Of a DNA stretch of 64,000 nucleotides, positions 1 to 64,000 are shown one piece after another. Every line of letters begins with the position of its first letter. The first letter of the stretch is position 1. The stretch spans positions 366,354-430,353 of the forward strand of contig NZ_JADOTT010000002.1 in the NCBI RefSeq assembly GCF_016817355.1, in the 5' to 3' direction. The notes below the pieces were generated by a model. It saw only the letters and a program-made list of their open reading frames with translations, did not search any database and had not been told where the DNA came from. The translations under genes were made by a program, and so were the position numbers. Source of the DNA: Maricaulis parjimensis. Lineage in GTDB: Bacteria > Pseudomonadota > Alphaproteobacteria > Caulobacterales > Maricaulaceae.

Positions 1-1
1 G

Positions 2-1063
2 GATTCCCTCTACGAGGCCGGCCGCCTGTCGGCAGATGCCGACGCCTTGCGCGCCGAAGCCGAGCTGGAAAGCGGTTGGGTTGAACTCTCCGACACCCTG
101 CCCAGCATTCTGGTGGAAACCGGTGAAACCCATCTTCGTCTCACCGCCTTGTCGGCCGATGGCCGTTCGGCGCGCGCGGAAAGCCTTCTCGGGGACGAAA
201 CCGGCAGCGAACTGGCGGACTGGTCGCTCTATGTGATCGATACGCCGGAAGCGCGCCGCCGTGTGTCCGATCAGCTGATCGTCTGGACGCGGGCCTTGGT
301 CGATCGCGGCCTGGTTTCGCTGGATTTCAACACAGCACTTTTTGCCAATGCGGACAGCCGCGAACCGGAACTGGCCGGGGTGAAGGGCGCTCTGTTCGGC
401 TCCATCCTGACTATGCTGATCACCCTGACCCTGTCGGTCCCGGTGGGCGTATTCACGGCGCTCTATCTGGAAGAATACGCGCCGAAGAACCGGTTCACGG
501 ACCTGATTGAGGTCAATATCAACAATCTCGCGGCCGTTCCTTCCATCGTGTTCGGTCTGCTGGGCCTGGCGGTCTTCATCAACTCTTTCGGCCTGCCGCG
601 ATCAGCACCCCTGGTTGGCGGTTTGGTCTTGTCCCTGATGACGCTGCCGACCGTGATCATCGCGACGCGGGCCGCGCTGAAAGCGGTTCCGGTGTCCATC
701 CGCCAGGCCGCGCTGGCTGTCGGCGCGTCCAAGACGCAGACCGTTTTCCACCACGTCCTGCCGCTGGCCGCGCCGGGCATTTTGACCGGATCCATCATTG
801 GCCTGGCCCAGGCGATGGGTGAAACCGCGCCGCTTCTGATGATTGGCATGGTCGCCTTCATCGCCGACGCGCCGACCCTGGGTCTGGAAGGTTTGACCCA
901 GCCGGCCACCGTGATGCCTGTCCAGGTCTTCCTCTGGTCCGATGGTGCCGAGCGTGCCTTCGAGGCGCGGACCGCGGCCGCAATCCTTGTTCTTCTGGCG
1001 CTGATGATCGGGTTCAATGCCCTGGCCATCTATCTGCGCCGCCGTTTCGAGCGGAGATGGTAA
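2..1063 (+). CDS. pstA: Phosphate ABC transporter permease PstA (5' truncated)
   Basis: Inner-membrane permease of the high-affinity phosphate importer PstSCAB. The frame is open to the left edge, so the true start lies upstream of the window. The N-terminal part (about 110 residues) is hydrophilic and probably periplasmic. It is followed by the membrane domain beginning at [19 protein letters not shown] and the EAA-type loop ([20 protein letters not shown]) that contacts the ATPase. The stop overlaps the candidate pstB start, and pstB, phoU and phoB follow on the same strand, as in Caulobacter-type pho clusters. pstS and pstC are presumably upstream but are not visible. Confidence 0.93.
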
Positions 1064-1881
1064 ACCCCATGCCCGATAATCAATCCCATCCCGACATGAG
1101 TGCCGGTGCCGGCCAGGCCGAACTGCCGATCAAGGTCCAGGCCCGTGATGTCTGCGTGAGCTATAGCGGCAAGCAGGCGCTGAACCATGTCTCCATCGAC
1201 GTGCCGGACCGGTCCGTGACCGCCTTCATCGGCCCGTCGGGCTGCGGCAAGTCGACCTTCCTGCGCTGTCTCAACCGCATGAATGACACAATCGAGGGCG
1301 CCAAGGTCGTCGGGTCGCTGAAGATCGATGGTCTGGAAGTGAACGACAAATCCGTCGACCCGGTCGTGCTGCGCGCGAATGTCGGCATGGTGTTCCAGAA
1401 GCCGAACCCGTTTCCCAAATCCATCTATGACAATGTCGCCTATGGGCCGCGCATCCATGGTCTCGCCCTGTCCAAGGACGAGCTGGACGCGATTGTCGAG
1501 GACTCGCTGAAAAAGGCGGGGCTGTGGGATGAGGTGGCTGACCGGCTGAACCATCCCGGTACCGGCCTGTCCGGTGGCCAGCAGCAGCGCCTGGTCATTG
1601 CCCGCGCCATCGCGGTCAATCCGGAAGTCATCCTGATGGACGAGCCCTGCTCGGCGCTGGACCCGATTGCCACGGCCAAGATCGAGGAGCTGATCGATGA
1701 GCTGCGGGAAAACTACTGCATCATCATCGTGACGCACTCCATGCAGCAGGCGGCGCGGGTCTCCCAGCAGACCGCCTTCTTCCACATGGGCAATCTCGTG
1801 GAATACGGCACGACCGAAGAGATCTTCACCAATCCGCGCGATCCGCGCACCCAGGACTACATTACCGGGCGTTTCGGCTAG
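1057..1881 (+). CDS. pstB: Phosphate ABC transporter ATPase PstB
   Basis: ATPase that powers phosphate import with PstA/PstC. Walker [10 protein letters not shown] is at residues 59-67, the ABC signature is LSGGQQQR, Walker B is VILMDEP, and a switch histidine lies in VTHS. Length (about 270 residues) is usual for PstB. Two starts are possible: ATG 1057, overlapping the pstA stop, or ATG 1069 just after it. GGAG at 1053-1056 is too close for the first and about 12 nt from the second, so the start is uncertain. Translational coupling to pstA is likely. Confidence 0.95.
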
Positions 1882-1909
1882 AGGCCGGCCCTATTGAGGA
1901 GGTGGCGCC

Positions 1910-2599
1910 ATGGCGCTGTCCAAGACTGCACATATCGTCACGGCCTATGGCGAAGAGCTGGACCAGCTCAATGACGAACTCGCCCGGATGGGCGGACTGG
2001 TGGAAACCCAGCTCACGGCCGCCATCAATGCGATCGTGCGGCGCGATGCCGGCGTGGCCGGCGAGGTGCGCCAGCGCGAGAAGCAGGTCAATGCGATGCA
2101 CGTGGACATCGAAAAGCGCGTGCTGCGCCTTTTCGCCCTGCGTCAGCCGCTCGCCACAGATCTGCGCATGACGATCTCGGCCCTGAAAATCTCCACGGAT
2201 CTGGAACGGGTCGGGGATCTGGCCAAGAATATCGCCTACCGCGCCAAGGACCTTTCCGCCTATCCGGCCCTGGGCCTGATGGACCGGGTCGAGCGCCTGG
2301 GCGCCATCGTCATCCAGCAATTGCACGAAGTTCTGGACGCCCTGTCATCGCTCGATGTCGAGCCGGCCATCCGGGTCTGGCGCGCCGATGACGAGGTGGA
2401 TGAGCGCTATAATGCGCTGGTCCGCGAAATGCTGATTTCGATGGGTGAGGACAGCAGCCTGGTCGAGCCGGGCGTGCACATACTCTTCGTCGCCAAGAAC
2501 CTGGAACGCATCGGTGATCACGCGACCAATATCGCGGAAGCGCTGCATTTCATGGTGACCGCCGCGCCGCTTGAAGCGGACACCCCTCCGGCATCCTGA
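1910..2599 (+). CDS. phoU: Phosphate signalling protein PhoU
   Basis: All-helical negative regulator that links the Pst transporter to the PhoR/PhoB two-component system. The protein is 229 residues with the two repeated PhoU three-helix units; the metal-binding-type motifs are DLERVGDLAKNIAYRA in the first half and NLERIGDHATNIAEA in the second. The start is fixed by a strong Shine-Dalgarno (GAGGAGG) a few bases upstream of ATG 1910. It lies 28 nt after pstB in the same operon. Confidence 0.95.
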   Translation: MALSKTAHIVTAYGEELDQLNDELARMGGLVETQLTAAINAIVRRDAGVAGEVRQREKQVNAMHVDIEKRVLRLFALRQPLATDLRMTISALKISTDLERVGDLAKNIAYRAKDLSAYPALGLMDRVERLGAIVIQQLHEVLDALSSLDVEPAIRVWRADDEVDERYNALVREMLISMGEDSSLVEPGVHILFVAKNLERIGDHATNIAEALHFMVTAAPLEADTPPAS

Positions 2600-2624
2600 A
2601 GACCTTGATCGTGGAGAGACAGGG

Positions 2625-3314
2625 ATGAAGCCTCAAGTACTCGTGGTCGAAGACGAAGACGCCCTCGCCACCCTGCTGCAGTACAATCTCGAGAAGGAAG
2701 GCTATACGGTTGCGGTCGCCCGCGATGGTGAGGAAGCCCTCATCCAGGCCGAGGAAACCACGCCGGACCTGGTCCTGTGCGACTGGATGCTGCCGAAAGT
2801 CTCCGGCATCGAGGTGTGCCGCCGCCTGCGCGGCCGCCAGGAAACAGCCAATGTGCCGATCATCATGCTGACGGCACGCGGTGAGGAAACCGATCGCGTG
2901 CGCGGTCTGGATACGGGCGCTGACGATTATGTCGTGAAACCCTTCTCCATGACCGAGCTGTTTGCCCGCATCCGCGCCGTGCTGCGCCGGATCCGTCCGG
3001 GCCTGGCCGAGGATGTCATCAATGCCGGTGATATCACGATGGACCGGGTCGCCCACCGGGTGAAGCGCGCCGATCGGGAAATCCATCTCGGCCCGACCGA
3101 GTTCCGCCTGCTGGACTATCTCATGCAGCACCCGGGCCGTGTCTTTTCCCGCGAACAGCTGCTGGACGCTGTCTGGGGTTCCGACGTCTATGTCGAGGCC
3201 CGTACGGTGGACGTCCATGTCGGGCGTCTGCGCAAGGCGCTCAACAACAAGGAAGAGCGTGACCCGATCAGAACGGTCCGCTCCGCGGGCTATGCCTTCG
3301 ACGTGAATGCGTGA
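2625..3314 (+). CDS. phoB: Phosphate regulon response regulator PhoB
   Basis: OmpR/PhoB-class transcription factor that activates the phosphate-starvation regulon. Receiver domain occupies residues 1-120 with the acidic pair in VVEDED, phospho-acceptor Asp53 in LCDWMLPK and Lys in VVKPF. The C-terminal winged helix spans about 130-225 (HLGPTEFRLLDYLM, VFSREQLLDAVWG, TVDVHVGRLRKAL). ATG 2625 is chosen because GGAGA and GGG precede it and the receiver begins at once; an earlier in-frame ATG at 2571 would overlap phoU and add 18 unrelated residues. No phoR follows, so the kinase is probably upstream of the window. Confidence 0.95.
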   Translation: MKPQVLVVEDEDALATLLQYNLEKEGYTVAVARDGEEALIQAEETTPDLVLCDWMLPKVSGIEVCRRLRGRQETANVPIIMLTARGEETDRVRGLDTGADDYVVKPFSMTELFARIRAVLRRIRPGLAEDVINAGDITMDRVAHRVKRADREIHLGPTEFRLLDYLMQHPGRVFSREQLLDAVWGSDVYVEARTVDVHVGRLRKALNNKEERDPIRTVRSAGYAFDVNA

Positions 3315-3318
3315 TTGA

Positions 3319-3341
3319 GGGGCGCTGCGGCGCCCCTTTTT
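3319..3341 (+). terminator. Rho-independent terminator of the pst-pho operon
   Basis: A 7-bp GC stem (GGGGCGC / GCGCCCC, loop TGCG) is followed directly by TTTTT. It begins 5 nt after the phoB stop and abuts the stop codon of the convergent LysR gene. Confidence 0.9.
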
Positions 3342-4250
3342 CTATCCGTCCAGTATCTGAGCGGCGGCTTCGCTCAGCACATCGGCGATGGCCTGGAAGC
3401 CGGAGGCCAGGGGCGAGTTGTTGCGCCAGATCAGGCAGATGTCGCGCTGGGCTCCGGGGTCGTCGATCAGGCGGTAGACCAGGCTGTTGTCGCGTTCGGC
3501 CTCGCACCGGACATAGAGTTCGGGCAGGACGGCGATGCCGGCGCCCAGAGCCGACATGTGCCTTATGGCGTCCAGACTGGTCCCTTCATAATCGGAGGGA
3601 AGGTGGCCATCGGCCCGCTGCGCCAGGTCGGCGACGAGCCGGTTGAGGCGGTGACCCAGCCCCAGTGTCAAAAAAGCCCGACCGGACAGCTCGTCCAGTG
3701 TCAGCGGACCGGAATTCCGGGCGAGGGCGTCGTCGGGCGGAAAGGCGGCCCATAGACGTTCATGGAACAGCGGCGCGCTGACGCAACCGGGATGGTCTTC
3801 CGGCGCAGAAATCACAATATCCATCCGCCCGTCCGAGAGCGCCTGGTTCAGAATGACGGAGGATTCCTCACGGATCGATAGCCGCAATTGCGGATAGCGC
3901 CCGTGCAGCCGGGCTGTGCAGCGTGGCAGGAGGTAAGGGCCGATGGTTGGCAGGACGCCGAGGCGGATCTGTCCGATCAAGCCATCCTGGCCAAACTGGG
4001 CGAGGCGTTTGATGTCGGACATGGAGGTGAGCACGGCACGAGCGCGCTCCAACAACTCCCGGCCAAGCGGTGTCGCTATCGCGCCATGACGGCCCCGTTC
4101 GAACACTTTGAAGCCCAGATGGGATTCCGCTTCGGCGATTTGTGCAGACAGGCTGGGCTGGCTGACGTGCAAGCTCTGGGCGGCGGCCGAGAACCGGCCG
4201 GTTTCATCGACGGCAACGAGGTATTCAAGCTGTCGGAAAGTCGGGCGCAT
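3342..4250 (-). CDS. LysR-family regulator of the OxyR type, redox cysteines absent
   Basis: DNA-binding regulator, probably of the divergent bicarbonate transporter. The N-terminal HTH (FRQLEYLVAVDETGRFSAAAQSLHVSQPSLSAQI) and the effector domain starting at GQIRLGVLPTIGPYLLP resemble OxyR throughout. In E. coli OxyR the peroxide-sensing cysteines 199 and 208 lie in GHCLRDQAMGFC; the aligned segment here is GHRLNRLVADLA, so both are lost (Arg and Ala). Peroxide sensing by the standard disulfide is therefore unlikely. The gene is convergent with phoB and divergent from the sbtA-type gene, with 205 nt between. SD is TGAGG. Function as a bicarbonate or carbon-status regulator is inferred from position only. 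Confidence 0.85.
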   Translation of the reverse strand: MRPTFRQLEYLVAVDETGRFSAAAQSLHVSQPSLSAQIAEAESHLGFKVFERGRHGAIATPLGRELLERARAVLTSMSDIKRLAQFGQDGLIGQIRLGVLPTIGPYLLPRCTARLHGRYPQLRLSIREESSVILNQALSDGRMDIVISAPEDHPGCVSAPLFHERLWAAFPPDDALARNSGPLTLDELSGRAFLTLGLGHRLNRLVADLAQRADGHLPSDYEGTSLDAIRHMSALGAGIAVLPELYVRCEAERDNSLVYRLIDDPGAQRDICLIWRNNSPLASGFQAIADVLSEAAAQILDG

Positions 4251-4253
4251 TCC

Positions 4254-4290
4254 ATAGCCTCAGGCTAATTGATCGGTAATTCACATATAT
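4254..4290. promoter_or_regulatory. Putative LysR/OxyR-type operator
   Basis: Immediately upstream of the LysR gene is the interrupted dyad TAGCC-TCA-GGCTA (4255-4267), which fits the LysR T-N11-A pattern. Read as the OxyR consensus ATAGnTnnnAnCTAT-N7-ATAGnTnnnAnCTAT, positions 4254-4268 match 7 of 10 fixed bases, and positions 4276-4290, exactly 7 nt further on, match another 7 of 10. The left dyad overlaps the regulator's own SD, which suggests autoregulation. Binding is inferred. Confidence 0.5.
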
Positions 4291-4385
4291 TGTTATTTAT
4301 CACGGTCGAGGTCTAGAGCGTGCCCATCCCGCTCTGCGGTTCCGGCCTGTTCGATGGTCCTGTCAGTGTCGGCGCCCAGGGTCTT

Positions 4386-4431
4386 GTCCGGCGGTTGTTG
4401 CCTCGCCCCCCTCTTGCAGCAACCGCCGGAC
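4386..4431 (+). promoter_or_regulatory. Long hairpin in the leader of the bicarbonate transporter gene
   Basis: Arms 4386-4401 and 4416-4431 are complementary over 16 bp (15 Watson-Crick pairs plus one G-U in RNA) around a 14-nt pyrimidine-rich loop. The stem ends 11 nt before the GGAGG Shine-Dalgarno (4443-4447) of the gene starting at 4456. There is no U-tract after it, so it is not a simple terminator. It may act as a translation or RNA-stability element, or as a DNA dyad bound by a regulator. Confidence 0.65.
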
Positions 4432-4455
4432 GTTTCATGTCTGGAGGCTTGTTTC

Positions 4456-5421
4456 TTGGAACTTGGATCCATTGCCGTGGCGACTTTCGCCTCACCCCCC
4501 GTTCTTTTCTTCATTCTTGGCCTGGCAGCGGCGTTCATTCGCTCCGACCTCAAATTTCCCGAGGCTTTTGCCAAGGGATTGTCACTTTTCCTGATCATGG
4601 CGATCGGCTTCAAAGGTGGCGCGGAAATGGCCCGTGCCAGCCTGAGTGATGTTGTGCCGGTCCTGGTCGCCGGGATCATCCTGTCGGCCGGCCTGCCGGC
4701 GCTGAGCTTCGGCCTGCTGCGGACGACCTCGTCCCTGCCGCGGGTCGATGTTGCCGCCATCGCCGCACACTATGGATCGATCTCGATCGTGACCTTCATT
4801 GCAGCCACCGATGCGGCACGCCTTCTGGGTCTGCCGGGTGATGGCGCGATGGTGGCGGTTGCCGCCGCAATGGAGGCTCCGGCCATCCTGACCGGTCTTC
4901 TTCTTGCCGGAGCGGCCGGCCGTACTGGTGGGCTTCGCCTGGTCGAGCCGCTCACCAATGGCTCGATTGTCCTGCTGCTGGGCGCGTTCGTGATTGGCTG
5001 GGTGTCAGGGGATGCCGGGATGGCGGCTGTGTCACCGCTCTTTGTGGATGCCTTCCGCGGCGTGCTTTGCCTCTTCCTGCTGGATATGGGCCTGATTGCC
5101 GGCCGGGGACTTGTCGAGCATGGCCGGCGGATGAAACCGGCCGTGGTCCTGCACGGTCTCTACATGCCGCTGGTCTCCGCGAGCATCGCCCTTGGCATGG
5201 CGGCCCTGATCGGTCTGACACCGGGCAATGCTGCCTTGCTGATGACACTCGCCGCGTCCGCCTCCTATATCGCGGTTCCCGCCGCCATGCGCCTGGCACT
5301 GCCGGATGCGCGGCCTGCCATGTCGCTCACCCTGTCGCTCGGGATTACTTTCCCCTTCAATCTCCTGCTGGGAATTCCGCTCTACTTCACCCTGGCGCAA
5401 CTGGTTCTGGGAGGTCAGTGA
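4456..5421 (+). CDS. SbtA-family (DUF897) sodium-dependent bicarbonate permease
   Basis: Predicted inner-membrane sodium/bicarbonate symporter of 321 residues with about ten hydrophobic segments in two inverted halves, as in cyanobacterial SbtA (GLSLFLIMAIGFKGGAEMA; HYGSISIVTFIAA; LLDMGLIAGRG; ASASYIAVPAAMRLALP). The cyanobacterial central cytoplasmic loop is short here, as in proteobacterial members. TTG 4456 is the best start: GGAGG lies 8 nt upstream and the membrane domain begins at once. An upstream in-frame ATG (4354) would translate through the leader hairpin. The stop overlaps the next start (TGATG), so the two are coupled. Substrate is inferred from family. Confidence 0.8.
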   Translation: MELGSIAVATFASPPVLFFILGLAAAFIRSDLKFPEAFAKGLSLFLIMAIGFKGGAEMARASLSDVVPVLVAGIILSAGLPALSFGLLRTTSSLPRVDVAAIAAHYGSISIVTFIAATDAARLLGLPGDGAMVAVAAAMEAPAILTGLLLAGAAGRTGGLRLVEPLTNGSIVLLLGAFVIGWVSGDAGMAAVSPLFVDAFRGVLCLFLLDMGLIAGRGLVEHGRRMKPAVVLHGLYMPLVSASIALGMAALIGLTPGNAALLMTLAASASYIAVPAAMRLALPDARPAMSLTLSLGITFPFNLLLGIPLYFTLAQLVLGGQ

Positions 5422-5726
5422 TGACGCAATCTGAAACCCATATTCGGTTCGAACTGGAAATCGATTCCGTGCAGGTATCCCGCCTGGAGGACCTGCTGGA
5501 CCGGCTCAGCGTAGAGCGCTGGCTGGTCTTGCCGGGGCAGTCAGGGCGTACGCCGGAGGGCCGCTGGAACCGGACCGGTCAGATTGCGCCGTCCGGACGC
5601 CGGGTGCTGGCTGTGCTGACACTGACGCAGGATGAGGCGGACCGGATCAGCTCTGAATTGCACACCACGCTCGAACAGTTGCATGGCGACATCATCGCCT
5701 TCCCCGTCTCTGCGCGGTTCGGCTAG
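5421..5726 (+). CDS. Small PII-like protein coupled to the SbtA-type transporter
   Basis: A 101-residue protein with the length and beta-alpha-beta order of a GlnB-like ferredoxin fold: strand 6-15, helix 17-35, a Gly/Arg-rich T-loop-like segment (GQSGRTPEGRWNRTGQ), strand RRVLAVLTLT, helix and a last strand ending IIAFPVSARFG. SbtA genes in cyanobacteria and autotrophic proteobacteria are commonly followed by a PII-like partner (SbtB or CPII) that binds adenine nucleotides and gates the transporter. The one-base overlap with the upstream stop supports co-translation. The assignment rests on context and fold-like pattern; direct sequence identity to SbtB is low. Confidence 0.65.
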   Translation: MTQSETHIRFELEIDSVQVSRLEDLLDRLSVERWLVLPGQSGRTPEGRWNRTGQIAPSGRRVLAVLTLTQDEADRISSELHTTLEQLHGDIIAFPVSARFG

Positions 5727-5751
5727 GCTGAAAGCGGTCAATGGCCGGAAC

Positions 5752-5784
5752 AAAAAAAGGGCGCGCGAATTTCGCGCGCCCTTT
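5752..5784. terminator. Bidirectional terminator between the PII-like gene and the carbonic anhydrase gene
   Basis: A 14-bp perfect stem (5756-5769 with 5771-5784) is flanked by A7 on the left and TTT on the right. It therefore ends with a U-tract on both strands, better on the minus strand where it follows the carbonic anhydrase gene. Confidence 0.9.
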
Positions 5785-5811
5785 GTGCTGTCGGGGCCGG
5801 ATGGCCGTGGA

Positions 5812-6543
5812 TCAATCGTCCAGCAGAACGTAGCGGCGATTGAGTGGCTGCGGCGGGCGGGCATTCTCACCGACCAGGCTGACAAAGGCATCGACCTGTT
5901 CCTGCGAAACCGTCAGCGGAGACGTGAATACGGTCCACGAAACGATCTCCGAACAGGGCGGGGTCGTCAGCGATCCTTCATAGCGGTAGGCGGTCTGGTC
6001 CGCCGGCAGAAGGCTTGTCAGGTCCAGCGAAGTGTCGATGGACTGGCGTTCACCGGGCTCGCCGATGGCCGACCACAGTGCATCGACCGTCGCGTTGGCG
6101 GCGCCCGTTTCAAAGAGCACGCCGACTACGGCGAGGCCCGTGCCATTGGAGGTCACGAAATGAACTTCCAGCGGGAATGACGCGCCATCCACATGGTGTT
6201 CGGAGGCGGCGTGGAAGTGGAATTGCAGCAGATCATACGTGTCGCCGTTCAGCTCCAATTGTGCTGCGCCGGACGGCATGTGGTAGGTCACACCGTGGGC
6301 ATTGCGCTCAGCCTCGAAACCGCTGATTTCGCCGAAACTGAGAACCGGCTTTACCCCATCGCTGGGCAGGGCCTGCGTGAGGTCGATCGGGCTTTGCTGC
6401 GTTCCGGCACTGCAGACCGCGTATTCCGGAGCGAGTTGGCCCCAGTTTTCCGGCGCGCCGGCGCCTTCATAACCCCATTCATCAGCCTGGGCTGCACCCA
6501 GGGTGCCCGCTGCACCCAGCAGGCCGGCAAGCATGTATTTCAT
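5812..6543 (-). CDS. Periplasmic alpha-class carbonic anhydrase
   Basis: Zinc enzyme interconverting CO2 and bicarbonate in the periplasm. A Sec signal peptide (about residues 1-20, ending GAAQA) is followed by the alpha-CA fold: WGY near the mature N-terminus, QQSPIDL, the zinc histidines in LLQFHFHAASEHHVDG and EVHFV, and SLTTPPCSEIVSW near the C-terminus. The 243-residue length is normal. ATG 6543 is selected by GGAG 6 nt upstream; a longer frame would add a non-signal extension. It converges on the SbtA/PII pair across a shared terminator, so a joint role in bicarbonate supply is plausible. Confidence 0.93.
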   Translation of the reverse strand: MKYMLAGLLGAAGTLGAAQADEWGYEGAGAPENWGQLAPEYAVCSAGTQQSPIDLTQALPSDGVKPVLSFGEISGFEAERNAHGVTYHMPSGAAQLELNGDTYDLLQFHFHAASEHHVDGASFPLEVHFVTSNGTGLAVVGVLFETGAANATVDALWSAIGEPGERQSIDTSLDLTSLLPADQTAYRYEGSLTTPPCSEIVSWTVFTSPLTVSQEQVDAFVSLVGENARPPQPLNRRYVLLDD

Positions 6544-6711
6544 GGCATCTCCTCTCTGTAGCCGAGGGCGATGTGGGGTTTTCCGGTATTGGTATCCAAT
6601 TGAATTAAGCCTCGCCTTCAATAGTCTAAAGCTATGGAATAGGTGGCGGCCGAAGCGCTGGACCCGTTGGTGCGGATCACGTCACACTCGGATCGATCGT
6701 GGAGGCATCGC

Positions 6712-7737
6712 ATGCGGCCCATTGCCCAGCTCTTCTTGACGGGATTTGTCCTGATATCGGCCTGCGGACCGTCAACGGGACAGGCTGTGCCCGAGCCCGC
6801 GCGACAATCGCTCGATGTCGAGGCGCCGCCATTGTCGCGCTGCATGAACCTCTCCAATGCGCTGGAAGCGAATTATGAGGGCGAGTGGGGCTATACGATC
6901 CGGTTTGACCATATTGATGCCATTGCCGATGCCGGATTTGATGCGGTCCGTGTCCCGGTGCGCTGGTCAGCGCATCTGTCCGGACCGGATCACCGGATTG
7001 ATCCGGCGCTTCTGGCACGTGTGGACGGGATCATTGCGCATGCCCGGTCCCGCGGCCTTGCCGTGATCCTGGATGTCCATCATTTCGAGGCGATGATGGA
7101 TGATCCGCTGGGCCAATTGCCGGTGCTGGAGACGATTTGGCGGCAATTGGCGGCGCATTATGCCGACCAGCCGGACGATCTTGTCTTTGAAATCCTGAAT
7201 GAACCAACCGACCGGGTCAGCGCTGCCCAGGTGGATGCGATCAATGCGCGGATCCTTCCGGTGATCCGGGCGGTGTCGCCGCAACGGTGGGTGATCCTCA
7301 CCTCGGCCCGTTGGAACAATATTGACGGACTGGAACAGGCGGCCGCCCTGCCGCCAGATCCGCGCGTGATGATGACGGTGCATTATTACGCGCCCTTCGA
7401 CTTCACCCATCAGGGCGCGCCCTGGTCCAACCGCACAGAAACGGGGATCAGCTGGGGCGGGCCGCGCGACGAGTTGGCCCTGGCGCAGGATTTCGAGGCG
7501 ATCGCGGCCCAGATGTCAGCGCGAAACGTGCCCGTCTTGCTCGGCGAGTTTGGCGTTTATGCCGGGGTGCCGGAGCATTTGCGCGCGCGCTGGGTCGGGG
7601 CCGTGCGCGAGGCGGCCGAGGCGCAGGGCATGGCCTGGTGCCATTGGGGCTTCGCCAGCTCCCTTCGCAGTTATGACCTCGAGGCGGACGCATGGATCCC
7701 GGCCATGCGCGAGGCGCTTCTGCCGGGGTCCGATTAA
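6712..7737 (+). CDS. Glycoside hydrolase family 5 lipoprotein (endoglucanase-like)
   Basis: Predicted beta-glycan hydrolase anchored as a lipoprotein: the N-terminus ends in the lipobox LISAC. The GH5 barrel begins with LSNALEANYEGEWG. The acid/base glutamate is Glu164 in FEILNEPTD and the nucleophile Glu279 in VLLGEFGVY; the histidine motifs VHHFE and VHYYAPF are also present. Length is 341 residues. ATG 6712 has GGAGG 6 nt upstream. It stands alone, divergent from the carbonic anhydrase. The glycan substrate (cellulose, mannan or a self-glycan) cannot be told from sequence. Confidence 0.88.
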   Translation: MRPIAQLFLTGFVLISACGPSTGQAVPEPARQSLDVEAPPLSRCMNLSNALEANYEGEWGYTIRFDHIDAIADAGFDAVRVPVRWSAHLSGPDHRIDPALLARVDGIIAHARSRGLAVILDVHHFEAMMDDPLGQLPVLETIWRQLAAHYADQPDDLVFEILNEPTDRVSAAQVDAINARILPVIRAVSPQRWVILTSARWNNIDGLEQAAALPPDPRVMMTVHYYAPFDFTHQGAPWSNRTETGISWGGPRDELALAQDFEAIAAQMSARNVPVLLGEFGVYAGVPEHLRARWVGAVREAAEAQGMAWCHWGFASSLRSYDLEADAWIPAMREALLPGSD

Positions 7738-7740
7738 GCC

Positions 7741-8127
7741 TCAGTCGTCATCGCTTTCGGCCGGAGCCGGTGCGGCCGGGGCTGGGGGCGCTGCGGGGGC
7801 GGCCGGAGCCGCCGTGTGCATGAAGGACGCCGCCATTGAACGGGCGAGGGCGATATTCTTGTCGCGGGTGCGGCCGCCGATCAGGAACCAGTCAATGATC
7901 TGCCAGATGCCGAACCCGCCCAGCGTGAGCAGTTTCAGAATGCCAGCGACAACATCACCCACCAGCATGCGGTCAATGCCCAGGCCGCCCAGCCAGACGC
8001 TGAAACCGAAGACCAGGACCGGATTCTTTTCCGATGCCTGGAAGGCCGTGATGAAGGATTGGCGGTTGGCCTCTGGCAGGCCGTTGATGATGGTGGCCAA
8101 TTCCATCGTGTAGGACTTGGAATTCAT
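7741..8127 (-). CDS. TM2-domain membrane protein
   Basis: A 128-residue protein with a short N-terminal helix region, then a TM2 domain of two hydrophobic helices (VFGFSVWLGGLGIDRMLVGDV and LKLLTLGGFGIWQIIDWFLIGG) joined by the typical GxxRF-like turn (GIDRMLVG), and a low-complexity Ala/Pro tail ending in acidic residues. TM2 proteins are small inner-membrane proteins of unsettled function. It lies downstream of gcrA on the same strand but beyond a strong terminator, so it probably has its own promoter. Confidence 0.8.
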   Translation of the reverse strand: MNSKSYTMELATIINGLPEANRQSFITAFQASEKNPVLVFGFSVWLGGLGIDRMLVGDVVAGILKLLTLGGFGIWQIIDWFLIGGRTRDKNIALARSMAASFMHTAAPAAPAAPPAPAAPAPAESDDD

Positions 8128-8203
8128 GATCTTCCCCTGTGTGACGTGTACAGGGTGGCGCGACCGGGGCGTGTGTCAATCATGAAGCCCGGATTGGGGC
8201 CAT

Positions 8204-8235
8204 AAAAAACGGCCGCTCCGGGGAAGGAGCGGCCG
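8204..8235 (-). terminator. Rho-independent terminator of gcrA
   Basis: Perfect 10-bp stem CGGCCGCTCC / GGAGCGGCCG with a 6-nt loop, followed on the minus strand by a run of six T. It lies about 50 nt after the gcrA stop. Confidence 0.93.
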
Positions 8236-8286
8236 CTACTCTCGGACCTTCGGGGTGAGGGAGGGTCCGTACGCTGACGCGTAATC

Positions 8287-8826
8287 CTAGAAATTATACC
8301 GGCGCGTGGCGGCAATCGCGTCCAAGGCGGCACCGGCGTCGGCGCCCGGACGGCGGCGGCGTTTGGCGCTGGGCTGGTAAGCCATGGAGGAGTGCGCTTC
8401 GCAATAGGCGTTGCCGCCGGCGGTCTTGCGGCCGCAGAAACGGAACTCAGCCTGGGCCGGGTCGCCGATCGGCCATTTGCACATGGAGTCCCGAAGGGTC
8501 AGGACGGTGGCAAATTCACCGGACGGCAGGACGGCAGGCTCCACCGGCGCCGGCGCGGGAGCGGCCGGGGGCGCTGAGGGGGAGGGGCGCGAAGCCGGAC
8601 GCGGCGTCGGCGCGGTGGAAGCCGTAGTGGTGCGCGGGCGGGAGGGCTTGGCCGTGCGGCGGGCCGGACGCGACGGGGTCGCGCGACCTGACAAACCGAG
8701 GCGGTGGACCTTGCCAATCACGGCATTGCGGGTCACACCACCCAGCTGTTTGGCGATCTGGCTGGCGCTCAGCCCTTCAGACCAAAGCTTTTTGAGCTCT
8801 TCAACGCGTTCATCAGTCCAGGCCAT
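8287..8826 (-). CDS. gcrA: Cell-cycle transcriptional regulator GcrA
   Basis: Alphaproteobacterial cell-cycle master regulator that binds CcrM-methylated GAnTC promoters and the sigma-70 holoenzyme. The N-terminal DNA-binding domain (MAWTDERVEELKKLWSEGLSASQIAKQLGGVT in consecutive parts) is very close to Caulobacter GcrA. It is followed by a Pro/Ala/Thr linker (about 50-105) and the sigma-interacting C-terminal domain with CKWPIGDP, FCGRKT and YCEAHSSMAYQP. ATG 8826 is 9 nt from GGGAG; ATG 8835 would leave no spacing. Length is 179 residues. In Caulobacter, gcrA is activated by DnaA and repressed by CtrA. Confidence 0.95.
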   Translation of the reverse strand: MAWTDERVEELKKLWSEGLSASQIAKQLGGVTRNAVIGKVHRLGLSGRATPSRPARRTAKPSRPRTTTASTAPTPRPASRPSPSAPPAAPAPAPVEPAVLPSGEFATVLTLRDSMCKWPIGDPAQAEFRFCGRKTAGGNAYCEAHSSMAYQPSAKRRRRPGADAGAALDAIAATRRYNF

Positions 8827-8962
8827 CGCACTCATCTCCCGGTTGGGATGCGCTCTATCACCTTGAATGTCGGTAAAAGAGGCATATGTCAGTTCATGTT
8901 TAATTACACTAGATATTGTACCCACGCGAACCGATACCACAAGATTGGGTGGTGAACCTTCC

Positions 8963-9019
8963 TGTGGAAACCTCGCTTGCAGGCCTAATCGTTAACGGCG
9001 ATGGTTACTGGGAAATTAA
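8963..9019. promoter_or_regulatory. DnaA-box-like and CtrA-like sequences in the gcrA/permease intergenic region
   Basis: The 205-nt divergent region holds GTTTCCACA on the minus strand (8963-8971), 7 of 9 bases of the DnaA box TTATCCACA. It also holds TTAC-N7-TTAA (9005-9019), one base off the CtrA box TTAA-N7-TTAA. The second lies 12 nt before the permease start, so it may serve that gene rather than gcrA. No GAnTC site was seen here. These are matches to known motifs, not demonstrated sites. Confidence 0.4.
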
Positions 9020-9031
9020 GGGTAATTCGAT

Positions 9032-9844
9032 ATGAGTAATGCTCACTTAACTCTCGTAAACGAGCCAAAAAAATTCGGCCTTATCAACGGCTTGGGATTG
9101 TGGACCCTGTACAAGAAGGAAGTCCGCCGATTCCTCAAGGTCGGGATGCAGACCGTCGCTGCACCGGTGGCGACGACACTGCTTTACATGACCGTGTTTG
9201 CTGTTGCGATCGGCGCGCGCCGGGGTGATGTGGCCGGTACGCCCTTTATCGAATTCCTGGCGCCGGGCCTTATCCTGATGGGCCTGCTGAACAATGCCTT
9301 TGCCAATTCCGGCTCCTCCATCCTCGTGTCGAAGGTGCAGGGCAATTCGGTGGATTTCCTGATGCCGCCCCTGTCAGCCCTGGAATTGAGCATCGGCTTC
9401 ATCGGAGGGGCGATGACGCGCGGCCTCATGGTGGCTGTGGTGACAGCGCTGACCCTGATCCCCTTCATCAATGTCTGGCCGGACCATTGGTGGGCGGTCC
9501 TGTATTTCGGGATTTCGGCCGCCGCCATGCTGGGCATGGTGGGTGTGATCGGTGGGCTGTGGGCTGAGAAGTTTGATCACATGGCGGCAGTGACGACCTT
9601 TGTCATCACACCCCTGACCTTCCTGTCGGGCACCTTCTATTCGGTCGAGGCGCTGCCGGAGCCGATCTCCACGATCAGCCATTTCAACCCCTTCTTCTAC
9701 ATGATCGACGGCTTCCGCTATGGCTTTATCGGTCACGCGGACGGCAACCTGACCATCGGTGTCATTCTGGTTGCCGTGATCAACCTCATTCTGGGGGCTG
9801 CATGCTACCTGCTGCTGCGCGCAGGCTGGCGCTTGAAGAGCTGA
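9032..9844 (+). CDS. ABC-2 type exporter permease (YadH/NodJ-like), no adjacent ATPase
   Basis: A 270-residue inner-membrane permease with six hydrophobic segments and the ABC-2 hallmark FLSGTFYSVEALP before the last segments (HFNPFFYMIDGFRYGFIG), typical of YadH/DrrB/NodJ proteins exporting polysaccharides, lipids or drugs. It is divergent from gcrA and upstream of argD. No ATPase lies nearby, so its partner must be elsewhere. SD is AAGGG about 10 nt before ATG 9032. Confidence 0.88.
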   Translation: MSNAHLTLVNEPKKFGLINGLGLWTLYKKEVRRFLKVGMQTVAAPVATTLLYMTVFAVAIGARRGDVAGTPFIEFLAPGLILMGLLNNAFANSGSSILVSKVQGNSVDFLMPPLSALELSIGFIGGAMTRGLMVAVVTALTLIPFINVWPDHWWAVLYFGISAAAMLGMVGVIGGLWAEKFDHMAAVTTFVITPLTFLSGTFYSVEALPEPISTISHFNPFFYMIDGFRYGFIGHADGNLTIGVILVAVINLILGAACYLLLRAGWRLKS

Positions 9845-9915
9845 GCTGACAGGCCTAGACGAGAGGAAAGAGCGCCCGTGCGTGCGGGCGCCAAACCTGT
9901 TTGGAGGAACCCCGT

Positions 9916-11100
9916 ATGCCCGCTCCGATGATGGACACCTATTCCCCGCCGGATCTCGTTTTCGACCATGGCAAGGGAGCGCGCCTGTATACTGAAGACG
10001 GCGCGTCCTATCTGGACTTCATCTCGGGCATTGCCGTGAACTGCCTGGGCCATGCGCATCCCAAGGCGGTGGCGGCCCTGACGGAGCAGGCAGGCAAGCT
10101 GTGGCACCTCTCCAACATGTTCAAGGTCCCCAAAGGCGTGGAGCTGGCCAAGAAGCTGACCGACGCAACCTTTGCAGACCGGGTCTTCTTCACCAATTCC
10201 GGTGCCGAGGCGATGGAGTGCGCGCTGAAGACGGCGCGCCGCTACCAGTTCGTGAATGGCAATCCGCAGCGCTACCGCATCATCACCTTCACCGGCGCTT
10301 TCCACGGCCGGACCTATGGCGCGATCAATGCCGGCGGCAATCCGAAATACCTGGAAGGTTTCGGCCCGGCGATGGAAGGCTTTGACCAGGTCGAGTTCGG
10401 TGATCTGGACGCCGTGAAGAATGCCATCACCGAAGAGACGGCCGCCATTTGCGTCGAGCCGGTCCAGGGTGAGGGCGGTGTGCGTGCGCCGGAAGACAGC
10501 TTCCTGCGCGGTCTGCGCCAGCTGTGCGATGAAAACGGCCTGATGCTGATCTATGATGAAGTCCAGTCGGGCGCTGGCCGGACCGGCAAACTGTTTGCCC
10601 ACCAATGGGTCGACGGTGCCGAGCCGGACATCATGGCAGCGGCCAAGGGTATTGGCGGCGGTTTTCCGATGGGCGCTTGCCTGGCCACGGAAGCGGCAGC
10701 TGAAGGCATGGTCGTCGGCACGCATGGCTCCACTTATGGCGGTGGCCCGCTGGCCATGGCCGTGGGCAATGTCGTGTTTGACGAGCTCACCTCTGACGGT
10801 TTCATGGACCATGTCGTGGAAGTCTCGAACTTCCTGCGCCAGCAATTGCACGGCCTGATGGACCGTCATGCCGACAAGATTGTTGAAGTGCGCGGCAAGG
10901 GCCTGCTGGTCGGCATCAAGCTGAAAGAGGGCTATGACCCGAAAATGCTCGGCGCCTTGGCGCGTGAGCGCAATCTTCTGGTCGGGGCCGCCGGCGACAA
11001 TGTCTCGCGCATGGCTCCGCCGCTCATCATCACCAAGGAAGACGCCAGCGAGGCTGTCAGCATCCTCGATGAGGCGCTGGGCGTTCTTCAGAAAAGCTAG
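9916..11100 (+). CDS. argD: Acetylornithine aminotransferase
   Basis: PLP-dependent class III aminotransferase converting N-acetylglutamate semialdehyde to N-acetylornithine in arginine synthesis (often also succinyl-diaminopimelate transamination). The cofactor lysine is Lys244 in [30 protein letters not shown] and [13 protein letters not shown] are family motifs. 394 residues is normal. ATG 9916 is preceded by GGAGG at 8 nt. In many alphaproteobacteria argF follows argD before hslO; here hslO follows directly. Confidence 0.94.
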
Positions 11101-11115
11101 ACCGGAGTATCAGGC

Positions 11116-12039
11116 GTGAGCGATCCGCTGGGTGAAGAGGACAATATTGTTGCCGCCTATCAGGTGGAGGGCCGGACCGTGCGCGGACGGGCCTGCCGCC
11201 TGGGCGGGACGCTGGATCTGATCCTGTCCGCTCACGCCTATCCGGTGCCGGTGGCCCGCCTTCTGGGCGAGGCGGTCATCATTGCGGCCCTGGTCGGGGA
11301 TTCCCTGAAATTCGATGGCCGTCTGATCGTGCAGGCCAATGGCTCCGGACCGATCAGCTTCATCGTGGCCGAATATGTGTCCGGCGAAGGCGTTCGCGGT
11401 TTTGCCAAGATCGACCGTGAGGCGGTCGAGGCCGTGCTGGCCGACAACCCGCCGGCGGACGAAATCATGACCCGTCTTCTGGGCAAGGGCGCCTTTGCCA
11501 TGACGATCGATTACGGCCCGGATCGCGACCAGTATCAGGGCGTGGTCGGGCTGGAAGGTCCCAACCTGTCGGCCGCGGCGGAAACCTATTTCGCCCAGTC
11601 TGAACAGACGCCGACCCGCCTGCGCATTGCGGTCGGGGAGATCTGGAAAGAGGGCGAGGACAAGGCCTGGCGCGGCGGCGGTCTATTGCTGCAATCCGTG
11701 GCTGGTGATGAGACGCGCGGTTCGGCCGAGGCGGACTGGGATCATGCCCGCGCCCTGTTCGAAACGGTCGAGGATGCCGAGCTTCTGGATCCGGACCTGT
11801 CCGTGGGTGGTCTGCTTTATCGCCTGTTCAACGAAGATGGAGTGCGCCTGCTCGAGCCCAAGACGATCCAGCGGCGCTGTTCCTGCGAGGAAGACCGCTT
11901 GCTGCGCATCATCGCATCCTTCCCGCCGGAAGACCGTGCGGAAATGGAAGTCGATGGGCAGATCGTCATGACGTGCGAATACTGTAATAAAGATTGGCGC
12001 TTTTTGCCGCACGACGTGGACTCTGCTGCGGCGCGGTAA
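11116..12039 (+). CDS. hslO: Redox-regulated chaperone Hsp33
   Basis: Cytosolic holdase activated by oxidation. The N-terminal domain is followed by the C-terminal zinc-binding redox switch, with the four cysteines in CSC (about residue 255) and CEYC near the end. 307 residues. It starts with GTG 11116, 8 nt after GGAG, and lies 15 nt downstream of argD, so the two are likely co-transcribed. Confidence 0.95.
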   Translation: MSDPLGEEDNIVAAYQVEGRTVRGRACRLGGTLDLILSAHAYPVPVARLLGEAVIIAALVGDSLKFDGRLIVQANGSGPISFIVAEYVSGEGVRGFAKIDREAVEAVLADNPPADEIMTRLLGKGAFAMTIDYGPDRDQYQGVVGLEGPNLSAAAETYFAQSEQTPTRLRIAVGEIWKEGEDKAWRGGGLLLQSVAGDETRGSAEADWDHARALFETVEDAELLDPDLSVGGLLYRLFNEDGVRLLEPKTIQRRCSCEEDRLLRIIASFPPEDRAEMEVDGQIVMTCEYCNKDWRFLPHDVDSAAAR

Positions 12040-12050
12040 TTAAATACTCC

Positions 12051-12075
12051 AACATTGCTGCGATGCAGCAGTGTT
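12051..12075 (+). other. Hairpin downstream of hslO
   Basis: Arms 12051-12061 and 12065-12075 form an 11-bp stem (10 Watson-Crick pairs plus one G-U) with a 3-nt loop. No clear U-tract follows, so it may be a weak terminator or a 3'-end stabilising element. Confidence 0.5.
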
Positions 12076-12153
12076 CGTTCCTGCAACCTCAAGGCTCTGG
12101 TAACTAGAACACAGTTAAGACTGTGCCCGTTATTGGCGTTCAGGTTTCAGGTG

Positions 12154-13323
12154 ATGAATCCCCAATCTCTGATCATGGCCTTGCTGCCGGTCATCCTGGC
12201 CGGTGTGTTTGTCCACGGCGTGAACACGCTCATGCACAAATCGCGTCCCGGTCCGGCCTGGTGGCTGGCGGGAACGGCTGTGCACGGGCTGGGCCAGGCG
12301 CTGATCTGTTTCCGGGCCGGCTTGCCGGACGCGCTGGGCGTTGTGCTGGGTGATATCCTGTCCGCCGGCGGTTTCCTGATCATGCTGGAAGGCGTGGCCC
12401 GTTTTTCCGGGCGGAGCCTGCCGCGCTGGGTCAGCGGGTCGATCGCAGCGGCCCTGGTTCTGGGCTTTCCGGTCTTCACCTGGGTCACGGATAATGCCGC
12501 AGTCCGGCTGGCGATCTTTGCGGCGGCGGTGATCCTGAGCAATCTGTTGATGCTGCCCTATCTGGATGTGATCGGCCGCCGGGACGGGCAGACCGGAGTC
12601 CGCCTGCTGCGCTGGACAATCTATTATTTCATCTTTTCCCTGGCCGCGATCAGTATCGGCGTGATGCTGTTCGAACCGGGCATGCCCAGCATTCTCGCGC
12701 CGAGCCAACTGGTCGCGGTCGGGCTCTTGTCGCTGTTCGGGGTGGAGACCACGCTGATCTTCGGCTTTGTCCTTTTGTCGTCCGGTCAATCCGTTGCGGA
12801 CCTGCGGTCGGCCGCGATGACCGATCATCTGACCGGCCTGCCCAATCGCCGCGCCTTTGAGCACCGGGTGAATGAGGCATTCCGTACCAGTAATGCCGCC
12901 GAGTTCGGGGCCGCCCTGGCGGTGTTCGACATCGATCACTTCAAACGCGTCAATGACCAGCATGGCCATGATGTCGGAGATGCGGTCCTGCGCCATGTCG
13001 CCGACACGCTGTCACGCTGCCTGCGCAAGTCCGACTATGTGGCCCGGCTGGGAGGTGAGGAATTCGTCGCTGTGCTGCACGATGTCGACGCGGAAGGGTT
13101 CCGCCTGGTTGCCGATCGCGTGCGCGCCGCTGTGGAAGCGTCGCCGCTGGAGATCGACGGCCAGAGCATTCGCGTCACGATCTCTGTCGGGCTGGCACCA
13201 CTATCGACCCGGGATGCGCAGGAAGATGCAAGCTTCTCCGCGCTCTTCGCGATTGCCGATGCGGCGCTCTACCGGGCCAAGCATGGCGGCCGCAACCAGG
13301 TCGTGCTGGCGGCGGCAGCCTGA
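12154..13323 (+). CDS. Membrane-bound diguanylate cyclase (GGDEF)
   Basis: Predicted c-di-GMP synthase: six hydrophobic segments in the first 200 residues, then a GGDEF domain with DHLTGLPNRRAF at its start and the active-site signature GGEEF. RKSD sits five residues before GGEEF, matching the RxxD inhibitory site, so product inhibition is likely. No EAL domain is present. ATG 12154 gives a membrane segment at once and has AGGTG just upstream; an earlier in-frame ATG adds a Cys/Arg-rich leader with no SD. Length 389. The signal sensed by the membrane region is unknown. Confidence 0.88.
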   Translation: MNPQSLIMALLPVILAGVFVHGVNTLMHKSRPGPAWWLAGTAVHGLGQALICFRAGLPDALGVVLGDILSAGGFLIMLEGVARFSGRSLPRWVSGSIAAALVLGFPVFTWVTDNAAVRLAIFAAAVILSNLLMLPYLDVIGRRDGQTGVRLLRWTIYYFIFSLAAISIGVMLFEPGMPSILAPSQLVAVGLLSLFGVETTLIFGFVLLSSGQSVADLRSAAMTDHLTGLPNRRAFEHRVNEAFRTSNAAEFGAALAVFDIDHFKRVNDQHGHDVGDAVLRHVADTLSRCLRKSDYVARLGGEEFVAVLHDVDAEGFRLVADRVRAAVEASPLEIDGQSIRVTISVGLAPLSTRDAQEDASFSALFAIADAALYRAKHGGRNQVVLAAAA

Positions 13324-13335
13324 CGCCGCCCGGAC

Positions 13336-14790
13336 CTAGCCGCGCCAGAAACGCGGGCTGAGGAAGACGAGCACGGCCAGCACTTCCAGCCGTCCGATGA
13401 ACATGTTGAAAGTCATCACCCATTTCACCGGGTCGGACAGGGGTTCGAACGTGCCGGTCGGTCCGATGATCGGGCCGAGGCCGGGACCGACATTGGCCAG
13501 CGTCGTCGCAGCCCCTGACAGGGCGGTGATCGTGTCCAATCCCATCGCGGACAGCAGAGCCGCCGTGATGGCATAGACCGCGAAGAAGACGAAGAAGAAG
13601 CCCATGACGGAGTGGACGGCGCTCTCCGAGACAACCCGTCCATTATACCACATGGGAATGACCGCATTCGGCCGCATCAGCTTGGCCAGATAGCGCCGCA
13701 TGGCGGTGCCGGCGATCTGGTAGCGGAAGATTTTCACGCTGCAGGTCGTGGAGCCGGCGCAGCCGCCGATGAACATGAAGATGAAGAAGGCCGCTTCGGA
13801 CACCGGGCCCCAGGCGCCGTAATCGGCCGTGGCGAACCCTGTGCCGGTCATGATCGAGACGACATTGAAACTGGCCTGGCGGATGGCGCCGCCTTCCTCA
13901 TGGGCACCGACTGCCCAGATCACCAGGGCGATGAAGCTGGTGCACACCACGACGACGAGCAGGAAGCCGCGGACCTGGGCATCCTGGAAGAGCGGCCCCG
14001 GCTTGCCGCGGCCGGCCAGCACAAACAGGGCGAAGGGCAGGGAGGCGAGGATCATGAAGACGGTGGTGATCATGTCCGCGCCCAGATGGACATAATTCCC
14101 CATGGAATTGTCCGAAGCCGAGAAACCGCCGGTCGAAAGCGTGGACATGGCGTGGCAGAGCGCGTGCAGCCAGTCCATGCCGACAGCCAGGAAAGCAAAG
14201 AAACAGACCAGGGTAAGGACAAGATAGACAAGGGAAATCCCCGCTGCGATCTGGGTCGCCTTGGGCAGGACCTTGTCGGACTTGTCGCCACTTTCCAGCT
14301 GGAAGAGCTGCATCCCGCCCACGCCCAGCATGGGCCAGAAGGCCATGGCTGTGACGATGATGCCGATCCCGCCAATCCATTGCAGGATGGCCCGCCAGAG
14401 CAGAAGGCCTTCCGGGCGATCATCCAGCCCGGTGATGACGGTGGCCCCGGTCGTGGTCAGGCCGGAGATCGCCTCGAACAGGGCATCGGTCCAGTTCATG
14501 CCCTCTCCGGACAGGCGCATGGGCAGGGCCGCACACACGGCCAGGGCCAGCCAGGCCCCGACGGTCAGGACGAAGGCCGTGCGCGGCGTCATCGAGTCCA
14601 CCGGACCGCGATTGACCAGCGCCAGCGCGGCCCCGATGAACATGCCCAGAATGGCGGACAGGAAGAAGGCGGTGGCGCTGTCATGATCGCCATGGGCAGC
14701 ATCCAGCATGGCCGGTGCCAGCATGAGGCTGGCCAGAACCGCCACCATCATTCCCACCATGAACAGGACTTGTCGCAGGGATGTGGTCAA
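13336..14790 (-). CDS. trkH: TrkH-family potassium uptake channel subunit
   Basis: Potassium-translocating membrane subunit of the Trk system, 484 residues with four repeated M1-P-M2 units. The selectivity-filter segments are visible: SGLTTTGATV, STGGFSA, TGTGFATA and LANVGPG. The IGGCAGSTTCSVK segment is typical of TrkH. It lies 33 nt downstream of apaG on the same strand. A TrkA nucleotide-binding partner is not in the window. Confidence 0.92.
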   Translation of the reverse strand: MTTSLRQVLFMVGMMVAVLASLMLAPAMLDAAHGDHDSATAFFLSAILGMFIGAALALVNRGPVDSMTPRTAFVLTVGAWLALAVCAALPMRLSGEGMNWTDALFEAISGLTTTGATVITGLDDRPEGLLLWRAILQWIGGIGIIVTAMAFWPMLGVGGMQLFQLESGDKSDKVLPKATQIAAGISLVYLVLTLVCFFAFLAVGMDWLHALCHAMSTLSTGGFSASDNSMGNYVHLGADMITTVFMILASLPFALFVLAGRGKPGPLFQDAQVRGFLLVVVVCTSFIALVIWAVGAHEEGGAIRQASFNVVSIMTGTGFATADYGAWGPVSEAAFFIFMFIGGCAGSTTCSVKIFRYQIAGTAMRRYLAKLMRPNAVIPMWYNGRVVSESAVHSVMGFFFVFFAVYAITAALLSAMGLDTITALSGAATTLANVGPGLGPIIGPTGTFEPLSDPVKWVMTFNMFIGRLEVLAVLVFLSPRFWRG

Positions 14791-14823
14791 GGAAGTCCCC
14801 CGCCGCCGCGCCGGATCGCCGGA

Positions 14824-15231
14824 CTAGTGCAGACGGGCACGGTCGCCCGGCCGGTCCAGTGAGAAGCCGGGGATCTCGGCGGCGAAACTCTGCCCGTCCT
14901 CACGCTGCATTTCATAACTGCCCTGCATGAAGCCCGATGGCGTTGTCAGCGGGGCGCCGGATGTATAGCGGAAGCGTCCGCCCGGCTCGATCACCGGCTG
15001 TTCGCCGATCACGCCCAGGCCCTGGACATGCTCGGTGCGGCCCATGGCATCCGTGATGACCCATTTGCGGGCGATCAATTGCACGGGAACCGGGCCGGTA
15101 TTCTCGATCTCGATTGTGTAGGCCCAGACATAATGGCTGTTCTCCGGCTCGGACTCATCTTCCAGATAGTCCGGCGTCACGGAGATTTTCAGGCCGCTGT
15201 CTTCGTGCTGGTACATGCGTTTCCCGCCCAT
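14824..15231 (-). CDS. apaG: ApaG-domain protein
   Basis: Small beta-sandwich protein (DUF525) of 125-135 residues with the family segments YVWAYTIEIENTG, RKWVITDAMG, GLGVIGEQPVIEPGGRFRY and MQGSYEM. It is linked to magnesium/cobalt tolerance and dinucleoside polyphosphate metabolism in enterobacteria, but its molecular role is not settled. Starts at 15231 or 15216 are possible and the SD does not decide between them. Confidence 0.92.
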   Translation of the reverse strand: MGGKRMYQHEDSGLKISVTPDYLEDESEPENSHYVWAYTIEIENTGPVPVQLIARKWVITDAMGRTEHVQGLGVIGEQPVIEPGGRFRYTSGAPLTTPSGFMQGSYEMQREDGQSFAAEIPGFSLDRPGDRARLH

Positions 15232-15345
15232 CAGGAGGCGTTGATCCGGCCTCCATGTCCGGCGCTATCATCGTCCCGCCTCCGATCCGGCTCAACCCCT
15301 ACAGTCAGCATGGCTGGACAGGGCCGGGCAGATGGGGGAAATCTC

Positions 15346-16389
15346 GTGGCTTCTCAACAGGCCAGACATCCCGATATGAGCGCGAACGGTATTCTTCCCG
15401 ACACACGGCTGACCGCCCTTTTCGAAAGCGGCGTCATCACCGCCGAGCGCCCGCCTGCGGACGGCCAGATCCAGCCGGCCAGCGTCGATCTGCGCCTGGG
15501 CGGGACGGCTTATCGCTTGCGCGCCAGCTTCCTGCCGGGGCGGAGCCGGACGGTCTCGGAATGCCTGGACAGCGATCTGAAAATGCACACGGTCGATTTG
15601 AGCCAGGGTGCGGTTCTGGAGACCGGCTGTGTCTATCTCGCGCCGCTGCAGGAGCGCCTGAAACTGCCGGCCGGTGTGACCGCGATGATGAACCCGAAAA
15701 GCTCGACCGGGCGGATCGATGTCTTCACGCGCGTGATCACCGATCATGGCGAGGCCTTCGACCGGGCGCCGGAAGGCTATGACGGTCCGCTCTATGCCGA
15801 GATCAGCCCGTGCACATTTTCCATTCTCGTCCATGAGGGCGATCGGCTTTCCCAGGTCCGTTTCCGCCAGGGCGTCCACACGCCGCTGCGGGACATTACG
15901 GTCAGTGTCGACCTGTCCGGTTTCGAGGACGGGATTGTCGGCTATCGCGCCCGGCGTCATGCCGGCCTGGTCGATCTGTCCAAGATCGGCGCGCATCCGG
16001 CCGCCCGTTTCTGGGAGCCGCTCTATGCGCCGGACAAGCGCCTGATCCTGGACCCGGGCGAGTTCTACATCCTGGCCTCGCGCGAAGCCGTGACGATAGG
16101 GTGTGACGAGGCGGCGGAGATGGCGCCGATTGCCACCGAGATCGGTGAGTTCCGGGCCCATTATGCCGGCTTCTTTGACCCGGGCTTCGGCACGGATGAG
16201 GCCGGCGGGACGGGCTCCCGCGCCGTGCTGGAAGTGCGCGGCCATGACGTGCCCTTCATCCTGGAACATTCCCAGGCCATCGCCCGCCTTGTTTACGAGC
16301 CGATGGCCGAACCTCCGGGGCGGGCCTATGGCCAAGTGTCATCGAACTATCAGAAGCAGGGACTGAAATTGTCGAAGTTTTTCGTCTGA
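15346..16389 (+). CDS. 2'-deoxycytidine 5'-triphosphate deaminase, tandem-domain form
   Basis: Predicted dCTP deaminase of the long alphaproteobacterial type (about 347 residues, nearly twice normal Dcd). The first half carries ILPD, IQPASVDLRLG and NPKSSTGRIDVFTRV (nucleotide-binding and Arg motif). The second half carries YAGFFDPGFG and the family ending SSNYQKQGLKLSKFF. It supplies dUMP for dTMP synthesis. GTG 15346 is preferred because GGGGGA lies about 7 nt upstream; ATG 15376 is an alternative. It is divergent from apaG. Confidence 0.88.
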   Translation: MASQQARHPDMSANGILPDTRLTALFESGVITAERPPADGQIQPASVDLRLGGTAYRLRASFLPGRSRTVSECLDSDLKMHTVDLSQGAVLETGCVYLAPLQERLKLPAGVTAMMNPKSSTGRIDVFTRVITDHGEAFDRAPEGYDGPLYAEISPCTFSILVHEGDRLSQVRFRQGVHTPLRDITVSVDLSGFEDGIVGYRARRHAGLVDLSKIGAHPAARFWEPLYAPDKRLILDPGEFYILASREAVTIGCDEAAEMAPIATEIGEFRAHYAGFFDPGFGTDEAGGTGSRAVLEVRGHDVPFILEHSQAIARLVYEPMAEPPGRAYGQVSSNYQKQGLKLSKFFV

Positions 16390-16487
16390 TTTCATCTGGT
16401 TTCCTGATGCGCAGCCTTGAAATCGGGCAGGCGTCGATCAATCCTTCATGAAACAGCCATGTGGGGCGGCTGCTAGTGGAGGGGTAT

Positions 16488-18473
16488 ATGTACCGATTTT
16501 TGTCGATAATTCTGGCACTTGTGGCCGGGAGCGCTGTGCATGCACAGATTCCGGTTCCGTCCATCGACGATTACGCAGCCATGACAAACATGTCATCTGT
16601 GCGAATCTCACCGAATGGCGAGCGCATCGTTTTCATCACCGGGGCGTCCCGGGAAGAGCGCAGCATTGTGGTCTATTCGCTGACGGGCGAAGGCACGAAC
16701 GTGATTGATGCCGGGGATGACCAGGTTCTGGCTGCGATCACCTGGCTGAACGATGAATACCTGCTCGCCACCTATTCCGACCGCCGCGATCTGGCGCGCG
16801 AAGGTGAACGTGCGGACGTGTTCCGTCCTTATGTGCTGCGCTATGATGGTGAGCGCAATTTCGAGCTGAATCGTGCGGCGAGCTTGGCCAACCGGGACAT
16901 CTCCAATCCGGACAGTTTCCTGGCCTGGCTGCCGGTCCTCCAGGACAATCGCGGCTCGCGCTCGGCCGGCGACGGTGTGGAGCGGGCTGTTGGCCTGTTT
17001 GAGCAACGTTTCACCCGTGACCGTGACCGCCGTCGCGTCTTCATCGGTGATGGCGGCTACAATTATGTCCTCAACACCGAGAATGAGCCGGTCGTTCGCT
17101 ACAATTTCGAGGACGGCCAGTTCGAGCTTTGGGCCAACCGCGACGGTAGTGGCTGGCGCCGTGTCTACACCGAGCGTCTCGAGCGCGAGCAATTCCGCTT
17201 CGGCGCACGAGAGTCCAATCGCTGGAATGGCCGCATGACCGGTATTTCCGGTCTCGATGTGACCGGTCGCTATGGCTATTTCACCTCGCGGGTGAATGAC
17301 GACAAGGCTGCCGTCTTCCGCTTTGACTTCGAAACCGAGGAAATCGAAGGCCCGATCATCCAGTCAGACCTGGCCGATGTCGGCTCCTTCATTCGCGACT
17401 GGCGGAACAATGCCATCATCGGTGTGAGCTGGCAGGAAGAGCGTCAGCGCGTCGAGTATTTCGACCCGCAATTCGCCGCCATTCAGACGCAGATTGAAGG
17501 CTTCTTCCCGGATTCCAATGTGGATCTGGTCAGCTGGGACGCGGACTTCCGCCGCATCATCATCGGTATCGAAGCCGGCGATGTGGCGCTGACTTACTAT
17601 CTGCTGGATACGTCCACCGGTCAGGTGGCTCTGCTGGCTTCGGCTTATGAGCGCATTCCGGATGAGGCCGTCGCTTCCGTCGAGGTGGTTCATTACGAAG
17701 CCCGCGACGGTATGGACTTGTTCGGCTATCTCACCCTGCCGCCGGGTCGTGAGGCCCAGGATTTGCCGCTGGTCATGCTGCCGCATGGTGGCCCGCAGGC
17801 GCGCGACTATTACGGCTTCGATCCGTGGGCCCAATTCCTGGCTTCGCGTGGTTATGCGGTCTTCCAGCCGGAATTCCGCGGTTCCGAGGGCTTTGGCCGG
17901 AACTTCATCCGCGCCGCCCATGGCGAATGGGGCCAGGCCATGCAGGATGATGTCAGTGACGCCGTCCAGCATCTGGTGGATGCCGGCGTGGCGGATGCTG
18001 ACCGGGTTTGCCTGTTCGGCTGGAGTTATGGCGGTTACGCCGCCCTGGCCGGTGCGACGCTGACGCCTGACCTCTATCGTTGTGTCATCGCCGGGGCTCC
18101 CGTGTCGGACGTCCTGGCCATGATGGAATACGAGCAGGGCCGTTTCGGCGGGGGTTCGCTGACCTATTGGGCCGAATATATCGGTGACTGGCGCCGCGAG
18201 CGCGAGCAGATGATCGCCATTTCGCCGGCGCGTCAGGCGGCCAATGTCCAGGCGCCGCTGATGATCATCCATGGCACGGATGACCTCATCGTGCCGTTCG
18301 AGCAGGCGGAAATCATGGCGGAAGCCATGGATGCCGTCGGCAAGCCCTATGAACTGGTCGCCATCCAGGATGGTCCGCACCAGTCCTACCGGATGACCGT
18401 GGAGAATGTGACGGAGCTTTACACGGCTCTGGAACGCTTCCTGTTCGAGCATAATCCGCCGGATCCGCAATAG
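16488..18473 (+). CDS. Secreted S9-family prolyl oligopeptidase / dipeptidyl aminopeptidase
   Basis: Periplasmic serine peptidase, 661 residues. A signal peptide (MYRFLSIILALVAGSAVHA) precedes an N-terminal beta-propeller region (to about 400) and a C-terminal alpha/beta hydrolase domain. The catalytic Ser lies in GWSYGGYAAL, Asp in IIHGTDDLIVPF and His in DGPHQSYR. ATG 16488 follows the strong SD GGAGGGG. A paralogue sits 4 kb downstream on the same strand, beyond tRNA-Gly and an unknown secreted protein. Confidence 0.92.
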   Translation: MYRFLSIILALVAGSAVHAQIPVPSIDDYAAMTNMSSVRISPNGERIVFITGASREERSIVVYSLTGEGTNVIDAGDDQVLAAITWLNDEYLLATYSDRRDLAREGERADVFRPYVLRYDGERNFELNRAASLANRDISNPDSFLAWLPVLQDNRGSRSAGDGVERAVGLFEQRFTRDRDRRRVFIGDGGYNYVLNTENEPVVRYNFEDGQFELWANRDGSGWRRVYTERLEREQFRFGARESNRWNGRMTGISGLDVTGRYGYFTSRVNDDKAAVFRFDFETEEIEGPIIQSDLADVGSFIRDWRNNAIIGVSWQEERQRVEYFDPQFAAIQTQIEGFFPDSNVDLVSWDADFRRIIIGIEAGDVALTYYLLDTSTGQVALLASAYERIPDEAVASVEVVHYEARDGMDLFGYLTLPPGREAQDLPLVMLPHGGPQARDYYGFDPWAQFLASRGYAVFQPEFRGSEGFGRNFIRAAHGEWGQAMQDDVSDAVQHLVDAGVADADRVCLFGWSYGGYAALAGATLTPDLYRCVIAGAPVSDVLAMMEYEQGRFGGGSLTYWAEYIGDWRREREQMIAISPARQAANVQAPLMIIHGTDDLIVPFEQAEIMAEAMDAVGKPYELVAIQDGPHQSYRMTVENVTELYTALERFLFEHNPPDPQ

Positions 18474-18495
18474 ATCCAGCGGCAAGAATGACGAG

Positions 18496-18523
18496 CGGGC
18501 CGGGGATCTCCCCGGCCCGTTTG
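18496..18523 (+). terminator. Terminator after the first S9 peptidase gene
   Basis: An 11-bp perfect GC-rich stem (18496-18506 with 18509-18519; in practice a shorter stem with a 4-nt loop) is followed by TTTGTGT. The U-tract is short. Confidence 0.75.
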
Positions 18524-18579
18524 TGTATCTGCCCGCTTTTCGCGGCCGTGGACTTGCGTATAACCTCGTCCGGCGCAGC

Positions 18580-18653
18580 GCGGGTGTAGCTCAATGGTAG
18601 AGCAGGAGCTTCCCAAGCTTAAGACGAGGGTTCGATTCCCTTCACCCGCTCCA
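18580..18653 (+). tRNA. tRNA-Gly(CCC)
   Basis: 74 nt including an encoded CCA. Acceptor arms are GCGGGTG and CACCCGC, the D arm is GCTC...GAGC, the anticodon loop is TTCCCAA (anticodon CCC, reading GGG), and the T arm AGGG-TTCGATT-CCCT has the standard TTCGA. Discriminator base is T. The top of the anticodon stem has a weak G-A pair. Confidence 0.95.
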
Positions 18654-18719
18654 TCGCGCTTTTCCAAACCGTTTGCCTGCCCAATCCGGCCTGCCTAGTC
18701 TGGCAGCGGGAGGAATGGC

Positions 18720-20729
18720 ATGGCGGGATTGCGGATAGCAGGCTTGGTTCTTTGCGCCTGGATTGCGGGCGCGCTGGGGTGCGGAGCGGTACTGGCCCAG
18801 GAGGCACCGTCGCAGCAGGAACGGCTGGTCGCCGAGGTCGAGGCCCATGAGCGCTTCTTCCGATATGTCGATCTGCCGGATCTGAGGGATTTGCAGGCCT
18901 CCTTGCGTGTCCTGCGCGGGCAGGCTGGCGCGTGTCCGCTGGAATGTGAGGCGCCCGATTGCGCCGGACTTGTCGCCTCGCTGGCGGCGGCGGACCAGAT
19001 CGACATGTCGCTCATGCAGCTGGTCGATGTTCTGGATCATCTCCACGATCTGGAAGTCCGGCATCTGGCCTCCTTGCAGGGCGAGGCCGTGCTCGCGGAG
19101 GACCGGTTCCGGCAGGATGCGGAGATCCTCGTCTATCAGCGCTTCCTGGTCGAAGTGGCCGGCCATATCACCAATACGGTTTTCGTCTTCGGGGATATCG
19201 AGTCGGCCCTGGAGGCCGGGGCGGACGCCAATGTGATCCAGCTGGCCTATGATCTCAGCGAGCTGGCCGGTGACATGGACTCTCTCTCGCGCGGTATGCT
19301 CGGCCTCACCAGCGCGTCATCGAGTGGGTTCGAACAGGAGATGGCCACGCTGCGGTCCGAGCTGGGCAATGTCGCGAATATTGCCGGCGGCAAGGATGTC
19401 CGGCTCAACGCGCTCGCCATCATTGCCCGGCGCATGGTGGCGCTGGGTCAGGCCGAGATGGAGCGCCGTCAGGCCGAGGTGGATGCCTTGCAGCGTGAGG
19501 CCTATCGCGAGCGCCGCGAAGTGGACCAGGCCCTGACCCGCACCCATGCGCTGGCCGTCCAGGCGGCTCTGTTGCGCACCCTTGCAGCCGAGGCACGCCA
19601 GACAGCCGATGCGCTGGCACCGTGCGCGGCAACCTGCCGGGCGAGTGCACCGCCCGCGCAAGTCTTGCACCTCTTCCTGGCAGACCCGGCACGCGGCGGT
19701 AATCCAGATCGGCTGGACCAGGCCGCGATCGAGGATTTGCGGACCCTCATCGCCACCAGCGCCCGTGTCTTGCGGGAAGGCTGGCAGCCTGACTGCGAGC
19801 CTGTGGCTGACGCCGAGGAGACGGAAACGGATCTGGCCGCGGTCCTGGCGCCCCCCGGTCCGGACGCGGAGCTCGCGCGCCAGGTCTGCTTCGGCATGAG
19901 CCGGGTGGGCGCCGTACAGGCCTTTGATGGGGATCTGCAAGCGCGGCTGGCCACGCCGATGACGGGTTTCATGAATAGCTGCACCGCCTGGCATGAGCAG
20001 GTTCAGGCCTGGCCGCAGAATTATGCCAACCCGGCCCACGCCCAGGCCGTCTGTCAGGCCGAATGCACGATGATGGGGGATTATGACCGCTACATCCTCG
20101 CCCAGTCGCCGGTCGCGATCGCGCATGTGGCCCGGCTGGATGAAGCCGATCGTGCCCGGCAGAGGCGGGCGCTGGATGACGAACTGGCCGGATTGGCGAT
20201 CAGTCTGCGCCTGGCGCGGCGTGCAGACTCTGCGCCGCAAGGCTGGGAGGGCTGGCCCGATGAAGCCGCGCTTGAGGCGCAGCGGGTCGCCTTGCTCGAT
20301 CGGCGCGAAGCCCTCAGCGAAGCTTCGCTCTGGGCACAGGCGCAGACGCAATATTGGCGGCAGGCCGAGTCGCCGCAGATGATGCGATGCCTGTCGCCCG
20401 AGGCGATTGCCGAGCGCGCGTCCCAATGCCGGGCGGCCTGCGGTACGAATGCCGCGCCGCCGCTCTCCTGCGTCAATCCGGCTCCGAGCTGGATCGGACG
20501 TTTGGGCGAGGCGCTGTATCCGCCCTCCCATCCCCAACGCACGGCTTTCGAGGCGCAGTTCGGGGCTTCCGGCCCTGTGACGCCGGGTGGGCCGCTGCCG
20601 GGCGGAACGCCCTTGCCCGGTCCGGTGCCCTTGCCCCAGGCTCCCGCAATGCCGCCAGTCCAGCCGCTCGTGGTGGACCCGGTTCCGGCACCTCAGCCCG
20701 TACCCATTCCGGTTGATCCGGAGGATTGA
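18720..20729 (+). CDS. Large secreted protein with four CX3C motifs, function unknown
   Basis: Not recognised. 669 residues with an N-terminal hydrophobic signal (cleavage likely after AVLA), long predicted helices rich in Ala/Glu/Arg (for example ERRQAEVDALQREAYRERRE near 240-260), and a Pro-rich C-terminal tail (last 60 residues). Cysteine pairs spaced CX3C occur four times: CPLEC (72-76), CAATC (302-306), CQAEC (445-449) and CRAAC (570-574), suggesting disulfide-stapled helices in the periplasm. GGGAGGA precedes ATG 18720. It lies between two S9 peptidase genes on the same strand, so a shared envelope or peptide-degradation role is possible but unproven. Confidence 0.75.
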   Translation: MAGLRIAGLVLCAWIAGALGCGAVLAQEAPSQQERLVAEVEAHERFFRYVDLPDLRDLQASLRVLRGQAGACPLECEAPDCAGLVASLAAADQIDMSLMQLVDVLDHLHDLEVRHLASLQGEAVLAEDRFRQDAEILVYQRFLVEVAGHITNTVFVFGDIESALEAGADANVIQLAYDLSELAGDMDSLSRGMLGLTSASSSGFEQEMATLRSELGNVANIAGGKDVRLNALAIIARRMVALGQAEMERRQAEVDALQREAYRERREVDQALTRTHALAVQAALLRTLAAEARQTADALAPCAATCRASAPPAQVLHLFLADPARGGNPDRLDQAAIEDLRTLIATSARVLREGWQPDCEPVADAEETETDLAAVLAPPGPDAELARQVCFGMSRVGAVQAFDGDLQARLATPMTGFMNSCTAWHEQVQAWPQNYANPAHAQAVCQAECTMMGDYDRYILAQSPVAIAHVARLDEADRARQRRALDDELAGLAISLRLARRADSAPQGWEGWPDEAALEAQRVALLDRREALSEASLWAQAQTQYWRQAESPQMMRCLSPEAIAERASQCRAACGTNAAPPLSCVNPAPSWIGRLGEALYPPSHPQRTAFEAQFGASGPVTPGGPLPGGTPLPGPVPLPQAPAMPPVQPLVVDPVPAPQPVPIPVDPED

Positions 20730-20843
20730 AGCGGGTCCGTCTGGTCGCGTGTTGACACCGCGCGCCGCATCATTGGGTTGCAGGCTCGGTCTCAGCCTCT
20801 AGGGTGATCATCAGCACGTGAACTGAGCGTCCTGGGGGGAAGT

Positions 20844-22814
20844 ATGCGTTCGATTCTTGGGGCCATTTCGATGGCCGCCCTGAGTGTATTTGCGCCGCTG
20901 GCGCTGTCCGCGCCGGCATCTGCGCAATCCGGCAATCTCGAGACATTCGCGACCTTGCCGAATATCTGGGATGCGGCGGTGTCGCCGGACGGGTCCTGGC
21001 TGGCGACCGGGTGCAGCCCGCGGGGTCTGCGCGAGATCTGTCTCTACAATCTGGCGACCGGCGAGCAGAATGTGATCCCGCAACAGGGCGAGGCGCGATT
21101 CACCAATCTCTACTTCCCGTCCAATGACTATCTGATCTTCTGGATCCAGACCTTTGAGGCCGTGGGTACCGCCAATGGTGTCGAGGAATACACGGTCAGC
21201 CGGGCGGTCTCCTTCAATCTGGAAACCAGCGAGGCGGCAGTCCTGCTCGGCAGATACGGCAATGTTGTCAATAATGACCGGGTTATTTCGTCGCTGATCA
21301 ATGATCCTGACCGGGTGGCGATGGAGCTGTCACTCGTCCCGAGCGGCGGCAATAGCACCGGGTCTCGTATCGGTCAGAACCGTCGCTCCGTTGAGACGGT
21401 TGCCTATTCCGTCGATCTGGATGACGGCACGGTGGATGACGTCCTGGCGACCTCCCAGGGTTCGGTCCTGCATTATGTCCTCGATGCGGAAGGTGAGCCG
21501 GTCATGGAGATCCGGGTCAATACCGGTTCAGGCCGCTGGGAAGTGTTCAGTGCGGCCCGCGGTGAAGGCCGTGATGCCATCTTCTCCGCGGAATACCCGG
21601 CGGCCCGCCCCTATACCTACGGGCTGACCGGCGATCAGTCCGGTCTGGTCATCCGTTTCCCGGATATGGGTTTGCGCCGGTTGGATCTGGAGACCGGTGA
21701 GTTGTCGCCTTTCGTTATCCAGGACATGGACATGAGCGAGCGCGCGCCGATCTTCAATCGCTTCACCGGCAAGCTGGTCGGGTTTGGTTGGGTCGATGAT
21801 TTGCCGCGGCAATTGTTCACGGACCGCAATCTGGAGGCCCTGCAGGGCCAGTTGCGGGACATTCTGACCGAGGACAGTTTCGTGTTCCGGAGCTGGGCGC
21901 AGAACTATTCCAAGATCGTTATCGAGGCCCGCGATATCGGCCAGCCGGCCAGTTTCTATCTGCTCGACCTGACCACGGGCGGTCTGGGCCTGTTGGACAG
22001 CGAAATGAGCCTGGCCGACGGACAGGCGGTCGGTTCACGCCGCTACATCTCCTATCCCGCGTCGGACGGGCTCGACATCGGAGCCTGGCTGACCACGCCG
22101 CCGGGCTGGGTGGAGGGCGATCCGGCCTTGCCGCTCATCCTTCTGCCGCATGGTGGCCCCCAGGCCAGTGATGATGGCCGGTTCGAGTGGTGGTCCGCCT
22201 ATTATGCGGATCTGGGTTATGCCGTGCTGCAGCCGAATTTCCGGGGTTCCACCGGCCGGGGCTGGGATTATGTGACCGCCGGTCATGGCGGGTTCGGCAC
22301 GCGGATGATCGATGACATCACGGATGGTGCCGATTATCTGCGCGAACAGGGCATCGCCCTGGACCAGCCTTACTGTGCCGTCGGGGCCAGCTATGGCGGT
22401 TATGCCGCGCTGATGGCGGCCATTCGCGACAGCGAAGATGTGGCCTGTGTGGTGAGCTTTGCCGGTGTGACCAATCCGTTCGGCCTGCTGGCCAGCGGCT
22501 ATAACCGCAGCGGCGTGCGTTATTGGGAACAATATATGGGCAGCCGTTTTTCCGATGATGATTATCAGGAAAGCATCACGCCCACCGCGCAGACGGCGGC
22601 TCTGACCATGCCGCTCCTGGTCCTGCACGGGGATGAGGACACGACGGTGCCGATCGACCAGTTCACCGGGCTGCGCCGGGCTATGGAAGGCCGCTCCAAT
22701 GTACGCTTCGTGCAGATGGAGGGCGCCAACCACTATCTCGATCGGGCTTCGGACCGCGAGACCCTGTTGCGTGAAAGCGGGGACTTCCTGCTGCAGCACC
22801 TGCCGGTTCGCTAA
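20844..22814 (+). CDS. Secreted S9-family peptidase (second paralogue)
   Basis: Periplasmic serine peptidase of 656 residues with signal peptide MRSILGAISMAALSVFA...ASAQ, a beta-propeller-like N-terminal region and an alpha/beta hydrolase domain. Catalytic Ser lies in GASYGGYAALMA, Asp in LHGDEDTTVPI and His in GANHYLDR. The arrangement and motifs parallel the peptidase at 16488-18473 (shared PLxxLPHGGPQA stretch), so the two probably arose by duplication. SD GGGGGAAGT precedes ATG 20844. A TTGACA hexamer at 20752-20757 may be its -35. Confidence 0.92.
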   Translation: MRSILGAISMAALSVFAPLALSAPASAQSGNLETFATLPNIWDAAVSPDGSWLATGCSPRGLREICLYNLATGEQNVIPQQGEARFTNLYFPSNDYLIFWIQTFEAVGTANGVEEYTVSRAVSFNLETSEAAVLLGRYGNVVNNDRVISSLINDPDRVAMELSLVPSGGNSTGSRIGQNRRSVETVAYSVDLDDGTVDDVLATSQGSVLHYVLDAEGEPVMEIRVNTGSGRWEVFSAARGEGRDAIFSAEYPAARPYTYGLTGDQSGLVIRFPDMGLRRLDLETGELSPFVIQDMDMSERAPIFNRFTGKLVGFGWVDDLPRQLFTDRNLEALQGQLRDILTEDSFVFRSWAQNYSKIVIEARDIGQPASFYLLDLTTGGLGLLDSEMSLADGQAVGSRRYISYPASDGLDIGAWLTTPPGWVEGDPALPLILLPHGGPQASDDGRFEWWSAYYADLGYAVLQPNFRGSTGRGWDYVTAGHGGFGTRMIDDITDGADYLREQGIALDQPYCAVGASYGGYAALMAAIRDSEDVACVVSFAGVTNPFGLLASGYNRSGVRYWEQYMGSRFSDDDYQESITPTAQTAALTMPLLVLHGDEDTTVPIDQFTGLRRAMEGRSNVRFVQMEGANHYLDRASDRETLLRESGDFLLQHLPVR

Positions 22815-22834
22815 GCGTTCAGTCCGGTTTCAGG

Positions 22835-22866
22835 AAAGGGCGGTTGCACTGGCAGCCGCCCTTTTT
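22835..22866 (+). terminator. Rho-independent terminator of the second S9 peptidase gene
   Basis: A 13-bp stem (AAAGGGCGGTTGC with GCAGCCGCCCTTT, one G-U pair) with a 4-nt loop, followed by further T residues. Confidence 0.92.
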
Positions 22867-22874
22867 GCTGCGCG

Positions 22875-23144
22875 TCAGAAGCGGCGGACACTGCCCGGTT
22901 CAAAACCGGTGAATTCGACCAGATGGACAATCAGGAAGAGGCCCAGCCCGGCGGCGATGATGGCGATCAGCGTCCAGGGGATGAGGCGCGGACCCTTTTC
23001 CGGGCGGACGGGTTGTCCGGCCCGCCAGCGGGCGAGGATGAAAAGGGCGATGATGGCGCCGAGCCCGATGAGGGTGGCGGGGAGCGAGAGATAGATGATC
23101 CGCCTCCGGACTGGGCCGACACACCATGTTCGGTCTTCTCCCAA
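22875..23144 (-). CDS. Putative small two-TM membrane protein overlapping the glycosyltransferase 3' end
   Basis: The frame encodes about 75-89 residues with two clear hydrophobic helices (YLSLPATLIGLGAIIALFIL and LIPWTLIAIIAAGLGLFLIV) separated by a basic loop. Only a TTG (23144) is available as a conventional start and no SD precedes it. The frame overlaps the last 178 nt of the upstream glycosyltransferase in another phase, where that protein turns into low-complexity Ser/Pro. Either it is a real, coupled gene or the two frames were once joined differently. Confidence 0.5.
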   Translation of the reverse strand: MGEDRTWCVGPVRRRIIYLSLPATLIGLGAIIALFILARWRAGQPVRPEKGPRLIPWTLIAIIAAGLGLFLIVHLVEFTGFEPGSVRRF

Positions 23145-24550
23145 AGATAGGGAGCGCGGACGAGTTGATACAATGCCCGGACTGCAGGCCAGAGTTTCAG
23201 TGCGTCATAGACAGGCTGTGTGAACAGGGCAAAGGCGCAGGGTGTCAGCCCGGCGCGCCGGGCGGCGACAAGCGCACACAGTGCGCTGGCCGTATAGCCC
23301 AGTCCCAGAATGCCCAGGAGAAGGGGTGCGCCGGGATCTCCCGCGAGCAGGCGCCGCAAGGCAATCAGTCCGATCAGCAGGCCCGGCGCACAACACAGGG
23401 CGGAGAGCAGTGTCCCGCCCAGGGTGAGGGCAAGCGCCATCCGGTCCCGGCGGGTGCGGGCCTGGGGCCAGTGAACGGCCAGGGTCTGGAGATAGCCTTT
23501 CAGCCAGCGTGTGCGCTGGGGCATCCAGGCGGCGAGGCCCAGGGGCGCTTCCTCCAGCGTCATCGGTTCGATCACGTCGCAATGGAAGCCGAAATTGTGC
23601 AGGCGCAGACCCAGATCGGCATCTTCGGTGACATTCCAGGCGTCCCAGGCACCGGCGGCGCGCAAATGCCGGGTCCGGAAGTAATTGCTTGTCCCGCCCA
23701 GCGGCAGGGGCCAGCGCAGGCGGCGATAGAGCGGCAGCAGGGCGTGGAAATGCGCCGCATATTCCAGTGTGAATTGCCGGGTGATCCAGCTTTCCCGCCC
23801 GTTGAACCAGTTGAGCGGAGCCTGCAGACAGGCCAGTCCCGCCGCGCCGGCGGCAAAGCTTTCTGCGGCGGCCCGCAATTGTCCGGGATGCGGCCGGTCT
23901 TCCGCATCATAGACCGCCAGGATGTCGCCTGTGCAATGGCGCAGGGCCTGGTTTAGGGCGCGCGGCTTGGTGCGGGGCTCGCCATGGGGGACGAGTATGG
24001 TGCGGACATGGGCTGGCAGGTCGAGGCGGGCCAGTGCGCTGCGCGTCTCGCTGTCATCGCATTCCAGCGCCAGCAGGATTTCCAGCCGGTCGCGGGGATA
24101 GTCGATCTGCTCCAGCGCGCGCAGCAGACGCGGCAGGACGGCGGCTTCGCGATAGAGCGCGACGACCAGGCTGGCGCGGGGCAGGGCGCTTTCGCCCAGA
24201 TTCTGCCGGGGTGCCCAGCGGACCGGCTGGCAAGCGGCGATCACCCGCAATCCGGCCTGGGCTGCCAGGAGCGGAAGGATGAGAAAGCCCAGCACGGCCA
24301 GGCCCAATGGCCCGCCCAGCCCGGTTGCCAGAATGGCGAAAGGTGTCAGACCGCCCAGGAGAATGAGGCTGAGCGGTACGGGGTTGAGCCGGGCGCTGAA
24401 CTGCGGGGCTTTCCGGGCCAGCCCGCTGGAGGCTTCCTCCGCCCACAAATGCTGCAGAAGGGAGAGAATGGGGGGCCGTGTCCGGACCGGTTGGGGCCGG
24501 GCTGTCAGCGCGACAGGGCGGGTGTCGTCCGTGACTGGCAAGCCGTCCAT
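22967..24550 (-). CDS. Family 2 glycosyltransferase (processive, membrane-bound)
   Basis: Predicted polysaccharide synthase-like enzyme. N-terminal hydrophobic pair (about 50-110), a GT-A domain beginning ASLVVALYREA, acidic motifs VYDAED and TEDADLG, the QRTRW motif (Q-x-x-R-W) typical of cellulose/hyaluronan synthase-like enzymes, then several C-terminal TM helices. The conserved part ends around YLWEKTEHG; the last 50 or so residues are low-complexity Ser/Pro/Arg and overlap a putative membrane-protein frame, suggesting a shifted terminus. ATG 24550 is assumed; an earlier ATG (24598) would add a Cys-rich leader. Confidence 0.82.
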   Translation of the reverse strand: MDGLPVTDDTRPVALTARPQPVRTRPPILSLLQHLWAEEASSGLARKAPQFSARLNPVPLSLILLGGLTPFAILATGLGGPLGLAVLGFLILPLLAAQAGLRVIAACQPVRWAPRQNLGESALPRASLVVALYREAAVLPRLLRALEQIDYPRDRLEILLALECDDSETRSALARLDLPAHVRTILVPHGEPRTKPRALNQALRHCTGDILAVYDAEDRPHPGQLRAAAESFAAGAAGLACLQAPLNWFNGRESWITRQFTLEYAAHFHALLPLYRRLRWPLPLGGTSNYFRTRHLRAAGAWDAWNVTEDADLGLRLHNFGFHCDVIEPMTLEEAPLGLAAWMPQRTRWLKGYLQTLAVHWPQARTRRDRMALALTLGGTLLSALCCAPGLLIGLIALRRLLAGDPGAPLLLGILGLGYTASALCALVAARRAGLTPCAFALFTQPVYDALKLWPAVRALYQLVRAPYLWEKTEHGVSAQSGGGSSISRSPPPSSGSAPSSPFSSSPAGGPDNPSARKRVRASSPGR

Positions 24551-24619
24551 GGGCGGGCATCCTGTTCCATGCAGGTTGCAAGAACAGCATGAATGCACGC
24601 AAAAGGCGAGTCTGCGCTC

Positions 24620-25117
24620 TTATGCACCCTTGGGATTGAAGATGAAGCGGAAGCGCGGCTGGTCGAAATCATCGCTGTCCAGTTCGAACACACAGGCCGT
24701 TGCTGTGGGATAGCCCAGCGGCAAATGGCCGGTGGCGTCGCAACGCTGGGCCAGCTTGTGCGCAAATCCGCCAATCCCGGGATTGTGCCCGACCAGGAGC
24801 AGGGTCTCGCATTCGCCCATCACGCTTTTCACGGCCCGTTCCAGCATGTCGGTGGAGGCGTGATAGAGCGCCATCGGATCATCCACCTTGGGCGAGCCGA
24901 TCTGGGGAATGAGTTGTTCGAAGGTCTGCCGTGTCCGCCAGGAAGGGGAGACCAGCGCCCGGTCGACTTTCAGGCCTTCATCCTGCAGCGCATCGGCTGC
25001 CGCCGCGCTGTCCTCGCGTCCCCGCGCTGTCAGGCCCCGCTGGAAATCATCCTCGGCTTCCAGGCGGTCAACAGCCTTGGCATGGCGCATCAGGATCAGC
25101 GTGGTCGGCATGGGCAA
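24620..25117 (-). CDS. sixA: SixA-type histidine phosphatase
   Basis: Histidine-phosphatase superfamily protein of 165 residues. The catalytic RHG-type motif is LILMRHAKA with the nucleophile His, and the second His lies in LLLVGHNPG. SixA acts on phosphohistidine of phosphorelay HPt domains in E. coli; the substrate here is unknown. Starts at 25117 or 25111 are equivalent. Confidence 0.88.
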   Translation of the reverse strand: MPMPTTLILMRHAKAVDRLEAEDDFQRGLTARGREDSAAAADALQDEGLKVDRALVSPSWRTRQTFEQLIPQIGSPKVDDPMALYHASTDMLERAVKSVMGECETLLLVGHNPGIGGFAHKLAQRCDATGHLPLGYPTATACVFELDSDDFDQPRFRFIFNPKGA

Positions 25118-25263
25118 ACGGCTCGTCTGAGAGGGTGGAACAGGCGGATTGATGTGCCCTGCGGCCCGGAAATTTCACCCTCCGGAACGGGCCCGGATAC
25201 TCCTAGAGTGTTTTGCCCGGCATTTGAACCGCGGGCGTGGGCGGGCCCGGATTTCATCGGCTT

Positions 25264-25319
25264 GTAAAGTACGCTTGACGTAAAGCGTTCTTTCCATCAT
25301 AACGTAAAGCACACTTTAC
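25264..25319 (+). promoter_or_regulatory. Promoter with three operator-like repeats upstream of XRE module 1
   Basis: Three related 16-mers start with GTAAAG: 25264-25279, 25280-25295 and 25304-25319. The last, GTAAAG-CACA-CTTTAC, is a perfect palindrome and the first matches it at 12 of 16 positions. A candidate promoter threads through them: -35 TTGACG (25275-25280), 17 nt, -10 CATAAC (25298-25303). Copy 1 overlaps the -35, copy 2 fills the spacer and copy 3 covers the start region. This fits autorepression by the XRE protein at 26002-26202. Confidence 0.7.
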
Positions 25320-25334
25320 AAGAAGGAGCTCGAT

Positions 25335-25598
25335 ATGACCCTGCGTGACTGGTTTGGTAATCTGCAAGAGGCCGGCGAAACGCCGAGCCTGGTGTCCCTG
25401 GCCCTGTTTGCGGCCGTCTTCCTGCCGTCCATTTTCCTGGTCGGCTTGGTGGGGCCCTGGCTCGACATGATCCGCGATGCTGTGGCCGTGCTGTCCACGG
25501 AAATGAAGATAGCCGGGATGACCGTCTTCATTCTGGGCCTCATGGCCCTTGCACGTATTTTTGTTCTTCTCTTCGGTGACAAGGATGGCGCAGCATGA
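25335..25598 (+). CDS. Small membrane protein of XRE module 1
   Basis: 87 residues, not recognised, with two hydrophobic segments (VSLALFAAVFLPSIFLVGLVGPW and KIAGMTVFILGLMALARIFVLL). AAGGAG precedes ATG 25335. The stop overlaps the next start by 4 nt (ATGA), and the operon ends with an XRE regulator. It is likely induced or repressed with the other two genes. Confidence 0.75.
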   Translation: MTLRDWFGNLQEAGETPSLVSLALFAAVFLPSIFLVGLVGPWLDMIRDAVAVLSTEMKIAGMTVFILGLMALARIFVLLFGDKDGAA

Positions 25599-26005
25599 GC
25601 CCGTCTGAGCGTCAAGCATCGGTCAGCCAGCGCTATTTCTGGCGGACCTTCGTCTCCATGATGGCCTTCACGGCGATCCTGGTGGCGATCGACAAGACAC
25701 TGGACCCGTCCCGCAATGGCTGGGATGCGATTTCAGCCTGGCCCCTGGTCGTCCTGACCTGTCTGCCGCTTCTCGTCTATGGCTATGAAGTCGTGCGCTA
25801 TGTGCGCTCGATTGATGAGATGCTGGCGCGCATGCAGGTGCGGGCGGCCGCCATCGCCACACTCGCCATGCTGCTCGCCAGTGCATTCTTCGGTGTGGCG
25901 GAAATCTATGGCGTGATGGACCCGCTCAACATGACCATGCTCCTGCCCATCGCCGCTGTGGTGCACAGTATCGCCTCCATGGTCCAGCAGGTGCAGGTGC
26001 GATGA
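25595..26005 (+). CDS. Four-TM membrane protein of XRE module 1
   Basis: 136 residues with four predicted hydrophobic helices (FVSMMAFTAILVAI; PLVVLTCLPLLVYGYEV; IATLAMLLASAFFGVAEI; MLLPIAAVVHSIASM) and a cytoplasmic basic N-terminus. No known domain recognised. It overlaps both neighbours by 4 nt (ATGA), so the three genes are translationally coupled. Confidence 0.78.
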   Translation: MSPSERQASVSQRYFWRTFVSMMAFTAILVAIDKTLDPSRNGWDAISAWPLVVLTCLPLLVYGYEVVRYVRSIDEMLARMQVRAAAIATLAMLLASAFFGVAEIYGVMDPLNMTMLLPIAAVVHSIASMVQQVQVR

Positions 26006-26202
26006 AGAACCGGCTCAAGGAATTGCGCGGCGAGAAGGGTTGGAGCCAGCAGGCGCTGGCCGACCATCTCGATGTGTCCCGCCAGACCATCAACGCACTG
26101 GAGACGGGCAAGTACGACCCCTCCCTCCCGCTCGCCTTCAAGATCGGCCGCCTGTTCGGCCAGCCGATCGAGACGATCTTTGATGATGGGGAGGGCGTCT
26201 AG
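26002..26202 (+). CDS. XRE/Cro-CI family regulator (YozG-like)
   Basis: A 66-residue protein that is almost entirely an HTH: RLKELRGEKGWSQQALADHLDVSRQTINALETGKYDPSLPLAFKI (read in parts), then LFGQPIETIFDDGE. Such mini-repressors commonly sit in operons with small membrane proteins. Overlaps the upstream gene by 4 nt. Its stop shares CTAG (26199-26202) with the stop of the convergent ABC permease gene. Confidence 0.9.
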   Translation: MKNRLKELRGEKGWSQQALADHLDVSRQTINALETGKYDPSLPLAFKIGRLFGQPIETIFDDGEGV

Positions 26203-27305
26203 TCCAGCGTCCGCCGGTATCTCAGCATGGCGAGCGTCGCAATCACCGCGAAGATGACCGCCAGCGGCCAGATGTCGTGGATCACGTCTTCCAGCCCTGC
26301 CCCTTTGAGCATGATCGAGCGGACCGCGTGGATGAAATGCGTGGTCGGCAGGGCCTGGCCGAGGGTTTGGGCCCAGGCGGGCATGCCGGCAAAGGGGAAC
26401 ATGAAGCCGGACAGGAGAATGGAGGGCAGGAAGATGAAAAAGGTCATCTGCATGGCCTGCATCTGGCTGCGCGCTACGGTCGAGAACAAAAAGCCCAGCG
26501 AGAGATTGACCAGGATGAAGAGCGAGACCGCTGCCAGAAAGGCGAGCGGGGAGCCCAGAAAGGGCACGCCGAAGAGGAGGCGTGCGCCGGTCAGCAGGAT
26601 CGCCACCTGGATGGAGCCGACGAAGACATAGGGCGTGATCTTGCCGATCATCACCTCATGCGGCCGTGTCGGCGTCGCCAGCAGGGTTTCCAGCGTGCCT
26701 CGCTCGGCCTCTCGCGTGAGCGCCATGGAGGTCATCATCGCCATCGTCATGGTCAGGATCACACCGAGCAGGCCCGGCACGATATTGAGCGCCGTGCGTC
26801 CAGCCGGATTGAAGCGGCGATGGATCACCGTCTCCACCGGCGGGTGCATCTCGCCCAGCATGGGGGCGAGCGCTTCCTGCACCAGGGTCGGGAAGGCGCC
26901 GGCGCCGGCTCCGGCCGCAACCGGGTCGGAGGCATCCGCATCCAGCAGGATTTGTGGCCGGTCACCGCGCAACAGGTCGCGTTCGAAATTGGGCGGAATG
27001 GTCACCACGAAGAGGACATCGCCGCTTTGCAGGGCGCTTTCGGTCTCCTCAGCCGAAGTGGTCAGGCCGATGAGGTCGAAATATTCCGAGGTCTCCATCG
27101 CCTGGGTGATGGCGCGGCTGGCCGGGCCATTATCCCCCATCTCCACCAGGGTGGGCAGATGGCGCGGATCGGTATTGATGGCATAGCCGAACAGAAGGAG
27201 CTGCATGACCGGAATGCCGACCATCATGCCGAAGGTCAGCCGGTCGCGGAGCATCTGGATGAATTCCTTGCCCATGATGGCGAGGATCCGGGAGAAGCTG
27301 GTCAC
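26199..27305 (-). CDS. ABC-2 permease of an efflux system (YhhJ/YbhR-like)
   Basis: 368-residue inner-membrane permease: an N-terminal helix, a large periplasmic domain (about 40-180), then five hydrophobic segments including FIFLPSILLSGFMFPFAGMP, the ABC-2 signature. It works with the ATPase encoded just upstream (4-nt overlap) and the lipoprotein HlyD-like adaptor. Only one permease is encoded, whereas YbhFSR has two, so it probably acts as a homodimer. Confidence 0.9.
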   Translation of the reverse strand: MTSFSRILAIMGKEFIQMLRDRLTFGMMVGIPVMQLLLFGYAINTDPRHLPTLVEMGDNGPASRAITQAMETSEYFDLIGLTTSAEETESALQSGDVLFVVTIPPNFERDLLRGDRPQILLDADASDPVAAGAGAGAFPTLVQEALAPMLGEMHPPVETVIHRRFNPAGRTALNIVPGLLGVILTMTMAMMTSMALTREAERGTLETLLATPTRPHEVMIGKITPYVFVGSIQVAILLTGARLLFGVPFLGSPLAFLAAVSLFILVNLSLGFLFSTVARSQMQAMQMTFFIFLPSILLSGFMFPFAGMPAWAQTLGQALPTTHFIHAVRSIMLKGAGLEDVIHDIWPLAVIFAVIATLAMLRYRRTLD

Positions 27306-28228
27306 TGGAAATTGTCCTCCGACCCGGTCATCAGCCAGATGAAGGCTTCTTCCAGCCCCGTCTTCGCCTTTTCCACAATCAGCCCGTCCTGTCCGCGCCA
27401 GGGGGCAATCGCGCGCTCCAACCGTTCGGCATCGCGGCCGGAGACATGCAGGGCCGAGCCGAACCGGGCGATCTGGTCGACGCCGTCGGCACCGTGCAGG
27501 GCGTCATAGATGGGCTGCAGCCCCTTGCCCTCGATCCGCCAGGTGACCAGGCCGACCCGTTCGGGAATATCAGCCGAGGGCGCATCGATCAGCTTCTTGC
27601 CATAGGCGATGAAGGCGATGTTATCGCACTGGACCGCCTCATCCATGTAGTGGGTCGAGACCAGCACGGTGACGCCCTTGCGCGCCAGAACCCGGATCCG
27701 GTCCCAGAAATCGCGGCGGGCCTTGGGATCGACGCCGGCGGTGGGTTCGTCCAGCAGGAGCAAGCCGGGATCGTGCATCGAGGCGGCCGCCAGGGCGAGG
27801 CGCTGTTTCCAGCCGCCCGAGAGCGTGTCCGCCAGCTGGTCGGCGCGCGGGGCGAGGGCGTATTCCTCCAGCGCCGCATCGACAACGGATTTCGTGTTCT
27901 TCAGCGCATGCAGGCGCGCCATGAAGGTGAGGTTCTCGCGGACGGTCAGATCGCCATAGAGCGAGAATTTCTGCGTCATATAGCCGACGCGGGATTTGAT
28001 CTGGCGGCTCTCATGAATGATGTCATGACCCAGAGCCGTGCCGCCGCCGGCATCGGGTTTCAGCAGCCCGCACATCATGCGGATCGTCGTCGTCTTGCCG
28101 GACCCGTTGGGGCCGAGAAAGCCATAGATCCGGCCCTTGGGAACCTGCATCGAGAAATCATCGACGACGGTCTTCTCACCAAAACGTTTGGTCAGGCGTT
28201 GCACATCGATGGCGAGGCTTTCGCTCAT
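27302..28228 (-). CDS. ABC exporter ATP-binding protein
   Basis: 308 residues with Walker A GPNGSGKTTT, Q-loop region YMTQKFSLY, signature LSGGWKQRLAL, Walker B LLLLDEPTAGVDP and switch His in VSTHYMDEA. This is the DrrA/YbhF-like class that pairs with ABC-2 permeases. It overlaps both flanking genes by 4 nt in the tetR-hlyD-ATPase-permease operon. Confidence 0.93.
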   Translation of the reverse strand: MSESLAIDVQRLTKRFGEKTVVDDFSMQVPKGRIYGFLGPNGSGKTTTIRMMCGLLKPDAGGGTALGHDIIHESRQIKSRVGYMTQKFSLYGDLTVRENLTFMARLHALKNTKSVVDAALEEYALAPRADQLADTLSGGWKQRLALAAASMHDPGLLLLDEPTAGVDPKARRDFWDRIRVLARKGVTVLVSTHYMDEAVQCDNIAFIAYGKKLIDAPSADIPERVGLVTWRIEGKGLQPIYDALHGADGVDQIARFGSALHVSGRDAERLERAIAPWRGQDGLIVEKAKTGLEEAFIWLMTGSEDNFQ

Positions 28229-29175
28229 TCTTGCGGCTCGAAGCGCAGGGGAGTGCCGGGCGGCGGGGGTGTCCCGTCGAAAATGGCCTCGGCGCGCCAG
28301 ACCAGACGATCGCGTTCATTATCGGAATAAATGACAGGCGGGGTGAATTCCGCGTCTTCGGCAATTGTGGAAATGCGGGCTGTCAGACCGGCCGCGCAGC
28401 CATCACAGCTGACGCGCAAACGGGTGCCCACCGGCAGGCCGGACAGTTGAGTCTCTGGAATGAAGAGCAGGGCATGGACGGCACTCTCGGGCAGGAAATC
28501 ATAGACGGGCTGGGCCGGGCCGGCCATTTCTCCGGCAAAGCGGATCTGGCGGTGGATGCGGCCGTCGGTGGGCGCGTGCACATAGCGCCGGGCCTGAAGA
28601 TCGGCCAACCGGTCCAGCTCGGCATCGGCGGCGCGGATATCGGCCTGCAAGGCCCGCAAGGCATTCTCCCGGGCCGGCAATTGCACGAGGCTGAGGCGCT
28701 GGCGCATTTCCGCGACCCGGGCGCGGGCCGCTTGGTCGGCGGTCTCGGCCTGGTCGAGACGGGCTTGGCTGACATGGCCCTGGGTGAAGAGGTCTTGCGT
28801 GCGCTCCAGCGCTTCGGCCGTGTCGCGGGCGGCGGCCTGGGCCTGGGTCAACTGATCGCGCGCCGCAGCAATCTCCGGCGCACGGGCACCGGCAGCGGCA
28901 TCATCGAACCGGGCGGTGGCGGCTTCCAGCCGGGCTTCGGCGGCCAGAACGGCGGCTTCTTCCTGTTGGTCGTCGAGACGGAAGAGCAGCGCCCCTTCCT
29001 CGATCCTGTCCCCTTCGGCGGACAGTGTTTCCACGATCCGGCCCGCCGTGTCGGGCGCGATCGTGATGAAATCGCCCTCGGCATAGCCGTGCAGCGCATT
29101 GGCGTCCTCGTCCTGACAGGCGGCCAGACTCAGGCCGGCGGCGAGAAGCAGGTGGTAAAGGGCAAGCTTGCGCAT
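28225..29175 (-). CDS. HlyD/YbhG-like periplasmic adaptor lipoprotein
   Basis: 316-residue membrane-fusion protein. The N-terminal lipobox LAAC (about residue 20) indicates lipidation. Next come the first lipoyl half (GRIVETLSAEGDRIEEGALLFRLDD), a long Ala-rich coiled-coil hairpin (about 75-195), the second lipoyl half (YVHAPTDGRIHRQ) and a beta domain. It links the inner-membrane exporter to an outer-membrane channel, which is not encoded here. 4-nt overlaps on both sides. Confidence 0.9.
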   Translation of the reverse strand: MRKLALYHLLLAAGLSLAACQDEDANALHGYAEGDFITIAPDTAGRIVETLSAEGDRIEEGALLFRLDDQQEEAAVLAAEARLEAATARFDDAAAGARAPEIAAARDQLTQAQAAARDTAEALERTQDLFTQGHVSQARLDQAETADQAARARVAEMRQRLSLVQLPARENALRALQADIRAADAELDRLADLQARRYVHAPTDGRIHRQIRFAGEMAGPAQPVYDFLPESAVHALLFIPETQLSGLPVGTRLRVSCDGCAAGLTARISTIAEDAEFTPPVIYSDNERDRLVWRAEAIFDGTPPPPGTPLRFEPQE

Positions 29176-29810
29176 CAGGCAGCCTTTTCGCGCGGGACCA
29201 GTCCGTAAAGGACGAGGTCGCAGATCGCCCCGGCCATGTCGGCCGGGTCGGAGATGTCCTGCGGTTGCAGATCGAAAATCGTGGTCAGAACCATATGCGC
29301 CATGCAGGGCCCGCCCATGAGGCGCATCAGCGCATCCGTGTCGACACGGCGGAACCGGCCCGCCTCCACCCCGGCTTCCAGCAGGGCGGACATGGCACGG
29401 CGGGCAATGTCCAGAACCTGGCTGCGATAGTGGGCCGCGATCTCCGGCGAGCGCCCGGCCTCGGTCAGGACCAGCCTGGGGGCTGCGGAAATGTCCGGGT
29501 CCGCCATGGCCGTCATCAGCATTTTCACAAGACTGCGCAGGGCGGTCTCTGGATCCTGCGGCGCGCCGATGGCAACCAATTGCTCGGCCGCGCGCGCCAG
29601 CTTGCCGGCGGACTGCTCGACCAGCGCGCTCAGCATGGCGTCCTTGGATGGGAAGTAGAGATAGACCGCGCCCTTGGAGAGGCCGGCCCGTTTGGCGATG
29701 TCCTCGACACGGGCCTGGGCGAAACCCTGTTCTGTGAACACGGCGAGCGCCGCATCCAGGATTTCATCCGGCCGGGCTTCGGGGCGGCGTTTGCGGTGCG
29801 TCTGGGGCAT
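29175..29810 (-). CDS. TetR-family repressor of the ABC efflux operon
   Basis: 211 residues. N-terminal TetR HTH (ILDAALAVFTEQGFAQARVEDIAKRAGLSKGAVYLYF, in parts) with a ligand-binding helical C-terminal domain. First gene of the operon; its stop overlaps the adaptor start by one base. A perfect palindrome 12 nt before its start is a plausible autoregulatory operator. Confidence 0.92.
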   Translation of the reverse strand: MPQTHRKRRPEARPDEILDAALAVFTEQGFAQARVEDIAKRAGLSKGAVYLYFPSKDAMLSALVEQSAGKLARAAEQLVAIGAPQDPETALRSLVKMLMTAMADPDISAAPRLVLTEAGRSPEIAAHYRSQVLDIARRAMSALLEAGVEAGRFRRVDTDALMRLMGGPCMAHMVLTTIFDLQPQDISDPADMAGAICDLVLYGLVPREKAA

Positions 29811-29822
29811 GGTCGCATTATA

Positions 29823-29836
29823 ACTGACCGGTCAGT
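29823..29836. promoter_or_regulatory. Palindromic operator for the TetR regulator
   Basis: ACTGACCGGTCAGT is a perfect 14-bp palindrome centred between the tetR start (29810) and the divergent gene at 29922. The TGAC...GTCA form is common for TetR/AcrR operators. Binding is inferred from position and symmetry. Confidence 0.7.
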
Positions 29837-29921
29837 CATTAACAACGAGATTTGCGGCGGGGCGATTTTTCTGGGGCGAAGTTGGCGAAGCAGCTTAGAA
29901 AAAGGCGGCAGGGAGGTGCCC

Positions 29922-30374
29922 ATGTTCGAGACCTACTACACCGCGCTCCACATCCTGATCGCTCCGGCCTGGCTGCTGTTGGCCTTCGCGCCTGGCTGGA
30001 TCTGGACACGGCGCATCGTGCACACGGCGCTCTTTCCGCTCATCCTGGCGGCGATCTATCTGAGCTTCCTCAGCGCGGGCATCGTCTTTGGCCAAGCGCA
30101 TCACGATGCCGGCATGTCGACGCTGGCGGCCGTTATGGCGCTTTTCTCCCACCCGGTGGGCGTGCTGACAGGCTGGACGCATTTCCTGGTCTTCGACCTG
30201 TTTGTCGGCGCCTGGATCGCCCGCGACGCACTGCGGGTCGGCCTGTCGAAATGGGTCGTCCTGCCCGCCCTGGTTTTCACCCTGATGTTCGGTCCGCTGG
30301 GGCTGGCGATCTACCTCCTCACGCGCCGGCTGACCGGCAAGGGCGGCTGGTCGCTGGACGAGCAGGCCGGCTAG
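29922..30374 (+). CDS. ABA4-like (DUF4281) integral membrane protein
   Basis: 150 residues with four TM helices. The family pattern is clear: a short N-terminus with LHILIAPAWLLLAFAPGW, then HPVGVLTGWTHFLVFDLFVGAWIARDA and MFGPLGLAIYLLTRRL. Plant ABA4 acts in neoxanthin formation; bacterial members are uncharacterised. GGGAGG precedes ATG 29922. Its stop shares CTAG with that of the convergent gene 30371-30856. Confidence 0.85.
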   Translation: MFETYYTALHILIAPAWLLLAFAPGWIWTRRIVHTALFPLILAAIYLSFLSAGIVFGQAHHDAGMSTLAAVMALFSHPVGVLTGWTHFLVFDLFVGAWIARDALRVGLSKWVVLPALVFTLMFGPLGLAIYLLTRRLTGKGGWSLDEQAG

Positions 30375-30856
30375 CGCCGCTTGGGCAATTTGCCGTCACG
30401 GCGCGGGCTTTCGCCCTTCTTCAGCTTCCAGCGCTTCAGCAGGCCATCGACCGGGTGGACATAGAGCTTGCCCGGCGCAGGCTGGCCATCGCCCCAGGTC
30501 CAGAGCCAGGGCCAGACCCATTCGCCGTCGCGCCCGATCGAGGGGCGCAGGACGAAATCGTCCAAATGCTCCAGCACGTGTTGTTTCACCGTGTGACCCG
30601 GGTCCAGATGCGCCCCGATTTCGGCCCGGACCTTGTTCCAGGGACGTCCGACCTGCTGGCCAAGATAGCGTTTCAGCGGGGCGAGATTCTCGTTGAGCCA
30701 TTTGGTCCGCGTGCCGTTTTCCTCACGCTGGCGCTTCAGGCCCTGTTTCTTGGGCAGATTGTCGCCCGCCTTGTTCAGCTTGCCGCGGGAGAGCTTGCGG
30801 GTGCGCCAGCCCCGGCGTGGGCGTTCGACGATCACCTTGAACATGTCCTCACGCAT
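30371..30856 (-). CDS. Basic protein encoded next to rtcB, function unknown
   Basis: 161 residues, strongly basic (Lys/Arg-rich ends), opening MREDMFKVIVERPRRG and containing RKLSRGKLN, RYLGQQVGRPWNKVRAEI and a Trp-rich stretch WVWPWLWTW. I recall proteins with this opening near RtcB ligases in other bacteria, but that is memory, not a search. It lies 39 nt after rtcB on the same strand, separated by a short hairpin, so an RNA-repair link is possible. No catalytic motif recognised. Confidence 0.72.
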   Translation of the reverse strand: MREDMFKVIVERPRRGWRTRKLSRGKLNKAGDNLPKKQGLKRQREENGTRTKWLNENLAPLKRYLGQQVGRPWNKVRAEIGAHLDPGHTVKQHVLEHLDDFVLRPSIGRDGEWVWPWLWTWGDGQPAPGKLYVHPVDGLLKRWKLKKGESPRRDGKLPKRR

Positions 30857-30878
30857 TTCATCCTCCCGCGGGAAAGCG

Positions 30879-30895
30879 GGCAGGGCCGTTTGGCC

Positions 30896-30902
<7 letters not shown>
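30879..30902. other. Hairpin overlapping the rtcB stop
   Basis: GGGCAGGGCC (30879-30888) pairs with GGCCCTACCC (30893-30902) apart from one mismatch, loop GTTT. It spans the rtcB stop and lies before the downstream basic-protein gene, and may modulate the ratio of the two products. Confidence 0.45.
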
Positions 30903-32107
<1,205 letters not shown>

Positions 32108-32116
32108 GATTCTCAC

Positions 32117-32134
32117 CCCCGCTTGCCGGCGGGG
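32117..32134 (-). promoter_or_regulatory. Hairpin sequestering the rtcB Shine-Dalgarno
   Basis: On the minus strand CCCCGC (32134-32129) can pair with GCGGGG (32122-32117), whose G-run is the probable SD of rtcB, just before the start codon. Folding would hide the ribosome-binding site. Confidence 0.5.
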
Positions 32135-32172
32135 CCTTTCTCTTTCTTTCGTTGTGATGGTGGGCGCCCAAG

Positions 32173-32205
32173 GGGAGGATGCGTGTTGGGGTCACGCATC
32201 CTCCC
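32173..32205 (-). promoter_or_regulatory. Perfect 13-bp hairpin in the rtcB leader
   Basis: Arms 32173-32185 and 32193-32205 are perfectly complementary over 13 bp with a 7-nt loop. It has no U-tract and lies about 66 nt upstream of rtcB, between a terminator and the SD hairpin. Confidence 0.6.
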
Positions 32206-32254
32206 GGGGCTGTTCCAGGCGGCCATTTGGGGGATAAGGGCGGCCAGCCGGAAC

Positions 32255-32288
32255 AAAAAAGCCCTCCTCGAGCGGCGCTCGGGAGGGC
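32255..32288 (-). terminator. Minus-strand terminator in the rtcB leader
   Basis: A 12-bp stem with a single bulged base (32261-32273 with 32277-32288, loop 3 nt) is followed on the minus strand by six T (32260-32255). No annotated minus-strand gene lies upstream for 2 kb (lysK is on the plus strand), so it must end either a small RNA/small ORF or an attenuated rtcB leader transcript. Confidence 0.8.
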
Positions 32289-32314
32289 GGGTCACCGGGA
32301 CTGTGTCGGACAGT

Positions 32315-32407
32315 CTACCGGGTGATCTGCGATCCCTTTGCGCGCGCAAACGCGACCGGCCAAATGGCCGTGCGATCGAGGCGATATGTACGCTGAACCT
32401 GGTTCAT
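32315..32407 (-). CDS. Possible 30-residue leader or small ORF upstream of rtcB
   Basis: ATG 32407 to TAG 32315 encodes a 30-residue basic peptide (begins MNQVQRTYRLDRTAIW), ending 27 nt before the minus-strand terminator. The SD is weak (GAGACGAG). The 547-nt gap 32116-32662 otherwise holds only the hairpins listed here and the lysK leader. The frame may be chance. Confidence 0.22.
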   Translation of the reverse strand: MNQVQRTYRLDRTAIWPVAFARAKGSQITR

Positions 32408-32662
32408 GCTCGTCTCTTGCTGCGCACCCCGTATGGGGCGGTTGGTTAATCGGGATGCGGCTTATGAGCCTGCCCGGTTCGCCTTTCAAGCGAAATCGGC
32501 CCGTTGAATATGGCTATTCGTCTTGATGTGGCTTTTTCGCAACGAGATGGGCGGTGGCGGGCCCGTTCCGCAAACCCGCTCTGCGCGCCGCAGTGCTTGA
32601 CGCTGTGCGCCTTCCCCTCTACCTCGCTCGGCTTCTGTATCCCTGAAAAGAAAGTGATCCCG

Positions 32663-34252
32663 ATGTCTGTCGCCGATCTTGCCCAAAACGCGAAAGCCTG
32701 GCCGTTTGAACAAGCGCGCCTGCTGAAAAAGCGTCTGGACAAGATGGGCCGAAAATCGGGGCCGGTCGTGTTCGAGACCGGCTATGGGCCGTCGGGCCTC
32801 CCGCACATGGGGACATTCGGTGAAGTCGTGCGCACGACCATGGTCCTGCGCGCCTTCGATGCGCTGACGGACGGCGCCTACGAGCCCAAGCTGATCTGCG
32901 TTTCCGATGACATGGACGGGATGCGCAAGGTTCCCGACAATCTCCCGCAACAGGAGATGCTGGCCGAACATCTGCAAAAGCCGCTGACCGAAGTGCCGGA
33001 CCCGTTCGGCACGGCGGAGAGCTATGGCGCCCACATGAATGGCCGCCTCAAGGGCTTCCTCGACAGTTTCGGCTTCACCTATGAGTTCAAGTCCGCGACC
33101 GAGCTCTACAAGTCCGGCGCCTATGACGCGATGCTGCTGAAGGCGGCCCAGAAGTATGACGCCATCATGGACGTCATGCTGCCCACGCTGGGCGCGGAAC
33201 GCCAGGCGACCTATTCGCCCTTCCTGCCGATCTCACCGAAGACAGGCCGGGTCCTCTATGTCCCGATGAAGGCCGTCGATGCCGAGGCCGGCACAGTGAC
33301 CTTCGACGACGAGGATGGCGAGGAAATGACGCTGCCGGTCACCGGCGGCCATGTGAAGCTGCAGTGGAAGCCGGATTTCGGCATGCGCTGGGCGGCCCTC
33401 GGCGTCGATTTCGAGATGTTCGGCAAGGACCACCAGACCAATGCGCCGATCTATTCGCGCATCTGCCGCATCCTCGGTGCCGAGCCGCCGACGCAATTCG
33501 TCTACGAGCTCTTCCTGGACCAGAAGGGCGAGAAGATCTCCAAGTCCAAGGGCAATGGGCTCTCGGTCGAGGACTGGCTGAAATATGCGCCGCAGCAATC
33601 GCTGGCCTACTACAACTTCGTCAAGCCGAAGACGGCCAAGCGCCTCTATTTCGACGTCATCCCGAAGGCCGTCGATGAGTATATGCAGCACCTGGCCGCC
33701 TATCACGGCCAGACGCCGGACAAGCAGTTGGAGAACCCGGCCTGGCACATCCATAACGGCAATCCGCCGCAGGATGCCTCGCCGATCTCTTTCGCGCTCC
33801 TGCTCAACCTGGCTTCGGCGGCTTCGGCCCACTCCACCGATGTGATGTGGGGCTTTATCGGCCGCTATGTCGACGGAGCCACGCCGGAGAGCCATCCGCT
33901 GCTGGACGCACTGGCCGGTTTTGCCGTCCAGTATTTCCAGGACTTCGTCGAACCGACCAAATCCTTCCGTGCGCCCACCGATATGGAACGCGCGGCCATG
34001 GAAGATCTGCTTGCGCGTCTGAAGGCCATGCCGGCGGATACTCGTGACGGGGCCATGATCCAGGATGAGGTGTTTGCCGCCGGCAAGACACAGGAATTCG
34101 AAAACCTGCGTGACTGGTTCCAGGCCCTCTATGAGACCCTGCTCGGCCAGTCCCAGGGTCCGCGTTTCGGCTCCTTCGTCGCCATTTACGGCGTCCCGCA
34201 GACCATCGCCCTGATCGAAAAGGCGCTGGCGGGGGAGCTGGTAAAGGGCTGA
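32663..34252 (+). CDS. lysK: Class I lysyl-tRNA synthetase
   Basis: Charges tRNA-Lys. 529 residues of the archaeal-type class I enzyme: the HIGH-like motif HMGT is at residues 48-51 ([13 protein letters not shown]) and the KMSKS-like motif is KISKS near 290 ([11 protein letters not shown]). There is no class II fold signature. Class I LysRS is common in alphaproteobacteria. ATG 32663 is chosen because upstream in-frame codons give a Cys-rich non-conserved leader; the SD is weak. Confidence 0.93.
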
Positions 34253-34274
34253 TTTGAAACCAGTTTTTGAAAAG

Positions 34275-34298
34275 GCCCGCTTGTCGGGCTCTTTCTTT
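34275..34298 (+). terminator. Terminator of lysK
   Basis: Short GC stem GCCCG-CTTGT-CGGGC followed by TCTTTCTTT, about 20 nt after the stop. The stem is short, so strength is moderate. Confidence 0.65.
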
Positions 34299-34307
34299 CT
34301 GCGCAAA

Positions 34308-34372
34308 TGTCAAAAAAATCATACACAATGTCTTGCATTCCAGACATCGGTGTGTGTAAAAAATACCAGACA
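34308..34372 (+). promoter_or_regulatory. Promoter region with three TGT-N9-CAkACA repeats upstream of XRE module 2
   Basis: Three 18-nt units share TGT-N9-CA(G/T)ACA: 34308-34325, 34329-34346 and 34355-34372. The middle one sits in the dyad ATGTCT-N8-AGACAT. A candidate promoter is -35 TTGCAT (34333-34338) and -10 TAAAAA (34357-34362), so units 2 and 3 overlap -35 and -10. The arrangement parallels the triple repeat of module 1 but the sequence differs, as expected if each XRE protein binds its own site. Confidence 0.6.
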
Positions 34373-34392
34373 CAGAGACTGGAGTTTTTGAC

Positions 34393-34824
34393 ATGAGTTT
34401 TCACGAGAAGAGCAATCTGGCCATGCTGGTCATCATGGTCGGCGTTTATGGCTGGTATTTCACGACGTCGATCGTGGACGTGATGGGCGGGATGTCGCCG
34501 GAGGCGGCGTTGGCTGTGACCAATACCAAGATGATCATCACCGTTCTGGGCATGATCGCTGCGTCCATCGTGGTCCATATCGCCATTGCGATCGCAGCCC
34601 CGTCCGAGGCCGATGACACATCGGACGAACGGGACAAGCTGATCGAATTGCGCGGTGACCAGCGCGGCGGTCTGGTCCTGGCCCTGTTCGCCTTGCTGGC
34701 CATGGGCTCAGCCATGACGGCCCAGCCCTATTATCTGGTCGCGAACCTGATCCTGGCCGGTCTGGTGGCGGGCGAGATCGCCAAGGCCGTGTCCAAACTG
34801 GTCGACTATCGCCGCGGGGTCTGA
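34393..34824 (+). CDS. DUF2178-like membrane protein of XRE module 2
   Basis: 143 residues with four hydrophobic helices. A cytoplasmic loop after the second helix holds DTSDERDKLIELRGDQ, resembling the DERD/E signature of DUF2178 proteins. GGAG precedes ATG 34393. It is followed 3 nt later by a mini XRE regulator, the same arrangement as in module 1 at 25335-26202. Confidence 0.8.
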   Translation: MSFHEKSNLAMLVIMVGVYGWYFTTSIVDVMGGMSPEAALAVTNTKMIITVLGMIAASIVVHIAIAIAAPSEADDTSDERDKLIELRGDQRGGLVLALFALLAMGSAMTAQPYYLVANLILAGLVAGEIAKAVSKLVDYRRGV

Positions 34825-34827
34825 GCC

Positions 34828-35049
34828 ATGGCGAAACCGACCCTCATCACCAATGAAATCCGTACCCTGCGCTTTCACGCCGATGAAATGAGCCAGGCCG
34901 ATCTCGCCAAGGCCATCGGCGTGACCCGCCAGACCGTGATCGCCATCGAGCAGGGCAAATATTCGCCCTCCCTGGAAGTCGCCTTCAAGATCGCCCGCGT
35001 CTTCAAAGTGGGACTGGAAGAGGTGTTCCAGTATCCGGAGGCGGAGTGA
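34828..35049 (+). CDS. XRE/Cro-CI family regulator (YozG-like) of module 2
   Basis: 73 residues: a short N-terminal strand (TLITNEIRTLRFHADEMS) and a compact HTH (QADLAKAIGVTRQTVIAIEQGKYSPSLEVAFKI, in parts) ending VFKVGLEEVFQYPE. It is paralogous to the 66-residue regulator at 26002-26202 (shared RQT-I--E-GKY-PSL--AFKI pattern). Probably represses its own promoter. Confidence 0.92.
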   Translation: MAKPTLITNEIRTLRFHADEMSQADLAKAIGVTRQTVIAIEQGKYSPSLEVAFKIARVFKVGLEEVFQYPEAE

Positions 35050-35064
35050 AAAGCAGTTGTCGGT

Positions 35065-35206
35065 CCTCCTTCCCCTTGATGGGGAAGGTGGATCGCCACG
35101 CAGGGGCGAGACGGAAGGGGTGAATCCCGGTGGAGCCGGACACACCTCGCCCCCACCCCCTCCGCCGGGCATTCGCCCGGCACCTCCCCCGTCAAGGGGG
35201 AGGAGG
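35065..35206. repeat. 142-bp palindromic MITE-like intergenic repeat
   Basis: The ends 35065-35090 and 35181-35206 are 26-bp inverted repeats matching at 22 of 26 positions. Inside are a second hairpin (GCCGGGC-ATTC-GCCCGGC, 35164-35181, sharing a base with the right arm) and a small TCGCC/GGCGA dyad. The element fills nearly all of the gap between the XRE gene and the P450 stop. Similar C/T-rich 'cctccccc' repeats are familiar in alphaproteobacterial intergenic regions. No second copy was seen in this window. Confidence 0.75.
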
Positions 35207-35207
35207 T

Positions 35208-36590
35208 TCAGGCCTGGCTCCGCAGATTCACCCGCATCTCTACCTTCGTATCCGGCTGTAGCGTGATCTTCAGCACTGGCAGCGGGTCGCGCGTCTCGGC
35301 ATAGTCCAGGCGCAGTTTGCGCAAGAGGCAGGCCAGTACGATCACCATTTCCATCATTGCAAAGCGGGCCCCGATGCACACGCGCGGGCCGATCCCGAAG
35401 GGCAGGTAGGCGTCCCGCGGGATATCCTTGGCGGCCTCGCCCAGGAAACGGTCCGGGATGAAGGCATCTGGCTGGTCCCAGATATCGCGCTGGCGATGCA
35501 GCAGCCAGGTCGAGATGACGACATCCGTCCCGGCGGGAACCGGCACACCACGCACCAGATCCCATTCCTTGGACGTCCGCGCCAGCAACGGGGCGGACGG
35601 GTAGAGACGCAGGCTTTCCTTGATGACGGCCTCTGTCCAGGGCAGGAGGCGCGACCAGTCCGACGGATCGGTCTCGTCCAGCGGGGCGGCATCAATTTCG
35701 GCTTCCAGTCTTTCCCGGGTCTCCTCATCCCGCGACAGGAGATAGAGCGTCCAGGCCAGGCTGCGCGCTGTGGTCTCATGGCCAGCGGCGAGGAAGGTGA
35801 GGAGATTGTCCGTGACCGCCTCATCATCAAGGCCGGCGCCCAGCAGCAGGTCCAGAAAGTCGGCGGCGCGGCCTTCCTCTTCCGGCGACGGCCGGGCCCG
35901 GCGGGCGACCGCCACGCGCGTCACCTGCCGGCGCAAATCCTCGATCACGCGGCGCGCCTTGGACTGGCCAAAGCGCGGGATCCAGCCGGGCAGATGGATG
36001 AGGTCGAACGGGTGCGGCACGCCGCTGAGTTCCAGCAGGTCATGGATGCCCTGGGTGAACTCGGCCTTGTCCAGCGCCTCATCGCCGGAAAACAAGGTCT
36101 CCATCAACACGTCCAGCGTGAGGTCGACCATGAATTGCGCCATCGGCTCGATCTGGCCGTCCTTTTCCGCCAGACGGTCGGTGGCGTCTTCGCAGACCTG
36201 CCGGATCAGCGGGGCAAAGGCATTGACCTTGCGCGGTGTGAAGACCGGAGAGACGGCCTTGCGGGCCTTTTTCCAGGTCTCGCCCTCTGCGGTCAGCAAA
36301 CCATCGCGCAGGAAGGGTTTGAGAACTGCCTGGCGCAGCGGGTTCATGGTGAAATTATCGGCCCGGGTGACGAAGCAGTGATGGATGCCTTCCGGGTCGG
36401 AGAGCAGGAGATTGGACCGGCCCAGAAAGCGGAAGGGGGCCATGCGGATGGAGAAGTGATGCTCGCCCCAGACCTCCAGCGGATTGCGGCGCATCGCCTT
36501 GAAATAGGCCAGATAATCCGACAGATGCAGCTCGCCGAGCTTGGAATACTGGGCATAGGGCGGGCGCGGCGGCTCAAAGGCGGTCGTCAT
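35208..36590 (-). CDS. Cytochrome P450
   Basis: Haem monooxygenase, 460 residues, soluble (no TM anchor). I-helix motif AGHETT, the ExxR pair in KESLRLYP, a PERF-like PDRFL, and the haem loop FGIGPRVCIG with axial Cys405. The pattern (long N-terminal region, AGHETT) resembles CYP102/CYP110-type fatty-acid or hydrocarbon hydroxylases. No ferredoxin or reductase gene is adjacent. The substrate cannot be inferred. Confidence 0.93.
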   Translation of the reverse strand: MTTAFEPPRPPYAQYSKLGELHLSDYLAYFKAMRRNPLEVWGEHHFSIRMAPFRFLGRSNLLLSDPEGIHHCFVTRADNFTMNPLRQAVLKPFLRDGLLTAEGETWKKARKAVSPVFTPRKVNAFAPLIRQVCEDATDRLAEKDGQIEPMAQFMVDLTLDVLMETLFSGDEALDKAEFTQGIHDLLELSGVPHPFDLIHLPGWIPRFGQSKARRVIEDLRRQVTRVAVARRARPSPEEEGRAADFLDLLLGAGLDDEAVTDNLLTFLAAGHETTARSLAWTLYLLSRDEETRERLEAEIDAAPLDETDPSDWSRLLPWTEAVIKESLRLYPSAPLLARTSKEWDLVRGVPVPAGTDVVISTWLLHRQRDIWDQPDAFIPDRFLGEAAKDIPRDAYLPFGIGPRVCIGARFAMMEMVIVLACLLRKLRLDYAETRDPLPVLKITLQPDTKVEMRVNLRSQA

Positions 36591-36662
36591 GGCAACTCCT
36601 TGCCCGATGGAAACTAGGCCAATCTGCTCCGCTCGCCATGCGCGAATGGTCGCGGGGCCGGC

Positions 36663-37286
36663 CTACTGGCTGGCCCAGAGAATGCGGGCAATCCAGTCAA
36701 TCTCCGCCAGGGCAATCTTGCGAACCGGTTGGTCTGGCCGGATCGGGTGGAGCACAACCTGTTTCACGCCATGCTCGCCCAGTTCGAAGGCATCCAGACC
36801 TCCACTCCGGTGTTTCACCAGAACACGGTCACCAGGGCGCAGCGGGCTGTCCGGTGCCACGATCAAACGGTCGCCACGCCGATAGACCGGGCGCAGCTTG
36901 TCATCTTCCACGGTGAGCGCGAAGGCGTTCTCCGCCCCTTCGCCGGGAAAGGCGATCTGGGTCCAGCTCTCTCCGGCGGGACGGCCCCCGGCGTCAAAGG
37001 CGGACTGGGTGTCATCGCTCAGCCCGCGCGCCTGCACGCCCGTCATCACGGGTGTGCCCATGATCAGGCCGACAAAGCCGGCCAGATCCATATGCGCGGC
37101 TCGCAGGGCCTTGGACAGGCTCTCCGTGGAGGGCCAGCGCGGTTTCTGTCCGTCACGCGAGACGCGTTTGGACGGGTTGAACGTGGTTGAATCCAGGCCA
37201 GCCCTTCGGGCGAGGCCGGACGGGCTTGTCTGGGCATGCGCTGCGAGGCGGTCAATGCCCTGCCAGATTTGCTCGTGTGTGAACAT
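36663..37286 (-). CDS. S24/LexA-like HTH repressor without its catalytic dyad
   Basis: 207 residues. N-terminal HTH typical of an alphaproteobacterial family (IDRLAAHAQTSPSGLARRAGLDSTTFNPSKR, in parts) and a C-terminal S24 fold (AFALTVEDDKLRPVYRRGDRLIVAP). In active relatives this region reads GDSM-P with the nucleophile Ser, and a later segment carries the catalytic Lys (MAKEL). Here they read DDKL and DAFEL, so both residues seem lost and self-cleavage is unlikely. No prophage surrounds it. Probably a constitutive chromosomal regulator. Confidence 0.8.
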   Translation of the reverse strand: MFTHEQIWQGIDRLAAHAQTSPSGLARRAGLDSTTFNPSKRVSRDGQKPRWPSTESLSKALRAAHMDLAGFVGLIMGTPVMTGVQARGLSDDTQSAFDAGGRPAGESWTQIAFPGEGAENAFALTVEDDKLRPVYRRGDRLIVAPDSPLRPGDRVLVKHRSGGLDAFELGEHGVKQVVLHPIRPDQPVRKIALAEIDWIARILWASQ

Positions 37287-37378
37287 GCCGGCATCATAGG
37301 CCAGCCAGGGTTGTAGGAAAACGGTCCGTGAACGGTTGGGTGCTTGCCTGTCTCCGCGAGCGGGGATAACCCGGGGTC

Positions 37379-37735
37379 ATGACCGCCAAAAAAGCCTTCC
37401 GACTCGCCACTCCCGAACGCTGGGCCACCGCCATGGCGGAGGGCCGGTTTGCCGGTGATCCGCATGATGTGGCGGACGGTTTCATCCATTTGTCCGCGGC
37501 TGATCAGGTCGAGGGCACGCTGGTGAAGCACTATAATGATCATGCCCGTCTGCTTCTGGTCGAGATCGATCTGGAGGCGCTGGGTGATACGGTGAAATGG
37601 GAAGTTTCGCGCGGCGGCGCGCTCTTCCCGCACGTATATGGGGATATCCCGTCCAGCGCGGTGCGTGGCATGCGCCATGTGCGGCGCAATGAGGATGGCG
37701 ACTGGATTTTGCCCTCGGACCTGGAGCGGGACTGA
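37379..37735 (+). CDS. DUF952 family protein
   Basis: 118 residues with the family pattern: an early segment ending GDPHDVADGFIHLSAADQVEGTL, then LLLVEIDLEALGDTVKWE and FPHVYGDIP. Function is not established. It lies one base upstream of the pyrD start codon, so the two are co-transcribed, as often seen in alphaproteobacteria. Confidence 0.9.
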   Translation: MTAKKAFRLATPERWATAMAEGRFAGDPHDVADGFIHLSAADQVEGTLVKHYNDHARLLLVEIDLEALGDTVKWEVSRGGALFPHVYGDIPSSAVRGMRHVRRNEDGDWILPSDLERD

Positions 37736-37736
37736 C

Positions 37737-38768
37737 ATGCTGCACGACCTGGCCACCACCTTCCTGCGCGGACTGGATCCGGAACAGGCGCACAAGCTGA
37801 CCCTGATGGGACTGAAGGCCGGTCTGGGGCCCAAGGAAAAGACCGAAGACGATCCGGTGCTGGCCACATCCCTGGCCGGCATCGCTCTGACCAATCCGGT
37901 CGGGCTGGCCGCCGGTTTCGACAAGAATGCCGATGCGCCGGACGCGCTTCTGGCCATGGGGTTCGGCTTTGTCGAATGCGGTGCCGTCACGCCGCGACCG
38001 CAGGATGGCAAGCCGCGTCCGCGCATTTTCCGCCTTGAAGAGGACGAGGCTGTCATCAACCGGATGGGCTTCCCCAATCTGGGCTTGGAGCATTTTCGCC
38101 GTCAGCTGCAGCGCCGGTCCGGGCGACCCGGCCTGGTCGGGGTGAATCTGGGTGCCAATCTGGATAGCGAAGACCGCGTCGCCGACTATGTCGCCTGCCT
38201 GAAAGAGCTGCGCGGGCTGGCCGGTTTCTACACCGTCAATGTCTCCTCACCGAACACGCCGGGCCTGCGCACGCTGCAGGCGTCCGGTGCGCTGGACGAG
38301 CTGCTGGCCCGGGTTGTGGCCGTGCGCGATGAGGCGCCCGTCTTCATCAAGATCGCGCCTGACATTGAGGACCGTGAGGCGGCCGATATTGTCGCGGCCA
38401 TCGGCCGGCACGGGCTGAATGGTGTGATCGTGTCCAACACGTCGATCACGCGTCCGGAAAGCCTGCAGAGTGATAAAATGGGCGAAGCGGGCGGTCTGTC
38501 CGGTCCGCCGATCTTCCAGCGCTCCACCGATCTTGTCAGGGAGTTCCGCCATGTCGCCGGGCCGGATCTGGCCATTATCGGTGTGGGTGGTGTGGACAGT
38601 CCGGAAACGGCCTATGCCAAGATTCGGGCCGGGGCGAATGCGATCCAGCTCTACACCGGCCTCGTCTATCACGGACCCAGCCTGATCACCGAGATCAAGG
38701 AAGGCCTGGTCGAGCGGCTTCAGGCGGACGGATTTGCGTCCGTCGCCGATGCTGTCGGGGTGGGCTGA
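37737..38768 (+). CDS. pyrD: Dihydroorotate dehydrogenase (quinone), class 2
   Basis: FMN enzyme of pyrimidine synthesis that feeds electrons to the quinone pool at the membrane. 343 residues. The N-terminal amphipathic region (HDLATTFLRGLDPEQAHKLTL) contacts quinone; NPVGLAAGFDKNADA, GAVTPRPQDGKPRPRIFRL and the catalytic-Ser segment VNVSSPNTPGLR follow. GGAG lies upstream of ATG 37737, inside the DUF952 gene. Its last 49 nt overlap the convergent MATE gene. Confidence 0.95.
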   Translation: MLHDLATTFLRGLDPEQAHKLTLMGLKAGLGPKEKTEDDPVLATSLAGIALTNPVGLAAGFDKNADAPDALLAMGFGFVECGAVTPRPQDGKPRPRIFRLEEDEAVINRMGFPNLGLEHFRRQLQRRSGRPGLVGVNLGANLDSEDRVADYVACLKELRGLAGFYTVNVSSPNTPGLRTLQASGALDELLARVVAVRDEAPVFIKIAPDIEDREAADIVAAIGRHGLNGVIVSNTSITRPESLQSDKMGEAGGLSGPPIFQRSTDLVREFRHVAGPDLAIIGVGGVDSPETAYAKIRAGANAIQLYTGLVYHGPSLITEIKEGLVERLQADGFASVADAVGVG

Positions 38769-40099
38769 GCCAGTCGTCTTTCCAACGCCGGATAGGCCAC
38801 GCCCAGGGCTCCGGCCCGGGCTAAGTAGAACACCACAAAGGCGGCCCAGACGCCGTGATTGGCGAAACTGGGTGACAGGATCGCGTCGGCGCCCAGATAA
38901 ACCAGGACCGAGGCAATGCCGGCATTGCGCAGGATTTTTCCGCTCGTCGTGCCGATGAATATTCCGTCCAGCAGCCAGGCACCGGCCCCCAGGAAGGGTA
39001 CGATCGCGCACCAGGGCAGATAGGTGATGGCCGCGTTGAGGGTAGCTTCATCCTTGATCACCGAAGCCAGGACCTCATCCCCGTACAGGAAGGTCAGCCC
39101 GGCGAACACAGCACCGGCTGCGAACATGGGCTCGCCCGTCAGGCGGACAGCGCGACGCAGATCGCCGAGGGATTTGCGGCCAAAGGCACGGCCGGCCTCG
39201 GTCTCGGCGACGAAGGCGAAGGCATCCAGCACGAAGGCCCAGAGCGAGATGACCTGCAGCAGGACGTGATTGCCGGCCAGGGGCGCTGCGCCCTGGCGCG
39301 CGCCGGCATTGGCAAACCAGGTAAAGCCGATCACCAGGCACCAGGTGCGGATCATCAGGTTGAGATTGACGTGGAACATTTCCGCCAGCGCCTTGGGGGC
39401 CATCAGGCGGGCCCGGTCCAGAACGCCTGCGGCCCAGCCTTTTTGCTGACGCAGGGCGAGGGCGGTGAAGCCGAGGGCTGCGACCAGTCCGCCCCATTCC
39501 GCAATCGCTGTGGCGGCACCGACACCGCCGGGGCCATGGCCCAGCCCCAGGACAAACCAGAGATCGAGCACAATGTTGAGGGCGCTGAACGTGATGTAGA
39601 TGGCGAGTGTCGCTGCGTTCCGGCCCAGTCCGATCAGCCAGCCGGACAGGGCGAAAGTGGCCAGGGCGGCCGGTGCGCCCCAGGCGCGGGCCAGGAGATA
39701 ATCCTCGCCCCGGCTCTCGACAGCGGCTTCACCCTGCAGGACGGCAAATCCGCCCCAGGCGATGAGATCGCGCAGCGCCCAGACCAGAAGGCCGAGCAGG
39801 CTGGCAATCGCAAGGGCGCGAAGCAGGATGCGCTGGGCTTCCGCCGTGTCTCCGGCGCCATCGGCCTGGGCGGTCAGCCCGGTCGTGCCCATGCGCAGGA
39901 AGTAGAAGCTCCAGTAGAAGACGGAGAAGATGGCGCTGCCCAGTGCCACGCCGCCGAGATCGGCGGTATCACCGGACAGGCCGAGGACAAATGTATCCGC
40001 GACGCCCGCCAGGGGCACGGCCGCATTGGCGAAAACCAGCGGCCAGGCGCGTTTGAGAACATCAATCCGGGTGAGCGGGGCGGTGGACATCCCGCGCAC
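38720..40099 (-). CDS. MATE-family efflux transporter (DinF-like)
   Basis: 459-residue, 12-TM multidrug/toxin antiporter of the MATE superfamily; DinF-like opening AWPLVFANAAVPLAGVADTFVLG and GTTGLTAQADGAGD, and a second-half repeat starting NHVLLQVISLWAFVLDAFAFVAE. Substrate unknown. The 3' end overlaps pyrD tail-to-tail by 49 nt. Confidence 0.9.
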   Translation of the reverse strand: MRGMSTAPLTRIDVLKRAWPLVFANAAVPLAGVADTFVLGLSGDTADLGGVALGSAIFSVFYWSFYFLRMGTTGLTAQADGAGDTAEAQRILLRALAIASLLGLLVWALRDLIAWGGFAVLQGEAAVESRGEDYLLARAWGAPAALATFALSGWLIGLGRNAATLAIYITFSALNIVLDLWFVLGLGHGPGGVGAATAIAEWGGLVAALGFTALALRQQKGWAAGVLDRARLMAPKALAEMFHVNLNLMIRTWCLVIGFTWFANAGARQGAAPLAGNHVLLQVISLWAFVLDAFAFVAETEAGRAFGRKSLGDLRRAVRLTGEPMFAAGAVFAGLTFLYGDEVLASVIKDEATLNAAITYLPWCAIVPFLGAGAWLLDGIFIGTTSGKILRNAGIASVLVYLGADAILSPSFANHGVWAAFVVFYLARAGALGVAYPALERRLAQPTPTASATDANPSA

Positions 40100-40140
40100 C
40101 TAGCCCGGCCTTTGGGGCCGGGCAAGGGTCGTGGTGTGAA

Positions 40141-40461
40141 TTAGTCGTTCAGCGCGATTTGCTGGGACGCCGCTTCGGCGGTGACGACGCCGCGGGCCAC
40201 ATCCAGCTGGGCCATGGCGTGGGCCGTCGTTTCGCGGACGCACTGGCGCATCGTGTAGGAGCGCAGCAGGTCGGTCATGACGCGGTCGCGGCAGACGTCG
40301 GTGGCGGCTTCTTCGATACGGGCTTCCAGGGCCGCCAGGTCAGAGGCGCTGTCCAGGTTGAAAGAGGCCAGCTCAATGGTGACGGCGTCGGCCGGCTGGT
40401 CGGCGAAAGCGACCGGAGCGGAAGCGACAGCGGCGAGGGCGGCAAGGGCGATGATGCGCAT
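40141..40461 (-). CDS. UrcA family protein (first copy)
   Basis: 106-residue secreted protein: a signal peptide (MRIIALAALAAVASAPVAFA), a beta segment VTIELASFNLDS, then helices with CRDR and RQCVRET. Two conserved cysteines about 20 residues apart fit the UrcA family of sphingomonads and caulobacters, whose function is unknown. ATG 40461 begins the signal peptide; a longer frame is unsupported. The 191-nt gap upstream (40462-40652) holds no further gene I can support. Confidence 0.85.
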   Translation of the reverse strand: MRIIALAALAAVASAPVAFADQPADAVTIELASFNLDSASDLAALEARIEEAATDVCRDRVMTDLLRSYTMRQCVRETTAHAMAQLDVARGVVTAEAASQQIALND

Positions 40462-40652
40462 GACAGAACTCCAAATGTCTTGGGGCGATGCGTGAGTGCA
40501 TGGCCGATGGACACTAGACTGGACATGCTTCGTGGGAATTTCCAGTGCGCTGCAGCAAAAAATGGTGCACTGCGAAAATGCAAAAATGTATGGCGCCTTT
40601 GGCACGAATCCCGCGCTGGCTTCAAGATGCTGAAATTACGAAATTATCAGGC

Positions 40653-41015
40653 TCAGACGCCGCACACGCCATCGCGGCATTTCTGGCGCGGGCGGTAGGG
40701 GGCAAGCCAGCGATACAGCACATCCAGGGGGATGCGTATGGGCGCCGGGCGGGTCAGAAGGGCCAGCCAGCGCCATCCCGGGATGCGTTCCCAGATCGCG
40801 ATGAAGGCCTTCCAGCCGGTCTCGACACGCCCGTCTGGCAGCCGCACATGCAGCGCGGCCAGCGCGGCATCCCGGTCCACGTCGTCCGGCAACTCGCCAT
40901 TGCAATCATGAAGCTGGATGATGTGCGCGCCATGGCGCGCATAACGTCCCATCTCCATCCGGCAGATCGGGCAAAGCGCGTCGTAATAGGCGATGAGAGG
41001 TCCGGTGGTATCCAT
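40653..41015 (-). CDS. DCC-family thiol-disulfide protein (DUF393)
   Basis: 120 residues. The N-terminal YYDALCPICRMEM holds the CPxC redox pair typical of DUF393/DCC proteins (D-x-x-CPIC), and the C-terminal RPRQKCRDGVC adds two more cysteines. It is predicted to be thioredoxin-like in the cytoplasm. It lies between two UrcA-family genes on the same strand. Confidence 0.9.
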   Translation of the reverse strand: MDTTGPLIAYYDALCPICRMEMGRYARHGAHIIQLHDCNGELPDDVDRDAALAALHVRLPDGRVETGWKAFIAIWERIPGWRWLALLTRPAPIRIPLDVLYRWLAPYRPRQKCRDGVCGV

Positions 41016-41116
41016 GCGGACACTCTAGCGGGCCCTGGATGGGGATCCCATGGGGCAAGGCGTCGCGGTGCGAGCCGTGTCAGCCCCTGGCACGGCTCGT
41101 CACACGGTGTGCGGCA

Positions 41117-41449
41117 CTATTCGGAACGCACCAGGGTCATGGCGAAGCGCGACGAGCCGTTGCTGGCGTCGGCCAGGCGCTGTTCCAGACGGAAGTCGGC
41201 CGCGGCAAAAGTCGCTTCGATGCACTGTTGTTCCACACGGGCCCGGTCCAGACCCCGCAGGCCGCGCTCGACGCAGAGCTTTTCGGCGGCATCAAGCAGT
41301 TCGGCACGGATCTCGGCAACCGCATTCGGATTGTGCAGATCGGTGGCATCGAACACCACGGTTTCAGACTGGCGGTTGGCATCGGACGCCAGGGTGGCGG
41401 GGGCCAGCAGGGTGAGGGTGGCCGTTGCGGCCAGAAGGGTCTTGATCAT
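41117..41449 (-). CDS. UrcA family protein (second copy)
   Basis: 110 residues with a signal peptide (MIKTLLAATATLTLLAPATLA), ETVVFDATDLHNP, and two cysteines in KLCVERG and QQCIEATF. Same architecture as the copy at 40141-40461 but diverged, so an old duplication. ATG 41449 is preceded by a GGAG-type SD (AGGAGCCCCCT). Confidence 0.85.
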   Translation of the reverse strand: MIKTLLAATATLTLLAPATLASDANRQSETVVFDATDLHNPNAVAEIRAELLDAAEKLCVERGLRGLDRARVEQQCIEATFAAADFRLEQRLADASNGSSRFAMTLVRSE

Positions 41450-41599
41450 AGGGGGCTCCTGTTCACGGGCGGCAGGCATGCACCTCGCATCCCTCACCGC
41501 AGAACCCACACTGACGCCTTGCGCATAACGCGAAGATGGCGCCCGACCTAAACCGGCGTCAGTCCTGCGTCATATTCTCTCGGAACCGTAACGCAACCG

Positions 41600-42022
41600 T
41601 CAGGATGCGCTGTCAGCGCCTTCCGGCGTGATCAGGAAGTGGCCGTGCAGCGTGGCCACCGGGGCCTCGGTCCGCCCCTGCCAGGCTTCCACCCGCACAT
41701 TGGCCACACGTCGGCCGGAACGGGCGACGATGGCGCGGGCATAGACATCCTGGGCCCGGGCCGGGCGCAGATAGTCGATCGCAACATCGATCGGGCGGGG
41801 CAGGCGGGCCATGGGCTGGCTGACCAGCAGCGAGGCCGAGGCCACGACTTCCAGAAAAGCCCCGACAGCCCCGCCATGCAGGGCCGGGATCAATGGATTG
41901 CCGACCAACGTGTCCGTGAAAGGCAGGACACCGGTCAGTTCGGTCCCCTTCTGCTCCAGCTGCACGCCGATGCGCGAGACGAAGGGCGTGGCCAGCAGGG
42001 TTTCCAGCAGGACCTGGCTCAT
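41600..42022 (-). CDS. PaaI-type hotdog thioesterase (downstream copy)
   Basis: 140 residues with the hotdog fold pattern: HGGAVGAFLEVVASASLL near the active site (preceded by NPLIPAL), then IDVAIDYLRPARAQDVYARAIV and VATLHGHFLI. It hydrolyses acyl-CoA thioesters of unknown type. Overlaps the upstream paralogue by 4 nt (ATGA). Confidence 0.88.
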   Translation of the reverse strand: MSQVLLETLLATPFVSRIGVQLEQKGTELTGVLPFTDTLVGNPLIPALHGGAVGAFLEVVASASLLVSQPMARLPRPIDVAIDYLRPARAQDVYARAIVARSGRRVANVRVEAWQGRTEAPVATLHGHFLITPEGADSAS

Positions 42023-42525
42023 TCGCCGCCTCCCCTGATCGCGTCCATGGCGCGCTTGTGCGCGGCCTTGGAAGCGCCGGAGATCATGAAGGCGGCCTGC
42101 GCAATGGCGACTGGGTCTTCCGGGTCTCCGTCATGGGCCGTGGCCCGGACGAAGGCGACCAGGCCGTGGGATTTCAGGCAATGGGCTTCCGCGGTGATGT
42201 CGCAGCCCGGCTTGGCCGGACGCATATAGTCGATCCGCAGGTCCAGTGTGGCGGGGGTGTGCCGGGCACCGAGACCGCCAAAGGCAGCCATGCCGCAGCA
42301 ATGGTCCAGAAGCGCGGTGATCACCCCGCCATGCAGGGTTCCGGTTTCCGGGTCGCCGATCAGGTCCTCGGAATAGGGTGTCGTCATCACCGCCCGGCGC
42401 TGCGTCATCTCGATGATTTTGAATCCCAGGGAGACCGCATAGGGCGCGCCATCCACGATCAGCGGTGCCAGCGCGTCGAGACGCTTCTGGAATTCTTCGG
42501 GGTCTTCTGGGGGTTCCGGGTCCAT
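42019..42525 (-). CDS. PaaI-type hotdog thioesterase (upstream copy)
   Basis: 168 residues. Hotdog motifs GTLHGGVITALLDHCCGMAAF and TLDLRIDYMRPAKPGCDI. Paralogue of the next gene, with which it overlaps by 4 nt; such tandem pairs occur in other alphaproteobacteria and may form heteromers. Initial extension MDPEPPEDPEEFQ is acidic. Confidence 0.88.
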   Translation of the reverse strand: MDPEPPEDPEEFQKRLDALAPLIVDGAPYAVSLGFKIIEMTQRRAVMTTPYSEDLIGDPETGTLHGGVITALLDHCCGMAAFGGLGARHTPATLDLRIDYMRPAKPGCDITAEAHCLKSHGLVAFVRATAHDGDPEDPVAIAQAAFMISGASKAAHKRAMDAIRGGGE

Positions 42526-42592
42526 GGAAGGGGCCGTGTTGCGAGCAGACCGGAAATTGATAGGTCATGCCCAGGGGCCCGGCCAAGCGGTT

Positions 42593-43426
42593 TTAGCCGC
42601 GGCGCATCCGCTTCTCGACGACCTGTTCCAGGCCCATCACGACCGGTTCGCGCAGCGGATTGCCGTCCTCGGCCATGCGGGAGAGTTGGGAAATCGTCGC
42701 CCGGTGCATGTCGGCGACTTCCGCCTCGACCAGCGTGTAAGTCTTGATGTGCGAGATGAAGCGCTGCAGCGAGCGGGCCACGCGCAGGGTCAGCGGGTCC
42801 CCGCTCAATTGCATTTCCTGGACCAGCGAAACGGCGGCGGCGCGGGCCGCCTGCATCGGCGTGGTCAGGCCGGCTTCAACATCGGCCATGCGCTTGTAGC
42901 TGGGACCGGCGGCATGCCGTTTGCGACGGCGGCGGTCCGGCCCGGCGAAGCGCGGGGACTCGATAAAGTCACGCGGTTTCTCGCGCAGCGAGGTCAGCCG
43001 GTGCTGCAGGGTCACCGGGGCAATCGGTGTGATGATGAATTCGCTGACACCGGCATCGCGGGCCAGTTCAATCTCCCGGCGCGAGCGCGGCTGGGAAATC
43101 ATGATGATCGGCATTTCGCGCAGGACACGGTCGTCCATCTCGCGGATCCGACGGATCAGGCGCAGACGGTCTTCGGTCGGCGTGGAGGCATCATTCCAGT
43201 CTGAGACGAGCACGCCGGGCAGGCGCTCATTCATCATCTCCATCGTGCTGTCGGCGCAGCGCGCGACATGCACTTCATTGCTGCCGGCATCGCGCAGCAG
43301 CGAGACCAGGATGGAACGCATGAAAGGATTGGATTGCAGCAGGAGCGGCGCACGCTGGGGCGACCAGGCGTCAGCCTGGACAAGGGCGTTGGACACGCCC
43401 GGAAAGGTTTCCGCCCGTTCGATCAT
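42593..43426 (-). CDS. Response-regulator-like protein with a degenerate receiver domain
   Basis: 277 residues. Residues about 25-150 follow the CheY fold: LVSDWND retains the phospho-acceptor Asp, but the acidic pair after strand 1 is replaced (LLLQSNPFM) and the usual Lys of the KP motif is Thr (IITPIAP). Phosphotransfer is therefore doubtful. A basic linker (RRRRKRH) leads to a helical C-terminal region of about 110 residues with no recognised output domain. Possibly a protein-interaction regulator. Confidence 0.72.
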   Translation of the reverse strand: MIERAETFPGVSNALVQADAWSPQRAPLLLQSNPFMRSILVSLLRDAGSNEVHVARCADSTMEMMNERLPGVLVSDWNDASTPTEDRLRLIRRIREMDDRVLREMPIIMISQPRSRREIELARDAGVSEFIITPIAPVTLQHRLTSLREKPRDFIESPRFAGPDRRRRKRHAAGPSYKRMADVEAGLTTPMQAARAAAVSLVQEMQLSGDPLTLRVARSLQRFISHIKTYTLVEAEVADMHRATISQLSRMAEDGNPLREPVVMGLEQVVEKRMRRG

Positions 43427-43497
43427 GCGAAGGGTTTAAGTCAAACCTGTTGATATCTTGCAAAGGCAAGTGGTTAACGCCGCATGACTTCTGCGGA

Positions 43498-43821
43498 TCA
43501 GGGGCGGCCGGTTGCCCGGATCACGCGGAACACGATCCAGATCGGAATCACCAGGACGGCACCCAGGAGGAAATACTCCACGGCCCAGCCGGCGCTATCG
43601 ATGATGAAGGACGCAAACCGCGACCAGCTCTCCGCCAGCGTGCCGAAGAAATCGATCCACAGATCGCGCGGATTGACGTTGAGCGCCGCCAGAAGGAAGC
43701 CGGCCAGCACACACAGCAGTACCAGGCGGACAATATCCTTGGCGGACAGGCTGATCAGGCGCTGCACGAAAGTGCGGCGTTCGGGGGTGGAGGTCGACGT
43801 GTTCGTATTCGTCTCGGTCAT
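43498..43821 (-). CDS. DUF6460-like small membrane protein
   Basis: 107 residues: a Thr/Asn-rich N-terminus, then two TM helices (DIVRLVLLCVLAGFLLAAL and EYFLLGAVLVIPIWIVFRV) around NVNPRDLWIDFF. This matches my memory of an alphaproteobacterial family of unknown function (DUF6460). Single gene between the receiver-like gene and mscS. Confidence 0.72.
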   Translation of the reverse strand: MTETNTNTSTSTPERRTFVQRLISLSAKDIVRLVLLCVLAGFLLAALNVNPRDLWIDFFGTLAESWSRFASFIIDSAGWAVEYFLLGAVLVIPIWIVFRVIRATGRP

Positions 43822-43887
43822 GGCTTCACTCTACCTCCAAATGCGGCGCAATCGGGGCGATCACCACCCCGATTGCCCAAAGCCGCT

Positions 43888-44718
43888 TCAGCCCTTTTTC
43901 GCGATATTGACGCGGTGCGGGTAGGGAATGGAAATGCCGTTCTTGTCGAAGGCTTCCTTGACGTTCTTCAAACCGTCAAAACGCACACCCCAATAATCGG
44001 CGGTGTTGACCCAGACGCGGGCGGCGAGGTCGACCGAGGACTCGCCATGGGCGGTCACGGCGAGGAAAATGTCCGGGTCGCGGTGCACGCGCTCGTCGGC
44101 CATCAGGGTTTCCTTGATCACCGCCATCGCCTTGTCGATATCGTCGCCATAATCGATGGAGAAACCGAAATCGACACGACGCGTCGGGTTGGCGCTGTAA
44201 TTGGTGATCACATCACCCCAGGCCTGGCCGTTGGGAATGATGATCTTCTTGTTGTCGCCCGTCGCCATGATGGTGGTGAACAGGTTCACATCCTTCACCG
44301 TGCCGGCGACACCGGCCACTTCCACCCAGTCGCCAATGGCATAGGGACGGAAGGCGATGATCATCACGCCGGCCGCGATGTTCGAAAGCGTGCCCTGCAG
44401 GGCAAAGCCGATGGCCAGGGTGATGGCACCGAGTGCGGCGACCATGCTGGTCGTCTCCACGCCGAACTTGCCCAGAACGGCGATGATCACCACGGCGATC
44501 ACGGCATAATAGACGATGGAGGCAAAGAAATTGCCCAGCGTGTCGTCGAGGCGTTCCGAGCTGGCCGCCATTTTGCGGACGCCGCTGCGCGCCCAGCCGG
44601 CGACAATAAAGCCGACGATCAGGATCAGGGCGGCCAGGATCAGATTGGTCCCGGCGGCAATGCCGCGTTCGGCCAGGACGGCCATGGTTTCCGGATTGAG
44701 GAATTCCTCGAGATTCAT
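43888..44718 (-). CDS. Small-conductance mechanosensitive channel (MscS family)
   Basis: 276 residues, three N-terminal TM helices. The pore helix region includes TSMVAALGAITLAIGFALQGTLSNIAAGVMII, followed by the beta domain GDWVEVAGVAGTVKDVNLFTT and NGQAWGDVI. Protects against hypo-osmotic shock. Length and topology match E. coli MscS. Confidence 0.95.
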   Translation of the reverse strand: MNLEEFLNPETMAVLAERGIAAGTNLILAALILIVGFIVAGWARSGVRKMAASSERLDDTLGNFFASIVYYAVIAVVIIAVLGKFGVETTSMVAALGAITLAIGFALQGTLSNIAAGVMIIAFRPYAIGDWVEVAGVAGTVKDVNLFTTIMATGDNKKIIIPNGQAWGDVITNYSANPTRRVDFGFSIDYGDDIDKAMAVIKETLMADERVHRDPDIFLAVTAHGESSVDLAARVWVNTADYWGVRFDGLKNVKEAFDKNGISIPYPHRVNIAKKG

Positions 44719-44781
44719 CGCACATGCCCCTCTGCAAGCGTTTCAATCGCTACTAGCACCCTTCCCCTGTTGGGGGAATGC

Positions 44782-45513
44782 TTATGTGGCGGGCTCGGGA
44801 ACACGATCCGTCGTATCGCGGACAATGGTGATTTTCTGCCAGATTTTCGCGGACATGTTGGCTGTCAGGCTTTCAATGTCATTGACCGAGGCGATCACGA
44901 CCGGGTCGCGTGAATTCTGGGCATAAAGAGCCGCAATCTTGCCCGCCATGGAGAGGGCCTCGGCGCAATAATCCAGATAGCGGGTCAGATCGAAATCACT
45001 CATCGCCCGGCGCGGCGAAGCCTTGGTCTGCGGGCCGAGACGCAGAAGGGCGATCGGGTCCTTGGTCAGCTGGTGCATGTCGATCACGTGGGCGATCGAG
45101 CGCAATTCGTGCAGATCATCCAACGCCAGGGAGCGTTTCAGCCTTTCCTCGACGCGCGTCAGCGTGAAGATCGCGACGGCTGTCAGGATTACGATATTGA
45201 GCCCGGCCTCCACGCCTTCGAACACGGTATAGATATCCGCCTGTGTGCCGTCGACATCGACCCAGTTGAAGAAACCGCGGCCAACAAGCACCAGGGCGGT
45301 TACGGACAGAAGCACGGCGAGGATCGTGCCGGCGCGAAGCAGAAAATAGGGACGGGCGAGACGTTCGCTTCGGCGGCGGTCACGCTTGCCCAGCTCGATG
45401 AGCTCGAGAATGACATTGTTCAGGCTGGCATCCGGGAAGCGTTCTCGAACGCGGGCGGCCAGCCTCTCCAGTGTGTCGACGATATGGTTCGAGTCCAGTG
45501 AGCTGAATGGCAA
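44782..45513 (-). CDS. Two-TM membrane protein, function unknown
   Basis: Not recognised. 243 residues: a soluble helical N-terminus (NHIVDTLERLAARVRERFPDA), two TM helices (about 70-92 and 117-137: AGTILAVLLSVTALVLVG and GLNIVILTAVAIFTL), then a helical cytoplasmic domain. TTG 45513 is selected because AGGGGGG lies about 6 nt upstream; the longer frame starts with a Pro-rich non-conserved stretch. Confidence 0.75.
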   Translation of the reverse strand: MPFSSLDSNHIVDTLERLAARVRERFPDASLNNVILELIELGKRDRRRSERLARPYFLLRAGTILAVLLSVTALVLVGRGFFNWVDVDGTQADIYTVFEGVEAGLNIVILTAVAIFTLTRVEERLKRSLALDDLHELRSIAHVIDMHQLTKDPIALLRLGPQTKASPRRAMSDFDLTRYLDYCAEALSMAGKIAALYAQNSRDPVVIASVNDIESLTANMSAKIWQKITIVRDTTDRVPEPAT

Positions 45514-45583
45514 ATAATCCCCCCTTGCCGATTGGTCCGTGTGTCTGTCTGCCGGCCCGAACGGGACAGGCCTAAAAGCGTGT

Positions 45584-46540
45584 TCAGCTCGTGGCGGCGG
45601 TGGTCGCCGCAACGCTGGCTGAGGTGGCGGCCACAATCATCGCGGCCTGGGCTGCCAGGATGGCCGCGAGATCCCGGGCTGCATCGATGGGCTGGACATC
45701 GCCCTGGCCAGCCAGCGTCAGGCGCAGCGCCAGTTTGGCGGCGACATCGCTGGAGACGCGCAGGGATTTGTCGGCCTTGATGGCCTGATAGGTCTGCACG
45801 AGCTGGGTGCCGATTTCCTTGCCCCGGCCGTGCGCGGCCGCGACGGCCATGCCGGTCTTGCCGATCCCGCTGCGCAGTGCGCCATGGCGGCGCAGGCCCG
45901 CATTCAGAGCGGCCCAGGCGGGGCCGATGGCCCGCGCATCATATTGCTGGAAGGCAATCTCGCAGGCGGCGGCCTCGGCGGCAGCCTTGGGAATGCCGGC
46001 ATCGCGGAGATCCTGGCGGGCGCGGTTCAGATGACCCAGCGCTTCTTCCGGTGTTTCGCCCAGCCCGGCGAAGATGGCGGCGACGACTTCCTCCCGGCCG
46101 GCATCGCGCCGCCACCACGGGGCGGCGATGGCCTCCAGGATGTCGTAGAAACTGTCGGCCTGGTGGCCTTGCCCGCCCGAGGACACCAGCGCCAGGGCGG
46201 CGCAGGCACCATTATGGGTGAGCCGGCGCCCACCCCGCGCCTTGCGGCAGTCCTCCAGCGCCGTTCGGGCGGCAAAGAAATGGTCCGAGGTGCGGCCACT
46301 GGCGGCCAAGGCGGCCGCGAAAACCAGGCGCATCGACTTGGTGGGGCTGGCCCACATGCCCAAGCCTTCATTCAACTGGTCACGGAGCTGGATCGTGCGT
46401 TCTGCCTGCAGGACGGGGTCCTGTGTCGATGACAGGCTCGCCAGGGCTGCGAAATGCGCATACAGCTTCCCGCCGCGTGCGGCACGGTCGACAAAGGCGG
46501 CATCCAGCGCCTTGTACCGGTCAAAAACGGTCCCTGGCAT
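45584..46540 (-). CDS. Helical cytoplasmic protein, function unknown
   Basis: Not recognised. About 318 residues, no signal or TM, rich in Ala helices. Segments such as QLNEGLGMWASPTKSMRLVFAAALAA and FFAARTALEDCRKARGG suggest a repeat-like alpha fold. ATG 46540 is preceded by GAGG at about 9 nt. The C-terminus is a low-complexity Ala/Thr/Ser run. Divergent from the Lhr-type helicase with 146 nt between. Confidence 0.7.
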   Translation of the reverse strand: MPGTVFDRYKALDAAFVDRAARGGKLYAHFAALASLSSTQDPVLQAERTIQLRDQLNEGLGMWASPTKSMRLVFAAALAASGRTSDHFFAARTALEDCRKARGGRRLTHNGACAALALVSSGGQGHQADSFYDILEAIAAPWWRRDAGREEVVAAIFAGLGETPEEALGHLNRARQDLRDAGIPKAAAEAAACEIAFQQYDARAIGPAWAALNAGLRRHGALRSGIGKTGMAVAAAHGRGKEIGTQLVQTYQAIKADKSLRVSSDVAAKLALRLTLAGQGDVQPIDAARDLAAILAAQAAMIVAATSASVAATTAATS

Positions 46541-46686
46541 TTCACTTTCCCTCGCAACTCTACTCATTGCCCGCAAGCATGGCGAAATCGGGGCGGACAG
46601 GGCAGGGGGACGCTTTTGCGGATTGTCCCCTGCTTTTGCTGTCGGGTCTCTCGCCCCGCCAGCATCGGCGGACTAGTCTTTCCCGC

Positions 46687-49167
46687 ATGCCGGACACGCA
46701 GCCCCCTTCTCTCCTGCCGTCGCGTTTTGCCGATTGGTTCGCCAGCCGGGGCTGGGCCGCGCGCCCGCACCAGCTGGAGATGATCGAGGCCGCGCAGGCC
46801 GGCGAGGATGCGCTGCTGATCGCGCCCACCGGCGGCGGCAAGACGCTGGGGGGATTCCTGCCCAGCCTGATCGAACTGGCAGAGACCGTCGCCGCGAACC
46901 CGCGCCCCGACCGGCCGCATGCCCTGCACACGCTCTACATTTCTCCGCTCAAAGCCCTGTCGGTTGATGTGGCCCGCAATCTGATGACGCCGGTCAGCGA
47001 GATGGGGTTGGATCTGCGCATCGAGACACGCACGGGGGACACCTCCCAGTCCAAGCGTCAGCGCCAGCGCGCGCAGCCGCCGGACATTCTGCTGACCACG
47101 CCGGAGCAGCTGGCCCTCTTCTGTGCGACGGCGAATGCTGAGGCCTTCTTCCGCGATCTCCGCCGGATCGTGATCGATGAAGTCCATGCCATCGCGCCGC
47201 AAAAACGGGGGGATTTGCTGGCGCTGGGACTGGCGGCCATTACCCGCTGGGCGCCGGATGCCCGCCGTGCCGGCCTGTCGGCAACGGTGGCCGATGAGGG
47301 CGGGCTGGCCCGCTGGTTGACGGCACAGTCGCCCGATACCTCGCGCTTTGCCCGCATTGTCCGCGGTGCGCCGGGGGCTCGGCCCCGGGTCGACATTCTC
47401 GATCCGGACACGCGCATACCCTGGGCGGGACATTCCGGCCGTCACGCCATTGCGGATGTCTATGAGCGGATCAAGGCGTCGAAAATGGCGCTGGTCTTCG
47501 TCAATACGCGCTCCCAGGCCGAGATGACCTTCCAGGAACTCTGGAACATCAATGACGAAAACCTGCCCATCGCCCTGCATCATGGTTCGCTGGCGCCGGA
47601 GCAGCGGCGCAAGGTCGAGGCGGCAATGGCGGCGGGCAAGCTGAAAGCCGTTGTGTGTACCTCCACGCTCGATCTCGGCATTGACTGGGGGGATGTCGAT
47701 CTCGTCGTCCAGATGGGTGCGCCGAAAGGCTCCTCCCGCCTGATCCAGCGTCTGGGCCGCTCCAACCACCAGCTCGACAGTCCCTCGCGTGCCCTGCTGG
47801 CGCCGACCAACCGGTTTGAGCATCTGGAATGCCAAGCCGCTCGGGAGGCGGTGGCCGCCAATGCGCTGGACGGAGAGCCACTCAAGGCCGGCGCTCTGGA
47901 TGTTCTGGCCCAGCACATCATGGGGCGGGGCTGTGGCGAAGCTTTCAATGCCGACGCCCTGTTCGACGAGATCCGCACGGCCTCGCCCTATGCGGAGCTG
48001 GACCGGGAAACCTATGACAAGGTCCTCGATTTCACGGCGACCGGCGGGTACGCGCTGGCGACCTATGACCGTTTTCGCCGTCTGATCAAACGTCGCGACG
48101 GGTTGTGGACGGCTCGCACGCCGCAGATCGCCCAGCGTCACCGGCTCAATGTCGGCACGATCGTGGAATCGCCGATGCTGGACGTCGTGGTCTCATCGCG
48201 CGGGCGGGGCGGGCACCGGCTTGGCCAGATCGAGGAATGGTTTGTCGACCAGCTGGCACCGGGCGACACCTTCCTGTTTGCCGGACAGGTCCTGCGGTTC
48301 GAGGGGATCGAGGAGATGGCGGTCCGTGTGACCCGCTCCACCGATACCGAACCGCGCATCCCGACCTATAATGGCGGCAAGTTTCCGCTCTCCACCTATC
48401 TGGCGGCGCGCGTTCGTGACCTGGTTCAGGATCCCTCCGGCTGGGACCAATTGCCCAGCCAGGTCCGCGACTGGTTGGACTTGCAGCAAAAGCGTTCCCG
48501 CCTGCCGCGCGCCAAGGGGCTTCTGGTGGAAACATTCCCGCGGTCGGCGCGCTTCTACCTGGTCTGCTACCCGTTCGAGGGGCGGCTCGCCCACCAGACG
48601 CTGGGCATGCTGCTGACCCGGCGGCTGGAGCGGATGCGCATGCGGCCCATGGGCTTTGTCGCCAATGAATACGCGCTCTCGGTCTGGGGGCTGCGCGATC
48701 TGTCCGGCTTGGACTTTGACGCCCTGTTTGACGAAGACATGATGGGGGATGATCTGGATGCCTGGCTGGCCGAGAGCCAGCTGATGATGCGGACTTTCCG
48801 CAATTGCGCCGTCATTGCCGGCCTGATCGAGCGCCGCTTTCCCGGCCATGAGAAGACGGGCCGCCAGGTCACCATGTCCACCGATCTCATCTATAATGTC
48901 CTGCGTGAACATGAGCCGGACCATGTTCTCTTGAAGGCCGCTTGGGCCGATGCCGGCAGCGGCCTGCTGGACATCCACCGGCTCGGCACGGCGCTGTCCC
49001 GGATCAAGGGGCAGATCGAGCATGTCGATCTGGACCGGATCTCCCCACTCGCCGTGCCCGTCATGCTGGAGATCGGCAAGGAACCCGTTTATGGCGAAGG
49101 CCATGAGAGCATCCTGGAAGACGTCTCGTCCGAGGATCTGATTGCGGAGGCCATGCGGCTTGACTGA
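46687..49167 (+). CDS. Ligase-associated DNA damage response DEXH-box helicase (Lhr-like)
   Basis: Superfamily 2 helicase, 826 residues, the size of the ligase-associated Lhr group. Walker A APTGGGKTLGGF (about 45), DEVH in VIDEVHAIAP, SAT motif GLSATVADEGG, motif VI QRLGRSNHQ, then the Lhr winged-helix and C-terminal domains. In other bacteria it is encoded with an ATP-dependent DNA ligase, a nuclease and PdeM. Here only PdeM is adjacent. ATG 46687 is where homology begins; the SD is weak. Confidence 0.92.
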   Translation: MPDTQPPSLLPSRFADWFASRGWAARPHQLEMIEAAQAGEDALLIAPTGGGKTLGGFLPSLIELAETVAANPRPDRPHALHTLYISPLKALSVDVARNLMTPVSEMGLDLRIETRTGDTSQSKRQRQRAQPPDILLTTPEQLALFCATANAEAFFRDLRRIVIDEVHAIAPQKRGDLLALGLAAITRWAPDARRAGLSATVADEGGLARWLTAQSPDTSRFARIVRGAPGARPRVDILDPDTRIPWAGHSGRHAIADVYERIKASKMALVFVNTRSQAEMTFQELWNINDENLPIALHHGSLAPEQRRKVEAAMAAGKLKAVVCTSTLDLGIDWGDVDLVVQMGAPKGSSRLIQRLGRSNHQLDSPSRALLAPTNRFEHLECQAAREAVAANALDGEPLKAGALDVLAQHIMGRGCGEAFNADALFDEIRTASPYAELDRETYDKVLDFTATGGYALATYDRFRRLIKRRDGLWTARTPQIAQRHRLNVGTIVESPMLDVVVSSRGRGGHRLGQIEEWFVDQLAPGDTFLFAGQVLRFEGIEEMAVRVTRSTDTEPRIPTYNGGKFPLSTYLAARVRDLVQDPSGWDQLPSQVRDWLDLQQKRSRLPRAKGLLVETFPRSARFYLVCYPFEGRLAHQTLGMLLTRRLERMRMRPMGFVANEYALSVWGLRDLSGLDFDALFDEDMMGDDLDAWLAESQLMMRTFRNCAVIAGLIERRFPGHEKTGRQVTMSTDLIYNVLREHEPDHVLLKAAWADAGSGLLDIHRLGTALSRIKGQIEHVDLDRISPLAVPVMLEIGKEPVYGEGHESILEDVSSEDLIAEAMRLD

Positions 49168-49870
49168 CACCGTCCAGCTCCAGGCGATATGCCGTTTTCG
49201 CGTCCATGAAACACTGGTCCTGGCGGATCCGGACGGCGTTCTGGTCGTGCCGGAAGTGGGTCTCCTGGTCGTGTCCGACCTCCATTTCGAGAAGGGTTCC
49301 TCCTTCGCCGTGGGTGGCCAGATGCTGCCACCCTATGACACGCGCACGACACTGCGCCGGCTCGCCGAGGCGATAGAGCGGCACCAGCCCCGAACCGTGA
49401 TAGCACTGGGGGACAGTTTCCACGACACACGCGCCGATCAGCGCATGCATGACGAGGATGCGGCCACGCTCTGCGCCCTGGTGAACCGGCTGGAACGCTG
49501 GATCTGGATCGAGGGCAATCACGATCCGGCACCGCCGCCGCAATTCGGCGGAGAGGTGACGGATGAGATCGAGCTGGCCGGCCTGGTCTTCCGCCATGAG
49601 CCCACCGAGGGAGCGGCCCCCGGCGAGGTGGCGGGCCACCTCCATCCCTGCGCCAAGGTCCGCCGCAAGGGGCGCAGCGTCCGCAATCGCTGTTTCGCGA
49701 CGGACGGAACGCGTCTCATCCTGCCGGCCTTCGGCGCCTATACCGGCGGTTTGAATGTCTGTGATGACGCCTTCACGCGCTGTTTCGGTGGCACGCCGGA
49801 CGCCATGATCATGGGCCGGGACCGGGTTTGGCCCGTTGCCGCGAAGGCCTGCGTCCCGGACCGCTATTAG
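49160..49870 (+). CDS. pdeM: Ligase-associated DNA damage response endonuclease PdeM
   Basis: Metallophosphoesterase of 236 residues. The metal motifs are SDLHFEKGSSFA, LGDSFHD, EGNHDP and GHLHP. It works with the adjacent Lhr-type helicase in a repair set of unproven detail. TTG 49160 follows GGAGG by 9 nt and overlaps the helicase stop by 8 nt, indicating coupled translation. The stop overlaps that of the convergent DUF3429 gene. Confidence 0.9.
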   Translation: MTDTVQLQAICRFRVHETLVLADPDGVLVVPEVGLLVVSDLHFEKGSSFAVGGQMLPPYDTRTTLRRLAEAIERHQPRTVIALGDSFHDTRADQRMHDEDAATLCALVNRLERWIWIEGNHDPAPPPQFGGEVTDEIELAGLVFRHEPTEGAAPGEVAGHLHPCAKVRRKGRSVRNRCFATDGTRLILPAFGAYTGGLNVCDDAFTRCFGGTPDAMIMGRDRVWPVAAKACVPDRY

Positions 49871-50337
49871 AGCAGGGCGAGGCCGAGACAGGCCAATCCG
49901 GCCAGAATGGCGCCCGCACTCAGCACCAGCCTCAGCCGCCCATACCAGTCCGGCAATTCACCGCACCGCATGGCTTGTCGATCCCAGAACAGGTGCGCGC
50001 ACAGGCCCAATATGATCAGTGCGATCCCGGCCGGCGCGCCCAGCGCCCAGTGAAGGCCGATGGCGGCCAGTCCCAGACAGGTCGGCAGAAGCGCCAGCCC
50101 CCAGGTGGCCGTCTCGTTGTCCGGTGCCAGGGCCCGCCCCCATCGCGCCCCGCCCAGAAAGGAGAGGATCAGGGCACCATAGAGTGTGAAAAGCGCGAAT
50201 TCGGCGGCGGGGCTGCGGCCAGTGAAACGGGCCTCAATGGCAAGCGCCACGGGCAGCCAGAAGGGTATCCAGCCGGCCAGTCCGCCCCAGAGGGCGCGGG
50301 CGGGAATGGGAGTGTGTCCGGTCATGCCGGCAGACAT
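49867..50337 (-). CDS. DUF3429 membrane protein
   Basis: 156 residues with five TM helices and the family segments GGLAGWIPFWLPVA, YGALILSFLGGARWG and LCAHLFWDRQAM. Function unknown. ATG 50337 or 50325 may start it. Confidence 0.88.
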   Translation of the reverse strand: MSAGMTGHTPIPARALWGGLAGWIPFWLPVALAIEARFTGRSPAAEFALFTLYGALILSFLGGARWGRALAPDNETATWGLALLPTCLGLAAIGLHWALGAPAGIALIILGLCAHLFWDRQAMRCGELPDWYGRLRLVLSAGAILAGLACLGLALL

Positions 50338-50367
50338 AGTCCGGCGGCGCGCCCGGGAAAGTGCGGG

Positions 50368-50637
50368 CTATGTTCGGGAGACCGGATTGCGCGAGATCAG
50401 CCCCCATTTGTCCGGATCGGTTTCCTGTGGCCGGGCTTTCAGCTGGACCAGGAGTTTGCGGGTTTCTTCGGGGGTGGCACCAATCCCGCTGGCCAAAGTG
50501 TCCAGCTTGCGCCAGGTGAAACGCTCATCCTCCAGCATGGCCAGCAGGCGTGCCTTCTGGCTCCGCTCCAGCGAACCGGACGAAATCTCGCGCCACCAGC
50601 TCAGTGTGCTGTCGGAGATATCCTTGATCCAACCCAT
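50368..50637 (-). CDS. Small soluble protein, winged-helix-like, unknown
   Basis: 89 residues, not recognised. Helical pattern (SLERSQKARLLAMLEDERFTWRKLDTLASGIGATPEETRKLLVQL, read in parts) recalls a winged-helix or MarR-like DNA-binding core. Followed by a short polar tail. Lies alone between DUF3429 and the TIGR02186 gene. Confidence 0.6.
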   Translation of the reverse strand: MGWIKDISDSTLSWWREISSGSLERSQKARLLAMLEDERFTWRKLDTLASGIGATPEETRKLLVQLKARPQETDPDKWGLISRNPVSRT

Positions 50638-50657
50638 GCGGGCAATTTACCGGGAAA

Positions 50658-51422
50658 TCAGCGCCGGTTGAAGATGGCATCGGCGATATAGCCGGCCAGC
50701 ACGGCCAGCAGGACGCAGAACAGGCCGTAAAGCCAGGGCAGGGTCTGCGCGAAATCATAGATGAAGCGTTCAAGCCCGGCCTTTTCCACCCGCAAGGCAG
50801 CGGACCGGCTGGCGATCACCCGGCCTTCGCGGAAGAGATAGACATCGGCGACATAATCCCCGACCGGCGTCAGGGGCGGCAGGGAAATCGTGGCCCGGAA
50901 CAGACCGCCATCGAGGACTTCGACGCCGCGCTGGGCTTCCGCATAGAGATTCTGGCGCTCCCCCGCCCGGGCGATGGCCTGCAGATAAGGCAGGACGGTT
51001 TCCTGTGACAGTGTGATCTGGCCATTGGAAACCGGCTGGCGGGCAAACAGGGAGGGCAGGCCGATCCGGCCTGCTGCGAGTTCCGCATCGGAGGCAATGT
51101 CCTCGAGCGGCAAAGACGTGGCGATGGCGTAATAGCTGGGCACATCGGCAAACACGACCGGGTCGGAATTGACCCAGACACCGAAATTGCGCTCCTTGCG
51201 CATCACGCGCAGATCATATTCCGGACCCCGCAGCACGACGACGATCTCGTCCTGGATGGTCAGGCCGCGCGTCGCGCCATAGAGAACCAGTTCCTGGCCG
51301 ACGAAATCCTCGCGGATTTCCACGGTCTCATGGGTCAGCGCGGCGACAATGCTCGGCGCCTCGGTCTGGATAAGGGGCTGCTGACCCTGCAGGGCCATGG
51401 CGAGCAGAATGGCGGAGATCAT
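50658..51422 (-). CDS. TIGR02186-family periplasmic protein with C-terminal TM anchor
   Basis: 254 residues: signal sequence (MISAILLAMALQ), a periplasmic domain with IVAALTHETVEIREDFVGQELVLYGA and VVVLRGPEYDLRVMRKERNFGVWVN, and a C-terminal TM helix (LPWLYGLFCVLLAVLAGYIA). These are the marks of the TIGR02186 family, usually encoded next to a TauE-type exporter. Here its start directly follows the TauE stop. Confidence 0.88.
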   Translation of the reverse strand: MISAILLAMALQGQQPLIQTEAPSIVAALTHETVEIREDFVGQELVLYGATRGLTIQDEIVVVLRGPEYDLRVMRKERNFGVWVNSDPVVFADVPSYYAIATSLPLEDIASDAELAAGRIGLPSLFARQPVSNGQITLSQETVLPYLQAIARAGERQNLYAEAQRGVEVLDGGLFRATISLPPLTPVGDYVADVYLFREGRVIASRSAALRVEKAGLERFIYDFAQTLPWLYGLFCVLLAVLAGYIADAIFNRR

Positions 51423-52379
51423 CTAGCTGCCCCCCTGCGGTTCGACCGGGATGACCACGAAGAGATCGGACGGGGTCACCACCAGGTCCAGCCCGATCTT
51501 GAAGCAGACGGCGAGTACCATGAAGGCCAGCAGGGCGCGCAATTCCTCGGCCTTGATGAAACGTCCGGCCTTCGCCCCGAACTGGGCACCGATCACGCCA
51601 CCCACGATCAGGAGGGCCGCCAGAACGATATCCACCGTCTGGTTCTGTCCGGCCTGCAGCACGGTGGTCAGCGCGGTCACGAACAGGATCTGGAAGAGGG
51701 AAGTGCCGACCACGACATTGGTCGGCATGCGCAATATGTAGATCATGGCGGGCACCATGACGAAGCCGCCGCCCACGCCCATGATGGCTGCAAGAATGCC
51801 GACCAGGAAACCGATCGCGATCGGCGGGAAGATCGAGATGTAGAGGCCGGAGGCCGGGAAGCGCATCTTCACCGGCAATTGCTCCACCCAGCTGCGCCGG
51901 CGGCGTTTGGGGGCGGTGCTGGCCCGTCCGGAGCGCGCATTGAGGATGCTGCGCACGCTTTCCAGGAACATCAGTCCGCCGATCACGCCGAGAAAGCCGA
52001 CATAGGACAGGCCGATGAAGAGGTCGATCTGGCCCAGGCTGCGCAGATAGGAGAAGAGCTGCACGCCGAAGAAGGAGCCGACAACACCGCCGGCAAGCAG
52101 GAGGCCGCCCATTTTCAGGTCCAGCGTCTTGCGCTTCCAGTGGGCGAGGGCTCCGGAGAAGGAGGAGGCGACGATCTGCGGGGCCTGGGTCGACACGGCC
52201 ACGGTTGGCGGAATGCCGATGAACATCAGGATCGGCGTCATCAGGAAGCCGCCGCCAACCCCGAACAGGCCGGAGAGGAATCCGATCCCGCCGCCCAATC
52301 CGAGCAATAGGAAGATGTTGACCGAGATTTCCGCGATGGGGAGGTAGATCTGCACCGGCCGATCAGCCCGCCGCGGCAC
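51423..52379 (-). CDS. TauE/SafE-family sulfite or organosulfonate exporter
   Basis: 318-residue membrane protein with about eight TM helices. Repeated family motifs are GFLSGLFGVGGGFLMTPIL (first half) and LVGILAAIMGVGGGFVMVPAM (second half). It exports sulfur anions or related compounds, with a TIGR02186 partner downstream. Start is unclear: GTG 52379 overlaps the podJ-like stop by 17 nt, GTG 52355 would not overlap, and neither has a good SD. Confidence 0.88.
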   Translation of the reverse strand: MPRRADRPVQIYLPIAEISVNIFLLLGLGGGIGFLSGLFGVGGGFLMTPILMFIGIPPTVAVSTQAPQIVASSFSGALAHWKRKTLDLKMGGLLLAGGVVGSFFGVQLFSYLRSLGQIDLFIGLSYVGFLGVIGGLMFLESVRSILNARSGRASTAPKRRRRSWVEQLPVKMRFPASGLYISIFPPIAIGFLVGILAAIMGVGGGFVMVPAMIYILRMPTNVVVGTSLFQILFVTALTTVLQAGQNQTVDIVLAALLIVGGVIGAQFGAKAGRFIKAEELRALLAFMVLAVCFKIGLDLVVTPSDLFVVIPVEPQGGS

Positions 52380-55300
52380 GTTCCAGACGTTCGATCAGAA
52401 CATCATCGACATGTCCGGTGCGGGGCAGGCCCAGATCAGCCTCGAACTGCATGATGGCTTCACGCGTGCGCGCGCCCATCTCGCCATCAATCGGGCCGGG
52501 CGCATAGCCCAGCACGGACAGGAAGCCCTGGGCCCGGCGCACGGCGGCGACATCCGTGGTTGCCGTGCGCTCCCAGGGCAGGTCCTGGTAGATCCCGTTG
52601 GCTTCAGCGTCGATCGGGCGCGGCGTGAAGCCGGCAGCCGTCGAGCGGGCCGCGTCCAGGGCGGCCGGTTCCATCGCGCCCTCCAGCGCTGCAGCGCGTT
52701 CGCGGGCCGTCGGGTCATTGGCGCCATTGGCGGCAATCGTGAACCAGGCATAGGCGTCGGGCAGGCTCTGCGGCACGCCATCCCCGGTTTCATACAGCAG
52801 GGCGAGATTGAACTGGCTGTCACGCAGGCCGAGCAGGGCTGCCTCCTGGAACCAACGCGCCGCGGTCTCCAGATTTTCCGCGACGCCGGTGCCATAGTAG
52901 TACATCACACCCAGATTGTGCATGGCGCGGCGGTGGCCGGCATTGGCGGCCCGTTCGGTCCAGCGGCGCGCAGCTTCCAGGTCCTGGGGCACGCCTTCGC
53001 CGGTTTCCAGCAATTTGGCATAGCGATACTGGGCCGACGGCACGCCCTGTTCGGCGGCGCGGCGCAGCAGAATGGCGGCGCTGTCCGGATTGCCGTTCTC
53101 CAGCGCCTGCATGCCCAGCTGATAGCGCGCCACCGGGTTTCCGTCCGAAGCGGCGCTGGCCAGGGTGGTTTCGCGGCTGGAGGCCGGAGCTTGCGGCTGC
53201 GAGCGGGCCGGAGCCGAAGTCACAGGAGCCGCATCCACCGGCTCGGCCGCGGCCGGCATCATCGTGCCCGACGCATCCGCCATCACATTGGAGGGTGGCG
53301 GGGTTTGCGGTTCCGGATCAGGCTGGGCCTGGGCCACCGGCTCCTGGGAGATGGCGGGTGCCTCGGCCTGGGTTTCGACCGGCGTTTCAGCCGGGCTCTC
53401 TGACGGGGCGGCAGATGCCGGCTGTTCCGACAGGCCGGCCTCGACCTGGGCAATGAAGTCGCGTTCGGCCTGGGCTTCCACGGCGACGCGCTCGGCATCG
53501 CCCTTCCAGGCTTCCCAGACCAGCAGCGCGCCGGCACCGGACAGCATGGCCAGGGCAAAGACCGGCAGGGTGTAGAGCAGGGTGCGGCCCAGACGCGACG
53601 GTTTGCGGGGCTTGCTCGTGGCCTGGGCAGCAGGCTGGCCCGGCGCACGCGTGCGCTGGCGGGCGGCGGCCAGGAAATCGGAATCGGCTGTGGCGCCGAT
53701 ACGGCCGGTCGGCGCGGCCGGGCGCGGGGCGCGGGCCTGCGGTGCCGGTTCCGGCTGAACCGGGGCGGGTTGCAGGACCATGGCGGCCGCAGCGGGCTGC
53801 ACTTCCGGCTGTGCTTGCGGGCGGGGCTGCGGCTGGGGAGCCGGCTCGGCCGGACGGGCCTTGCTGCTCGGTGCCGGTGCGGCTTCGGCGAGGAAGGGAT
53901 CATCCTCGTCCAGATCGGCACCCAGCGGTGTTTCGGCCTGCGGCGGCGGCGAAAGCGGTGTATCGAAATCGATATCCTCTTCCGGCTCGATCGCGATCGG
54001 TTTGTCCTCGACCTTCACCTCCGGCTGGGCCTCGGGCTCAGCCTCCGGCTTCGGCGCATGCTTGGCCTCGATCGCCTCGAGACGGTCGGCCAGGGCAGAC
54101 ATCGCCCGCTGGACCGGGGAGAGGGCTTCTTCCGTTTCGTCGCGCACGGAGGACAGGCGTTCCTGGACACTGCCCAGGGCATCCTCGATCCGCTGTGCGG
54201 TGCGTTCCTCGGACTGGCGCAGCCGGTCTTCCAGCTCATCCTCGCTGGAACGGCGGGACTCGATCTTGTCGAGCATCTGCGCCATGCGGTCGGTCGCATT
54301 CTCGACGACCTGGCTGGCGCGGGTCTCGGACTGGTCGATGCGGTCAGCGAGCGAGCGGCCCAGACGCGTGACATCCTCGCCCATGCGGCGGATGGCATCG
54401 CGGCTTTCCTGGCGGACCTCGTCGAGACGGCGGTCCAGCTTGCTCTCATTCTGGCTTTCGCGCAGCGCGTCAGCGGCGCGACGCTCGCTCTCGGTCAGGC
54501 GGCGATCGATCGCACCGGCGAGCTTGGTGATCTCCTGGCCCAGACGGGACATGCTGTCGCCCTGGCGGCGTTCCGCTTCGTCCATCCGGGCCATGGCGCG
54601 GGTCAGCGCGTCCTCAAGCCGGTCGATGCGCGGTTCCGAAGCGGCACCGGCCATGGCCTTGGCCATCTGGCTGCGCGTGTCGGCGATAACGCGGGCGACA
54701 TCCTCGGACAGGCGTTCGAAGCGGCGCTCCAGATCGACCGTGTCGGAAGAATTGCGGGTTTCCAGATGACGCAGACGGTCATCCAGCCGCGAGACCGACG
54801 TGTCGAGCGCGCGGGCCGCGTCATTGGTGATCCGTTCGGCCCCTTCCACCCGCGCCTTGAGCGCTTCCGTGGTCGAGGTCAGCTGACCCAGCGTGTCGGT
54901 GGTGCGGTCCTGCCGTTTGCGGTCGAGATCCGCGTAATCATCGGCGCGGGCTTCCAGCCGGGCGAGGCGAGCTTCCAGGGATTCCGAAGCGGAGCGGGCG
55001 TCGGTATCCAGCTCGTGCAGGCGGGCGGCGATATCATTTTCATGCTCATAGAGCCGGCGGGCCAGCTTCATGATCGTGGTTTCAAACGCCGCACGGTCTT
55101 CCGGCGAATTGGAAGCGGGGCCGGCCGCTTCGACCTGGCGCAGACGGTCGGCCAGTTCCTCATGGGATTTGCGGACCCGGTCGAGCGTGGCCTGGGCGGA
55201 CTGCAATTCCGCACTTTGCCGGTCGCTGGACCGGCTGATCTTCTCGGCGAGCTGGGTAATGGCCTTGTCGAGACCGGAGAGGGTGCGGGCCGAGCGTTGT

Positions 55301-55566
55301 TCGGTGTTTTCCACGCGCTCGGTGAGGCGATTGACCATGGCGCGCAGCAGCCGGTCGTCTTCCTCATTCAGCGCGGAGCCGCCGCCAAATCCCGGGAAGG
55401 ATTCCAGCGCATCATCCCATTCCGCCTTGGAGGGATCGGAGTCTTCCAGGATGACGCGATTGATCCATTCGCCCAGAGTCACGCCTTCCCGGCGCGCTGC
55501 TGACTTAGCCCGCGCCCGGGCGCGGGGATCGATCCCTTTCACGCTCCATGGCCCACTGGACGACAT
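52363..55566 (-). CDS. PodJ-like polar localisation factor
   Basis: 1067 residues with the PodJ layout: an N-terminal segment GPWSVKGIDPRARARAKSAARRE...TLGEWIN (1-40), very like Caulobacter PodJ as I recall it; cytoplasmic coiled coil (about 70-490); acidic Pro-rich linker (490-650); one TM helix (about 660-683); a periplasmic Ala/Pro/Glu linker; SEL1/TPR repeats (about 805-960); and a peptidoglycan-binding domain (about 1000-1060, LGYAPGPIDGEMGARTREAI). PodJ organises the flagellated pole for pili, holdfast and PleC. The CtrA/GAnTC-rich upstream region supports cell-cycle control. Confidence 0.78.
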   Translation of the reverse strand: MSSSGPWSVKGIDPRARARAKSAARREGVTLGEWINRVILEDSDPSKAEWDDALESFPGFGGGSALNEEDDRLLRAMVNRLTERVENTEQRSARTLSGLDKAITQLAEKISRSSDRQSAELQSAQATLDRVRKSHEELADRLRQVEAAGPASNSPEDRAAFETTIMKLARRLYEHENDIAARLHELDTDARSASESLEARLARLEARADDYADLDRKRQDRTTDTLGQLTSTTEALKARVEGAERITNDAARALDTSVSRLDDRLRHLETRNSSDTVDLERRFERLSEDVARVIADTRSQMAKAMAGAASEPRIDRLEDALTRAMARMDEAERRQGDSMSRLGQEITKLAGAIDRRLTESERRAADALRESQNESKLDRRLDEVRQESRDAIRRMGEDVTRLGRSLADRIDQSETRASQVVENATDRMAQMLDKIESRRSSEDELEDRLRQSEERTAQRIEDALGSVQERLSSVRDETEEALSPVQRAMSALADRLEAIEAKHAPKPEAEPEAQPEVKVEDKPIAIEPEEDIDFDTPLSPPPQAETPLGADLDEDDPFLAEAAPAPSSKARPAEPAPQPQPRPQAQPEVQPAAAAMVLQPAPVQPEPAPQARAPRPAAPTGRIGATADSDFLAAARQRTRAPGQPAAQATSKPRKPSRLGRTLLYTLPVFALAMLSGAGALLVWEAWKGDAERVAVEAQAERDFIAQVEAGLSEQPASAAPSESPAETPVETQAEAPAISQEPVAQAQPDPEPQTPPPSNVMADASGTMMPAAAEPVDAAPVTSAPARSQPQAPASSRETTLASAASDGNPVARYQLGMQALENGNPDSAAILLRRAAEQGVPSAQYRYAKLLETGEGVPQDLEAARRWTERAANAGHRRAMHNLGVMYYYGTGVAENLETAARWFQEAALLGLRDSQFNLALLYETGDGVPQSLPDAYAWFTIAANGANDPTARERAAALEGAMEPAALDAARSTAAGFTPRPIDAEANGIYQDLPWERTATTDVAAVRRAQGFLSVLGYAPGPIDGEMGARTREAIMQFEADLGLPRTGHVDDVLIERLERAAAG

Positions 55567-55570
55567 TTCC

Positions 55571-55749
55571 GAATCGCTCGCTCGACTTAACCGCTCAACG
55601 CTATTCTGCGGTTAATATTGTGTAAACCAAGCGCGCCGCCCCAAGATGTAGTGTTTCCACACCGAATCGCAGACTAGGGCTCGCACGCGAATTTCCTGAG
55701 TCTAGACAAGGCTCTGACTCGGTTAATGCGGGCTTAAATCTGTGGACAA
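55571..55749 (-). promoter_or_regulatory. Cell-cycle control region of the podJ-like gene (CtrA box, GAnTC cluster, DnaA-like sites)
   Basis: In 189 nt lie a perfect CtrA box TTAA-N7-TTAA (55723-55737) and four GAnTC sites (55571-55575, 55664-55668, 55698-55702, 55716-55720). There are also TTGTCCACA on the minus strand (55741-55749, 8 of 9 to the DnaA box) and GTTTCCACA (55653-55661), the same 9-mer as upstream of gcrA. TTAACCGC-N13-GCGGTTAA (55587-55615) is an inverted repeat near the start codon. In Caulobacter podJ is under GcrA/CcrM, DnaA and CtrA control. Confidence 0.75.
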
Positions 55750-55755
55750 TCGTGG

Positions 55756-57357
55756 TTAATTTGCAGCGGCCGGGCCGAAGAAATCCGGGGCAAGCGACTG
55801 CAATTGTTCCTGCATTGCGGAAGCTTCGCGCAAGGGGGGTAAACGGTCGGCGTCAGGCAAGCGACGGGCGATCTCGAACAGCATCCAGGCGCTCTCGATA
55901 TCATCGCGTGCGGCGGCATAACGGCCGGCATGCCAATAGGTCAGCGGCGCGAACGGGTCGGCCTCGGCGCTGGCCGCAAAGAAGTCCAGCGGCGACAAGT
56001 CGGGCAAGGCGCCCGGCGTCGCGGCTTGCTGGGCCGCGATGGACTGGGCGGCCAGCATGTTGATGGCGGCACCGGCAAATCCCTGACGGTGGGTCTGGCT
56101 GCGCAGATAGGCCAGAGCGCGTTCACGGTCATCCTGCATGTTGGACAGGGCGTTCATCAGGGCTTCGAAATCGGCATTGCCCAGACCGGCCGCGGTCACC
56201 TGGCTCATCCGGGCGCAGGCTGGCGAGTCCGAGCCATTGCGGCAGGGGCCGGCATGCTGGGCGATCTGGTAGAGCGCGAGATAGGCACCGGCGAAATCGG
56301 CGCGGTTCTGGGCGGCTTCGGAGGCCGCGACCAGGGTGGCATCCGTGGTGGCAGCCGCGGCCGGCTGGTTCAGGGCGTCAAATCCCGCCGCCAGAAGCCG
56401 GGTGATAGCCGGGTGGCCGGTCTCATAGGCCTCGGCTGGCGCTGACGGAATGTTTTCCGGCCAGGGAAAGGCGCCTTCGCCGGGATTGAGGCTCAGCCGG
56501 GTCCAGGTCTCGCGGCGCCCATCCGGGCTGGAGGGGCTGAAGACCAGGAAGGAGAAGCGTTCCGGAATGCCGCCGTCTTCGGGCAGGGCGTGCAGGGCGT
56601 CCGGATGGATCGGCAGGGCGTGGCGCATCCAGGCCTGGAACAACGCGGCCGCCTGTGATGTGTCGCTTTCACCGGGATCATAACCGAAAATCTCGCTGCC
56701 CATCTCGAAGCGGCGGATGGCGACATGGCCGTCCTCGTTCTCGGTGACATGCATGTCCGCTTCGGACAGGCGCACGCCCATGGCGGCCTCGATCCAGAAG
56801 CGCTCGAACTGGCTGCCGCCCGGGCCGGTCACCTCGTCCAGCTCCCCGTTCTGGGTGAAATAGGAGAAGGTGCTGACCTGGCGGTGCACATGCGCGACGA
56901 TGGGTGCGTTCAGCACGGCGGGCCCTTCCAGCAGGGCGGTGCGGGTCAGGATACGGTCGGTGGCAAAATCGAACACGGTCCGGCCTTCGCTGGCCGGTTC
57001 GGAGGCATAGCCGTCACCGATCACGATCTCGCGCTGTTCCCTGCCCAGCGCAGTTCCGTCCAGGGCGCTGGTTTCGATCTGCCAGCGCGTGCGCAGCACA
57101 TCTGTCGACCGCTCGCCGCGGAGTGCCAGATAGGCGTCCCGGTCGAGCCAGGCCCCGGCGGTCTGTGTGAGGCTCGGCGAGAGCTCAGTTTCCGGCGCGT
57201 CAACCGTCTCCTCGGTCTCTTCCTCGGGCTGTGGCGCGAAGATGGAAAAGCCCGGGTCCGGCTGCTGGGACAGGGCCGGAGCCGTTGCAGACAGGGCGAG
57301 GCCGGCCAGGCAGGCCAGGCCGGTAAAACGGGCGGGAAACAGAACCGGTTCAAACAT
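55756..57357 (-). CDS. Secreted protein of unknown function
   Basis: Not recognised. About 533 residues: signal peptide (FTGLACLAGLALSATAPALS), an acidic stretch (PEEETEETVDAPETELSP), a beta-rich first half with a repeated 'TRTALLEGPAVLNAPIVAHVHRQ' style, and an Ala-rich helical C-terminal half that may hold TPR/SEL1-like repeats (LTYWHAGRYAAARDDIESAWMLFEIA). Stands upstream of the podJ-like gene on the same strand but is separated from it by the regulatory region. ATG 57357 starts the signal peptide. Confidence 0.75.
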   Translation of the reverse strand: MFEPVLFPARFTGLACLAGLALSATAPALSQQPDPGFSIFAPQPEEETEETVDAPETELSPSLTQTAGAWLDRDAYLALRGERSTDVLRTRWQIETSALDGTALGREQREIVIGDGYASEPASEGRTVFDFATDRILTRTALLEGPAVLNAPIVAHVHRQVSTFSYFTQNGELDEVTGPGGSQFERFWIEAAMGVRLSEADMHVTENEDGHVAIRRFEMGSEIFGYDPGESDTSQAAALFQAWMRHALPIHPDALHALPEDGGIPERFSFLVFSPSSPDGRRETWTRLSLNPGEGAFPWPENIPSAPAEAYETGHPAITRLLAAGFDALNQPAAAATTDATLVAASEAAQNRADFAGAYLALYQIAQHAGPCRNGSDSPACARMSQVTAAGLGNADFEALMNALSNMQDDRERALAYLRSQTHRQGFAGAAINMLAAQSIAAQQAATPGALPDLSPLDFFAASAEADPFAPLTYWHAGRYAAARDDIESAWMLFEIARRLPDADRLPPLREASAMQEQLQSLAPDFFGPAAAN

Positions 57358-57436
57358 GAGATGCAGCTTGCATGGGCTGGCTTGGCATTGAAAGGGGAAA
57401 GGCGGAGAGGCGCTGAAAATCCTGAATGTCACAGAT

Positions 57437-57476
57437 TTGACGTTGACGTTCGCGTAAGTTTGTGAACACAGTTCAC
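57437..57476 (+). promoter_or_regulatory. MerR/LiuR-type operator and palindrome upstream of the MerR gene
   Basis: TTGACG is repeated head-to-tail (57437-57448), and TGACG-TTCG-CGTAA (57444-57457) resembles the TTACG/CGTAA half-sites of LiuR-type MerR regulators of acyl-CoA degradation. Just downstream, GTGAAC-ACA-GTTCAC (57462-57476) is a perfect palindrome ending 3 nt before ATG 57480. Roles are inferred. Confidence 0.5.
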
Positions 57477-57479
57477 GGC

Positions 57480-57965
57480 ATGATCAAGCCGGTTGCTCCC
57501 GATTCCGAATTCACCATCCGCGAGCTCGCCCAAGAGTTCGATGTGACCCCGCGCACGCTGCGCTTTTATGAGCAAAAAGGGATGATCACCCCGTCCCGCC
57601 GGGGCGCCGCGCGGATCTATTCCGCTGCGGACCGTGCCCGGATCGAACTGATCCTGCGCGGCAAGCGGGTCGGTTTCGCGCTCGATGAAATCAAGGAAAT
57701 CCTCGATCTCGAGGCGATTGACCGGGGCGGCCGTGAACGGCTGGAGCCGGCAATCGAACGCTTTACCGCCCGAATCCAGGTGCTTGAGCAGCAGCGCGAG
57801 GATGTCGAGCGCGCCATTGCCGAGCTCCAGGCCGGCCTCGCCTGGATGCGCGAGCGTCTGGAAGATCGTACCCCGTCCGATGATGTCCGCCGCCGTGCCC
57901 GGGCGTTTGAAGCCCTGGCCCAGGCCCGACTTGATCCGTGGTCCGGTGCGCCCAGCGCCGGCTGA
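57480..57965 (+). CDS. MerR-family regulator of acyl-CoA degradation (LiuR-like)
   Basis: 161 residues: MerR winged helix (FTIRELAQEFDVTPRTLRFYEQKGMITPSRRGAARIYS, in parts), then a coiled-coil dimer helix with no metal-binding Cys, like regulators of leucine or fatty-acid breakdown. It heads a run of acyl-CoA dehydrogenase and thiolase genes. ATG 57480 is assumed; GTG 57462 is also in frame but starts inside a palindrome, and neither has a clear SD. Confidence 0.85.
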   Translation: MIKPVAPDSEFTIRELAQEFDVTPRTLRFYEQKGMITPSRRGAARIYSAADRARIELILRGKRVGFALDEIKEILDLEAIDRGGRERLEPAIERFTARIQVLEQQREDVERAIAELQAGLAWMRERLEDRTPSDDVRRRARAFEALAQARLDPWSGAPSAG

Positions 57966-58018
57966 TCCCCTTCACCAACCCCGACCGATTTCACACCGAC
58001 TTTCCCGGAGAAACCCAG

Positions 58019-59809
58019 ATGACCGCCTCGTATCGCGCCCCGGTTCGTGACCAGCGTTTCGTGCTGCACGACGTGCTCAACATCACCCAGTATTCCCACC
58101 TGCCCGGCTTTGCCGATGCGGATGCCGACACGATTGACGCCATCCTCGAGGAAGGCGGGAAATTCTGCGAAGGCGTGCTCGCCCCGCTCTCCAAGGTCGG
58201 TGATGTGGAAGGTTGTGTGCGGGACGAGGACGGCAATGTGGAGACCCCGACGGGCTTCAAGGATGCCTTCCAGCAAATGTCCGAAGCCGGTTGGACGGCA
58301 TTGTCCTCTGACCCGGCCTATGGCGGTCAGGGCCTGCCGCACGTGCTGAACCTGGCCTTCAATGAAATGGTCTCCGCCTCCAACATGGCCTTCGGCATGT
58401 ATCCGGGCCTGACGCTGGGTGCCGCTGCGGCGCTTCACACGGGTGGATCGGATGAGCAGAAAGAGCTCTACCTGCCCAAGATGATCTCCTGCCAATGGGG
58501 CGGGACGATGAATCTGACCGAGCCGCATTGCGGAACCGATCTGGGCCTGCTGCGTACCAAGGCCGTGCCGCAGGCGGATGGCTCCTACAAGATCACCGGC
58601 CAGAAAATCTGGATCTCCTCCGGTGAGCACGACATGGCGGAGAATATCATTCACCTCGTCCTGGCCCGCGTTGAAGGTGCCCCGGACGGTGTGAAGGGCA
58701 TCTCCCTCTTCGTGGTGCCAAAATTCATCCCCGATGCCGACGGCAATCCGGGTGAGCGCAATTCGCTCAAATGCGGCGGTCTGGAACACAAGATGGGCAT
58801 TCACGGCAATGCCACTTGCGTGATGGATTATGACGAAGCCACCGGCTGGCTAGTCGGCGAGGAAAACAAGGGTCTCAAAATCATGTTCGTCATGATGAAT
58901 GAAGCCCGTCTCGGCGTCGGCCTGCAAGGTTATGCCCTGGCCGAGGCCGCCTACCAGCAATCCCTGGCCTTCGCGAAAGACCGTCTGCAGGGCCGCTCCC
59001 TGACCGGTCCGAAGAACCAGGACGGTCCGGCCGACCCGATCATCGTGCATCCGGATGTCCGCCGCATGCTGATGGACCAGAAATCCTTCGTCGAAGCCGC
59101 CCGTTGCTTTGCCCTGTGGACCGCGCTGCATGGCGATCTGGAAGAGAAATCCGACGATCCGTCCCAGCGCGAAAAGGGTGGCGACTACATGGCGCTGCTG
59201 ACCCCGATCGTGAAGTCCTACCTGACCGGCAAGGGCTATGACATGGTCTCCAACGGCCTGCAGGTGCATGGCGGTTCTGGCTTCACCGAGGAATGGGGCG
59301 CGTCCCAGCTCCTGCGCGATGCCCGCATCACCCTGATCTATGAAGGCACGAATGGCGTGCAGGCGCTCGACCTGGTCGGCCGCAAGCTGGCCATGAACGG
59401 CATGCGCCCGATCACAACCTTCTTTGCCGAGCTGGACGCCTTTGTCGCCGAGGGCGGCAATGACGAGACCCAGCCCTTCGTCAACGCGGTCGCGGACACC
59501 AAAGCCAAGCTGAAACAGGCGACCGACTGGCTGATGAACAATGCGCTGAACAATTTCGACCATGCCGGCGCGGGCAGTCATGACTATCTCAACCTCTTCG
59601 GCCTGACCTGCCTCACCTATATGTGGGCCAAGATGGCCAAGGTCGCTTCGGCCAAGATCGCCGCCGGCGAGACCGATCCGCACTATGCGACCAAGCTCAA
59701 GACCGGCCGCTATTTCCTGGACCGCTGGGTCCCGGAAGCCGGCATGCACCTGGCCAAGGTCGAGGCCGGTGCCGACAGCATGATGGCCCTCGAAGAAGAG
59801 GCCTTCTAA
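58019..59809 (+). CDS. Acyl-CoA dehydrogenase, long (596-residue) type
   Basis: FAD enzyme that starts beta-oxidation. The 596-residue length matches the AcdA/FadE-like group with an extra C-terminal domain. Motifs: MNLTEPHCGTDLG (FAD-binding), KIWISSGEHDM, QVHGGSGFTEEWGASQLLRDARITLIYEGTNGVQALDLVGRK (in parts). CGGAG lies 9 nt before ATG 58019. Likely in one transcript with the MerR gene; a terminator follows. Confidence 0.93.
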   Translation: MTASYRAPVRDQRFVLHDVLNITQYSHLPGFADADADTIDAILEEGGKFCEGVLAPLSKVGDVEGCVRDEDGNVETPTGFKDAFQQMSEAGWTALSSDPAYGGQGLPHVLNLAFNEMVSASNMAFGMYPGLTLGAAAALHTGGSDEQKELYLPKMISCQWGGTMNLTEPHCGTDLGLLRTKAVPQADGSYKITGQKIWISSGEHDMAENIIHLVLARVEGAPDGVKGISLFVVPKFIPDADGNPGERNSLKCGGLEHKMGIHGNATCVMDYDEATGWLVGEENKGLKIMFVMMNEARLGVGLQGYALAEAAYQQSLAFAKDRLQGRSLTGPKNQDGPADPIIVHPDVRRMLMDQKSFVEAARCFALWTALHGDLEEKSDDPSQREKGGDYMALLTPIVKSYLTGKGYDMVSNGLQVHGGSGFTEEWGASQLLRDARITLIYEGTNGVQALDLVGRKLAMNGMRPITTFFAELDAFVAEGGNDETQPFVNAVADTKAKLKQATDWLMNNALNNFDHAGAGSHDYLNLFGLTCLTYMWAKMAKVASAKIAAGETDPHYATKLKTGRYFLDRWVPEAGMHLAKVEAGADSMMALEEEAF

Positions 59810-59831
59810 GCCGATCAGGACAGGGCGGGAC

Positions 59832-59864
59832 CGGGCCAGTGAGAGCCTGGCCCGCCCTTTTCGT
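59832..59864 (+). terminator. Terminator between the two acyl-CoA dehydrogenase genes
   Basis: 8-bp GC stem (59832-59839 with 59847-59854, loop 7 nt) followed by CCCTTTTCGTTT. The T-run starts 3 nt after the stem, so efficiency may be partial. Confidence 0.65.
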
Positions 59865-59912
59865 TTCCGGTCGATATCGTCAAGGACAGTCAAATCCTGG
59901 GGAGGATGATTG

Positions 59913-61079
59913 ATGTTTCAGGACCCGCTTAACGTACCAAAACCCGCCTTCCTCGAACGCGAGGATGTGCGCATGTTCGAGGACAGCGTCCGCGCCTTCA
60001 TGGCGAAGGAATGCGTGCCCAATGCCGAAAAATGGGAAGCCAATGGCATGGTCGACCGCGAGGTCTGGACCAAGGCCGGTGAGGCGGGAATTCTCTGCCC
60101 GTCCGTGCCCGAGGAATATGGAGGGGCCGGGGGTGATTGGGGCCATGAATACGTCTTCCACACCGCGGGTGCCGAGATCGGCGCGGCGGGCTGGGGCGTC
60201 GGCCTGCACAATTCCATCATCGCGCCCTACGTCACCCATTACGGGTCGGAGGACCAGAAGAAGTCGATCCTGCCGCGGATGATCTCCGGCGAGCTGATCG
60301 GCGCCATCGCGATGAGCGAGCCGGGCACCGGGTCCGACCTGCAGAGCGTCAAGACCACAGCCGTCAAGGATGGCAATGGCTATCGCATCAATGGCCAGAA
60401 GACCTTCATCACCAATGGTGGCTCCGCCAATTTCGTGATCGTGGTCGCCAAGACGGACCCGACCAAGGGTTTCGACGGTGTCTCCCTCTTCCTGGTCGAG
60501 ACGGAAAAGGTGGAAGGCTTCAAGCGCGGCCGCCTCCTCGACAAGGTCGGCATGAAGGCCCAGGACACGGCCGAGCTCTTCTTTGAAGACATGTGGGTGC
60601 CCGCCGATGCGCTTCTGGGCGCGGAAGAGGGCCAGGGCTTCATCCAGCTGATGCAGCAATTGCCCCAGGAACGCCTGCAGATCGCCGTCCAGGGTGTCGG
60701 CGCCATGAAGCGCGCTTTGTTCGAGACGGTGAAATACGTCAAGGAACGCGAAGCCTTCGGCCGTCCGGTCATGAAGTTCCAGAACACCCAGTTCAAACTG
60801 GCCGAGTGCAAGACCAAGGCGACCATGGCGGAAGTCTTCGTCCACCATTGCTCGGAACGCCTGATGAAGGGCGAACTCGATCCGGCCACCGCCTCGATGG
60901 CGAAATACTGGGTCTCCGAAGCCCAGAATGAAGTCATCGACGAGTGCGTGCAGCTGCACGGCGGATATGGTTACATGCGCGAATATCCGATCGCGAAAAT
61001 GTGGACCGACAGCCGCGTCCAGCGGATCTATGGCGGGACCAATGAGATCATGAAACTCCTGATCGCAAGGACGCTGTAG
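59913..61079 (+). CDS. Acyl-CoA dehydrogenase, standard length
   Basis: 388-residue FAD-dependent dehydrogenase. Motifs: IAMSEPGTGSDLQSVKTTA, KTFITNGG, QLHGGYGYMREYPI and RIYGGTNEIMK. ATG 59913 is preceded by GGAGG at 7 nt. Length and motifs resemble long-chain or medium-chain enzymes; chain-length preference cannot be told. A run of small coupled genes follows. Confidence 0.95.
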   Translation: MFQDPLNVPKPAFLEREDVRMFEDSVRAFMAKECVPNAEKWEANGMVDREVWTKAGEAGILCPSVPEEYGGAGGDWGHEYVFHTAGAEIGAAGWGVGLHNSIIAPYVTHYGSEDQKKSILPRMISGELIGAIAMSEPGTGSDLQSVKTTAVKDGNGYRINGQKTFITNGGSANFVIVVAKTDPTKGFDGVSLFLVETEKVEGFKRGRLLDKVGMKAQDTAELFFEDMWVPADALLGAEEGQGFIQLMQQLPQERLQIAVQGVGAMKRALFETVKYVKEREAFGRPVMKFQNTQFKLAECKTKATMAEVFVHHCSERLMKGELDPATASMAKYWVSEAQNEVIDECVQLHGGYGYMREYPIAKMWTDSRVQRIYGGTNEIMKLLIARTL

Positions 61080-61081
61080 GG

Positions 61082-61555
61082 ATGAGTGAGGCGGGCGCCA
61101 TTCAGGTTGAGGGACGTGGGCAGAACCGCATGCTGTCGGCATTTGCTGGCCTCGCGGCGCTTTCCCTGTTCTCGGTCTTGAGCGGCGCCCTGTTTTCCCT
61201 CGCCCGTTCGTTCGGTCTACTGGACGGTTTGACGCCCGAGGCTTTGGCGCAGCATTCCAGCACGTTGAATTTCATCGCCCTCCTTGTCGCAGGATTGGCG
61301 ACTGCGGCTATCGGCTGGTGGCTGCGCAGGCAGGGTTCAGTGCTCTGGGGCGTCAGCCTGTTGGCCGTCGTCGGTGTGTGGGACGGTTTTGTGCGCGGCT
61401 CGAGCTGGATCGATGCTGTCCGCCGGGCTCAGGGGGATGCCGACATGGTCAACTGGTCTGTGTCTTACCTGCCGTTTCTGACGCCGGTTCCTATCCTTGT
61501 ACTTCTGGTGTTTCTTGGTGCCGGCGCTCAAAAACTTCGGGAGAACTTCAAATGA
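61082..61555 (+). CDS. Four-TM membrane protein, function unknown
   Basis: 157 residues, not recognised, with four hydrophobic helices. Begins ATGAGTGAGGCG two bases after the dehydrogenase stop, and its own stop overlaps the next start (ATGA). Translation is therefore coupled on both sides. Confidence 0.72.
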   Translation: MSEAGAIQVEGRGQNRMLSAFAGLAALSLFSVLSGALFSLARSFGLLDGLTPEALAQHSSTLNFIALLVAGLATAAIGWWLRRQGSVLWGVSLLAVVGVWDGFVRGSSWIDAVRRAQGDADMVNWSVSYLPFLTPVPILVLLVFLGAGAQKLRENFK

Positions 61556-61926
61556 TCACCCCGCTTGCCGTGTCCCTCCTCCTCACCACCCAATGCATCG
61601 GCTATGGCGCCGAGGGCACGCTGGAAGAGCAGTTCGACCAGTGCCTGGCGGGGGAATGGGGCGAGGAGGGGTGCACCTCCGGCCGCACCATCCAGCATTC
61701 CGGTTTTGAAAATGCCGAGGGTGAGGCCTGCACGATGGATTACTTCATCCGCGATCCCCATACGGGCGGTTTCCGGATTGGCTCGCTGTGCGGCGAGACC
61801 GAAGAGGACGAGCGTGGCGAGATCGCGGTCTGGATCATCGAGGATGGCCAGCTGAAAATGGGCAGCCAGATTTCCGGCTTCCAGACCATGGCCTGGCGGT
61901 GTGAAGCGGAGGCCGGTGATGAGTGA
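61552..61926 (+). CDS. Small Cys-rich secreted protein, function unknown
   Basis: 124 residues, not recognised. A short hydrophobic start (MITPLAVSLLLTTQC) may be a signal or lipid anchor. Several cysteines (QCLAGEW, GCTSGR, ACTMDYF, LCGETEED, RCEAE) and many acidic residues suggest a disulfide-bonded periplasmic protein. Overlaps both neighbours. Confidence 0.7.
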   Translation: MITPLAVSLLLTTQCIGYGAEGTLEEQFDQCLAGEWGEEGCTSGRTIQHSGFENAEGEACTMDYFIRDPHTGGFRIGSLCGETEEDERGEIAVWIIEDGQLKMGSQISGFQTMAWRCEAEAGDE

Positions 61927-62275
61927 AGCCGGCGAAACCAAACCGTCCGTGATGTCCTATGTCGGCAATGCCGTGCTGGGGCTTCTCGGACCGGTCGTGG
62001 CCATGGTGATTGTCTCCATGGTGCTCGGCCCGATCTTCAACCCGGCGATCGGACAGGCCGGCGGTCTGGCTGCGGCCGCCTTCGCCGCCCTGGTCATTGC
62101 AGCCGGCGTTGCGAAAACGCGGACCCATGCCTTCATGATGGCCGGGATCTGGCTGGTCGTGGTTGCCGGCATGCTCGTTTCCGCCGGCACGTTCGCCATG
62201 GATTTCGTCTGGCTCGGCCTGATCACCCTGGCCTTCATCGCCGGGGCCTTCCTGCAGAAGTATCGCCGCCGATGA
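61919..62275 (+). CDS. Four-TM membrane protein, function unknown
   Basis: 118 residues, not recognised, with four hydrophobic helices and a basic end (QKYRRR). ATG 61919 lies inside the end of the upstream gene (8-nt overlap). Another ATGAGTGAAGC opening, as in the gene at 61082. Confidence 0.72.
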   Translation: MSEAGETKPSVMSYVGNAVLGLLGPVVAMVIVSMVLGPIFNPAIGQAGGLAAAAFAALVIAAGVAKTRTHAFMMAGIWLVVVAGMLVSAGTFAMDFVWLGLITLAFIAGAFLQKYRRR

Positions 62276-62309
62276 GCCTTTTGTTTTCCCGCCGCGGAGT
62301 TCGTGTCTG

Positions 62310-62915
62310 ATGTACATCCCCCCCGCCTTCCGCATGGATGATGAGAGCGAAATGCGTTCGCTGATGCGCACCTATGATTTCGCGCTCATGCTGGTGCCCG
62401 GCGCGCCGGACCTGGCGGCCACGCACATCCCGCTCAAACTGGCTGACGAGCGCCAGGTCCTGATCGGCCATGTTGCCATGGCCAATCCAATGGCCGAGGC
62501 GATCCAGGCAGGCAAGGAGGCGGTCGCCATCTTCTCCGGTCCGCACGCCTATGTCTCACCGACCTGGTATGAAGATCCGAGCAAGAATGTGCCGACCTGG
62601 AATTATGTCGCCGTCCATGCCTTCGGCGTCCTGGTGCCGCTGGAAGGTGAGGAGGCCGAGCGCTCCCTGTCCTCCCAGATTGCCGATTTCGAGTCCGAAT
62701 GGCGCATCACCGATATCGAGCTGCAGCGCCGGGCCAAGCTGGAATCCGCCATCCAGTGTTTCGAGTTCGAGATCCATCGCCTGGAAGGCAAGGCCAAGCT
62801 CTCCCAGAACAAGTCCATCGAGGAACGCCTGCGCATCGCGCATGCCCTCAATGAACGCGGCGAACACGCTGTCGCCTTCCACATGGTCGAAGACCAGGAG
62901 GGGGATGATGAGTGA
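62310..62915 (+). CDS. PaiB-family FMN-binding protein
   Basis: 201 residues of the PaiB type: MYIPPAFRM, FALMLV, THIPLKL, LIGHVAMANP, AIFSGPHAYVSPTWY, VPTWNYVAVHAFG. B. subtilis PaiB is a sporulation/protease repressor with a flavin-reductase-like fold; most relatives have no known role. SD CGGAG precedes ATG 62310. Confidence 0.92.
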   Translation: MYIPPAFRMDDESEMRSLMRTYDFALMLVPGAPDLAATHIPLKLADERQVLIGHVAMANPMAEAIQAGKEAVAIFSGPHAYVSPTWYEDPSKNVPTWNYVAVHAFGVLVPLEGEEAERSLSSQIADFESEWRITDIELQRRAKLESAIQCFEFEIHRLEGKAKLSQNKSIEERLRIAHALNERGEHAVAFHMVEDQEGDDE

Positions 62916-62973
62916 GGCGCCCAATAATAGTGGAACAACCACCCGCCCCGCCAACAGGGGCCAAAAGCGTTAG
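62908..62973 (+). CDS. Possible 21-residue small protein overlapping the PaiB gene end
   Basis: ATG 62908 lies 8 nt inside the end of the PaiB gene and follows a strong GGAGGGGG run (62898-62904, so spacing is only about 3-8 nt). It encodes a 21-residue, basic, Thr/Asn/Pro-rich peptide ending at TAG 62971-62973. The frame matches the coupled-start style of genes just upstream. Length is too short to judge by codon use. Confidence 0.3.
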   Translation: MSEAPNNSGTTTRPANRGQKR

Positions 62974-63015
62974 TCGATAAAAGGAAACCAGCCCGCCAAG
63001 GGAAAGGAACCCAAC

Positions 63016-64000
63016 ATGACGGAAGCCTATATTTATGACGCCACGCGGACCCCGCGCGGCAAAAAGAAGAACGGGGCGCTCAACGAGATCACCGCGCTGC
63101 AGCTGGCCACCCAGCAGCTCGAGGCGATCCGGGATCGCAATAATCTCGACACGGCGCTGGTCGATGATGTGATCATGGGCGTGGTCTCGCCGGTGGGCGA
63201 GCAGGGCGCGAACATTTCCCGCTCCGCCGTGATCAATGCCAATTATGCCGAGACGACGGCGGGCTATCAGCTCAACCGTTTTTGCGCCTCCGGCCTGGAA
63301 GCCGTGAACGTGGCCGCCGCGAAAGTCATGTCCGGCGAAGCCGATTTCGCCATTGGCGGCGGTGTTGAAGCCATGTCGCGCGTGCCGATGGGGTCCGATG
63401 GCGGGGCCATGGGTGCCGACCCGGAGATTTCCTTCGACCATTACATCGTGCCGCAGGGCGTCTCCGCCGACCTGATCGCGACCAAATACGGTTTCTCCCG
63501 CGATGATGTCGACAGCTATGCCGTGGAAAGCCAGAAGCGCGCCGCCCAGGCCTGGGCCGAGAAGCGCTTTGCCAAATCCATCGTGCCCGTGAAGGACCAG
63601 CTGGGACTGACCATCCTGGACCATGACGAGCATATGCGCCCGGGTACCGACATGCAGGGTCTGGGCTCGCTGAAGTCGGCCTTCAAGGATCTCTCCGATT
63701 TCGTCGGTTTCGAAGCCGTCGCGACCCAGCGCTATCCGGAAGTGGAATATCTCAACTGGGTCCACACGGGCGGCAATTCCTCCGGTATCGTGGACGGGTC
63801 GGGCATGGTCCTGGTCGGCTCCAAGGAAGCGGGCGAGAAAGCCGGTCTCAAGCCGCGCGCCCGTATCCGTGCCATGGCATCGATCGGCTCCGAGCCGACC
63901 ATCATGCTGACCGGTCCGGTTCCGGTGACGGAAAAGGTCCTCAAGAAGGCCGGCATGTCCGCCTCCGACATTGATCTGTGGGAGCTGAACGAGGCTTTCG
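63016..64000 (+). CDS. Acetyl-CoA acetyltransferase / 3-ketoacyl-CoA thiolase (3' truncated)
   Basis: Thiolase that splits 3-ketoacyl-CoA in the last step of beta-oxidation. The frame from ATG 63016 runs open through the window end (328 codons seen of about 400). The nucleophile is Cys90 in [22 protein letters not shown] and the terminal WELNEAF are family motifs. AAGGA precedes the start. The His and second Cys motifs lie beyond the window. It completes a degradation set with the two acyl-CoA dehydrogenases. Confidence 0.95.

Follow-up and report, generated by a model that had tools for sequence, protein, structure and literature searches.

What does a permease of the SbtA type, coupled to a PII-like protein, do in a bacterium that lacks RuBisCO? 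The question is raised by a locus at positions 3342–6543 of the stretch of Maricaulis parjimensis DNA analyzed here (64,000 nucleotides; "the window"), and its four genes were confirmed where the original prediction had placed them. A gene for a LysR-type regulator of 302 amino acids (3342–4250, minus strand) diverges from sbtA, which encodes a permease of 321 amino acids starting at TTG (4456–5421, plus strand). The predicted family of the permease was borne out by a full-length match to Sbt_1 (PF05982; E = 1.3e-98, 330.6 bits against a cut-off of 27, positions 1–308 of 308), which makes it a member of the Sbt_1 superfamily, and a profile search of the PDB matched it to SbtA (7cye, E = 2.1e-23). 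Its start codon is preceded by GGAGG (4443–4447, plus strand), probably the ribosome-binding site; a longer SbtA beginning at ATG 4354 was not favored because the first start codon in the open frame of locus L035 is the equivalent of this TTG. The gene for the 101-residue PII-like protein (5421–5726, plus strand) follows directly. The TGATG at 5419–5423, described earlier as fusing the two, is a one-base overlap of stop and start codons and not a protein fusion. The convergent fourth gene (5812–6543, minus strand) encodes an α-carbonic anhydrase (CA) of 243 amino acids, a family assignment resting on PF00194 (E = 5.9e-40), PDB 4c3t (E = 1.2e-51) and the zinc-histidine motifs HFH and EVH, recognized by eye; its N-terminus, also judged by eye, resembles a signal peptide, as expected of the probably periplasmic enzyme that had been predicted. 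A perfect hairpin (5756–5784) separates the convergent genes and is probably a bidirectional terminator. The upstream neighbors of the module are pstA-pstB-phoU-phoB (recognized by eye). The arrangement of the module is not due to chance, because the same order recurs in sister genomes; the closest named locus, among the best 80 of 463, is that of Maricaulis alexandrii, with an SbtA 90% identical over the best segment.

A genome-wide search of the window genome (3.35 Mb, 99.98% complete) found no RuBisCO large chain, which upheld the presumed heterotrophic setting and ruled out RuBisCO-linked carbon fixation. That genome encodes one β-CA, located elsewhere, and a single α-CA, which is that of the locus. 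Across the order, Sbt_1 was present in 93 of 249 genomes and RuBisCO in 4 (3 over the cut-off); only one of these 4 (G222) also contained Sbt_1, so that RuBisCO occurred in 1 of the 93 SbtA-positive genomes. The presence of SbtA in a heterotroph had been put forward as surprising; the heterotrophy holds, but the surprise does not, because SbtA-like proteins of heterotrophs are already in print (excerpt of PMC10117731), with a Sbt-family permease in SAR11 IIIa (excerpt of PMC10030771) and SO_3758 in Shewanella (excerpt of PMC12093963) as examples. A narrow literature search found no paper joining Maricaulis, bicarbonate, and carbonic anhydrase.

The neighborhood of sbtA was surveyed in 183 loci with enough flanking sequence, composed of a set of 103 (including the window, and with some genomes contributing more than one) and a named set of 80 (the best 80 of 463), the two sets sharing some genomes. 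In 145 of the 183 loci, a PII-like gene lay directly behind sbtA. Within 3 kb of sbtA, β-CA was found in 19/103 and 29/80 loci, NhaA in 15/103 and 6/80, and α-CA in 6/103 and 2/80, the latter all from Maricaulis (the 80 being the best of 463 in each case). As SbtA is thus repeatedly linked to carbonic anhydrases, including those of other families, a role of the module in inorganic carbon metabolism is supported.

No β-CA was found in 22 of 249 genomes (20 listed, and G233 and G243 deduced by elimination); 13 of these 22 contained SbtA, compared with 80 of the other 227 (p = 0.026, kinship ignored). When genomes devoid of both α- and β-CA were considered (γ-CA being outside the count), SbtA was present in 12 of 18, versus 81 of the other 231 (p = 0.009, kinship again ignored). 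Thus, SbtA is over-represented where α- and β-CA are missing, in a small sample that takes no account of kinship: the 12 genomes fall into five genera and are not independent draws. In genus g20, chosen post hoc, 4/4 such genomes contained SbtA, versus 3/15 (p = 0.009). Six CA-less genomes were without SbtA, and in one of the 12 that had it (G188), sbtA and the DUF533 gene were each split into two frames, which may be a sequencing fault. Whether α-CA presence tracks SbtA across the order was considered as well and found no support (22/52, p = 0.42). The pattern of CA loss and SbtA presence resembles the relation of MpsAB to CA in staphylococci (excerpt of PMC8567241) and the alternation in some autotrophic archaea, which possess either the transporter or a cytoplasmic CA (excerpt of PMC10880623).

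Within the genus, the neighbors of sbtA are exchanged. SbtA was present in 12 of 19 Maricaulis genomes, six of which carry α-CA without NhaA beside sbtA (G000, the window genome, and G049, G118, G138, G183, and G255), and five NhaA without α-CA (G088, G098, G188, G251, and G252); the remaining one (G254) has neither. This distribution yields a Fisher p of 0.002, a naive value that ignores kinship. A PII-like gene follows sbtA in 7/7 of the genomes without NhaA and in 0/5 of those with it. The NhaA form consists of lysR and a divergent nhaA-DUF533-sbtA (L032, L033, and L037; the sampled stretches of G251 and G252 stop short of the place of lysR). Within Maricaulis, PII-like gene plus α-CA and NhaA plus DUF533 therefore replace each other beside sbtA. 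At the same place, G153 has kept lysR and α-CA and is devoid of sbtA and the PII-like gene. In Woodsholea (L081/L137), lysR, nhaA, DUF533, sbtA, and the PII-like gene all stand together, so this arrangement could be the older state.

The linkage to NhaA allows another reading, a locus for Na+/pH homeostasis: the regulator would be NhaR-like, and SbtA and α-CA would balance pH in place of a lost NhaA. It is favored by the position of sbtA behind nhaA and DUF533 in five Maricaulis genomes, by the same lysR gene lying opposite nhaA in the three of these five in which its place was sampled, by the mutual exclusion of NhaA and α-CA beside sbtA (5/0 versus 6/0), and by the fact that no NhaA was found in the window genome. 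However, PII-like protein, SbtA, and NhaA coexist in other genera (L081, L048, and L053), which also rules out a general mutual exclusion of PII and NhaA, and many SbtA-PII loci adjoin a β-CA gene without NhaA. We therefore hold this reading to be possible rather than probable.

A decaying PII-like gene without function, leaving SbtA to act alone, would be another explanation. Alone, the 101-residue protein matched neither a Pfam family nor a PDB entry, and the profile of five Maricaulis copies alone had no PDB match either. Its PII nature, as predicted, emerged only via its relatives. With hhalign, the five-copy profile aligned to 15 SbtA-coupled proteins without gaps over residues 4–89 (99.0%, E = 7.6e-18), and by BLASTP of the window protein, 30 of 90 residues were identical with the protein from Glycocaulis albus; in the family alignment, 59 of 61 proteins matched Pfam P-II with an E-value no higher than 0.1. 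The profile of the family, with the window protein included, matched the PDB entries 5d4n (E = 7.2e-16) and the SbtB proteins of Cyanobium (2.6e-8) and Synechocystis (9.9e-6). Because its relatives match PII proteins, the window protein can be placed in the PII superfamily on the basis of core homology.

The pair was originally likened to SbtA-SbtB, which is correct insofar as sbtA is immediately followed by a PII-like gene, but the protein is not a standard SbtB. It contains no cysteine and therefore lacks the CGPxGC R-loop present in some SbtB. Furthermore, the C-terminal R..F segment (like VSDVEVLRxxRF; scored as hydrophobic residues followed by R, a spacer of two or three residues, and F or L close to the end), which is present in SbtB 6mm2 and in 5d4n and retained by 125 of the 135 distinct proteins coupled to SbtA, is absent. 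The ten without it are the window protein, six other distinct Maricaulis copies, and those of Woodsholea, Aestuariispira (L165), and a Geminicoccaceae MAG (L150). Where the lost tail would begin, at residue 89 (hhalign) or 92 (BLASTP), the alignable part of the window protein stops. By alignment, the T-loop motif RxxR is kept as R48-W-N-R51, likewise in L031 and L035, and only its second arginine in L034 and L036. In SbtB, the corresponding R43xxR46 holds the phosphates of ATP (excerpt of PMC10117731), and phosphate contacts in GlnK are made by arginines 101 and 103 near the C-terminus (excerpt of PMC7919409). Loss of nucleotide binding by the window protein is thus possible, judged from its sequence, but it is not claimed here because RxxR and Gly89 are retained.

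The PII-like gene evolves fast, its constraint relaxed but still present. Its dN/dS was 0.21 and 0.39 for the window versus L031 and L035, and 0.13 for the pair L034-L036, compared with 0.05–0.08 for sbtA. The ratio of the PII to the SbtA value was 4.5 and 5.2 for the window pairs and at most 3.4 among 97 other pairs, which partly overlap and had passed filters for length, similarity, and dS that the window pairs did not pass. These ratios, each exceeding all 97 others, together with the missing C-terminal segment and the five Maricaulis genomes that have no PII-like gene behind sbtA, speak for a remnant. Against this, dN/dS of 0.13–0.39, an open gene immediately downstream of sbtA in all seven Maricaulis genomes without NhaA, and the invariance of W49, R51, and G53 in the five aligned Maricaulis copies argue for a protein still in use, and decay appears improbable.

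The substrate of the permease was considered in the light of the HCO3−-binding residues of Synechocystis SbtA (PMC8352866). By alignment, Ser114, Ser322, and Ser324 of that protein are kept as S110, S268, and S270 in the window permease. The substrate site nevertheless differs, because Tyr140 and Ser327 are replaced by A136 and A273; the cyanobacterial set of S114, Y140, S324, and S327 is consequently incomplete, two of the four being kept and two differing alike in 10/10 aligned sequences (window included). In cyanobacterial SbtA, mutation of any one of the four proposed side chains leaves ∼10–40% of transport (PMC8352866). Bicarbonate is therefore the likely substrate by virtue of the linkage of the gene to carbonic anhydrases, not of the binding site. 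That the permease instead carries another small anion (formate or acetate-like), with the CA neighbor being incidental, would fit the two differing side chains and the formate-tolerance mutation that struck the Shewanella homologue SO_3758, which has the same S268-A269-S270 motif (excerpt of PMC12093963), but is quite unlikely given how often SbtA is linked to α- and β-CA.

The regulator contains the domains HTH_1 (PF00126) and LysR_substrate (PF03466) which, together with a T-N11-A box, identify it as a member of the LysR family and substantiate the predicted divergent LysR gene. Its closest sequence relative in the PDB and NCBIfam is OxyR (PDB match with E = 1.4e-40; NCBIfam OxyR with 180 bits, below the cut-off of 329). 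The hallmark of OxyR is a GHC motif with the peroxidatic cysteine. In the LysR protein of the locus, GHC is replaced by GHR, and R, K, or H was found at this position in 34/34 aligned rows (the window being counted twice, as are some genomes), which ruled out peroxide regulation of the OxyR kind. A separate gene of the window genome (C1:492975), beside AhpC and AhpD by eye, is OxyR-like and has GHC. The box, ATAGCCTCAGGCTAA (4254–4268), follows the pattern ATAG-N7-CTA[TA]. Of 28 distinct regions of 130 bases taken upstream of these lysR genes, 23 contained this pattern, compared with 0.18 on average and never more than 2 when the bases were shuffled 500 times, and it was present irrespective of whether sbtA or nhaA lies opposite. 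The box is thus conserved and is a predicted LysR site.

Between this box and sbtA lies a putative structured 5′ leader (4312–4455, plus strand; bounds approximate), which folded better than 200/200 shuffles (z = −3.7). Its hairpin P2 (4386–4431, plus strand) has arms of 16 nucleotides, 94% complementary, and a C-rich loop of 14. The inner stem of L035 and L214 has a different sequence that is still paired; among four genomes, four pairs were changed on both sides, and 97% of cells were paired, versus 15–61% when the alignment was slid. As 138/500 shuffles contained as many doubly changed pairs and 3/500 attained the covariation score, and as the genomes represent only two pairs of close relatives, compensatory changes lend P2 what may be called modest support. 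The three other leaders with a PII-like gene have different hairpins; of these folds elsewhere, that of L034 reached z = −2.5, and that of L036 (z = −0.3) was no better than shuffles. A known Rfam element was not recognized, nothing coming near a gathering score (6C RNA with 18.6 bits versus 47 is at chance level), nor was a repeated genomic element supported: the four genomes used to train the model R1 contain one strong copy each, the next best match, elsewhere, having E = 0.001 (150 first-look candidates per genome scored). A hairpin at 4426–4444, pairing up to the ribosome-binding site, was by eye not kept in L035, and a pattern scan of 3200–6800 found no sigma-70-like promoter.

With a probability of roughly 60%, the module is a regulated importer of Na+ and bicarbonate that supplies heterotrophic carboxylation. 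The LysR protein would bind the T-N11-A box and control the divergent sbtA; SbtA would import HCO3− together with Na+, gated by the PII-like protein docking onto it by its T-loop; and the periplasmic α-CA would equilibrate CO2 and HCO3− outside SbtA or recapture leaked CO2. The HCO3− would feed ordinary carboxylases (anaplerosis and fatty-acid synthesis), a supply that would be most important when pH is high or CO2 is low. Counted in favor were the full-length PF05982 match, the kept serine equivalents, the coupling to the PII-like gene, the linkage to CA and NhaA, the excess of SbtA in CA-less genomes, the rarity of RuBisCO, and the LysR box. Counted against were A136 and A273, the failure of α-CA to track SbtA, the six CA-less genomes without SbtA, the small CA statistic that ignores kinship, G153 with lysR and α-CA but no sbtA-PII, and the split sbtA of G188. 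A more far-reaching idea, to which we give only a slim chance, is that control of SbtA in this Maricaulis clade has moved off the adenyl-nucleotide PII switch: the docking loop would be kept and the sensing tail rebuilt for another signal or as a fixed gate, while the mRNA leader and the non-OxyR LysR protein would sense inorganic carbon, pH, or Na+.

The pair of SbtA and a PII-like protein is common in RuBisCO-less bacteria of the order and often tied to a carbonic anhydrase. How heterotrophs secure bicarbonate becomes testable in a single genus, because sister species exchange PII plus α-CA for NhaA plus DUF533, and the natural PII variants of Maricaulis bear on the unsettled action of SbtB on SbtA.

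Among known systems, slr1512-slr1513 (SbtA-SbtB) of Synechocystis shares with the window an Sbt_1 permease directly followed by a PII-like gene, the equivalents of Ser114, Ser322, and Ser324, and the T-loop RxxR (aligned with R43xxR46). In contrast, a RuBisCO large chain is absent from the window genome, alanines stand in place of Y140 and S327, the PII-like protein lacks the CGPxGC R-loop and the C-terminal R..F segment, and the pair is preceded by a LysR box and a leader hairpin and followed by an α-CA gene. The best PDB match of the family profile, the P-II entry 5d4n, which we take to be a CPII-type PII-like protein from Thiomonas, shares with the family a C-terminal segment that the window protein lacks. 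OxyR differs from the LysR protein in its GHC cysteine, replaced here. MpsAB represents a protein family unrelated to SbtA. In Staphylococcus aureus, it exemplifies a bicarbonate transporter interchangeable with a CA in a heterotroph (excerpt of PMC8567241). The Sbt permeases of SAR11 IIIa and Shewanella belong to the same family and reside in heterotrophic hosts, SO_3758 sharing the S268-A269-S270 motif; the excerpts of these accounts describe no arrangement with PII, CA, or LysR (PMC10030771 and PMC12093963). Thus, the kind of module is known, and what is new is the altered PII-like partner, the excess of SbtA in genomes lacking α- and β-CA (kinship ignored), the genus-level exchange with NhaA, the non-OxyR LysR protein with its box, and the leader outside Rfam.

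Among the 93 SbtA-bearing genomes in the draw from the order, the large chain of RuBisCO was found in one only (G222).

In the window, the lysR gene is directly adjoined by pstA-pstB-phoU-phoB (47-3314; recognised by eye), and the module is also adjoined by a gene for a glycoside hydrolase family 5 protein (6712-7737; Pfam Cellulase, 2.9e-46). At another Maricaulis locus (L033), the far side of lysR is occupied by a PstS-like gene. The syntenic place in the Maricaulis genome G153 (locus L216, 3096-5170) retains phoB, lysR and the alpha-carbonic anhydrase gene and lacks sbtA and the PII-like gene, a natural deletion of the latter two. In the Maricaulis genome G188, which has neither an alpha- nor a beta-carbonic anhydrase, sbtA and DUF533 are each split into two frames (locus L037, 5454-7135), which may reflect either a sequencing fault or real decay.

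The true OxyR of the window's own genome is probably encoded elsewhere (C1:492975; locus L223), by a gene whose product carries the GHC cysteine motif and which is adjoined by AhpC and AhpD, as recognised by eye.

Outside Maricaulis, the PII-like proteins of a Geminicoccaceae MAG (L150, 5790-6116) and of Aestuariispira (L165, 8958-9254) likewise lack the C-terminal R..F segment, perhaps through independent losses. At loci L048 and L053, from other genera, a divergent LysR gene is followed by a single run of nhaA, a long permease-like gene and the sbtA-PII pair.
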